From positions 1 through 32,652 of the forward strand of contig DASPRM010000069.1 in the NCBI GenBank assembly GCA_035624455.1: a DNA stretch of 32,652 bases. The letters run 5' to 3'. Below the pieces are notes generated by a model, which was not told the DNA's origin, did no database searches, and saw nothing but the letters and a program-made list of their open reading frames with translations. Both the position numbers and the translations under genes were made by a program. Position 1 is the first letter of the stretch; each line of letters begins with the position of its first letter. This DNA comes from Terriglobales bacterium. GTDB taxonomy: Bacteria > Acidobacteriota > Terriglobia > Terriglobales > Acidobacteriaceae. Below, piece by piece: positions 1-32,652 of the stretch.

Positions 1-577
1 CGGTATCGAGCTTCGCCTTCTTCTGTTTCTTCTTGGCATCGAAGACTTCTTCAAATGCCGACTTTTCAATGTCGAGAACCACGTTGCCGAACATCTAAAT
101 CAGGCGGCGATAGGAATCGGCGGCGAACCGGGGATTGTTGCTGCGCCGTGCCAGACTCTCTACGCTCTGATCATTGAGGCCCAGGTTCAGAATCGTGTCC
201 ATCATCCCGGGCATGGAGAATTTCGCGCCCGAGCGCACGCTCACCAGCAAGGGATTGTCCCCCGTTCCCAGCTTCTGGCCCTGCAGCTGTTCGAGCCGGT
301 GCAACGCCTCATTCGTCAGCCGATTCACTTCTTCCAAGGTCTTGCCCGTGCGCATGTACTCGCGGCAGGCTTCGGTTTGAATGGTGAATCCCGGAGGCAC
401 CGGCAGACCGGCATTGGTCATCTCGGCAAGCCCGGCGCCCTTGCCTCCGAGAACGTCTTTCATCTTGCCGTCACCATCGGCCTTGCCGCCGCCGAAGAAG
501 TACACATATTTAACGGTCGCTGGTTGCTGGGTTGAAGGTCTGCTGGTCGTGGTTTCGGGAATGGTTGTTGTCGCCAT
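1..577 (-). pseudogene. ppdK: Pyruvate, phosphate dikinase, N-terminal part, interrupted by an in-frame amber codon
   Basis: PPDK interconverts pyruvate, ATP and phosphate with PEP, AMP and pyrophosphate in the cytoplasm. The visible N-terminus has the family's nucleotide-binding start: YVYFFGGGKADG, then LGGKGAGLAEM near residue 44 and GLPVPPGFTI, followed by VSVRSGAKFSMPGMMDT near residue 112. Translation from the ATG at 575-577 reaches SYRRLI and then meets TAG at 95-97. The same frame then continues as MFGNVVLDIE and 21 more codons to the window edge, which is the normal PPDK continuation; the family normally has Gln between I and M. One C-to-T change (CAG to TAG) explains the break. The gene is also cut by the window edge. 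A GAGG ribosome site lies just before the ATG. It follows glyS after 66 bp. Whether this is a true nonsense mutation or a base-call error cannot be told from the sequence. Confidence 0.88.
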
Positions 578-620
578 GTAATCCTCTTCTTTATGAAACT
601 GGCTTAAACTTATTGAAACA

Positions 621-637
621 CAAGCGATTCTCGCTTG
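621..637 (-). terminator. Possible glyS terminator hairpin
   Basis: A perfect 7-bp inverted repeat, CAAGCGA and TCGCTTG, is separated by three bases and lies 7 bp beyond the glyS stop. On the minus strand it is followed by TGTTTC, only weakly U-rich, so termination may be partial. It sits between glyS and ppdK. Confidence 0.4.
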
Positions 638-643
638 GCGAAT

Positions 644-2791
644 CTACTTCTTTTCGGTCACAATCTCCGAGAAGTCAGCCATGGTGGAAAATTCGTTGAG
701 CATTGCTTGCAACAAAGCCAGCCGGTTCGCTCGCACCCTCTCGTCCTCCACCATGACCATTACTTTGTCGAAAAATTTGTCGATGACTGGCCGCAGCTGC
801 GCGATCTCCTGCAAAGCCGCTTGGTAGTTTTTTTCTTCCCCTAGTCTTCTGACCTTCTCTGCCGCTTGCGGCACTGCCGCTCCCAGAGCTTGCTCTGGCT
901 CATCGGTGAAGGCTGCCGCATCCATCGCGGGGGCAATCTTTTTTCCGGTGTCCGCGGCCTGCCGCAAAATGTTCTTCATTCTCTTGAAGGCTATCGAAAT
1001 GGACTCGAAGTCCTCCGAAGGACGAACGTGAGCCACGGCTTCTGCTCGTGCTATGGCATCTGCCACGTCGTCGGCGCCTGCCGCGAGCACGGCGTTGACT
1101 ACGTCGTAGGCATATCCGCACACCTCGCGCAGGTAGAACTCCAGACGCTCGTGGAAAAAGTCCGCCACCTCGCTGGTGTAGCCGATGGTCTTGAACTTCG
1201 GCTCAGCTTCCGAGCCCGTATAACCTTCGCGAGCATCCTTGAACAGAGCACGCAGGCTTAGGGGCAGCTTGTGTTCGGCCACTGTCTTAACGATGCCATT
1301 CGCCTGCCGCCGCAGGGCGAAGGGGTCTTTAGAGCCGCTTGGAACCAGACCAAGGGCAAACATGCCTGCAATGCTGTCGGCCTTGTCGGAAATGGACAGT
1401 ACCGCTCCCTCCAGTGTTCTCGGGACCCCATCTTCCATCGACTCCGGCCTGTACTGATCGTAGATCGCATCCGCGATGGCAAATCGCGTGGCTTCCGGAA
1501 GCGCTGGATCCAGCTGCTGCACGCGAGCATAAAGTCCGCCGACAATTCCTTGCAGCTCAGTGAACTCCTTCACCAGTTCAGTCGTCAAATCGGTCTTAGC
1601 CAGCAGCGTGGCTTTGTGAACCACTCCCGGCCGGACCTGGATTTCCGCACTCCGCAAAGCTTCCGATACCAGGCTCGCCAGCCGTTGCACCCGTCGTGTT
1701 TTGTCGTAGTAACTGCCCAGGTCTTTCTGAAAAGTAACCTTCTTCAGCAGGGGAATCCGCTCGCGCAAGGGCACCTTCTGATCGATATCCCAGAAAAAAC
1801 GCGCGTCGTTGAAGCGCGCTCGCAGCACGCGCTCGTTGCCATGCCGGATCAAGCCCTCCGGATCACGATCCGTATTCAACACAGCCAGGAAGTGCGGCGC
1901 CAGCTTGCCCTGGTCATCCTCGACCGCGAAGTATTTCTGATGGTCGCGCATCACCGTCACCAGCACCTCTTCCGGCAACGACAAGAACTGAGGATCGAAG
2001 CTGCCCAGAATGGCGGACGGAAACTCGGTCAGATTCACGACCGTGTTAAGCAGTTCCTTGTCTTCGCGCCAGCGCGCGCCGGGCAGCGCTCGGGTTGCCG
2101 CGTCCAACGCCTTGCGAACCCGCTGTTCGCGCTCTGCCGGGTTGGCGATTACACCCGCTTGCTCGAGCTTGCCCGCATATTCCGCGGGCGAGGCGAAGCT
2201 GACTTTGGAGGAGCTCAGAAAGCGGTGTCCCTGCGAACTCACACCGGCACGGATCCCCGCAAATTCCAGCGGGATCGCCTCCCCGTCCAGCATTGCCACC
2301 AGCCATCGAATCGGGCGAACAAAGCGGAGATTGGTGTCCCCGGGACGCCAATACATGTTCTTGGGCCAATAGAGACCGGCAATTTCTTTCGGCAGCAGCT
2401 CGGCCAGAACCTCGGCCGCGGGCCGGCCTTTCTTCACTACGCGGGCGGCCAGATACTCGCCCTTCGGAGTCGTTATCTTTTCCAATTGAGCAAGATCGAC
2501 CCCAACTTTCCTGGAAAAAGCCTGTGCCGCGGGAGTGGGCTCGCCATCCTTGAATGCCACCTTATAGGAAGGGCCGGGAACCTGCTCCTCGAGATCAGGC
2601 TGCGACCCCGAGATGCTCCGAGCCAAGACAGAAATTCGTCTGGGTGTCGAGAACGGTTCCAGCACCGGATCGGCTGCTAACCGCTCCCGCACGAGCACAT
2701 CCGAGACTCGTCGCTTCAGCTCCTCCCGCGCAGCGTCAATCATGCGGGCCGGGATTTCTTCGCAACCGATCTCTAACAGGAAGTCTGGCAT
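644..2791 (-). CDS. glyS: Glycine--tRNA ligase, beta subunit
   Basis: This is the beta chain of the bacterial alpha2beta2 glycyl-tRNA synthetase, which recognises tRNA-Gly for charging in the cytoplasm. The N-terminus MPDFLLEIGCEEIPARMI is the hallmark of GlyS. VRPIRWLVAML and HRFLSS follow near residues 160-190, then DHQKYF near residue 285 and ARFNDARFFWDIDQK near residue 330. The middle carries an HD-like region, and the C-terminal part is the anticodon-binding-like domain ending in MADFSEIVTEKK. From the ATG the protein is 715 residues, close to the usual 690-720. A TTG five codons upstream (2804-2806) keeps the frame open, but family starts match the ATG, so the ATG was chosen. It follows glyQ after about 70 bp on the same strand, the standard glyQS order, so the two are probably cotranscribed. 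Confidence 0.96.
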   Translation of the reverse strand: MPDFLLEIGCEEIPARMIDAAREELKRRVSDVLVRERLAADPVLEPFSTPRRISVLARSISGSQPDLEEQVPGPSYKVAFKDGEPTPAAQAFSRKVGVDLAQLEKITTPKGEYLAARVVKKGRPAAEVLAELLPKEIAGLYWPKNMYWRPGDTNLRFVRPIRWLVAMLDGEAIPLEFAGIRAGVSSQGHRFLSSSKVSFASPAEYAGKLEQAGVIANPAEREQRVRKALDAATRALPGARWREDKELLNTVVNLTEFPSAILGSFDPQFLSLPEEVLVTVMRDHQKYFAVEDDQGKLAPHFLAVLNTDRDPEGLIRHGNERVLRARFNDARFFWDIDQKVPLRERIPLLKKVTFQKDLGSYYDKTRRVQRLASLVSEALRSAEIQVRPGVVHKATLLAKTDLTTELVKEFTELQGIVGGLYARVQQLDPALPEATRFAIADAIYDQYRPESMEDGVPRTLEGAVLSISDKADSIAGMFALGLVPSGSKDPFALRRQANGIVKTVAEHKLPLSLRALFKDAREGYTGSEAEPKFKTIGYTSEVADFFHERLEFYLREVCGYAYDVVNAVLAAGADDVADAIARAEAVAHVRPSEDFESISIAFKRMKNILRQAADTGKKIAPAMDAAAFTDEPEQALGAAVPQAAEKVRRLGEEKNYQAALQEIAQLRPVIDKFFDKVMVMVEDERVRANRLALLQAMLNEFSTMADFSEIVTEKK

Positions 2792-2864
2792 CGGATAATC
2801 AAACAAAAAATTCTAGTGGAAACTCTGTCCCACCCATTGTGAGCAACGTCACAGCTGACGGGCC

Positions 2865-3839
2865 TCAATCCGCAATCTTGGCGACTTCCACGGCGGTTGG
2901 AGCTTCCGCATGCTGCTGCGCCACCCATGCCTTGGCAACTCCCACCGCCAACTGACGAATGCGTGCGATCACTCCCACGCGCTCGGTCACGGAAATGGCA
3001 CCCCGCGCGTCCAGGATGTTGAACAAGTGCGAGCATTTCAGGCAAAGATCGAAGGCCCCCAGCAACGGAAAACGCCTCCTGGCCACGCTATTGCAGCTCG
3101 CTGCCACATCGTTCCACTGGTCGAGCAAGTCCTTGCACTCGCTCTCATAGAGCTCCAGATGTCTCCACGCCCTCTCGACATCCGCCATTTCAAAGTTGTA
3201 AACCGACATTTGCAGTTCGTCCGCCAGCCGCACATCGCCATACGTGCGCTCCTCTCCCGTGCGGGGGTCGCGCGCCCAGACGATGTCGTAGATACTGTCG
3301 ACGTCCTGCAGAAAGGCCGCAATTCGCTCCAGGCCATAGGTCAGCTCGGCCGAGATCGGATCCAGGTCCATGCCGCCGCACTGCTGGAAATACGTGAATT
3401 GCGTGATCTCCAGGCCGTCCAGCATTACTTGCCAGCCAATGCCCCACGCGCCCAAGGTCGGCGATTCCCAGTTGTCTTCTTCAAACTTGATGTCGTGCTT
3501 GCGCAGGTCGATGCCGATCGCACGCAACGATTCAAGAAAGACGTCCTGAACATCTTCCGGCGGGGGCTTGAGAATCACCTGCAGTTGAGTGTGCTTGTAA
3601 AGCCGGTTGGGGTTTTCGCCGTAGCGCCCGTCTGCTGGACGCCGGGAGGGCTGAATGTACGCCACGTTGTACGCCTGCGGACCAAGTACCCGCAGGAAGG
3701 TTTCCGGCGCCATCGTACCCGCGCCCACCTCCAGGTCATAGGGCTGCTGCAGCACGCATCCTCGCTCCGCCCAGAAACCCTGCAGCCGGAGAATCAGCTC
3801 TTGGTATGTGGGTGCCGTGTTGGCGGTCGTCTGTGACAT
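2865..3839 (-). CDS. glyQ: Glycine--tRNA ligase, alpha subunit
   Basis: GlyQ is the catalytic alpha chain of tetrameric glycyl-tRNA synthetase; it activates glycine with ATP. Family signatures are clear: [22 protein letters not shown] near residue 22, [34 protein letters not shown] at 52-86, [18 protein letters not shown]-type sequence around 120-137, and the glycine-pocket stretch FTYFQQCGG near residue 147. At 324 residues it is slightly longer than the usual 290-310, mainly at the C-terminus, which ends in an Ala-rich tail. The ATG at 3837-3839 is preceded by no strong Shine-Dalgarno sequence. It is followed by glyS on the same strand. No T-box-like leader was found in the 158-bp gap upstream, which holds a dispersed hairpin repeat. 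Confidence 0.96.
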
Positions 3840-3913
3840 TCAGGTATGTGTTGGCTTATCGGTCTTCGTTTGCTCGAAAATTCTGCCGCGCGTTCACGGT
3901 TTTGCTTTGAAAG

Positions 3914-3933
3914 GGCGTGGCTTCAGCCGCGCC
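3914..3933. repeat. GGCGTGGC-ttca-GCCGCGCC palindromic repeat unit
   Basis: In the gap between recO and glyQ the sequence reads GGCGTGGC, a TTCA loop, then GCCGCGCC, an 8-bp stem with one G-T pair. Flanks are TTTGAAAG on the left and GTAGATC on the right. The compact form resembles intergenic palindromic repeats I associate with acidobacterial genomes; only one copy of this type is present in the window. Confidence 0.5.
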
Positions 3934-3997
3934 GTAGATCTCGCTCCCCTATTGTCATCACGAGCGGCCGGAGGCCGCGAGGGCTCTTACTGCGCGC

Positions 3998-4738
3998 TCA
4001 CTCCACCTTTTCCAACATGGCGGCAGCCAGTAATCTTTTGTCGATGAGCCGCTCCAGAATCTGCACCAGGTATTTCCGCAGATCGCGTCCACGCTGTTTG
4101 GGCCACGCTACTCCCGCCATCGAATCCACTGACGATCGAAACATCTCTGCCGCGAGCATCCGCGATTCTGCCGACAACTCTGACGACGCCAGCCTTTTGT
4201 CTTGGCTGCACATGAGCCCATCAGCCAGAGCATGAAAATAGGCGCGACTTCCATTCAGGGTTCTTCCACAAACCGTGCAGGCACTCAGGTCAGGCAGGTA
4301 GCCCATCAGCCGGACCAGCCACAGGTCAAAGTACGTTAGTGGCATCCAGATCGCCCCCGCGCGCAGATTGCTCAAGACCGAAACCGTCAGCCGGAATGCC
4401 GCATCGTTGGGCTCGCGGTCAGGCAGCAACTCATCTAGAACCTCCGCCACATGCCCCAGCGCAGCCGCTCGCGGATAATCCACTCGCGTCGCCAACGGTG
4501 AATCCAGCACATCGCACGAATCGATGCGCGCCAGCTCCTGCCGCTCACGATCCTCGTAGTAAACGCGAACACAGGTGAGCGGCTCTAATGCGCCTCCGAA
4601 TCTCCGCTTCGACCGCTTCGCCGCTTTCGCCACCCCTCGAACCTTGCCTTCTGCACGGGTGAAGAACGTGACCAGCAAGTCCGCCTCATGCAGCGGATAT
4701 GTGCGTAAGACCACCGCCTCCGACTGCTTCAAGGACAT
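3998..4738 (-). CDS. recO: DNA repair protein RecO
   Basis: RecO helps load RecA on SSB-coated DNA in the RecFOR recombination pathway. The N-terminal OB-fold is recognisable from QSEAVVLRTYPLHEADLLVTFFTRAEGKVRGVAKAAKRSKRRFGGALEPLT (residues 5-54). The C-terminal helical part includes PLTYFDLWLVRLMGYLPDLSACTVCGRTL. A CxxC pair (CTVC) and a third Cys in LMCSQDK suggest a reduced zinc site, since typical RecO proteins have four Cys or fewer, depending on lineage. Length (246 residues) is typical. The gene stands between the ferredoxin (with its own terminator) and glyQ on the same strand, so it probably has its own promoter. The upstream sequence GGGTAAGAG before the ATG may serve as ribosome site. 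Confidence 0.94.
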   Translation of the reverse strand: MSLKQSEAVVLRTYPLHEADLLVTFFTRAEGKVRGVAKAAKRSKRRFGGALEPLTCVRVYYEDRERQELARIDSCDVLDSPLATRVDYPRAAALGHVAEVLDELLPDREPNDAAFRLTVSVLSNLRAGAIWMPLTYFDLWLVRLMGYLPDLSACTVCGRTLNGSRAYFHALADGLMCSQDKRLASSELSAESRMLAAEMFRSSVDSMAGVAWPKQRGRDLRKYLVQILERLIDKRLLAAAMLEKVE

Positions 4739-4897
4739 CTCTTACCCGTTGTTATTCGGGAATTCAGCGACTCAATGGCACGGACCGGAGAAATCCTGGC
4801 GCTGTTCCAGCCGGCAGAGCACCGAGCGGCCCACCGCCGATTCTAAATGAGCATGCCCGACATGGAAAGCAACGGCGGCAACTGCTCAGAAATGAGA

Positions 4898-4927
4898 ACA
4901 GGCGCGCATCCGGGGATTCGCGCCTGT
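4898..4927 (-). terminator. Strong hairpin terminator downstream of the ferredoxin gene
   Basis: ACAGGCGCG and CGCGCCTGT form a perfect 9-bp stem (4898-4906 and 4919-4927). Inside it ATCC and GGAT pair around a two-base loop, giving an almost continuous hairpin. It lies 23 bp beyond the ferredoxin stop. On the minus strand it is followed by TTCTCATTTCT, moderately U-rich. Confidence 0.65.
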
Positions 4928-4950
4928 GTTGATCCCGCTTAGGTTAGCCG

Positions 4951-5211
4951 CTATCTTCCGTAGTACTCCGCGTTCTTGGCGGTAAAGGCTTTCCACTTAT
5001 CCGGCAGATCGTCCAGCGCGAAGATAGCGGAAACCGGGCAGACCGGAACGCATGCCCCGCAGTCGATACATTCCACTGGATCGATGTACAGCATCTCACT
5101 CGTCGCGTAGGCTGGCTCATCCTTCTTGGGATGGATGCAGTCCACGGGGCAGGCATCGACGCAAGCCGTGTCCTTCGTCCCAATGCACGGTTCTGCAATA
5201 ACGTATGCCAT
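4951..5211 (-). CDS. fdxA: Seven- or eight-iron ferredoxin (FdxA type)
   Basis: A small cytoplasmic electron carrier of 86 residues. The cluster ligands are visible: C9-x7-C17-x3-C21-P-x2-C25 in the first half and C-x2-C-x2-C-x3-C-P (VECIDCGACVPVCP) at about 49-60. The wide x7 spacing in the first motif is typical of bacterial 7Fe ferredoxins with one 3Fe-4S and one 4Fe-4S cluster, though two 4Fe-4S clusters remain possible. The C-terminal tail (DLPDKWKAFTAKNAEYYGR) matches the usual short extension. An AGGGAGAG ribosome site lies about 10 bases before the ATG. It sits downstream of the aconitase-like gene, separated by a hairpin, and has its own strong terminator. The electron partner is unknown. 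Confidence 0.93.
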   Translation of the reverse strand: MAYVIAEPCIGTKDTACVDACPVDCIHPKKDEPAYATSEMLYIDPVECIDCGACVPVCPVSAIFALDDLPDKWKAFTAKNAEYYGR

Positions 5212-5343
5212 AACGATTTGCTCTCCCTGTTCTTCTCTTCTCTAAGATTGCGCTGGCCTACCCCTTCTGGCCAACCGCGTATTCTAGCAAACGAGGCCGG
5301 TAAGCAACGCTCCAAACTCCGTCTCGAATGTGGCGCCGACAGC

Positions 5344-5368
5344 AAGTCCGACTCCACGGGTCGGACTT
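5344..5368 (-). terminator. Hairpin just past the aconitase-family stop
   Basis: AAGTCCGAC and GTCGGACTT form a perfect 9-bp stem around a 7-base loop, only two bases after the stop codon of the hydro-lyase on the minus strand. No U-run follows (TTGCTG), so it could be a terminator, an mRNA 3'-end stabiliser, or both. Confidence 0.5.
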
Positions 5369-5370
5369 CT

Positions 5371-7407
5371 CTACACCGAAACCGTCTCCCGCTGTTCCGC
5401 TGGTTGATACTCCACAATGTGCCCCGCCACTGCGCTTGCAGCCACCGTTAGCGGGCTCGCCAGATACATCTGGCCCGGTCCGCTGCGACCTGGGAAGTTC
5501 CGGTTCTGCGCGCTGATGACTACCTGATCCGGGCGCGTGGACACACCCGGACCAGCATTGATGCAGGCCCCACAACTCGGCTCAATGACCTGCGCCCCGG
5601 CTTTGCGAAAGATCTCCAGATAGCCTTTGCGCAGACAATATTCGCGCGTCTCCTGCGAACCAAACTGGATGTAGAACCTGACCGAGTCAGCCACTCGTCT
5701 GCCCTGTCGCAACGCATCCGCGAGGACTTCGGCGTACATATCCATGTCTTCGTTCTTGCCCGCCGTGCATGTGCCGCCATAAGCGATCTCCACCGCGATA
5801 GGCTTGCTCCCCAACTCCGGGATGAACACTCCATTGCCGGGATCCCCGGGCGTCGCCACCATGGGATAAATTTCGTCGGCGTTCAACTCGATTACCTGAG
5901 CATACTGCGCTCCGGGATCACTGCTGAGACCGCGGATCATCTCCGTTGCTTGTGGCCGATCCATCCCTCGGCGTTCCATCAGAAATTCCACGACTTTCTC
6001 ATCGGGGGCAACGATGCCGGTAAACCCGCCAATCTCCGCCGCCATATTGGTCATGGTGGCGCGCTCATCGACGCTGAGATCCTCGATCGCCTCGCCGGCG
6101 TATTCGATTACCTTGGCTAAAGCCTTGCCGCTGCGCACGTAGTCGAGCGAAAGGATCTTCAGGATGAAGTCCTTGGCGGTCACATTAGGCCGCCTCTTGC
6201 CCCGAATATTGACCTTCACCGATTCGGGAATCTTTACCCGAATATCCTTCGTAAACCAGGAATTGAAAACGTCAGTGGTGCCGATGCCGAATGCCACGCA
6301 GCCGATCGCCCCCACGTGCGGCGTGTGCGAATCCGACCCTACATTGACCTGTCCCGGCAGCGCGTAGGTCTCCAGCATCACCGAGTGGCAGATTCCCTCC
6401 GCGCCCTTCCGGTCCTTCAATTCGCCGTGCAACTTGATCCCTTGCGCCTTGGCAAAATCCTGTTGCTTGAACTTCAGCTGGGTAGCCAGATCGAGCAGTC
6501 CCATCTTGCGCTTCTCTTCGGACAGGACCTCATCCAGAAAGGTCAGGTGATCGCGGAAAAAGCGGATGCTTGAAGCATCGTTAACGGGTACGTCCTTGCC
6601 CACCAGTTGCTCGTAGAAAATCGAGGCCATGGGCGTGACGTACTCATGGCTGAAGCGCAGATCAACCTGCGTGAAGCCGGTATCCCCCGGTTTTACCGCG
6701 GGTACTCCCACTCCTCCATCCGGCCTGATCATGTGCCTGGCGAAGATCTTCTCCGCTAGTGACATAGGGCGGGGCTTCGTATCGATCGCTGGCAGCGAAA
6801 CCTTCTTCTGCATGCGCGCTACATTGAAAGCGAATAGCCCGCCGTACTCGATGACCTCGCGCGTGATGGGATCCTCGCCCTGGGTGAACTCCGAAATCGG
6901 AATGGGAGCGCCGCTGCGTATCTTGTCGATCAACCCAAAATCGGTTGAGGTGAGCACGCCCAGGTTCTGGCAATTCTGCTTGTAGATGCGCTCAATATTC
7001 TCGGCGATCACCACCTGTATGCCTGCCGCCCGCTCTGCATAAGGCGACTGTTCGCGGCTCGATCCCTTGCCGCGACGCTTGCCGCTCACCGACGCCACAA
7101 AGCCGCCGCGCTTTACGTCACCACGCCTGATCGGCAGCTCATTTCCGCATTTCAGGCCGGTATAAGGAAACTCCCCCAGCGTCTCGTCGAAGAAGAAGCA
7201 GATGTGAGCCGGCGTAATCTCGTCAGTCGAAATGTCATCCCGCAGCTTCGGATTGTTCTTGGGATCTCTCGTATCCCAGGGCAGGTCCCAGCCCTCGAGT
7301 TGCCTGCGGATCAATTCCGGATCTTCGGTCAGAAAAAGGATGCGCCCACTCAAATGGACGAATGCTGGACGTTTGGCAATCTCGCGTTGGAGTAGAGAGT
7401 TGTTCAC
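5371..7407 (-). CDS. Aconitase-family hydro-lyase with swivel domain first (permuted order)
   Basis: A 4Fe-4S hydro-lyase that most likely interconverts citrate and isocitrate in the TCA cycle. The order of domains is unusual. The swivel (LeuD-like) domain comes first, with DDISTDEITPAHIC near residue 57 and GKGSSREQSPYAERAAGIQVVIAENIERIYKQNCQNLG near 113-150. The LeuC-like catalytic domain follows, with GSDSHTPHVGAIGCVAFGIGTTDV near 357. Iron-sulphur ligands are C547 (GGTCTAGKNEDM) and C612/C615 (EPSCGACINAGPG). The substrate-binding stretch NRNFPGRSGPG is at about 635-645. This is the AcnB order but without the AcnB N-terminal HEAT-like domain, which explains the 678-residue length. Start is GTG at 7405-7407 with an AGGAT site upstream. 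A 2-methylisocitrate or isopropylmalate dehydratase role is an alternative, so no gene symbol is given. Confidence 0.88.
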   Translation of the reverse strand: MNNSLLQREIAKRPAFVHLSGRILFLTEDPELIRRQLEGWDLPWDTRDPKNNPKLRDDISTDEITPAHICFFFDETLGEFPYTGLKCGNELPIRRGDVKRGGFVASVSGKRRGKGSSREQSPYAERAAGIQVVIAENIERIYKQNCQNLGVLTSTDFGLIDKIRSGAPIPISEFTQGEDPITREVIEYGGLFAFNVARMQKKVSLPAIDTKPRPMSLAEKIFARHMIRPDGGVGVPAVKPGDTGFTQVDLRFSHEYVTPMASIFYEQLVGKDVPVNDASSIRFFRDHLTFLDEVLSEEKRKMGLLDLATQLKFKQQDFAKAQGIKLHGELKDRKGAEGICHSVMLETYALPGQVNVGSDSHTPHVGAIGCVAFGIGTTDVFNSWFTKDIRVKIPESVKVNIRGKRRPNVTAKDFILKILSLDYVRSGKALAKVIEYAGEAIEDLSVDERATMTNMAAEIGGFTGIVAPDEKVVEFLMERRGMDRPQATEMIRGLSSDPGAQYAQVIELNADEIYPMVATPGDPGNGVFIPELGSKPIAVEIAYGGTCTAGKNEDMDMYAEVLADALRQGRRVADSVRFYIQFGSQETREYCLRKGYLEIFRKAGAQVIEPSCGACINAGPGVSTRPDQVVISAQNRNFPGRSGPGQMYLASPLTVAASAVAGHIVEYQPAEQRETVSV

Positions 7408-7567
7408 TTAACGATCCTGGCTGCAGTGTTCAGGCAAAATAGGACCCGGTGGGTTCTGCTCACCCCGGCATGACCTGACACTATTTTACTGCGATGGGAC
7501 CCGGGAAAGTGTGTTTGGAAGCCCTTGCAGGCCGGAGCGGGATGGGCCGCAGCGTGCGGCGAAACAA

Positions 7568-7602
7568 GGATGCCCCACTCTAGCCGTTCTCTGGCTGGGC
7601 TG
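7568..7602. repeat. GTGCCCCA hairpin repeat, copy 1 (degenerate)
   Basis: The gap upstream of the aconitase-family gene holds GGATGCCCCACTCTAGCC, a short spacer, then GGCTGGGCT. It shares the core TGCCCCACTCTAGCCG with copy 2 at 15836. AGCC and GGCT can pair, but the outer arm is degenerate. Nothing else that can be supported was seen in this 291-bp gap. Confidence 0.5.
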
Positions 7603-7698
7603 CGGCAGTTCATCTCTTTTCGAAAGCTGAATCTCAACATCCCCGGACACGCATGATGAGTCCACTCGCTCTGCTCAGCCGGAATCACAGCCCGCCGG

Positions 7699-8538
7699 TT
7701 ATTGCCGGGTCCGTGCGTACTCCGTGGGACTGGGCAGATCCTCTAGTCCTCGCCCGGCGAAGATGTCGCGGAAAAGCTCGATGAATTCCTGCTGCAGGAG
7801 CCCATTGGTCGCCAGCGTTTCTTTGCTGTCCAACCGCCAGGGAGTGCCATCGAAACGCGTGATCACTCCACCGGCTTCTCGCACCAGCAACTCACCCGCA
7901 GCCGTATCCCAGGGATTCAGGTTGAATTCCCAGAACGCGTCCAGCCGCCCTGCAGCGACTGAGGCGAGGTCCAGCGCCGCCGAACCCGCCCGGCGCACGC
8001 CGTGGGTGCGCAGTGTAATGATGTGATAGAAGTAAATATTGGGATTCTTGTGGCGTTTGTGACTGGGAAATCCTGTGCCCGACAGCGCCTCTGCCATGTT
8101 ATCCACGCGCGAGACATGCATAGGTTTCCCGTTCAGCCTGGCTCCACTTCCCTTCTCTGCCGCGAACAGCTCATCCCGAGTGGGGTCATATAAAACGCCC
8201 GCGATTCTCTCGCCCTTATGATCGAGAGCCAGTGACACGCAGAACACGGGAAAACCGTGCGCGAAATTCGTAGTGCCGTCCAGGGGATCGATGTACCAGC
8301 AATAGTCGCTGTTGCGATGGGTGCGCGTTCCCTCTTCACCGTAGAGATCATGATCCGGCCAGCGCGATTCCAGCTGAAGGGTGATCAGCTTTTCCGAAGC
8401 GCGATCGGCTTCGGTTACCAGATCCACGTCGCCCTTGTACTCAAACCCGATGCGCTTGCGGAATCGCTCCATCAGCAGCGCTCCCGCCTCGCGGGCGATC
8501 TCTTCCATGACGAGTAAAAATTCGCGTTCTTGGCTCAT
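7699..8538 (-). CDS. suhB: Inositol monophosphatase family protein (SuhB type)
   Basis: A Mg-dependent sugar-phosphate phosphatase of the IMPase/FIG fold, 279 residues. Metal-site motifs are all present: E68-E69 in LYGEEGT, D84-P-L-D87-G-T-T-N-F in WYIDPLDGTTNF, and D211 in NPWDTAAGELLVREAGG. The N-terminal VTEADRASEKLI and the AGVLYDPTRDELFAAEKGSGARLNG stretch are typical. Substrate could be myo-inositol-1-phosphate, fructose-1,6-bisphosphate or another phosphoester; sequence alone does not decide. SuhB also affects RNA processing in enterobacteria, but nothing here shows that role. The gene lies downstream of an Hfq-like gene across a 200-bp gap containing a repeat, all on the minus strand. 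Confidence 0.93.
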   Translation of the reverse strand: MSQEREFLLVMEEIAREAGALLMERFRKRIGFEYKGDVDLVTEADRASEKLITLQLESRWPDHDLYGEEGTRTHRNSDYCWYIDPLDGTTNFAHGFPVFCVSLALDHKGERIAGVLYDPTRDELFAAEKGSGARLNGKPMHVSRVDNMAEALSGTGFPSHKRHKNPNIYFYHIITLRTHGVRRAGSAALDLASVAAGRLDAFWEFNLNPWDTAAGELLVREAGGVITRFDGTPWRLDSKETLATNGLLQQEFIELFRDIFAGRGLEDLPSPTEYARTRQ

Positions 8539-8610
8539 TTAGCTCTCAATGGTTTCGGACGAAACCTGTCTCAATCCCTGATGTCGCACCTGTCCAGCAC
8601 GATTCAATCC

Positions 8611-8699
8611 TAGGGGTCATCCTGAGCGACGCGCCCGGGTTTTTCTCCGACCTGCGTCTTGTGCAGGTCGCGGGCGCGGAGTCGAAGGATCTTGCGTTT
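8611..8699. repeat. GTCATCCTGAGCG...GTCGAAGGATC repeat unit
   Basis: The suhB to hfq-like gap contains GGTCATCCTGAGCGACGCG at the left, a central GACCTGC-gtcttgt-GCAGGTC 7-bp perfect inverted repeat, and GCGGAGTCGAAGGATCTTGCG at the right. The outer words are the ones that recur as dispersed repeats in acidobacterial and some other genomes. No gene is seen here. Confidence 0.5.
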
Positions 8700-8738
8700 T
8701 CGAACAGCTTGCCTGCTGCCGAGCCTCCACCATGGCCG

Positions 8739-9020
8739 TTATTTCTTGGCCGTGCCCGGCTCTTCCGCGATGTACATGATCTCGTGCTTGAAGATGAACA
8801 GGTTGGGCTCGCCGTCGCGGGTGAGACGGATCATGTTCTTGTCGTAGTACTCCACCCAACCTTTTACTACTTCCCCGCCCCTTAGCTTCACGCTGACAAT
8901 CTTCTGCTTCTCCCCTAGCGACTTTAGATATGCCGCTTCTTCGTGGGTCTCGTCTGGAGGAGGTGCTTTCGGCTTCTTAGAAGGGCTGTTCCCAGGGCCA
9001 CGGAATGACATGCCCGTCAT
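8739..9020 (-). CDS. Hfq-like Sm-fold RNA-binding protein
   Basis: About 93 residues with an Sm fold. After a Pro/Lys-rich, probably disordered N-terminus (NSPSKKPKAPPPDE), the stretch LKSLGEKQKIVSVKLRGGEVVKGWVEYYDKNMIRL matches Sm1. LFIFKHEIMYI matches the Hfq Sm2 motif, whose classical form is YKHAIST. It is thus likely a riboregulator binding U-rich or other RNA, but the K-H pair is followed by E-I instead of A-I. The start could be ATG at 9020 or at 9011; the longer frame upstream runs into the VWA gene. Translation may be affected by a small ACACT/AGTGT hairpin at 9024-9038, next to a G-rich ribosome site at 9039-9043. The gene follows the VWA gene after about 22 bp and is probably cotranscribed with it. 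I am confident of the Sm fold, less of the function. Confidence 0.8.
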   Translation of the reverse strand: MTGMSFRGPGNSPSKKPKAPPPDETHEEAAYLKSLGEKQKIVSVKLRGGEVVKGWVEYYDKNMIRLTRDGEPNLFIFKHEIMYIAEEPGTAKK

Positions 9021-9042
9021 TCTACACTTTGAGAGTGTCCCC

Positions 9043-10092
9043 CTATTCATCCTTGGAGGTGTAATAGCCCGCGCGGTGACGCGGCCGCAATTCCCCTGCA
9101 CCAGGAAAGGCGTCGCTGATCTTCACTTCTATGCGTCGGAAGTCGTTCGAAGTGGAGCGCGGCGATGGATAGTAGGCGAGAAGATATTGCGTCCGCAGCT
9201 CGTCGGAAATTTGCCGAAAGGCGCGGTCCAGCGCGCTCAGCCCGCTCGCGTAGTAGTACTTGCCACCGGTGTCCGTCGACATCTGCACCAGCGCGTGCTC
9301 CCCGCCGATGTCGCGGCCGGCGCTCTCTTCGATCGGAACGACTATGATGCTATAGACAATGGCCTCCGAAACCTGGGCCGATCGTAACGCTTCCTGGTAA
9401 TTCACCTGGCTCATGGTATCTCCGCCATCAGTGATGACCACCATCACTTTGCGTCCATCGCGCCTGGCAAGAGCGTGGGAGCCGAGGTAAATCGCGTCGT
9501 AGAGAGCGGTCGCCGATCCGTGTTGCACCCGGTTAATGCCGTTATCGATTCGTGCCAGGTCGGACGTGAAGGGCACCAGCTGATAGACCTTCTCACAGAA
9601 TTGGTAGAGCGCCATGCTGTCCACCGGCCGCAAAATAGCGTGCGCAAACTTGCGCGCCGACTCCAGTTCCAGCTTCAGATCCTTCTTCGTACTCAAACTG
9701 GTGTCGATCGCTACCACAATCGAGAGCGGCAGCTCCGACTCCCGGCTGAACACGGCGATTTTTTGTGGCACCCCATCTTCGAAAATCCTGAAGTCCTGCT
9801 GTTTGAGGGTCGCAACCGGCGCGCCGTTTGGATCCTGCACGGAGACAAATACATTTACTAGCTTGACGTCCGATCGGAATGTCGGAACCTGCCCCTCCCC
9901 TTCGCTGCTTGGGTCCGGCTTGCTCAGGCTCGGGTCTGATTTGCTGGCGCCGGGCTGCGGCCCAGACGGTACAGAGGCCACCGGCGGACGAGGATACTTC
10001 GGCTGTTGCGCGTAGGAGGACACCACGATCCCCGCGACCCACAGCGCCGCTATCAATCCCCGCCGATTGACCATAGATATTCTTCTGCTCAC
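9043..10092 (-). CDS. Secreted VWA-domain protein (VWFA-related acidobacterial type)
   Basis: A predicted exported protein of 349 residues. The N-terminus has basic residues, a hydrophobic core (LIAALWVAGIVV) and a likely signal peptidase site at SYA-QQ, then a Pro/Ser-rich linker (30-65). A beta-rich segment VKLVNVFVSVQDPNGAPVATL and DFRIFEDGVPQKIAVFS leads into the VWA domain. That domain has a full MIDAS: D130-T-S132-L-S134, T195 in GSATALYDA, and D222 in VVITDGGD. This build matches the acidobacterial VWFA-related family, of unknown function, probably surface adhesion or protein-protein contact. The GTG at 10090-10092 overlaps the upstream moaDE stop as GTGA, suggesting coupling; an ATG at 10072-10074 is an alternative start that gives a more classical signal peptide. 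Confidence 0.88.
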   Translation of the reverse strand: MSRRISMVNRRGLIAALWVAGIVVSSYAQQPKYPRPPVASVPSGPQPGASKSDPSLSKPDPSSEGEGQVPTFRSDVKLVNVFVSVQDPNGAPVATLKQQDFRIFEDGVPQKIAVFSRESELPLSIVVAIDTSLSTKKDLKLELESARKFAHAILRPVDSMALYQFCEKVYQLVPFTSDLARIDNGINRVQHGSATALYDAIYLGSHALARRDGRKVMVVITDGGDTMSQVNYQEALRSAQVSEAIVYSIIVVPIEESAGRDIGGEHALVQMSTDTGGKYYYASGLSALDRAFRQISDELRTQYLLAYYPSPRSTSNDFRRIEVKISDAFPGAGELRPRHRAGYYTSKDE

Positions 10093-10847
10093 TTGGATGC
10101 GGGCTTAGCTGACGATGACAAAGGCCGAGCGGCAATTTCCTCGGGAAATGGCTCCCCATCCGCCCACACCGCTCCATCGGCAAAATGCTCCCGCTTCCAT
10201 ATCGGAACAGCTCGCTTCAGCGTGTCAATCAGCCAGCGGCAAGCATCGAATGCCGCGACGCGGTGAGCCGAGCTGACCGCTATCAGCACGCTGGTTTCGC
10301 CAATCTCCAGCCGTCCCAACCGGTGCACGATGCGGGCTTCGCGAATCGCAAAATTGCTCAAGCTTTCTTCCACAAGCTGATCCATTTGCTTGATTGCCAT
10401 TGGCTCGTAAGCCGAATAGTCAAGAAATTGCGTCCGGCGGCCGCGGCTATGGTTGCGGACAACACCTTCAAACACCACGACCGCCCCATCTTCGGGCTGC
10501 TTCAGCGCTTCGACCTCCGCTTGAACATTGATCGCCTCGCGAACCAGGCGGCAACGTTTGCCTTCCGGCTGCTTCAAAGCGCCTTCGGGGACGCCAGCCT
10601 CTGAGCCTCCGCTGACCGGCGGCAACAAGGCCACCTCATCCTGATCGTGCAGGCGCATCTCACTGCGGGCGTACTCCAGGTTTACCGAAAGTGCCAGCGA
10701 CGGCAGAATGCCGCTCAACCGCGGCATCTCCTTCTGGAAATGCGTCAGCAGGTCCTGCACCGTCGATCCCTCAGGCAGACGAACGACAGCCTGGGTTTTT
10801 CCCGCCATGTCCCGCAGGGACCCGAAGAACAGCACCGTGACCTGCAT
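10089..10847 (-). CDS. moaX: Fused molybdopterin synthase, MoaD-MoaE
   Basis: Molybdopterin synthase converts precursor Z (cPMP) to molybdopterin using a MoaD thiocarboxylate. Here both subunits are in one 252-residue chain. Residues 1-81 are MoaD-like (VLFFGSLRDMAGK, a ubiquitin-like fold) and end in LLPPVSGG, with Gly80-Gly81 followed directly by SEAGVPEG. The MoaE part follows with GAVVVFEGVVRNHSRGR, LDYSAYEPMAIKQM, IVHRLGRLEIGETSVLIAVSSAHR and PIWKREHF, which holds the expected catalytic lysine. MoaD must have a free C-terminal Gly-Gly to accept sulphur, so the fusion should be cleaved after Gly81, as reported for mycobacterial MoaX. The stop overlaps the VWA start by four bases. No other molybdenum cofactor genes are in the window. 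Confidence 0.93.
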   Translation of the reverse strand: MQVTVLFFGSLRDMAGKTQAVVRLPEGSTVQDLLTHFQKEMPRLSGILPSLALSVNLEYARSEMRLHDQDEVALLPPVSGGSEAGVPEGALKQPEGKRCRLVREAINVQAEVEALKQPEDGAVVVFEGVVRNHSRGRRTQFLDYSAYEPMAIKQMDQLVEESLSNFAIREARIVHRLGRLEIGETSVLIAVSSAHRVAAFDACRWLIDTLKRAVPIWKREHFADGAVWADGEPFPEEIAARPLSSSAKPASK

Positions 10848-10907
10848 GTGCTTAGGATAGCAAGAGCATTGGCTGTGCGAACGGTGAGAAGATAACGAAC
10901 CCTGATC

Positions 10908-11022
10908 GGTGCCCCATTTTGAGCCGTTTTGCGGGCGTGAGGGCCGCTGCCAGCCGGGAGTCCGCAGGCGAAATCCCGAGGCGCGAAGCGACGAGGGACC
11001 TGCTTTGGCCAGGGTGGGGTAG
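10908..11022. repeat. GTGCCCCA repeat, copy 6 (split), with inner repeat-like sequence
   Basis: GGTGCCCCATTTTGAGCCG opens the unit at 10908, and TTTGGCCAGGGTGGGG closes it near 11008-11022. Between them is CCGCAGGCGAAATCCCGAGGCGCGAAGCGACGAGGGACCTGC-type sequence, rich in short palindromes. It looks like one repeat inserted into another, but this is a reading by eye. It fills the gap between moaDE and the TauE permease. Confidence 0.35.
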
Positions 11023-11055
11023 TTCGCTCGGGAACACCACGAACCTGCGCCGCCC

Positions 11056-11823
11056 CTAGTACTTATGGAAGAAATATGCCGTCATGGCGCAGGCCACCAC
11101 AATTACAAACGTCCGAACGTACCTGGGATCCAGTCGACGCACAAACGACGCCGTGCCATACCCTCCGAGAATCGCCCCAACGATCATCAGCACCGCCTGC
11201 GGCCATACGACCACGCGCGCCACGATGAATGCGACTACTGCTATGCCATTGATGCAGGTCGCCAGAATGTTCTTGTAGGCGTTCATCTCGTGAATGTTTT
11301 CCATTCCGGTCACCGCCAGCGTGGCCAGCATCAGGATCCCAATCCCGGCTCCAAAGAAGCCGCCATAGATCGCCGTGAGCAATTGCAGTCCGAGCACCAC
11401 CGGTGCGCTCAGCAGATGGCCTTCCGGTTTCCCTTGCCGCTGGCGCAGCTTGCGCGTGATCTGGCCGCCGAAAGTGAAGATCACTGTCGCCAGCAGCAGC
11501 AGCCAGGGGATCATGCGGGTGAAAGTCGCCTGTGGAGTATGCAGCAGCAGCAGTGCACCGGTGGCGCCACCCACAAGGCTGGTGATAATGAAAGGCCAGA
11601 ACAACCGATCATGATGGGCTGAGAGTTCCTGCCGAAAAGCCCCAGCACTGGCCAGCGATCCCGGCCACAAAGCCACAGTGTTGGTGGCATTCGCCTGGAT
11701 AGGCGGGATCCCGGCCACCAGCAGTGCTGGAAAACCGATGAAGCTGCCTCCTCCGGCCACCGAATTAAGCGCTCCGCCCAATACCGCAGCAAGAAAAAGC
11801 AAGGCTGAGTTTCCAGTGTGCAT
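11056..11823 (-). CDS. TauE/SafE family membrane permease
   Basis: An inner-membrane protein of 255 residues with about seven to eight hydrophobic segments. The diagnostic first repeat is LFLAAVLGGALNSVAGGGSFIGFPALLVAGIPPIQANATNTVALWPG (residues 9-55), with the GGGSFIGFP loop of the family. The second repeat begins LGLQLLTAIYGGFFGAGIGILMLATLAVTG near residue 150, and the chain ends in AMTAYFFHKY. Members export sulfite, sulfoacetate or other organosulphur anions, or are uncharacterised; nothing nearby (no sulphur genes) sets the substrate. The gene is divergent from ssb and not linked tightly to moaDE, being 208 bp upstream of it. Confidence 0.9.
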   Translation of the reverse strand: MHTGNSALLFLAAVLGGALNSVAGGGSFIGFPALLVAGIPPIQANATNTVALWPGSLASAGAFRQELSAHHDRLFWPFIITSLVGGATGALLLLHTPQATFTRMIPWLLLLATVIFTFGGQITRKLRQRQGKPEGHLLSAPVVLGLQLLTAIYGGFFGAGIGILMLATLAVTGMENIHEMNAYKNILATCINGIAVVAFIVARVVVWPQAVLMIVGAILGGYGTASFVRRLDPRYVRTFVIVVACAMTAYFFHKY

Positions 11824-11929
11824 AAGCGGGCGGCCTCTAACCCTACAGAATCAGTTCCAAAAAGACGAGTCTGGACTGCGGTAGCTGGAAAAAATTCCCG
11901 AGCGATCGACACTGGCGCCGAGCCGAAGC

Positions 11930-11938
11930 TGTTATAGT
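11930..11938 (+). promoter_or_regulatory. Extended -10 promoter candidate for ssb
   Basis: TGTTATAGT followed by TTTTCGCTT lies 78 bp before the ssb start. The TG one base before the -10 hexamer (TATAGT) makes an extended -10, and no good -35 is seen. The same word arrangement occurs before aspA. Confidence 0.45.
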
Positions 11939-12015
11939 TTTCGCTTGATCCCTTAGCGGCGAATTTCGAGGGCGCTGGCTCTTTGGTCGGCGCCGGTCTC
12001 GCCTGAGGAGTTTTC

Positions 12016-12480
12016 ATGGCAAAGAGCGTCAACAAAGTGATCTTGATCGGCAATCTCGGCAAGGATCCGGAGATTCGCTACACCCCCAGTGGCACCCCCG
12101 TGGCCAAGTTTACCCTCGCCACCAATGAACGTTTCAAGGACAAGGACGGCCAGTGGCAGGACCGCACTGAGTGGCACAACCTGGTGGCCTTCAGCCGCAC
12201 CGCGGAAATCGTAGGCGAGTACTTGAAGAAAGGCCGCACCTGTTACGTGGAAGGCAGCCTGCGCACTGGTTCCTGGGACGATAAGGAAACGGGACAAAAA
12301 AAATACCGAACCGAAATCATAGTGAACGATCTGGTATTGCTCGGCGGCCCGGGCGGCGGCGCACGCGAGCACGACGAGGAACAGGTAGGCGCTCGCACGC
12401 GCGGCGGCAACAACTTCGATCAGCGCACCCCTGCGAACGAGGCTGGGCCGCAAATTACGGATGACGATATCCCGTTCTAA
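12016..12480 (+). CDS. ssb: Single-stranded DNA-binding protein
   Basis: SSB coats single-stranded DNA in replication, recombination and repair. The OB-fold reads KVILIGNLGKDPEIRYTPSGTPVAKFTLATNERF (8-40), then TEWHNLVAFSRTAEIVGEYLKKGRTCYVEGSLRTGSWDD and YRTEIIVNDLVLLG. A flexible Gly/acidic linker leads to the conserved acidic tip DDDIPF, the docking site for partner proteins such as RecO. Length is 154 residues, somewhat shorter than the E. coli protein. Start is the ATG at 12016 with AGGAG eight bases upstream. A phytanoyl-CoA-dioxygenase-like gene starts 26 bp after the stop on the same strand and may be cotranscribed. The replication neighbours seen elsewhere (rpsF, rpsR) are absent. Confidence 0.97.
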   Translation: MAKSVNKVILIGNLGKDPEIRYTPSGTPVAKFTLATNERFKDKDGQWQDRTEWHNLVAFSRTAEIVGEYLKKGRTCYVEGSLRTGSWDDKETGQKKYRTEIIVNDLVLLGGPGGGAREHDEEQVGARTRGGNNFDQRTPANEAGPQITDDDIPF

Positions 12481-12506
12481 CTGCCCGACTCAGAGCCCAA
12501 AGCAGC

Positions 12507-13190
12507 ATGACTACGCGGGAGTGTGTCGAGAACGAAGGATTCGCGATTCTTACCAACGTCCTCTCTTTTTCCGATATCGTGCACGTTGCCGAAGAGTTGC
12601 AGAAATGCGTGCCACATCGCAGCAGAGCCGGAATTCGTCATGCCCTCCAGTATTCTCCTGTTGCTGCCCTGGCAACCGATACGCGCCTTTTGAAGCTCGC
12701 AAGACAGACTCTCGGCGAGAGAGCGTTCCCGTTTCGCGCGACCCTTTTTGACAAGTCTCCGGACGCCAATTGGCTTGTGGTGTGGCACCAAGACACTGCG
12801 CTTCCAGTTCGCAAGCGTCAGGATCGAGAAGGCTGGGGACCTTGGTCAGTCAAGGAAGGTGTGATCTACGCCCACGCACCTGCAAATGTCCTGGAACAAA
12901 TCTTGGCTCTACGGGTCCATCTCGACGACTCGACGCTCGATAACGGGCCGTTGAGAGTCATGCCTGGATCTCAGACCCTTGGTGTCCTAACCGACGAGGC
13001 AATCAGGCAGCTTGCTGAACAGATTTCTCCCGTCGATTGTCCTGTTGCCTCTGGTGGGGTCTTGGCAATGAAGCCTCTGATCGTGCATGCTTCTTCAAAA
13101 TCAAGAATGAGCGCCCGCAGACGAGTTCTGCACATTGAGTACGCAGCGTCGCGGGAACTTGCTCAGGGACTTGAATTAGCCGTGGTGTGA
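12507..13190 (+). CDS. Phytanoyl-CoA dioxygenase (PhyH) family protein
   Basis: A probable Fe(II)/2-oxoglutarate-dependent oxygenase, 227 residues. The facial triad is visible: H94-Q-D96 in VVWHQDTALP and H194 in LIVHASSKS. A 2-oxoglutarate-binding arginine follows about ten residues later in ARRRVLHIEYA (204-206). VHLDDSTLDNGPLRVMPGSQ is the usual double-stranded beta-helix signature near 138-156. The substrate cannot be told: family members hydroxylate fatty acyl chains, ectoine, antibiotics and other small molecules. The gene starts with ATG at 12507, 26 bp behind ssb. No ribosome site is obvious, so it may rely on readthrough from ssb. Its function is unrelated to ssb as far as can be seen. 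Confidence 0.85.
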   Translation: MTTRECVENEGFAILTNVLSFSDIVHVAEELQKCVPHRSRAGIRHALQYSPVAALATDTRLLKLARQTLGERAFPFRATLFDKSPDANWLVVWHQDTALPVRKRQDREGWGPWSVKEGVIYAHAPANVLEQILALRVHLDDSTLDNGPLRVMPGSQTLGVLTDEAIRQLAEQISPVDCPVASGGVLAMKPLIVHASSKSRMSARRRVLHIEYAASRELAQGLELAVV

Positions 13191-13211
13191 GGGCTCCAGT
13201 TGTAGCGCCGT

Positions 13212-13553
13212 TCAGCTAATCAGCAAAATCCGCGCTAAGCGCTTGCGAACCGTTTCCGTAATCGCTGCCTGCGCTTTACCTGCCAAGCGCGCCCGACGGA
13301 CTCGCCAATCCAAACTCTTAATGTGATCCGCCAGCACCACTCCTTTGATCTTCCCGGATTCGACGGCAACTTCGAACGGATACTTCTTGACCCTGCTGGT
13401 GATGGGACAGATTAGCGCCAGGCCGATTGTGCGGTTGTATTGCGATGGGCTCATGACTAATGCTGGGCGTCGTCCAGACTGCTCGTGGCCAACAGGAGGA
13501 TCGTCGAAATCGATCCACACGATGTCGCCGTATTCCGGCACATACGCCGTCAC
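13212..13553 (-). CDS. mazF: MazF/PemK-family toxin (mRNA interferase)
   Basis: A 113-residue endoribonuclease toxin that cleaves mRNA at short motifs and slows growth when unopposed. The beta-barrel start YGDIVWIDFDDPPVGHEQSGRRPALVMSP is typical. E24, R29 and T52 (CPITSRVKKYPFEV) sit where active-site and nearby conserved residues of MazF toxins lie. VLADHIKSLDWRVRRARLAGKA is the conserved later strand. The start overlaps the antitoxin stop by four bases (13550-13553), the normal mazEF coupling. It faces the phyH gene convergently with a 21-bp gap. The recognition sequence of the nuclease cannot be derived from this. Confidence 0.93.
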   Translation of the reverse strand: MTAYVPEYGDIVWIDFDDPPVGHEQSGRRPALVMSPSQYNRTIGLALICPITSRVKKYPFEVAVESGKIKGVVLADHIKSLDWRVRRARLAGKAQAAITETVRKRLARILLIS

Positions 13554-13798
13554 TTGTCGAGGATTTCCTTTCCTCGCGCGCGCCCGGTACGGGTTTCGGA
13601 ATGGCGATTTTCGGATGTAACGCGCGCCAGCAGCTCGTCCAGAGTCGGATCATCATGCTGATAGCGAAGCGCAATTCGGCCCTCGCGCTCGACCGCAATT
13701 TCCAGGCTGGCGCCTTCACTCAACTTTGCTTGCTCCGCCACTTTCTTGGGAATACGCACAGCCAGACTGTTTCCCCATTTCATCAATCGAGAACGCAT
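13550..13798 (-). CDS. mazE: MazE/AbrB-type antitoxin
   Basis: An 82-residue antitoxin with an N-terminal swapped-hairpin AbrB/MazE DNA-binding domain: MKWGNSLAVRIPKKVAEQAKLSEGASLEIAVEREGRIAL (6-44). The C-terminal half (HDDPTLDELLARVTSENRHSE) is the charged, likely flexible MazF-binding tail. The protein should neutralise MazF and, alone or with it, repress its own promoter. AGGAG lies seven bases before the ATG. Upstream is a good -35/-10 pair overlapped by two palindromes, consistent with autoregulation. Confidence 0.93.
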   Translation of the reverse strand: MRSRLMKWGNSLAVRIPKKVAEQAKLSEGASLEIAVEREGRIALRYQHDDPTLDELLARVTSENRHSETRTGRARGKEILDK

Positions 13799-13826
13799 TG
13801 CAATCTCCTGGGCCTCTAATCGGGCA

Positions 13827-13866
13827 CGTAGAAGTTAAGTATATACATACGTATCTACGAAAGCAA
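13827..13866 (-). promoter_or_regulatory. mazEF promoter with overlapping palindromic operators
   Basis: On the minus strand TTGCTT (13861-13866) and TATACT (13838-13843) stand 17 bp apart, a good housekeeping promoter. Two palindromes overlap it: GTATATAC (13839-13846, covering the -10) and ATACGTAT (13847-13854, in the spacer). A wider repeat, CGTAGA at 13827-13832 and TCTACG at 13854-13859, frames both. This is the expected layout for MazE or MazEF autorepression; binding is inferred. Confidence 0.6.
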
Positions 13867-13930
13867 AACACTCCCTCGATATCCGCCACCGGAATTTCAA
13901 GGGGGTGTCGTTTGCTCCCAGGAGTGTTTT
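13865..13930. repeat. 10-bp inverted repeat beside the mazEF promoter
   Basis: AAAACACTCC (13865-13874) and GGAGTGTTTT (13921-13930) are perfect inverted repeats separated by 46 bp, at the upstream edge of the mazEF promoter. The right arm ends in a T-run and could terminate plus-strand transcription, though the loop is long. It could also be an old insertion boundary. Confidence 0.35.
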
Positions 13931-14064
13931 TGGTCACGTCGTGGCCTGTGTCGGTCTGAGGTCCTCTCTTCTCCGTGCCCTCTTGTGGTTATTTGTTTTT
14001 CTTCCCAATTCACATTCCCGCAACAATTTCCTATTAGGCTATCGATCAGGCTCCTCCCCGCCTT

Positions 14065-14544
14065 ATGGTTCACTCAGCGTCCATGTGCCAAGAGAACGTG
14101 CATCAGCGCTTCATCCTTCCCGGTGATCTGGAGGCTGTGGCTCCGGTCCGCGAGCGGATTCTGGCTTTCCTCCGCGAACAGGGATGCCTCCCGGTCAACG
14201 ACCAGTTCGACCTGCAACTGGTTCTGCAGGAGGCGCTGGTCAACGCCGTAGTTCACGGCTGCCACAACGATCCTTCGCTGACTGTGGTCTGCGACGCAGA
14301 GTGCGACGCCTCTGGAATTTCACTAACCATTCGCGATCCCGGCCCGGGCTTTGATCCATCCTTTCTGCGCGATCCCACCCACGGTTCCGGGCTCACTTCC
14401 AGCGGCGGCCGCGGCATCTACATCATTCGTTCGCTGATGGACGAAGTTCGCTTCGAGGCGGGAGGCTCGGAACTCCACATGCGCAAGAATCTGGTGCGCG
14501 CCTGCCAGGAGAAGCTGCACTCAGCCGCCAGCCCGACCGCATAG
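14065..14544 (+). CDS. Anti-sigma-factor-type serine kinase (RsbW-like HATPase)
   Basis: A GHKL ATPase of the HATPase_c_2 type, 159 residues, as in RsbW and SpoIIAB partner-switching kinases. The N box is LVLQEALVNAVVHGCHND (near residue 50-67). The G1 box is TIRDPGPGFDPS and the G2 box is GSGLTSSGGRGIYIIRSLMDEV (near 108-130). ELHMRKNL follows at the end. Such proteins bind a sigma factor or an anti-anti-sigma factor and control stress or developmental responses. No STAS or sigma partner is in the window, so its target is unknown. Start could be ATG 14065 or ATG 14083; neither has a strong ribosome site. It is convergent with ypdA. Confidence 0.88.
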   Translation: MVHSASMCQENVHQRFILPGDLEAVAPVRERILAFLREQGCLPVNDQFDLQLVLQEALVNAVVHGCHNDPSLTVVCDAECDASGISLTIRDPGPGFDPSFLRDPTHGSGLTSSGGRGIYIIRSLMDEVRFEAGGSELHMRKNLVRACQEKLHSAASPTA

Positions 14545-14577
14545 CTAGCGATCGATTACTGAATGCTGACTGCTTTC

Positions 14578-15690
14578 TTACGTTGCATCTGAGTAGCCTT
14601 CGTCGCGTTTCTCCAGCTTGCCAGCGATATCAGCGGCGATCAGGCGCCCGTGGAAACGGCCGTTCTCGATGAAGATCTCATTGGTGCGCGCTCCGGCAAC
14701 GATCACCCCGGCAACATAAATTCCCGGCACATTGCTCTCCAGGGTCTCCGGGTCGCAGACTGGCCGGCACTGATCCGTGGTGAGTTCGATTCCCAGCATG
14801 CGCAAAAACGTGTAGTCGGGGTGATAACCCGTCAGCGCGAATACGAAATCGTTGTGCAGGCTGATAAGCCCCTTAGGGGTCTTCAGCAGCACGGCATCGG
14901 GCGTGATCTCGCGCACCGTGCTGTTGAAGTAGGCCGGAATCTCACCGTTCTTGACGCGATTATCGATATCTGGCTTGATCCAGTACTTTACGTGCGCGTG
15001 CATAGCGTCGCGGCGGTGCACTAGTGTTACTCGCGCGCCGTGCCGGTACAGCTCCAGCGCGGCGATGGCGGCTGAATTCTTCCCCCCGACCACCACCACG
15101 TCGGTGTCGAAAAAGGGATGCGGCTCGCGATAGTAGTGGAATACCTTGGGCAGGTCTTCCCCGGGGACATTCAGGTAATTGGGGCGATCGTAGTAGCCAA
15201 TGGCGACTACAATTTTTTTCGTCTTGTACTCGTGCACTCGCTGATGACGGTCACTGGTGCGCACCACGAACTGCGAATCTTCGCCTTCGAGGGCGTCCAC
15301 GTTTTCGTACTGGCGGATATTCAGATCATAGTGCTCCGCCACCTTGCGGTAGTACTCGAGGGCCTCGGAGCGATTAGGCTTGCGATTGCTCTCGGTGGAA
15401 AACGGAATGTCACCGATCTCAAGCAACTCGGGCGTGGTGAAGAACACCATATTAGTGGGATAGTGGAATAGCGAGTTCACCACGCAGCCCTTGTCGATGT
15501 TCAACACGGATAATCCGCGGCGGCGCGCCTCGATGGCTGTGGCCAGTCCACTGGGACCGGCGCCCACAATGATCACATCCCAGCCTCGCCGACGGTGCTC
15601 GAGCGCCTGACGGAGTGGCTCCGGCTCCAGATCGCTGCCGATTTCCGCCAGGGCATCGTCGATCTCTGACTTCCCTTCTATATTTCTCAT
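14578..15690 (-). CDS. ypdA: YpdA-family FAD/NAD(P)-dependent oxidoreductase (putative bacillithiol disulfide reductase)
   Basis: A flavoprotein of the thioredoxin-reductase-like class, proposed to reduce bacillithiol disulfide with NADPH. The first Rossmann motif is DVIIVGAGPSGLATAIEARRRG. The family-specific stretch is KGCVVNSLFHYPTNMVFFTTPELLEIGDIPF, in which a Cys sits near the flavin. The second nucleotide-binding motif is DVVVVGGKNSAAIAALELYRHGARVTLVHRRD, and YVAGVIVAGARTNEIFIENGRFHG is the C-terminal FAD signature. There is no CxxC redox pair as in thioredoxin reductases, as expected for YpdA. The ATG at 15688-15690 was chosen over a TTG eight codons upstream. Presence fits a bacillithiol-making organism; no bacillithiol synthesis genes are nearby. 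Confidence 0.9.
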   Translation of the reverse strand: MRNIEGKSEIDDALAEIGSDLEPEPLRQALEHRRRGWDVIIVGAGPSGLATAIEARRRGLSVLNIDKGCVVNSLFHYPTNMVFFTTPELLEIGDIPFSTESNRKPNRSEALEYYRKVAEHYDLNIRQYENVDALEGEDSQFVVRTSDRHQRVHEYKTKKIVVAIGYYDRPNYLNVPGEDLPKVFHYYREPHPFFDTDVVVVGGKNSAAIAALELYRHGARVTLVHRRDAMHAHVKYWIKPDIDNRVKNGEIPAYFNSTVREITPDAVLLKTPKGLISLHNDFVFALTGYHPDYTFLRMLGIELTTDQCRPVCDPETLESNVPGIYVAGVIVAGARTNEIFIENGRFHGRLIAADIAGKLEKRDEGYSDAT

Positions 15691-15835
15691 TCCGGTCACG
15701 AGCCTGCTCGCCAACTATCGTAACGACTCAGGCAGGGTGCTGTCACACATTCCTGGTCGCAAGGGGCGGACCACCCGATTCGGGAAGGATTCGCGATTCG
15801 TTCGAAGTCATGGCTCGTTTGCCAATCGAAACTTG

Positions 15836-15880
15836 AGGGTGCCCCACTCTCTAGCCGTCGTTTGGCTAAGGTGGGGGGTT
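15836..15880. repeat. GTGCCCCA hairpin repeat, copy 2
   Basis: GAGGGTGCCCCACTCTCTAGCC continues to GGCTAAGGTGGGG. CCCCAC pairs with GTGGGG and TAGCC with GGCTA, giving a two-step hairpin around GTCGTTT. It shares the GAGGGTGCCCCA lead with copy 3 at 17540. Confidence 0.65.
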
Positions 15881-15954
15881 TTGATCCTTGCCAAAACTCG
15901 AAGAGTACTCGGTCACACTCGCCTGTGCGCTTCCTCACTGCCCTCCCCTGCAGT

Positions 15955-15963
15955 TGTTATAAT
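15955..15963 (+). promoter_or_regulatory. Extended -10 promoter candidate for aspA
   Basis: TGTTATAAT is a perfect -10 hexamer with the extended TG element, followed by TTTTTGCGTT, 79 bp before the aspA start. No convincing -35 at 16-18 bp. It is very similar to the element before ssb (TGTTATAGTTTTCGCTT), at nearly the same distance from the start codon. Confidence 0.55.
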
Positions 15964-16042
15964 TTTTGCGTTTGCTTCTTCGGCCCGAAGCTGGCTTCAG
16001 CGCGGCTGCCCGCGTCATTTCATCGTCATCCGAGGAGTTCCT

Positions 16043-17494
16043 ATGGCCACCGCTACTCGTTTGAGCACTCGTCCCGAGAAAGACTCGCTGGGAACCAAAG
16101 AAATCCCCGCCGATGTGTACTACGGCATCCAGACCGCGCGGGCAGTGGAAAACTACCCGATATCGCTGCTACGGGCGCATCCCACGCTGATCCGCGCGTT
16201 GGGCATGATCAAGCAAGCCGCGGCCGAGGCCAACAAGGAACTTGGGCTGATCGACGCCAAGGTCGCTGATGCCGTCATCAAGGCCGCGCGCGAAGTGCAG
16301 GAAGGCAAGTGGAACGAGCAGTTCGTTGTCGACATCTACCAGGCCGGCGCCGGTGTCAGCTTCCACATGAACTCCAACGAGGTGATTGCCAATCGCGCAG
16401 AGGAAATCCTCGGCGGCCGGCTGGGCGAGTACAAGAATGTCCACCCCAATGATCACGTCAACTATGGACAGTCCACCAATGACGTCTTTCCTACGGGTAT
16501 GCGATTGGGAGCCTTGCTTGAACTGGAGAAGTTGTATCCCGTGCTCGACAACTTGGCCGCTGCCTTCGATCGCAAAGCCAAAGAGTTTTGGCACATCATC
16601 AAGGCCGGCCGCACCCACATGCAGGATGCCGTTCCGATGCGCCTGGGCCAGGAATTTGCCGCTTATGCGGGAGCGATCCGCCGTGCCTCGGACAGCATCC
16701 AGCACGCTTCTGAGTACTTGCGCGAGCTAGGCCTGGGCGGTTCGGCCGTGGGTACCGGGATCAACACCCATCCCCATTATCGTGAGAAAGCGATTGCGCA
16801 TCTCTCCCACATCTCGGGGCAGAAACTGAAGCCGGTAGACGACATGCGCTACGCCATGCAATCGAATTTCGCCATGGCCACGGTTTCGGCCGCGCTGCGC
16901 AATCTGGCGCTGGAGATTATTCGGATCTCCAACGATCTTCGCCTGCTCTCCTCTGGCCCGAATACCGGCTTCGCGGAAATTAACCTGCCCGCTCTGCAAC
17001 CAGGCTCTTCCATCATGCCCGGCAAGATCAACCCCGTGATCCCCGAATTAGCCGCAATGGTCTCGTTCCAGGTTGTGGGCAATGACACTGCGGTCGCGCT
17101 GGCGGCGCAGGCTGGGCAGCTCGAGCTGAATGTGATGATGCCCACGATGTCGCACAATGTGATGCATTCCATCACCATCCTGACCAACATGCTGCGCCAG
17201 TTCACCACCCGTTGCGTCGATGGCATCACCGCCAACGAAAAGCGCTGCGAGTTCTACACTCAATCCACGGTGTCGCTGGCCACCGCTTTGAATCCATACA
17301 TTGGCTACGCCAAGGCTGCGGAGATTGCCAAAGAGTCGGTCGCGACCGGGCGCTCCATTATCGAGATCGCGCGCTCCAAAGGCCTGCTGAGCGAAAAAGA
17401 GATTCAGGAGATTCTCGATCCCAACCGCATGGTGGAACCGGCAATGCCGCTGGAAGCCGCCAAGCACCGCGAAGAAATCAAAGCGAAGAAGTGA
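16043..17494 (+). CDS. aspA: Aspartate ammonia-lyase
   Basis: Aspartase deaminates L-aspartate to fumarate and ammonia, feeding the TCA cycle; it belongs to the fumarase/aspartase superfamily. The start KDSLGTKEIPADVYYGIQTARAVENYPIS, the AGRTHMQDAVPMRLGQEF block and GQSTNDVFPTGMRLG fit aspartase better than fumarase. The catalytic SS loop is GSSIMPGKINPVIPELAAMV; NPVIPE is the aspartase form where fumarases have NPTQ. AAQAGQLELNVMMP also fits. The length is 483 residues. The ATG at 16043 is preceded by GAGGAG and is the family start, though the frame is open 102 codons further. A repeat hairpin lies downstream. The C-terminus ends KHREEIKAKK. A class II fumarase is the main alternative. Confidence 0.88.
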   Translation: MATATRLSTRPEKDSLGTKEIPADVYYGIQTARAVENYPISLLRAHPTLIRALGMIKQAAAEANKELGLIDAKVADAVIKAAREVQEGKWNEQFVVDIYQAGAGVSFHMNSNEVIANRAEEILGGRLGEYKNVHPNDHVNYGQSTNDVFPTGMRLGALLELEKLYPVLDNLAAAFDRKAKEFWHIIKAGRTHMQDAVPMRLGQEFAAYAGAIRRASDSIQHASEYLRELGLGGSAVGTGINTHPHYREKAIAHLSHISGQKLKPVDDMRYAMQSNFAMATVSAALRNLALEIIRISNDLRLLSSGPNTGFAEINLPALQPGSSIMPGKINPVIPELAAMVSFQVVGNDTAVALAAQAGQLELNVMMPTMSHNVMHSITILTNMLRQFTTRCVDGITANEKRCEFYTQSTVSLATALNPYIGYAKAAEIAKESVATGRSIIEIARSKGLLSEKEIQEILDPNRMVEPAMPLEAAKHREEIKAKK

Positions 17495-17539
17495 TCCCAG
17501 TTGACGGCAATCGTCATCCTAATCTGAATCCAGAAACTT

Positions 17540-17580
17540 GAGGGTGCCCCATCCTAGTCGCTTTTGCCTAGGGTGAGAGG
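17540..17580. repeat. GTGCCCCA hairpin repeat, copy 3
   Basis: GAGGGTGCCCCATCCTAG, a TCGCTTTTG loop, then CCTAGGGTGAGAGG. CCCATCCTAG pairs with CTAGGGTGAG with minor mismatches. It lies between the convergent aspA and flavin monooxygenase genes and could end transcription from either side. Confidence 0.6.
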
Positions 17581-17620
17581 TCGAGGCGCAGGCTCTGAAA
17601 AACACTGGATGGAACTGGGG

Positions 17621-18913
17621 TTATGACGCCCGCATCCGATCGCTCTCTTCAATCCTTGGCGCTGCCCGAGATGCATTCTCCGGTGTCTCGACATGCTCCG
17701 GCCTCACGCCGACTCCAATCACGCGCGCTGGGATTCGCCGCAGCCATGGAACCCAGTTGAACATCCGCACTGCCAACGGCGGAGAGATCGCTTTGGAGTC
17801 GCCCAGGACACGGCTGAGAACCCGTTCCTGCACCACAATTTGCATCCCTTGCGTCACCCGCGTGGGAAACATTCGCCGGTCCTGCACCTGGGCAAGGTCA
17901 CGCACCGCGAGGGTTCCTTCCCGCAAAGGACGAGCCAGAATGTTGGCCGCAGCTACCGCATCCTGAATCGCCAAATTGATTCCCACTCCGCCCACCGGCG
18001 ACATGGCGTGTGCCGAGTCACCGATACATAGCAGGCCTGGGCGCCACCACTGCTCCAGGCGGTCCACCAGCACCGTAAGCAAGCTCACCTGATTCCAGTC
18101 TCTCAGCTCTTCCACTCGGTCGCGCATGAAAGGAGCGAGTTTCGCAATGTCCTCGCGAAACGCAGGCAAGCCTTGCGCGCGCATCGCCTCGGCCTGGCCC
18201 TTGCGTATCACGAACCCGCATTGCCAGTAGTCGCCGCGGTCGAGCATGACCAGCACGCGCCCGAAGTTGAAATATCCCAGGACCTGCATGGGGTCGCCTT
18301 GCTTCTTGGACAGGCGCGTCCAGAAAACGTCGATCGGCGCGCCCAGGTCTTTGACTCTCAATTTGCCACGCTCACGAACCGTGGAGTGTCTTCCATCCGC
18401 TCCCACCACCAGGCTGGCTCGCACCATCAGGGGGCCTTGCGGAGTCTTCACCTTTACGCCAACGATTGCCCCGTTCTCCTCGATGAGGTCGCTGACCTCC
18501 GCTTCCATTCGCAGATGAAAAGCTGGATAGCGCCTGCCATGCTCTGCGAGAAAATTCAGGAAGTCCCACTGCGGCATGAAAGCTATGAAGTGGCAGCGAG
18601 TAGGGGTATGTGCAAAGTCACCCACCCGAACAAAAACATCCCCGATCTTGCCCCCGATTTCACGAACTTCCTGGTGAGGCAGCTTGAGAAAATCGTCCAA
18701 CAGTCCCAATTCAGCGATCACGTCCAGAGTCGATGGGTGAACCGTGTCCCCGCGGAAATCCCGCAAGAAATCCTTATGCTTCTCCAGCACCAGGGTCTCG
18801 ATGCCGGCACGCGCCAGTAGGAATCCCAGCATCATTCCGGCCGGGCCCCCACCGGCAACACAGCAAGTCACTTGCACGGCTTGGGCGATGTCTTGGTTAT
18901 CGGCAGGCGACAT
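17621..18913 (-). CDS. FAD-dependent monooxygenase (PHBH/UbiH-like)
   Basis: A group A flavin monooxygenase, 430 residues. FAD contacts are CCVAGGGPAGMMLGFLLARAGIETLVLEKH at 17-46 (Rossmann GxGxxG), VVGADGRHSTVRERGKL (the DG motif, near 168) and LLCIGDSAHAMSPVGGVGINLAIQDA (the GD motif, near 295). HPSTLDVIAELGLLDDFLKLPH is the typical helix after the first loop. The substrate is not set by the sequence: ubiquinone-pathway hydroxylases, 4-hydroxybenzoate hydroxylase and polyketide-tailoring oxygenases all share this build. GAGG lies a few bases before the ATG. The 3' end faces aspA convergently. No aromatic-degradation genes are nearby. Confidence 0.9.
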   Translation of the reverse strand: MSPADNQDIAQAVQVTCCVAGGGPAGMMLGFLLARAGIETLVLEKHKDFLRDFRGDTVHPSTLDVIAELGLLDDFLKLPHQEVREIGGKIGDVFVRVGDFAHTPTRCHFIAFMPQWDFLNFLAEHGRRYPAFHLRMEAEVSDLIEENGAIVGVKVKTPQGPLMVRASLVVGADGRHSTVRERGKLRVKDLGAPIDVFWTRLSKKQGDPMQVLGYFNFGRVLVMLDRGDYWQCGFVIRKGQAEAMRAQGLPAFREDIAKLAPFMRDRVEELRDWNQVSLLTVLVDRLEQWWRPGLLCIGDSAHAMSPVGGVGINLAIQDAVAAANILARPLREGTLAVRDLAQVQDRRMFPTRVTQGMQIVVQERVLSRVLGDSKAISPPLAVRMFNWVPWLRRIPARVIGVGVRPEHVETPENASRAAPRIEESDRMRAS

Positions 18914-19033
18914 GGAACCTCATGGGAAATCCGAGCGCGCCCCTCGTGAATTTCGGATGCAGCGACGTGAGCCTCGTTTGCGCGAAAGCCCAAAAAATTG
19001 CCGGGAAAAAACCGAGATAGGTTGAACAGAGGC

Positions 19034-19069
19034 TAACAAAACCGGGGAGCTCGTTTCCGATCTCCCCGG
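19034..19069 (-). terminator. Intrinsic terminator of the VOC gene
   Basis: On the minus strand CCGGGGAG (19062-19069) and CTCCCCGG (19042-19049) form a perfect 8-bp GC-rich stem with a 12-base loop. TTTTGTT follows directly. It lies about 45 bp after the VOC stop. Confidence 0.8.
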
Positions 19070-19114
19070 ACTGTTGTCGAGTGTGCCGGCTACACCAGAG
19101 CCGGTCGATAGGTT

Positions 19115-19612
19115 TTAGGCAGTCTTGGCGTGCTGTTGCTGCATGCTGGCCATGAATTTCTTCTGCCCTTCCTCGATCTGCTGAGGAGTGAGATCAGCCA
19201 CGTGGGTTGCTAACCCCCACTGATATCCGAAGGGGTCGACGAAGGTGCCGAATCGGTCCCCCCAGAACATGTCGGCTACTGGCATGGTTTCCTTGCCGCC
19301 GGCTTTCAATGCGCGCTGGAATGCGCTGTCCACATCTTCCACATACAGGTAAACCGAAGCCGTGCTTGTACCCACGGTCTCTGGAGATTTGACGTTGGAA
19401 TAGGGGTTCTCATCAGTGATGAAGAGAACCGAATCGCCGATCTTGAGTTCGCAATGCATGATGGACTTGCCATCCGGTCCAGGCATCCGCATCAACTCCT
19501 GCGCTCCAAACGCCTGCTTATAAAAATCGATCGCCTTGGCGGCGTTGCGGAATACCAGACCGGGAGTAACAGTGTGAAAGTGCTCGGGAATCGGCTTTAC
19601 TTTTCCTGCCAT
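19115..19612 (-). CDS. VOC family protein (PhnB-like glyoxalase fold)
   Basis: A cytoplasmic protein of 165 residues with the vicinal-oxygen-chelate fold. VTPGLVFRNAAKAIDFYKQAFGAQELMRMPGPDGKSIMHCELKIGDSVLFITDE (15-68) is the usual first half. TASVYLYVEDVDSAFQRALKAGGKETMPVADMFWGDRFGTFVDPFGYQWGLATHVADLT is the second half. This matches the PhnB/YdcJ-type group, mostly uncharacterised, sometimes linked to antibiotic or methylglyoxal-like small molecules. The frame is open further upstream, but the ATG at 19610-19612 with GGAG nine bases before it is the family start. A strong terminator follows. Confidence 0.87.
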   Translation of the reverse strand: MAGKVKPIPEHFHTVTPGLVFRNAAKAIDFYKQAFGAQELMRMPGPDGKSIMHCELKIGDSVLFITDENPYSNVKSPETVGTSTASVYLYVEDVDSAFQRALKAGGKETMPVADMFWGDRFGTFVDPFGYQWGLATHVADLTPQQIEEGQKKFMASMQQQHAKTA

Positions 19613-19856
19613 GTCGTATTTTCTCCGTGATGGAATTTGGGCTGGACTTCTTGCAGTGATCCATTCTAGCGAAGCGTCTAGAATCACGCCGGGCCACGAT
19701 GTGGAAAAGAACTCTTTTTTTCGCGAGCGTGCCAAGCCCCTTCAAAAGAAGAGCATAGGGACGAGGCGCTATCGGCTGGGGGCGCGGATAAATTCACACC
19801 CGATCGGCCTTTACTCGATCACCCTTCTCACTCTTCACTTTCGCCTTTCACATAGT

Positions 19857-21002
19857 TCATGGCCGGTGGCATGCCTCTCCAGAAAAGACGGACTCAACGG
19901 TTTCGCTGAGATCGCGTCCACGAAGTCGGCCGGTCTCTACCGCATGGACAAACCATTTCGAGTACGGCTCCGAACTTCCAAACGTGGCCTGCTTGAAGCC
20001 GGCATAGATCGCAACCGCAAGGACGTGCATTCCACCGTCCTGTTGCCGCCAATATTCGCAAGGATTGCGACCGACGCCAAACTTCTCGCTGACGATCTGC
20101 TCCAGCGCCTGTACCGAGTCTTCTTCAATGTAGCCGTCGGTCGTGTTGTATCCGAAGGAAGGGTCATGATGCTGGACCTTGTCGATCACCAACGGATCCT
20201 GCCCAAGCAGGTCGATGGCTTGTCGGACCTGAGCATCATGCGCGTCGTAAGGCGGATGCATGGATTCGTGGATCGCATTGTGCAGAACAATGTTGAATGG
20301 ATAAGACACATGCGTCAGGAATCGCAACCCTGTAACACGGATTCCGTGCGGCTTGGAATAGGTCAGCAGGTAAACCGTAATTGTGTTGGATGGCAGGGAG
20401 AATCCAAGATAGCCCTCGATGACGGGAACGATGTTGTACTTCGGCAGGTCGGGTTTAATTTCCGCAATTCGTTTCTCGATCCCCGGCTTGGCATTGGCCT
20501 CCCAATAGGCGGCAAACCCGACACGCTGCAGGGCCTTGAGGGCCACCTCTAGTGGCGGTCGCGCAGTCTCGTAATTCTTCCAGCCATCCGCGCTCCAATA
20601 TGGCGTCTTTTGAAGGGCCGCTTTCATCCCCGAACTGTCGTGGGCTGTCCGTATCATCTCCGGCAATGTCTCGTCGTCAACCGCGGAATAGTAGAGACTC
20701 AACGTCGCCGAAACGATTCCGTGCCCTTCATCTTTGAGAATATGTTTCAACTCTACGAACGCGGCCTGCTCGGCGGGTGTAAAGAGAGGATGGAAGTGGT
20801 CGTACTCCCCCTGATAGTAATGCAGGTAGAAAGGATCCCCGCTTAAGACGTTCAGCAGACAAAGCGCGTCGTATTTGAAAGATGGTTTGACTTGCCAGTC
20901 GGTAGTGGTATGTCGTGGAACCGCTTGCGCATCCAGCCGAGCAGGATGGACGACGCCCACCGTGAAGCAAAGAAGACAGAGCACATAAGAGATACACCGC
21001 AT
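19857..21002 (-). CDS. Secreted protein with HExxH motif, putative zinc metallopeptidase
   Basis: I do not recognise a named family. It is a predicted exported protein of 381 residues. A signal peptide MRCISYVLCLLCFTVGVV leads to RLDAQAVPR, with cleavage probably near residue 25. The key feature is H245-E246-S-M-H249 in LHNAIHESMHPPYDAHD. Glutamates in YIEEDSVQALEQ (about 293-301) are candidates for a third ligand, an arrangement found in gluzincin-type zinc peptidases. The region before it, FSLPSNTITVYLLTYSKPHGIRVTG and FLTHVSYPF, looks beta-rich. It follows the AraC regulator by 9 bp on the same strand, so the two are probably one unit and the regulator may control it. No peptidase was proven; the motif could be chance, but the acidic partner makes it credible. 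Confidence 0.72.
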   Translation of the reverse strand: MRCISYVLCLLCFTVGVVHPARLDAQAVPRHTTTDWQVKPSFKYDALCLLNVLSGDPFYLHYYQGEYDHFHPLFTPAEQAAFVELKHILKDEGHGIVSATLSLYYSAVDDETLPEMIRTAHDSSGMKAALQKTPYWSADGWKNYETARPPLEVALKALQRVGFAAYWEANAKPGIEKRIAEIKPDLPKYNIVPVIEGYLGFSLPSNTITVYLLTYSKPHGIRVTGLRFLTHVSYPFNIVLHNAIHESMHPPYDAHDAQVRQAIDLLGQDPLVIDKVQHHDPSFGYNTTDGYIEEDSVQALEQIVSEKFGVGRNPCEYWRQQDGGMHVLAVAIYAGFKQATFGSSEPYSKWFVHAVETGRLRGRDLSETVESVFSGEACHRP

Positions 21003-21011
21003 TCTCTGCTT

Positions 21012-21701
21012 CTACATCTCCAATTGCCTCCCTGTCTTGAATCTATTTGCAGCAGATCGCCAGGTCTGCGGTGCGGCGCCGGTGAGTTGTTTCACACTCC
21101 TGGCCATGTGAGACTGGTCTGCAAAATCGAGCTCCGCCGCAACGCTTGCCAAGGGCTGGTTGCTATTTTGGATCAATTTCAGAGCGCGCCGGGCGCGGGT
21201 GCGCGCACGGAAACCCTCTGGTGAAATACCAAAAACCTGGGCGAATCCCCGCGACACCTTCCATGCCGACAGCCCCTTCTCTTCGGCCCATTGCGACAGT
21301 TTGATCGATGGACTCTGGATCAGCGTCGCAGCCAGCTCATCCGGCCAATCACGAATCTCCGGCGCCAACCTGCTCGCGCTGGAAAGAAGAAGGTTCAATG
21401 CAGTTCGGCAGCACCGCTCCGCCATCCCCACCACACGGTCAGGGTCGGTCACGCTTGCAATCCCAGCCGTATAGCAACAGCCGCTAGGCAGCCAAAGATT
21501 GAGTACCGTTGCACTCTCACTGGAAAACCGATCCAGATGAGCTTCGAACTGATCGTGGAAGACGACGGTACCGGCGCTTACCTTGAAGCGTCCCTGATCT
21601 CCGGCCTCTTCGTACCCACCCGCAATCACAAGCGCTGCATAGGCCTCATCGTGGCAATGGCGGTTTAGTTCAGAAGTACGGATTTTCTGCCACATCCGCA
21701 T
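21012..21701 (-). CDS. AraC-family transcriptional regulator
   Basis: A 229-residue regulator. The N-terminal part is a cupin-like sensor (HCHDEAYAALVIAGGYEEAGDQGRFKVSAGTVVFHDQFEAHLDRF). The C-terminal part has two helix-turn-helix units: IKLSQWAEEKGLSAWKVSRGFAQVFGISPEGFRARTRARRALKLI and QPLASVAAELDFADQSHMARSVKQLTGAAPQTWRSA. The HTH distances are those of AraC/XylS proteins. H15, H17 and the H49/H55 region could bind a small molecule or metal. Start is ATG 21699-21701, with a second ATG two codons in; neither has a strong ribosome site. It lies 9 bp upstream of the HExxH gene and likely controls that gene or itself. Confidence 0.9.
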   Translation of the reverse strand: MRMWQKIRTSELNRHCHDEAYAALVIAGGYEEAGDQGRFKVSAGTVVFHDQFEAHLDRFSSESATVLNLWLPSGCCYTAGIASVTDPDRVVGMAERCCRTALNLLLSSASRLAPEIRDWPDELAATLIQSPSIKLSQWAEEKGLSAWKVSRGFAQVFGISPEGFRARTRARRALKLIQNSNQPLASVAAELDFADQSHMARSVKQLTGAAPQTWRSAANRFKTGRQLEM

Positions 21702-21798
21702 GCGCTCAGTCAGAAATGTGAGTCGTAAAGCAGAAATGATGCGTCGGGCAATGCTCCGGTCGCTTCACGCCTCATCCCATCAGGTAAGTTAGACGTTT

Positions 21799-21842
21799 GA
21801 TCGGGTGAAATAGCGACCAGACAATTCGCACTTCACCCGATC
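21799..21842. repeat. 11-bp perfect inverted repeat forming a long hairpin
   Basis: GATCGGGTGAA (21799-21809) and TTCACCCGATC (21832-21842) are perfect inverted repeats. Within the 22-bp loop GCGA and TCGC can form an inner stem. It lies in the gap between the SRPBCC gene and araC. It may be a structured RNA, a transcription end or a protein site; no run of T follows either side. Confidence 0.5.
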
Positions 21843-21964
21843 TCACTTCGTACTTCCTATCAGGTGCCCGCCACGACAATCAACCCAGGGAATCCCCGCC
21901 GCTACACTGAGCAGCTACAGCCCCCGCCGTTTTTTCTTCATGTAAGGAGATTCAAACCAGGACA

Positions 21965-22408
21965 CTACTCCACCGCCAGTTGATCGCATACGGCGCGGAA
22001 GTTTCCGTACCACGTGTGGGTGAATTCTGTGAGAACTTGACCAACTGTGCGTCCGGCAATGTCGAGGGCAGGACCGACGAACTCACCCCGCGTCTCGATC
22101 TCGGTGCCCTTGCCTTTGGGAAGTTCGTGGAAGAGGACCCATTGCTCCAGGGTCACGCCAAGCGCGTGGTCCAGCCAGGAAACTTTCCGTCCAGGTTCAC
22201 AGCTGGTGATGACGTGGTCCACCATCGCCACTACAGGTTGAAGGATCTCGATCTGCATGCGGCTTCCCACTTGCCAGGGCTCCCCCCTCCACCAACGCAG
22301 ACTGCCATAAATGTTCGCGAAGGTGTGCCACCTCCGCCAGTTCGAAAAGATATCCCAGGCCGCCCGAGGCTTGGCCTTGGTAGTAACAGAATATTCAAAA
22401 TTATTCAT
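21965..22408 (-). CDS. SRPBCC (START/Bet v1-like) domain protein
   Basis: A small ligand-binding protein, 147 residues. NNFEYSVTTKAKPRAAWDIFSNWRRWHTFANIYGSLRWWRGEPWQVGSRMQIEILQP is the typical polyketide-cyclase-like start. VTSCEPGRKVSWLDH and the C-terminal helix GRTVGQVLTEFTHTWYGNFRAVCDQLAVE fit the fold. The ligand is unknown; the family binds hydrophobic small molecules. The ATG at 22406-22408 begins the family domain; upstream codons are open but not conserved-looking. It has no obvious operon partner. Confidence 0.75.
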   Translation of the reverse strand: MNNFEYSVTTKAKPRAAWDIFSNWRRWHTFANIYGSLRWWRGEPWQVGSRMQIEILQPVVAMVDHVITSCEPGRKVSWLDHALGVTLEQWVLFHELPKGKGTEIETRGEFVGPALDIAGRTVGQVLTEFTHTWYGNFRAVCDQLAVE

Positions 22409-22567
22409 AACTAGATGATAACAGGCTACTTGCAAAAAGGTAAATAGCTGAAAACCCGCTCGCAGAGCGCGAAATCGCAGCATGAACCAGCCACGAAGAA
22501 CCGTTGACTATGGTGGCCGGCTTTCCTAAGCTTCTTCCGCATTGTTTTTGAAAGGGAGTGAGGAGAG

Positions 22568-23407
22568 ATGAAGGCTTCCAGACTGCTGGCCTTGATTTGC
22601 CTGGCCAGCTCCTGCTTCTTCCTTGCACTGGCGACTGCGGCTCAAAACGCCGCTTCCCATGCACACCAGCAAACTCAATCTGCCAAGGCCGAGACGCCGG
22701 AGCCGCCGGATTTCGACGTCCAGGGTATCGGCTGGACCGAGTGCGCCTGCACCAAGTATGCCTGTCCCTGCCGGTCCAATGGTCATCCCGACACCAAGGA
22801 ACATTCCTGTGATGCCGCCGACTTCGCCTACATCCAGAAGGGACACTGGGGCAATCAGAAACTGGATGGCCTAAAGGTGATCATCATCGGCGACCTGATC
22901 GATAGCTCGCCAGAGCGGGCGTACGCGAACGTTTATTTCGACAACAAGACCACACCACAACAACGCAAGGCCTTCATGGACATGTTCGGCTACATGTTCT
23001 CCAACTGGGGCGGCTCAAGCAACGCCGTGAAAAGTGTCAAGGTAGTGCCTCTGCGCTTCACCGAATCCACCGACAAACAGACCTACACCCTGACCATTCC
23101 TGGGATCCTGCAGGAAAAGGCGTTCCTCAAGCGCGATGCGCAGGGCAACCCCGTGCACACATTGCCGGCAATGGACCAGTGGGGCAATGAGATTCATTAC
23201 GCCGACAACCTGGTCCTCAAGTATCACGATAAGGATTTGAAGCGGGAGTTTGACCACTCCGGTCGTCAGGCCAACTTCAAGTTCTTCCACACCACCCGGG
23301 AGATGTACGTAAACAAAGAACTGCTGATCCAACACGGCGACATGTCCGGAAGTTGGACCGACAAGCAGAAAGAAATCATCTCCAAGGCCAATATGAAGGT
23401 TGAGTAA
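22568..23407 (+). CDS. Secreted DUF1326-like protein
   Basis: An exported protein of 279 residues. The signal peptide is MKASRLLALICLASSCFFLALATAAQ. The mature start has a Cys-dense motif WTECACTKYACPCRSNGHPD (about 56-75), close to the CxCxxxCPC seen in DUF1326 proteins, where it may bind metal. VIIIGDLIDSSPERAYANVYFDNKTTPQQRKAFMDMF and the C-terminal FFHTTREMYVNKELLIQHGDMSGSWTDKQKE follow. Function unknown. GAGGAG precedes the ATG at 22568. Downstream is a long hairpin shared with the end of lon. Confidence 0.72.
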   Translation: MKASRLLALICLASSCFFLALATAAQNAASHAHQQTQSAKAETPEPPDFDVQGIGWTECACTKYACPCRSNGHPDTKEHSCDAADFAYIQKGHWGNQKLDGLKVIIIGDLIDSSPERAYANVYFDNKTTPQQRKAFMDMFGYMFSNWGGSSNAVKSVKVVPLRFTESTDKQTYTLTIPGILQEKAFLKRDAQGNPVHTLPAMDQWGNEIHYADNLVLKYHDKDLKREFDHSGRQANFKFFHTTREMYVNKELLIQHGDMSGSWTDKQKEIISKANMKVE

Positions 23408-23472
23408 AATTCTCCAGGAGTCGATCAGCCGAAAAGATCCCTTGGAAAATGCGGCGGTTTTGTGACTTGGAT

Positions 23473-23507
23473 GGCCCACTCCAGCCCTCTTCCGGCTTGA
23501 GTGGGCC
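23473..23507. repeat. GTGCCCCA-type hairpin repeat, copy 4
   Basis: GGCCCACTC pairs perfectly with GAGTGGGCC, and AGCC with GGCT inside, around CTCTTCC. It lies between the convergent DUF1326-like gene and lon, so it could terminate both. Of the copies in the window it has the best stem. Confidence 0.65.
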
Positions 23508-23547
23508 AGGTTCTTTGGCCTCGGAACTAGCTCCTCAGTCGCTTTGC

Positions 23548-26004
23548 TTACGCTGCCGGCACTCCCGCGCCGCTCAGCACCTGCTCGCGCTCTTCGGCGT
23601 CCTTGCGGACTTCGTCTGGCGATGACGGCAGTGCCAGGTTCAGCACCTCATCGATCGTCGAGACGTAGTGCACGTTAACGCCTTCCAGTTGCTCTGGCGA
23701 CAAATCCTCTTCCACGTTCATCTTGTTTTCTGCCGGGAAGATGATGTCGTGCACGCCGGCACGCTTTGCCGCCAGGAACTTCTCCTTCACTCCGCCGATC
23801 GGAAGCACATTCCCGCTGAGGGTGATTTCTCCCGTCATGGCGGTCAACGGCCGAGTCTGCCTGCCGGTCAAGAGCGAAACCAGAGCCGTCACGATCGTCA
23901 CCCCAGCCGACGGACCATCTTTGGGAATCGCACCCGCAGGAACATGGATATGGATATCGTGATTAGCGAAGAATTCCTCATCGATCCCCAGCTTGCCGGC
24001 GTTGGAACGCACCCAGCTTAGCGCTGCCTGCATGGACTCGCGCATCACATCCTGAATCTGACCTGTAATGCTCAGTCCGCCCTTGCCTTTCATCGCAGTG
24101 GCTTCGACAAAAAGGATGTCTCCGCCCGAGGGCGTCCAGGCAAGTCCCACCACCACGCCGGGGCGCTTGGTGCGCTCGGCAATTTCAGTGTCCACGCGGA
24201 TCTTGATTCCACCCAGAAATTCGCGAGTCTGGATGATGTCGGGCGTGACTACCAGCTTTTCGTGCCGGCCTTCAGCCTGACGCCGCACCCGCTTGCGGCA
24301 GATCGTTCCAATCAGCCGTTCCAGATTGCGCACACCCGCTTCCCGCGTGTAGTGCCGGATAATGAAGCGGATCGACTCCTCGGGAAACTCGATCTGGTCC
24401 TTTTCCAGCCCGTTTTCGTCGATCTGCCGCGGGATCAGATAGCGGTTCGCGATGTGAACCTTCTCGTCCTCCGTGTAGCCCTGCAGCTCGATGATCTCCA
24501 TACGATCGCGCAGCGGCTCGGAAATCGTGTCGAGCATGTTGGCGGTCGTAATGAACAGCACCTTGGAGAGATCGAACGGCACATCCAGGTAGTTGTCCCG
24601 GAAGGTTGAGTTCTGCTCGGGATCGAGCGCTTCCAGCAGCGCGGAACCAGGATCGCCGCGGAAATCGCGTCCCACCTTGTCGATTTCGTCCAGCATGAAC
24701 ACCGGATCGTTGGTTTCCGCCCGCCGGATGCCCTGAATGATTTGTCCTGGTAGCGCTCCAATATAGGTGCGGCGATGCCCGCGGATTTCCGCTTCGTCGT
24801 GTACGCCGCCCAGCGAGATGCGCACAAACTTGCGTCCCAGGGAACGCGCGATGGACTTACCCAGAGAAGTCTTACCTACCCCAGGAGGCCCCACGAAGCA
24901 CAGGATTGGACCCTTCATCGCCGGTTTGTTGCGGCGGACCGACAAGTAATCAAGGATGCGATCCTTCACCTTCTGCAGGTCATAGTGGTCTTCATCCAGG
25001 ATGGTCTTCGCCTTGAGAATATCCACTTCTACGCCTGAAGACTTGCTCCAGGGCAAGACCGCCAGCCATTCAATGTAATTGCGGGTAAGCCCGTAGTCGG
25101 CTGCCATAGGGGACATGCGAGCCAGCCGGCCAAGCTCTTTCATAGCCTCTTTCTTGACCTCTTCCGGCATGCCCGCTTGCTCGATCTTTTGCCGCAGCTC
25201 CTCGGTGTCCTTGGTAGTCTCGTCAACCTCACCCAGTTCCTTCTGGATGGCTTTCATCTGTTCGCGCAGATAAAACTCACGCTGCGTCTGTTGCACCCGA
25301 TCCTGAACTTCAGACTGGATCTTGTTGCGCAGTTGCTGAACCTCCAGCTCTTTCACCAGGTGCTGATTAATCTTGTCCAGCCGGGCACGAACGTCCGCAG
25401 TCTCCAGAACCTCCTGTTTGTCACGGCTGGAAAGCGTTGGCAGTGAGGATGCGATGAAATCCACCAGCCGCCCCGGCTCTTCTATATTCATCGCCACCGT
25501 GGCCAGCTCATCTGACAGGGTCGGGGAGCCGGCGACAATCTGCTGGAACAGGGTTAGCACGTTACGCTGCAGCGCCTCCAGCTCGGCGCTCTTGGAGGGA
25601 GCGATCTCCCCAATCGCACTGGTCACCGCCGTCATGAAGGGTGCCAACTGCGTGTATTCGGTGATGTGAACCCGCTCCAGACCTTCCGCAAAAACGAAAA
25701 GGCTCTGATTCGGCATCTTTACGACCTTATGAACGATTGCAAGCGTTCCGATGGTGTAGAGGTCCACTGGCTGCGGGCTATCCACCCGCGCCTCCCTCTG
25801 CGCCACGACGATGATGGTCTTGTCTTCTCCCAGAGAATTAATCAGTTGAACCGAGCTCTCACGCCCCACGGTGAGTGGCAAAACCGCGTGCGGGAACAAT
25901 ACCGTGTCCCTGACCGGCAGCACCGGCAGGCTTCGATGCGCCTGCCCTTCCGGTTCTTTAGGAGCTGGTTCTTTGCGCTCTAAGTTGCGCGATGGATTGG
26001 CCAT
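23548..26004 (-). CDS. lon: ATP-dependent protease Lon
   Basis: Lon degrades misfolded and regulatory proteins in the cytoplasm. It is 818 residues. The N-terminal LON substrate domain begins SLPVLPVRDTVLFPHAVLPLTVGRESSV (25-52). A coiled region VQQTQREFYLREQMKAIQKELGEVDE follows near 237-262. The AAA+ core has Walker A GPPGVGKT (372-379), Walker B VFMLDEID (435-442) and SEPLRDRMEIIEL. The peptidase has S699 (PKDGPSAGVT) and K742 (GGVKEKFLAAKRAG), the catalytic dyad. Right upstream (26013-26033) is a HAIR-like inverted repeat, pointing to HspR control in heat shock. The start ATG at 26002-26004 is preceded by AAGGGAG. It is transcribed divergently from the Cys-rich secreted gene. Confidence 0.97.
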   Translation of the reverse strand: MANPSRNLERKEPAPKEPEGQAHRSLPVLPVRDTVLFPHAVLPLTVGRESSVQLINSLGEDKTIIVVAQREARVDSPQPVDLYTIGTLAIVHKVVKMPNQSLFVFAEGLERVHITEYTQLAPFMTAVTSAIGEIAPSKSAELEALQRNVLTLFQQIVAGSPTLSDELATVAMNIEEPGRLVDFIASSLPTLSSRDKQEVLETADVRARLDKINQHLVKELEVQQLRNKIQSEVQDRVQQTQREFYLREQMKAIQKELGEVDETTKDTEELRQKIEQAGMPEEVKKEAMKELGRLARMSPMAADYGLTRNYIEWLAVLPWSKSSGVEVDILKAKTILDEDHYDLQKVKDRILDYLSVRRNKPAMKGPILCFVGPPGVGKTSLGKSIARSLGRKFVRISLGGVHDEAEIRGHRRTYIGALPGQIIQGIRRAETNDPVFMLDEIDKVGRDFRGDPGSALLEALDPEQNSTFRDNYLDVPFDLSKVLFITTANMLDTISEPLRDRMEIIELQGYTEDEKVHIANRYLIPRQIDENGLEKDQIEFPEESIRFIIRHYTREAGVRNLERLIGTICRKRVRRQAEGRHEKLVVTPDIIQTREFLGGIKIRVDTEIAERTKRPGVVVGLAWTPSGGDILFVEATAMKGKGGLSITGQIQDVMRESMQAALSWVRSNAGKLGIDEEFFANHDIHIHVPAGAIPKDGPSAGVTIVTALVSLLTGRQTRPLTAMTGEITLSGNVLPIGGVKEKFLAAKRAGVHDIIFPAENKMNVEEDLSPEQLEGVNVHYVSTIDEVLNLALPSSPDEVRKDAEEREQVLSGAGVPAA

Positions 26005-26012
26005 AAAGCTCC

Positions 26013-26033
26013 CTTGAGTGAACTATACTCAAC
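26013..26033 (-). promoter_or_regulatory. HAIR-like operator (HspR site) of lon
   Basis: CTTGAGT (26013-26019), seven bases, then ACTCAAC (26027-26033). It matches the HspR-associated inverted repeat CTTGAGT-N7-ACTCAAG except for the last base. On the minus strand a -10-like TATAGT (26022-26027) lies inside it, and the right arm borders the AAGGGAG ribosome site of lon, eight bases before the start. Confidence 0.7.
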
Positions 26034-26466
26034 TTTTGATGACCCTCACGGCACAAAAGATGCACTCCGCAATCTCCCCACTTCTCTTCGTGGCCGAGGG
26101 ATTGTAAATCGGGGTGTGCCCCTCCGCAATGTGCCTGTCCCAACCAAAAGTGAAACTCATTCCGTAATTGCACCCGGAAAGAAAACAGGCCCATTGAGAT
26201 GACGACCTCCCTAGAGGCGGCAGCATAACAGCGAAGTTCAATCCTGGGCTGCTCCCAATTGCATTCATCTATCCCGATTGACTGCCATGGTCCCAGCAGA
26301 GCGTCCTGATTAGCCGGTGGGGCTAATTCATTGTGGCTAGCTTAGGCGGGCTAGCGCATTCTGCCTAACTCCTTCGCAGACTAGCTCCGCAGAAAATCCG
26401 GGTATAGCCTCCCGCCCAATTAGCTTTCCTTAAGCATGGCCGGAAAGCAATCAGGAGGTTCCCCGA
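26034..26466. other. Divergent intergenic region lon / Cys-rich secreted gene
   Basis: This 433-bp stretch has no gene. It holds the edge of the lon promoter region on the left. The right half has a 7-bp stem ATTAGCC / GGCTAAT (26309-26327) and interlocked stems at 26336-26368 before the next gene. The AGGAGG ribosome site of that gene is near 26454. Confidence 0.6.
26309..26368 (+). ncRNA. Structured leader or regulatory element (hairpin plus pseudoknot-like stems)
   Basis: ATTAGCC-ggtgg-GGCTAAT forms a hairpin. Next, GCTAGC (26336-26341) pairs with GCTAGC (26350-26355), while TTAGGC in its loop (26342-26347) pairs with GCCTAA (26363-26368). That is the order of an H-type pseudoknot, though the first connecting loop would have no free base. 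A known riboswitch class was not recognised. The strand is assumed to be that of the downstream gene. Confidence 0.35.
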
Positions 26467-27081
26467 ATGCGAAAAGCGTTGTACGCCTCCGTCTTGTTGC
26501 TGATAGTTCTTGCCAGCTCGTGTTTGATCTTCGCGCAGGGCATCAGTGACGTGTATCAACTCACTTACTACTCCAACCGGGAGAACGCAAAAATCATCAC
26601 GGCAGCCGTGGTGATTCCCGATCAGACTGTCCGCATCATCAACCCCGGTGAGCAAGGAACGCCGCTGGGTGCCCACCACGGCACGGTTTGTGCGGACATT
26701 TACGTGTTCGATTCCAATCAGGAGATGACCGAATGCTGCTCCTGCCCGATTACAGCAAACGGCCTGCTCATTCTCTCGGTAAACAATAACCTCACGTCCA
26801 ACCCGCTTACCGGTTTCCCGCCGCCTACTGACGGGGTGATTAAGATCGTTTCCGATAACCAGGCGAATTGCGACGCCACCAGCCCCGTGCCAACGCCGGA
26901 TTTGCGGGCGTTCGCGACTCACCTGCAAAACCCCGGGGGCAGCGTTCTGGTAACCACGGAAGAAGAATTTGCGACTGCCGATCTGCAGCAGGACGAACTC
27001 TCCTTCCTGGGTCAGGCGTGCTCCTTTGTCCAGTTCCTGGGTAGTGGTAAGGGCACCTGCACTTGCCCGAGGGACTTGTAA
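26467..27081 (+). CDS. Secreted Cys-rich protein of unknown function
   Basis: I do not recognise the family. It is a predicted exported protein, 204 residues. A signal peptide MRKALYASVLLLIVLASSCLIFAQ precedes GISDVYQLTYYS. The mature part contains several Cys that could form disulfides: GTVCADIYVF, MTECCSCPITANG, QANCDATS, GQACSFVQ and the C-terminal GTCTCPRDL. Beta-strand-like stretches suggest an immunoglobulin-like or jelly-roll domain, but this is guesswork. AGGAGG seven or eight bases before the ATG is a strong ribosome site. A clear intrinsic terminator follows 75 bp downstream, so it is a one-gene unit with a long structured leader. Confidence 0.72.
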   Translation: MRKALYASVLLLIVLASSCLIFAQGISDVYQLTYYSNRENAKIITAAVVIPDQTVRIINPGEQGTPLGAHHGTVCADIYVFDSNQEMTECCSCPITANGLLILSVNNNLTSNPLTGFPPPTDGVIKIVSDNQANCDATSPVPTPDLRAFATHLQNPGGSVLVTTEEEFATADLQQDELSFLGQACSFVQFLGSGKGTCTCPRDL

Positions 27082-27155
27082 AGCTAAGCAGTCTGGATGC
27101 CGGCTTCCAGATTGCTCGACAGTTCACCAGTTCACTGTTTCTGCGGGAGGTCGAG

Positions 27156-27185
27156 AAAAGCCGCCAGTTCTTTGGCGGCTTTTTT
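27156..27185 (+). terminator. Intrinsic terminator of the Cys-rich secreted gene
   Basis: AAAAGCCGCCA pairs with TGGCGGCTTTT over 11 bp around a six-base loop and is followed by more T. A classical rho-independent terminator on the plus strand. Confidence 0.92.
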
Positions 27186-27330
27186 CGTTCACCGCAATGC
27201 CGACAGCCCCGGATCACACTTCCAGTGTGAACTGCGCCAGGTCGTAACGTACCATCCTCTCAAAACCACCCTCCCCTGACTATTGTTCAACTCTCCTGAA
27301 TTCCTCGCCGCGGGAAGTGGTTGCCTGGAT

Positions 27331-28137
27331 TTATGCTGCGGGGTAAATCCCCAGCACCTTCACGAAATCCGAAATCTCGGCCAGATGGTGCAGTGCGTTA
27401 CGGGCAGGCTCATCGTCGCCACGCAAAAAGTCTACATAGAACACGTATTCCCAAGGGCGTCCTCGCAGAGGCCGGGATTCAATCTTTGTCAGATTGATGT
27501 CGCGCAATGAGAACACACTGAGCGCCTTGAACAGAGCCCCTGGCACATTGCGCAATGAGAATGCCACCGACGTTTTGTTTGCCCTCGGCAGCGCACGTTT
27601 TTGCTTCCGCACCAGGAAAAAGCGTGTGAAGTTCTGCTTGTCATCCTCCAGTCCTTTCACCAGGATGCTGGCGCCATAGACATGTGCCGCCTGTTTTCCC
27701 GCGATGGCTGCGGCATCTCGAAGCTTCCCCTCCATGATGTGTTTTACACTGCCCGCGGTATCGTAAAACGGCACCGCTCGAAGCCTGGGATGCTTACGGA
27801 AGAAGTCACGGCACTGCGCCAGCGCCACCGGATGAGATAAAACGTCCTTGATGTCCGCCAGGCGCGCCCCACGCGCCGCCATCAAGTTATGCCGGATGCG
27901 CAGTCGGAATTCCCGCTGAATGAAAACCTCGCGGACCAGCAGCAGGTCATAGTGTTCGGCGACTGAACCTGCCAGGGAGTTCTCGATCGGAATCAGGGCT
28001 GCCGCTGCTGCCGCCGAATCCAGCTTGTCGAATACCTCGGCCGAAACCGCGCAGGGCACGACCTTGCAACCCGGCAGAAAGGTTTGTGCGGCTTCGTCGC
28101 TGAACGAGCCCAGCTCCCCCTGGATCGCAACCTTCAT
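27331..28137 (-). CDS. pheA: Prephenate dehydratase
   Basis: Prephenate dehydratase makes phenylpyruvate from prephenate in phenylalanine biosynthesis. The N-terminal catalytic part is MKVAIQGELGSFSDEAAQTFLPG, ALIPIENSLAGSVAEHYDLL and VLSHPVALAQCRDFF. The TRF motif is present in NFTRFFLVRKQ near residue 175. A C-terminal ACT regulatory domain follows: KTSVAFSLRNVPGALFKALSVFSLRDINLTKIESRPL, expected to bind Phe for feedback. There is no chorismate mutase domain, so this is the monofunctional form, 268 residues from the ATG. An upstream GTG (28153-28155) overlaps the hyuA stop as GTGA, and could be used instead. It is the last gene of the nicO-hyuA-pheA unit. Confidence 0.94.
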   Translation of the reverse strand: MKVAIQGELGSFSDEAAQTFLPGCKVVPCAVSAEVFDKLDSAAAAAALIPIENSLAGSVAEHYDLLLVREVFIQREFRLRIRHNLMAARGARLADIKDVLSHPVALAQCRDFFRKHPRLRAVPFYDTAGSVKHIMEGKLRDAAAIAGKQAAHVYGASILVKGLEDDKQNFTRFFLVRKQKRALPRANKTSVAFSLRNVPGALFKALSVFSLRDINLTKIESRPLRGRPWEYVFYVDFLRGDDEPARNALHHLAEISDFVKVLGIYPAA

Positions 28138-28151
28138 CGCGGCAGTCGTCC

Positions 28152-30260
28152 TCACTTTCCACCCGTACCAATAACAATGTTGCCGGCCACATCAACTCGG
28201 AAACCCATTCCTGGCGGCACAACCGTGGTTGCACTGTACTCTGTGATTACCGCTGGACCAGCATACTTCCGTCCTGTCCCCAGCCCTTCGCGGTCGTGGA
28301 CTGCCGTGCGCACAGCCCGGCCGCCAAAGTACACCAACGCGTGCTGCTTTTCTGCTGCTACTCGGGACGCCATTCTCTGTCGGGGAGGCTGCTGACCGCG
28401 TATCCGCGCGCGCAAGCGCAGAGTAACGATCTCCAGATCCCGATCGCGACTGCTGTATCCGTAATGACGCTGGTGCTCCTGATGGAAGCTCTCACACAAT
28501 TCCTGCCCGAAGGGTACATTCAGCTCGAAACCCTGGCCGTGGTAACGCAGATCGGCAGTGGCCAGAAATTCAATCTTCCCGGGCCAACCTTCGCGTTTGA
28601 AATCTGCCGTAGCCATGCGGCGCAGCCTTTCGAGTTCTCCACGGAAGTGGGAGAACTCCCCGCGGCCGAGCAGTTGTCGCTGCTTTCCTGAGGCGGGCGC
28701 CATTCTTACGCGTTGCAACAATGTCCGTGAGTAATCTTTCACGATGTCGCTTACCAGAATCCCATAAGCGGATGTGGCTCCTGGCCAGGCGGGAATGACC
28801 ACGTGCGGAATGTTCAGTGCGGCTGCCAGTTCGCAGGCGTGCAGTCCGCCTGCTCCGCCGAACGCCACCAGCGCAAAATCCCGCGGGTCGTGGCCGCGCT
28901 CGACCGAGACCACGCGAATAGCCTTCTCCATGGTCGCGTTGACCACCCGAATGACGCCGGCAGCGAACTCTTCCACACTTAACTGCTGTTGTCTCTCGTG
29001 CAGCCAATGCTTCACTTTTTGATGGGTGCTTTCCAGCTCAAGGCGGAATTCTCCCCCCAGGAAACGATCTGCGCGCATGCGTCCCAGCAGCAGGTTAGCA
29101 TCGCTGACTGTCGGCTCCTGACCCTTGCCATAGCAGATAGGGCCCGGATCGGCGCCCGCCGATTCTGGTCCCACTCGTAAGGCCCCGCCCAGATCGAACC
29201 GAGCGATGGATCCGCCTCCCGCTCCCACCGTATGAATGTCGAGCATCGGCACCCGCACCGGCAGGCCGGCAATTTCCCCTTCATTGCTGGCACGCACTTC
29301 CCCATCTACCAGCGCTACATCCGTCGAAGTACCGCCCATATCGAACGAAATGATCTTGTGGAAGCCGCTGCGGCGGCCCATGGTGGAAGCACCCACGACT
29401 CCCCCCGCCGGGCCGGACAGCACCGTGCGCACCGGCTCACGCGCCGCCGACTCCAGCGAAGTAATTCCTCCACTGGACTGCATCACAAAGACCGAAGGAT
29501 TGGTTGCTTGCCGGTCCCGCGATTCTTGCCCTATTCCAAGGGCCACCCGCTCCGACAAACGCCGCAGATATCCCTCCATCACTGGCTGGAGATACGCATT
29601 CATCACCACCGTACTGGTGCGCTCGTATTCTCTGAACTCCGGCAGGATGATGTGTGACACAGAAATCGGCAGCCCCAGGCACCTCAGCGCTTCCGCCACA
29701 GCACACTCGTTCTGCGTATTTGCAAACGAAAACAGCAGGGATATAGCAATCGCTTCCGGCTTTTTTGCCTCAACTGAATCCACCAGCTGCTCCAGTTCCT
29801 GCTGATCCGGAGCCTTCACGATCTTGCCTTCCGGGCTGGTTCGTTCCTCGACGCCGAAGCGCAGCTCTCTTTGAATCAATGGCGGCACGCGATCGAAGAA
29901 GAAGTCATAAAGGCGGGGGCGGGCCTGCCGTCCGATCTCGATCACATCTTCGAACCCCGCCGTCGTGACCAGGGCAACGCGGGCTCCCTTGCGCTGCAGC
30001 ACGGTATTGGTGCCGACGGTAGTTCCGTGCAGCAAAACCGGAGCGCTGCGGCTTATGATTTTCGTGAGGGCACTGGCAATGGCTTCCGACGGATCGGCGG
30101 GAGTGGAAAATACTTTCAGCATCCGTACCCGGCCATCTTCCACCCAGATGCAGTCTGTGAAAGTTCCCCCTGTATCGATCGCTACGCGCAACTCGGCGGT
30201 GCCTGGGCGAGGACTGATTCTGCGAACAGCAGACTGGTGACGGCTTCCAGCGGCCATCAT
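28152..30260 (-). CDS. hyuA: Hydantoinase/5-oxoprolinase family protein, A subunit (HyuA-like)
   Basis: An ATP-dependent cyclic-amide hydrolase subunit, 702 residues, of the hydantoinase A / 5-oxoprolinase N-terminal type. RVAIDTGGTFTDCIWVEDG (near 25-43) is the phosphate-binding start of the actin-like fold. VLLHGTTVGTNTVLQRKGARVALVTTAGFEDVIEIGRQ follows. SGPAGGVVGAS and IISFDMGGTSTDVALVDGE are later motifs, then VGAGGGSIARFD and FGGAGGLHACELA. The usual partner, HyuB, is not found in the window, so the protein may act alone, pair with a distant gene, or have another amide as substrate. Its start overlaps the nicO stop, and its stop overlaps a possible pheA start, which suggests one transcript. 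Confidence 0.9.
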   Translation of the reverse strand: MMAAGSRHQSAVRRISPRPGTAELRVAIDTGGTFTDCIWVEDGRVRMLKVFSTPADPSEAIASALTKIISRSAPVLLHGTTVGTNTVLQRKGARVALVTTAGFEDVIEIGRQARPRLYDFFFDRVPPLIQRELRFGVEERTSPEGKIVKAPDQQELEQLVDSVEAKKPEAIAISLLFSFANTQNECAVAEALRCLGLPISVSHIILPEFREYERTSTVVMNAYLQPVMEGYLRRLSERVALGIGQESRDRQATNPSVFVMQSSGGITSLESAAREPVRTVLSGPAGGVVGASTMGRRSGFHKIISFDMGGTSTDVALVDGEVRASNEGEIAGLPVRVPMLDIHTVGAGGGSIARFDLGGALRVGPESAGADPGPICYGKGQEPTVSDANLLLGRMRADRFLGGEFRLELESTHQKVKHWLHERQQQLSVEEFAAGVIRVVNATMEKAIRVVSVERGHDPRDFALVAFGGAGGLHACELAAALNIPHVVIPAWPGATSAYGILVSDIVKDYSRTLLQRVRMAPASGKQRQLLGRGEFSHFRGELERLRRMATADFKREGWPGKIEFLATADLRYHGQGFELNVPFGQELCESFHQEHQRHYGYSSRDRDLEIVTLRLRARIRGQQPPRQRMASRVAAEKQHALVYFGGRAVRTAVHDREGLGTGRKYAGPAVITEYSATTVVPPGMGFRVDVAGNIVIGTGGK

Positions 30261-30994
30261 CAGACCAGCAGCCGCTCACGGATGGTCATCAGTCCCGCAA
30301 CGATACAGAAGAGTGCGAGCAGGTAAGAGGAAGCCAGCAGGAATCTCGGCGCTCGCCCAACCGACTGGGCTTTGGCCGTGAGGCGGGAAAATGCCCGCTG
30401 GGTCAGGAATGCATAGCCGACCATGGAAACAATGATGCCCAGCACAAACACGCTCACTCGCAGAATGGTGATTGCCAGGGTCTGGGAGATCGCAATCGGC
30501 ACCACCGCGATCAAGCTGCGGGTTCCTCCCAGGGCAAAGAGAATACCTAAAGTCGCGGCCAGGCCGCCGTGCAGATGCTGATGCTGCTCTGGGCGCCTGT
30601 TTTCTTGAGCCGGTGCGTGCGCATGACCAACTCCCAGATGCAGATGATAGTGGCCGTGATGGGCGGCGCCGTGTGTGTGGCCGTGCTCGTGAATTTTCAC
30701 CCTTCCCGTGATCAACGCCCACAGCGCGAGGACTCCGGTGAAGACCAGAAGCCCGCCTCCAGCAAGATCGAAGCGCCGCTCCCATGACGGCGATAACAAC
30801 ATGCGCCCGAAGTGCCCGAGCACGCCGGCTGCTCCAAGAACTAACGCATGGCCACCGGCAAAACGCATGGCAAAGAAAACCACGCGGCGAAAGTTGTGGC
30901 CTACGGCGAATCCGAAGGTCGAGATCGCCGCCAAATGGTCCGGTCCAATCCCATGCAGCAGTCCGGCGGCAAAGATGGCAGCAAGCAAAAGCAT
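30260..30994 (-). CDS. NicO/UreH-like nickel or cobalt transporter
   Basis: An inner-membrane protein of 244 residues with about six membrane segments. The metal motif LLHGIGPDHLAAISTFGFAVG (12-32) matches the HxxxPDH form of the NicO/RcnA/UreH group. A His-rich cytoplasmic-type loop, HEHGHTHGAAHHGHYHLHLGVGHAHAP (about 102-128) with QHQHLHGG after it, fits Ni2+ or Co2+ handling. The later helices start with GILFALGGTRSLIAVVPIAI. Direction of transport (uptake or efflux) is not set. The last base of its stop is the first base of the hyuA start, so translation is likely coupled. No urease or hydrogenase genes are in the window. Confidence 0.85.
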   Translation of the reverse strand: MLLLAAIFAAGLLHGIGPDHLAAISTFGFAVGHNFRRVVFFAMRFAGGHALVLGAAGVLGHFGRMLLSPSWERRFDLAGGGLLVFTGVLALWALITGRVKIHEHGHTHGAAHHGHYHLHLGVGHAHAPAQENRRPEQHQHLHGGLAATLGILFALGGTRSLIAVVPIAISQTLAITILRVSVFVLGIIVSMVGYAFLTQRAFSRLTAKAQSVGRAPRFLLASSYLLALFCIVAGLMTIRERLLV

Positions 30995-31081
30995 AGGGTC
31001 ACACGAAAACAGCGGATTCTAGCATCTTGGAAACGTGCCCCGGTCGAGCCGACATGCAGGTTTGATTTCCAATTCGCACAT

Positions 31082-31582
31082 TTATTCCAGCCGCTTGGCC
31101 AACAGCAAAGCATCAATCCGGTTCAGGTAATAGCGGGGAATGACTTTCAAAACGAAATAGCTGAGACGCTTGTAAAACCGGATCGCGTTGTCATTGTCCA
31201 CCGCGGTTTCCAGATAAATGGTGTGGCAGCCTTCCCCTTGCAGGCGCTGCTCGGCGGCTTGCATCAGTTTCAGCCCCACTCCAGTGCGCCGCAGTTGCGG
31301 CTGCACGTCGATGGTGACGACGTGCCCCATGCCTTTTCCCAGATCCTGAGCAACGATGAAGCCCGCCACTTCCGCGGCCGCCCTCCTTCCTTCCTGCCCC
31401 TCCCCGGATGGTTTCTCTTTCGCGATCTCGGGTTCCGCCACCAGCGTGAATGCACCTTTCATCTTCATATACCAGCCCAGTTCTTTCTTGGAATAGGAAA
31501 TACCACGTACAAAGCACTCCTGATCCAGACGCCACAAGGCCTCGAAATCTTCCGGGCGCGACTCGCGGATGCGAATATCCAC
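31082..31582 (-). CDS. GNAT family N-acetyltransferase (RimI-like)
   Basis: An acetyl-CoA-dependent N-acetyltransferase, 166 residues. The start IRIRESRPEDFEALWRLDQECF is typical. HVVTIDVQPQLRRTGVGLKLMQAAEQRLQ (87-115) holds the acetyl-CoA-binding Q/RxxGxG/A (RRTGVG). LETAVDNDNAIRFYKRLSYFVLKVIPRYY is the usual C-terminal block of RimI-like enzymes. A charged insert, EPEIAKEKPSGEGQEGRRAAAEV, is unusual. The start is GTG at 31580-31582. Substrate unknown. Upstream of nicO by 87 bp on the same strand. Confidence 0.9.
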   Translation of the reverse strand: MDIRIRESRPEDFEALWRLDQECFVRGISYSKKELGWYMKMKGAFTLVAEPEIAKEKPSGEGQEGRRAAAEVAGFIVAQDLGKGMGHVVTIDVQPQLRRTGVGLKLMQAAEQRLQGEGCHTIYLETAVDNDNAIRFYKRLSYFVLKVIPRYYLNRIDALLLAKRLE

Positions 31583-31705
31583 TCCAGCATTGTAAAGGCG
31601 TCAATCGATGCCCGACCAAAAAGGAAGCCAGGCCAAACGCGCATTTACATCTATCTAGCCCAGAGACCTAGGAATCGATTACATTCAGAGGACCTGCGAG
31701 GAGCC

Positions 31706-31948
31706 ATGACTGAGCCCAGCTATGAAGAACTGAAAGCAAAATTGGCCCAACTGGAAAAGCAAGTTGAAGGACGCCGCGGAGGTTCGCTTGAATTCCGCAT
31801 CAGCGAGAAGGGCGCGGTGAGCGTTTATGGTCTGGGCCGATTCCCGGTGACGCTCTACTACGAACAGTGGATACGGCTCTTAGGACAAGCCGATGAGTTG
31901 AAAGCTTTCTTAGAGGACAACAAGTCCAAACTCAAACTGAAAGCCTAG
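31706..31948 (+). CDS. Small conserved protein with N-terminal coiled coil
   Basis: An 80-residue protein with a short charged helical start (SYEELKAKLAQLEKQVEGR), a likely coiled coil, then GGSLEFRISEKGAVSVYGLGRFPVTLYYEQWIRLLGQADELKAFLEDN. The second part looks like a compact alpha/beta unit and seems a conserved domain of unknown role. GAGGAG five bases before the ATG at 31706 sets the start; the frame stays open far upstream but that stretch lies antisense to real genes. The next gene starts 15 bp after, so the two may be cotranscribed. No function can be given. Confidence 0.75.
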   Translation: MTEPSYEELKAKLAQLEKQVEGRRGGSLEFRISEKGAVSVYGLGRFPVTLYYEQWIRLLGQADELKAFLEDNKSKLKLKA

Positions 31949-31962
31949 CCGCCGGGGAAACT

Positions 31963-32304
31963 TTGAGGCAGAACCCACTGGAATTCCTGCGGCTGATCAC
32001 CACCGGTCGCCGCAGCGGCCAGCCACGTGAGGTGGAGCTGTGGTTCGCACAGCGCGATGGCTGCTATTACGTGATCGCTGAATACTACACAGCCCACTGG
32101 GTACAAAACCTGCGTGCGGATCCCCGCGTCCACTTCTCGGTGAAAGGTGCAGCCTTCGAGGGTCGGGCCCGCGTTGTCGATGCCAGCGCCGATGCCGCTC
32201 TGAATCGCGACGTTCAGCAACTGTTCCGCGAAAAATATGGCTGGAGCGACGGTCTGGTGGTGGAGCTATGTCCCGCAAAAACGCTTCCAGGATGTAACAA
32301 CTAG
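31963..32304 (+). CDS. Deazaflavin-dependent nitroreductase-like (Ddn/split-barrel) protein
   Basis: A 113-residue split-barrel protein. LEFLRLITTGRRSGQPREVELWFAQRDGCYYVIAEYYTAHWVQNLRADPRVHFSVKGAAFEGRARVVD (7-74) matches the F420-dependent nitroreductase/Ddn or related FMN-binding group. TGRRSGQPREVELWF and HWVQNLRADPRV are the most telling. The only fitting start is TTG at 31963-31965 with GGGGAAA upstream; no ATG suits. It is shorter than full-length Ddn (about 150), missing an N-terminal helix. Cofactor (F420, FMN or heme) unknown. It follows the small 80-residue gene closely. Confidence 0.75.
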   Translation: MRQNPLEFLRLITTGRRSGQPREVELWFAQRDGCYYVIAEYYTAHWVQNLRADPRVHFSVKGAAFEGRARVVDASADAALNRDVQQLFREKYGWSDGLVVELCPAKTLPGCNN

Positions 32305-32652
32305 AACGTGCGCTCTCATCCTGAGGGGGTGCCCCAGGCCTCGCGCTTTTCGAGACCTGGGCGGACCAGTTTACGGACCAGTTGCGAGGGCAGTCAAACA
32401 GATGGGGGGTCTTCTTATATGAAGGGGAAAAGTGATACACCCCCTTACGTGATCGACGTGGGTTCCCGAGCCTGAAATGGAAGCTATTACGGCGTCGCGG
32501 ACGGAAGGGGTACGGCGCGGGCTTTGGGCGGTAGGGGGTAGGTATCGGTGCTGGTGGGAGCGGGAGCCAGGAGCGTGGCCGGAAGCGATTACGGAATCGG
32601 CAACCGCATGCACGCGCTTGGCGCGGGTGACGGGGCGACGCTATCGGCGCGG
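32305..32652. other. Non-coding tail with hairpin repeat copy 5
   Basis: No gene is supported in the last 348 bases. A GTGCCCCA repeat hairpin is at 32326-32365, and a 14-base imperfect direct repeat (GGAAGC[T/G]ATTACGG) at 32479 and 32581. The rest is GC- and G-rich; a gene may begin past the window edge. Confidence 0.5.
32326..32365. repeat. GTGCCCCA hairpin repeat, copy 5
   Basis: GGGGGTGCCCCAGG, CCTCGCGCTTTTCGAG, then ACCTGGGCGG. CCCAGG pairs with CCTGGG and CTCG with CGAG. Lies 20 bp after the nitroreductase-like gene. No T-run follows. Confidence 0.6.

Follow-up and report, generated by a model that had tools for sequence, protein, structure and literature searches.

The window considered here, a stretch of 32,652 nucleotides from a Terriglobales bacterium, carries lon, the gene for endopeptidase La, on the minus strand (23548..26004); the encoded protein has 818 amino acids and scores 949 bits with the TIGR00763 model, for which the cut-off is 608 bits. 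The gene 3' of lon (22568-23404, DUF1326) is convergent and the ORF upstream of it, with its start at 26467, is divergent, so lon looks monocistronic, with a promoter of its own. Eight bases before the lon ATG (at 26004, minus strand) lies an inverted repeat that reads CTTGAGT-GAACTAT-ACTCAAC on the plus strand (26013-26033) and differs from the HAIR sequence CTTGAGT-N7-ACTCAAG only at the outermost base. Both the single mismatch to the consensus and the 8-base distance had been claimed in a sequence-only reading that preceded this work, and both are borne out by the window sequence. On the lon strand the region is organised as GCATC-N17-CATCAAA-A-GTTGAGT-ATAGTTC-ACTCAAG-GGAG-CTTT-ATG. The predicted HspR operator, GTTGAGT-ATAGTTC-ACTCAAG (26013..26033, minus strand), comprises a left half-site GTTGAGT (26027..26033) and a right half-site ACTCAAG (26013..26019), the last bases of which run into a Shine-Dalgarno-like AAGGGAG (26009..26015) that overlaps the operator edge. 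The minimal HspR operator given for Streptomyces coelicolor in PMC2687793, TTGAGY-N7-ACTCAA, is contained in the window site without mismatch.

By simple arithmetic, about 0.005 sites with at most one mismatch are expected in the window and about 0.7 in the 4.4 Mb genome, in which exactly one is found, the reversed-pattern control also giving one. When up to three mismatches are allowed, the window has 2 sites against a shuffle mean of 1.02, a number that is reached by 30 of 100 shuffles, and in the genome 124 sites compare with 222 in the reversed control, without bulk enrichment of HAIR-like sequence. The single site with at most one mismatch could thus be due to chance in a genome of 4.4 Mb, and the case rests on its place and its conservation. 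Several look-alikes with two mismatches are explained by a dispersed terminator-like repeat of the GAGGGTGCCCCACTCAAGC...GCTTGGGTGGGGTTTT type (in this genome at loci L006, L007, L008 and L012, near 1500). Across the phylum, the exact 14-base repeat occurs 6 times in 396 genomes, at the chance level set by a control of 7; two of these sites belong to lon in the family of the window, one is an intergenic terminator-like hairpin (L400), two are within ORFs (L401, L402) and one falls within a 136-codon open frame (L403). Only 5 of 107 genomes carry the 14-base repeat at lon with no mismatch, and since such a strict pattern misses most lon sites, the phylum-wide count says little about how widely they are spread.

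These genome-scale counts, with about as many sites seen as expected, are what favours the explanation that promoter and ribosome-site sequences happen to produce the repeat by chance, with no regulator behind it. They have to be weighed against the placing of the sites, as 12 of the 20 sites with at most one mismatch (control 24) in 12 genomes picked for their lon site are at lon, one per genome, while one of the 8 others lies 154 bp before groES of genome G097. Furthermore, the frequency of the operator at lon is far above that in shuffled sequence and above that in upstream controls, and the right half recurs in the spacer of the dnaK promoter, where no sigma70 contact requires it. A chance by-product is therefore extremely improbable, and on the sequence comparisons given below the position and the conservation of the lon site are not a matter of chance.

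Conservation was followed in the lon upstreams of 107 genomes from 38 genera, the present one included, taken from 120 genomes of the order of which 119 have a lon match; the 13 left out comprise five whose only match is a distant lon paralogue, one that lacks lon, one in which lon is cut by the contig end and six for which sequences were not obtained. The exact TTGAGY-N7-ACTCAA is found at the lon start in 18 of the 107 genomes (12 genera, own genome included) and is absent from the 76,194 bases farther upstream of the same genes. With up to two mismatches the 14-base repeat is present in 19 of 107 lon upstreams (13 genera), against a mean of 0.02 and a maximum of 1 in dinucleotide shuffles and 0 of 105 in a control stretch farther upstream. 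A relaxed operator, TTGA[GCT][TAC]-N7-ACTCA, which was chosen post hoc and with letters that differ slightly between the lon count and each of the two dnaK counts, is present in 57 of 107 lon upstreams (23 genera, again including the genome under study), with none in shuffles and none in the 105 control stretches. The conservation of the inverted repeat in relatives, on which the sequence-only reading had made its case depend, is thus observed in both the exact and the relaxed form.

The operator varies among the relatives. TTGATA or TCTGATA forms the left half at lon in many genomes of the genera g4, g7, g2, g8, g9 and others, and at the TTGATA-type sites ACTCA, the right half, abuts the ATG or extends into it (e.g. 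L170, L209, L224). Among 80 named lon relatives, of which 14 loci were scanned, the exact operator was found in none of the 14; TTGATA-N7-ACTCA is present in five of them (L054 of Granulicella, L057 of Edaphobacter, L062 of Silvibacterium, L056 and L058), and the remaining nine have CTGATA in one case (L055) and no repeat in eight. In family f2 the composite of promoter and operator is found at lon in none of 10 genomes, hspR being present nevertheless, and two genomes of this family have a repeat with three to four mismatches near lon. Most genomes of the order also contain another lon match, with an identity of about 40% where this is given; no HAIR with three or fewer mismatches was found in the three upstreams of this paralogue that were checked.

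A further conserved element lies just upstream of the repeat. GCATC (26059..26063, minus strand) and CATCAAA (26035..26041, minus strand) form what we take to be an ECF-sigma promoter, from its shape (a G[CA]A[AT]C -35, a spacer of 16-17 bases and a CATC or CGTC -10), and the transcription start would lie inside the left half of the HAIR. The arrangement G[CA]A[AT]C-N16/17-CATC, followed after 3-5 bases by the HAIR, is present at lon in all 18 genomes with the exact operator, and the same ECF-type arrangement stands before the HAIR of dnaK in 21 of 27 and in 24 of 40 genomes. A broader combined pattern, designed like the composite of CATC element and HAIR below after the alignments had been viewed, is found at lon in 65 of 97 genomes of the window's family (21 of 32 genera; absent in 32 of 97) and at dnaK in 40 of 64, with none in 20 rounds of shuffling for either gene. 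Over the 120 genomes, the CATC element joined to the relaxed HAIR gives 28 sites in 19 genomes and none in the reversed control; of these, 17 are at lon, 10 at dnaK and one inside a GAPDH gene, and, the composite having been built on lon and dnaK, the matches at those two genes are there by design and it is the near-absence elsewhere that is informative. In the genera with TTGATA at lon the two elements, judged by eye, are mostly TGCGAC or TGAAAC with CATCNAAT or TGTCTAAT and are farther from the operator; the pattern search caught 17 of 66.

The sequence-only reading had also noted a -10-like TATAGT inside the site. The hexamer is indeed there on the lon strand, but it is poorly conserved: a TATNAN shape is shared by the three nearest relatives (G097, G022, G012), which have such forms as TATAAA and TATCAT at this position, and is lost from the others, where TGTGAT, CGTAAC and further forms are found. 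Nor did a search of 25950-26200 yield a sigma70-type promoter, and the inner TATAGT is probably not the -10. The pattern GCAWC-N16/17-CATCNAA has 23 occurrences in this genome (control 3), mostly inside ORFs; apart from those at lon and dnaK, four outside long ORFs stand before phoH (233 bp), a trypsin/PDZ protease gene (323 bp), an aconitase gene (about 20 bp) and an AsmA-like gene (98 bp), at loci L357, L352, L359 and L347. These occurrences hint at a putative wider ECF stress regulon.

The overlap of the repeat with the Shine-Dalgarno sequence also allows an explanation at the RNA level, in which the repeat would act as a hairpin in the lon mRNA, an RNA thermometer hiding the ribosome site, and not as an operator in DNA. 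Leaders of 35 nt from the lon genes of four genomes with the HAIR type do form the stem, at -6.1 to -11.5 kcal/mol, and only 1 of 200 shuffles folds at least as well as that of G067 (z -3.70), with z of -1.83 and -1.47 in two others. The leader of the genome under study, however, folds like its shuffles (z -0.19), and in the single TTGATA-type leader that was folded the stem is not formed. Compensatory change is likewise not seen: the outer and the inner pairs are each unpaired in 9 of 21 sequences, and over these 21 selected distinct sites 83.7% of cells are paired against 83.4% in shuffles, without covariation. The same repeat is found about 100 bp before dnaK, within a promoter, and a start inside the operator would deprive the lon transcript of part of the left arm, which also speaks against a hairpin. 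With covariation not above shuffles and a leader of its own that is unremarkable, the stable G067 leader notwithstanding, the RNA-thermometer explanation was rejected as very unlikely, and the repeat is further treated here as a candidate DNA operator.

A gene for such a regulator, which the sequence-only reading presupposed, is present in the genome (G000:C22:11972-12370); its product reaches 105.6 bits against the HspR equivalog model NF047375, a margin of 0.6 bit over the cut-off of 105. The HspR proteins of 10 relatives score 99.3-105.8 bits, and four of the 10 are above the cut-off. A PDB search for HspR returned 25 chains, none of them named HspR. Among the 120 Terriglobales genomes 117 have a strong hspR match, two of these with an internal stop codon, and of the other three two have a weak match and one has none. 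G117 has only a weak hspR match, yet a perfect lon site; as neither G117 nor G100 has a close dnaK match, these two assemblies probably lack the dnaK-hspR region. In 87 of the 110 genomes in which both positions are available, hspR follows dnaK in the same orientation and at a distance of no more than 12 kb; in the genome of the window dnaK is followed by dnaJ, two other ORFs and then hspR, which lies 4.3 kb downstream of dnaK.

That another regulator of the MerR family reads the site instead of HspR might be considered, as the genome has four MerR-type matches, but only one of the three proteins that were scored, namely the one at 105.6 bits, is above the HspR cut-off, with the others at 36.5 and 26.8 bits. 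Given in addition that the half-sites are of the HspR type and that the HspR gene is linked to dnaK, recognition by another MerR-family protein is highly improbable. HspR itself is thus retained as the predicted ligand of the lon site.

A probable partner site lies at dnaK. In this genome it is a HAIR-like site with two mismatches (C22:5617-5637), 85 bp before dnaK, which does not contain the exact minimal operator. Upstreams of dnaK were examined in 70 of 119 matching genomes, made up of 30 best-match loci and 40 selected ones, and a relaxed HAIR-like site is present in the dnaK promoter of 66 of these (27 of 30, own genome included, and 39 of 40), a conservation that favours an operator at this gene. 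In relatives the site is mostly NTTGACA-N7-ACTCA, also in five of six sampled genomes of family f2. The TTGACA left half doubles there as a sigma70 -35, a TA...T hexamer following it in 20 of 27 cases, with a spacing of 17 bases in 15 of them; the ACTCA half sits in the promoter spacer and is not required there by sigma70.

Other chaperone genes gave a different picture. At clpB, where a HAIR site had also been expected, none was found: the 14-base repeat at three or fewer mismatches is present in 0 of the 26 upstreams (250 bp, own start) that could be resolved out of 30. HspR targets vary between lineages, so a clpB site is not counted as defining an HspR/HAIR regulon. Upstream of hspR no HAIR was found within 200 bp in any of 30 genomes. 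At groES, likewise named as a place to look, HAIR with at most two mismatches is present in 3 of 29 resolved upstreams (30 taken; loci L317-L346), with weaker look-alikes in several more, including the present genome (4 mismatches), but the gene is mainly marked by CIRCE, the HrcA element, which is found at two or fewer mismatches in 25 of 29. In several genera HAIR-like TGAGY-N7-ACTCA repeats stand before the groES -35, and joint control of groES by HrcA and HspR is possible. On contig C4 of G103 a second dnaK (1943-3748) is located near a second groES (13236-13547), possibly a duplicated chaperone locus. With sites at lon and dnaK, none at clpB and hspR, and CIRCE at groES, the predicted regulon among these five genes is likely to consist of lon and dnaK, HrcA acting mainly on groES.

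Taken together, the operator and the fact that it is conserved at lon, the dnaK-linked hspR gene and the HAIR-like partner site at dnaK point to the inverted repeat being, in all likelihood, the operator through which the MerR-family regulator HspR controls lon; the HspR-type control of lon proposed for this lineage by the sequence-only reading is supported by these comparisons. Counting against an HspR operator are the thin margin of the HspR score, the lack of HAIR at clpB and hspR, the two mismatches in this genome's own dnaK site, the dnaK TTGACA that doubles as a -35 in relatives, the absence of bulk enrichment of HAIR-like sites in the genome, and the lon composite that is absent from 32 of 97 genomes of the window's family and from 10 of 10 in family f2.

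In Streptomyces, HspR acts with DnaK as co-repressor, and work by Bucca and co-workers from 2003 reportedly concerns the part of DnaK in this loop. Here lon would be transcribed from the ECF-type promoter GCATC-N17-CATCAAA with its start inside the operator, and HspR, probably with DnaK as co-repressor, would sit on the +1 position and stop initiation. Upon heat or protein misfolding DnaK would be drawn off and HspR released, and Lon would rise together with DnaK and DnaJ. More tentatively, and as a model to which we give somewhat less than half our confidence, Terriglobales may possess a two-key heat-shock module, in which production of Lon and DnaK would require both an active, dedicated ECF sigma factor and the departure of HspR. 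The HspR-dnaK pair would be the old state of the order and lon would have been captured later, in one family, with its operator fitted between the ECF -10 and the ribosome site, followed in several genera by a drift of the operator towards the form TTGATA-N7-ACTCA, adjoining the start codon.

Few bacteria are commoner in soil than the Acidobacteriota, whose heat-shock control has, to our knowledge, hardly been studied. No report of HspR control in Acidobacteria/Acidobacteriota was found in the open-access literature covered, a scope outside which most subscription papers fall. In a Granulicella transcriptome, dnaK and lon2 were lowered under high sugar, and the account in PMC7074687, as far as drawn on here, gives no regulator. 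HspR control of lon, and HspR together with an alternative sigma factor, are already known from other bacteria; what seems to be new is the phylum, for which a concrete putative regulon of lon and dnaK, HrcA being the main regulator of groES, and its promoter type can now be named. From the sequence evidence assembled here, it is very probable that HspR control as described in Streptomyces and Deinococcus operates in this soil acidobacterium as well.

The Streptomyces HspR/HAIR regulon is similar in its operator, in its targets dnaK and lon, the two genes predicted to be targets here, and in its MerR-type hspR, which in Streptomyces is linked to dnaK; here the likeness is drawn from sequence. 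Unlike in Streptomyces, clpB has no site here (0 of 26), the lon promoter looks ECF-type and no HAIR precedes hspR (0 of 30). The in vivo HspR targets confirmed in Streptomyces include, according to PMC2687793, dnaK, clpB and lon, and HspR/HAIR control of lon was shown by Sobczyk et al. 2002, as cited in PMC9775585.

In Helicobacter pylori, HspR and HrcA share the chaperone genes and a HAIR-like repeat is described as essential for binding (PMC6102357). The CIRCE element at 25 of 29 groES genes, some of them with HAIR-like sites too, resembles the arrangement in this species and in Campylobacter jejuni, where HspR and HrcA reportedly also share chaperone genes. In contrast to the present case, lon is not named as an HspR target of H. 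pylori in the parts of PMC6102357 drawn on here.

Sig1 of Deinococcus and SigH of mycobacteria are both ECF factors. HspR of Deinococcus radiodurans has been reported to control dnaK, dnaJ, grpE, lonB, clpB, hsp20 and ftsH (PMC2687793), and the alternative sigma factor Sig1 is described as needed for induction of groESL and dnaKJ (PMC6888292, PMC6798082). To this HspR and Sig1 system the plan proposed here would be similar in its two layers, a likeness of functional plan as that system is outlined in the sources named; it differs in that clpB lies outside the putative regulon. For mycobacteria, the dnaK-grpE-dnaJ-hspR operon is described as regulated by SigH (PMC5515531), and HspR as repressing clpB, acr2 and the hsp70/hsp40 genes (PMC7448276), so that a second sigma factor and HspR again meet on dnaK in these accounts, but, unlike here, lon is not named among the HspR targets in the portions of the two papers concerned (PMC5515531, PMC7448276). 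With Sig1 in Deinococcus and SigH in mycobacteria, the two-layer plan suggested for this acidobacterium, in which a predicted HspR operator is joined to an ECF-type promoter, has functional parallels in both groups.
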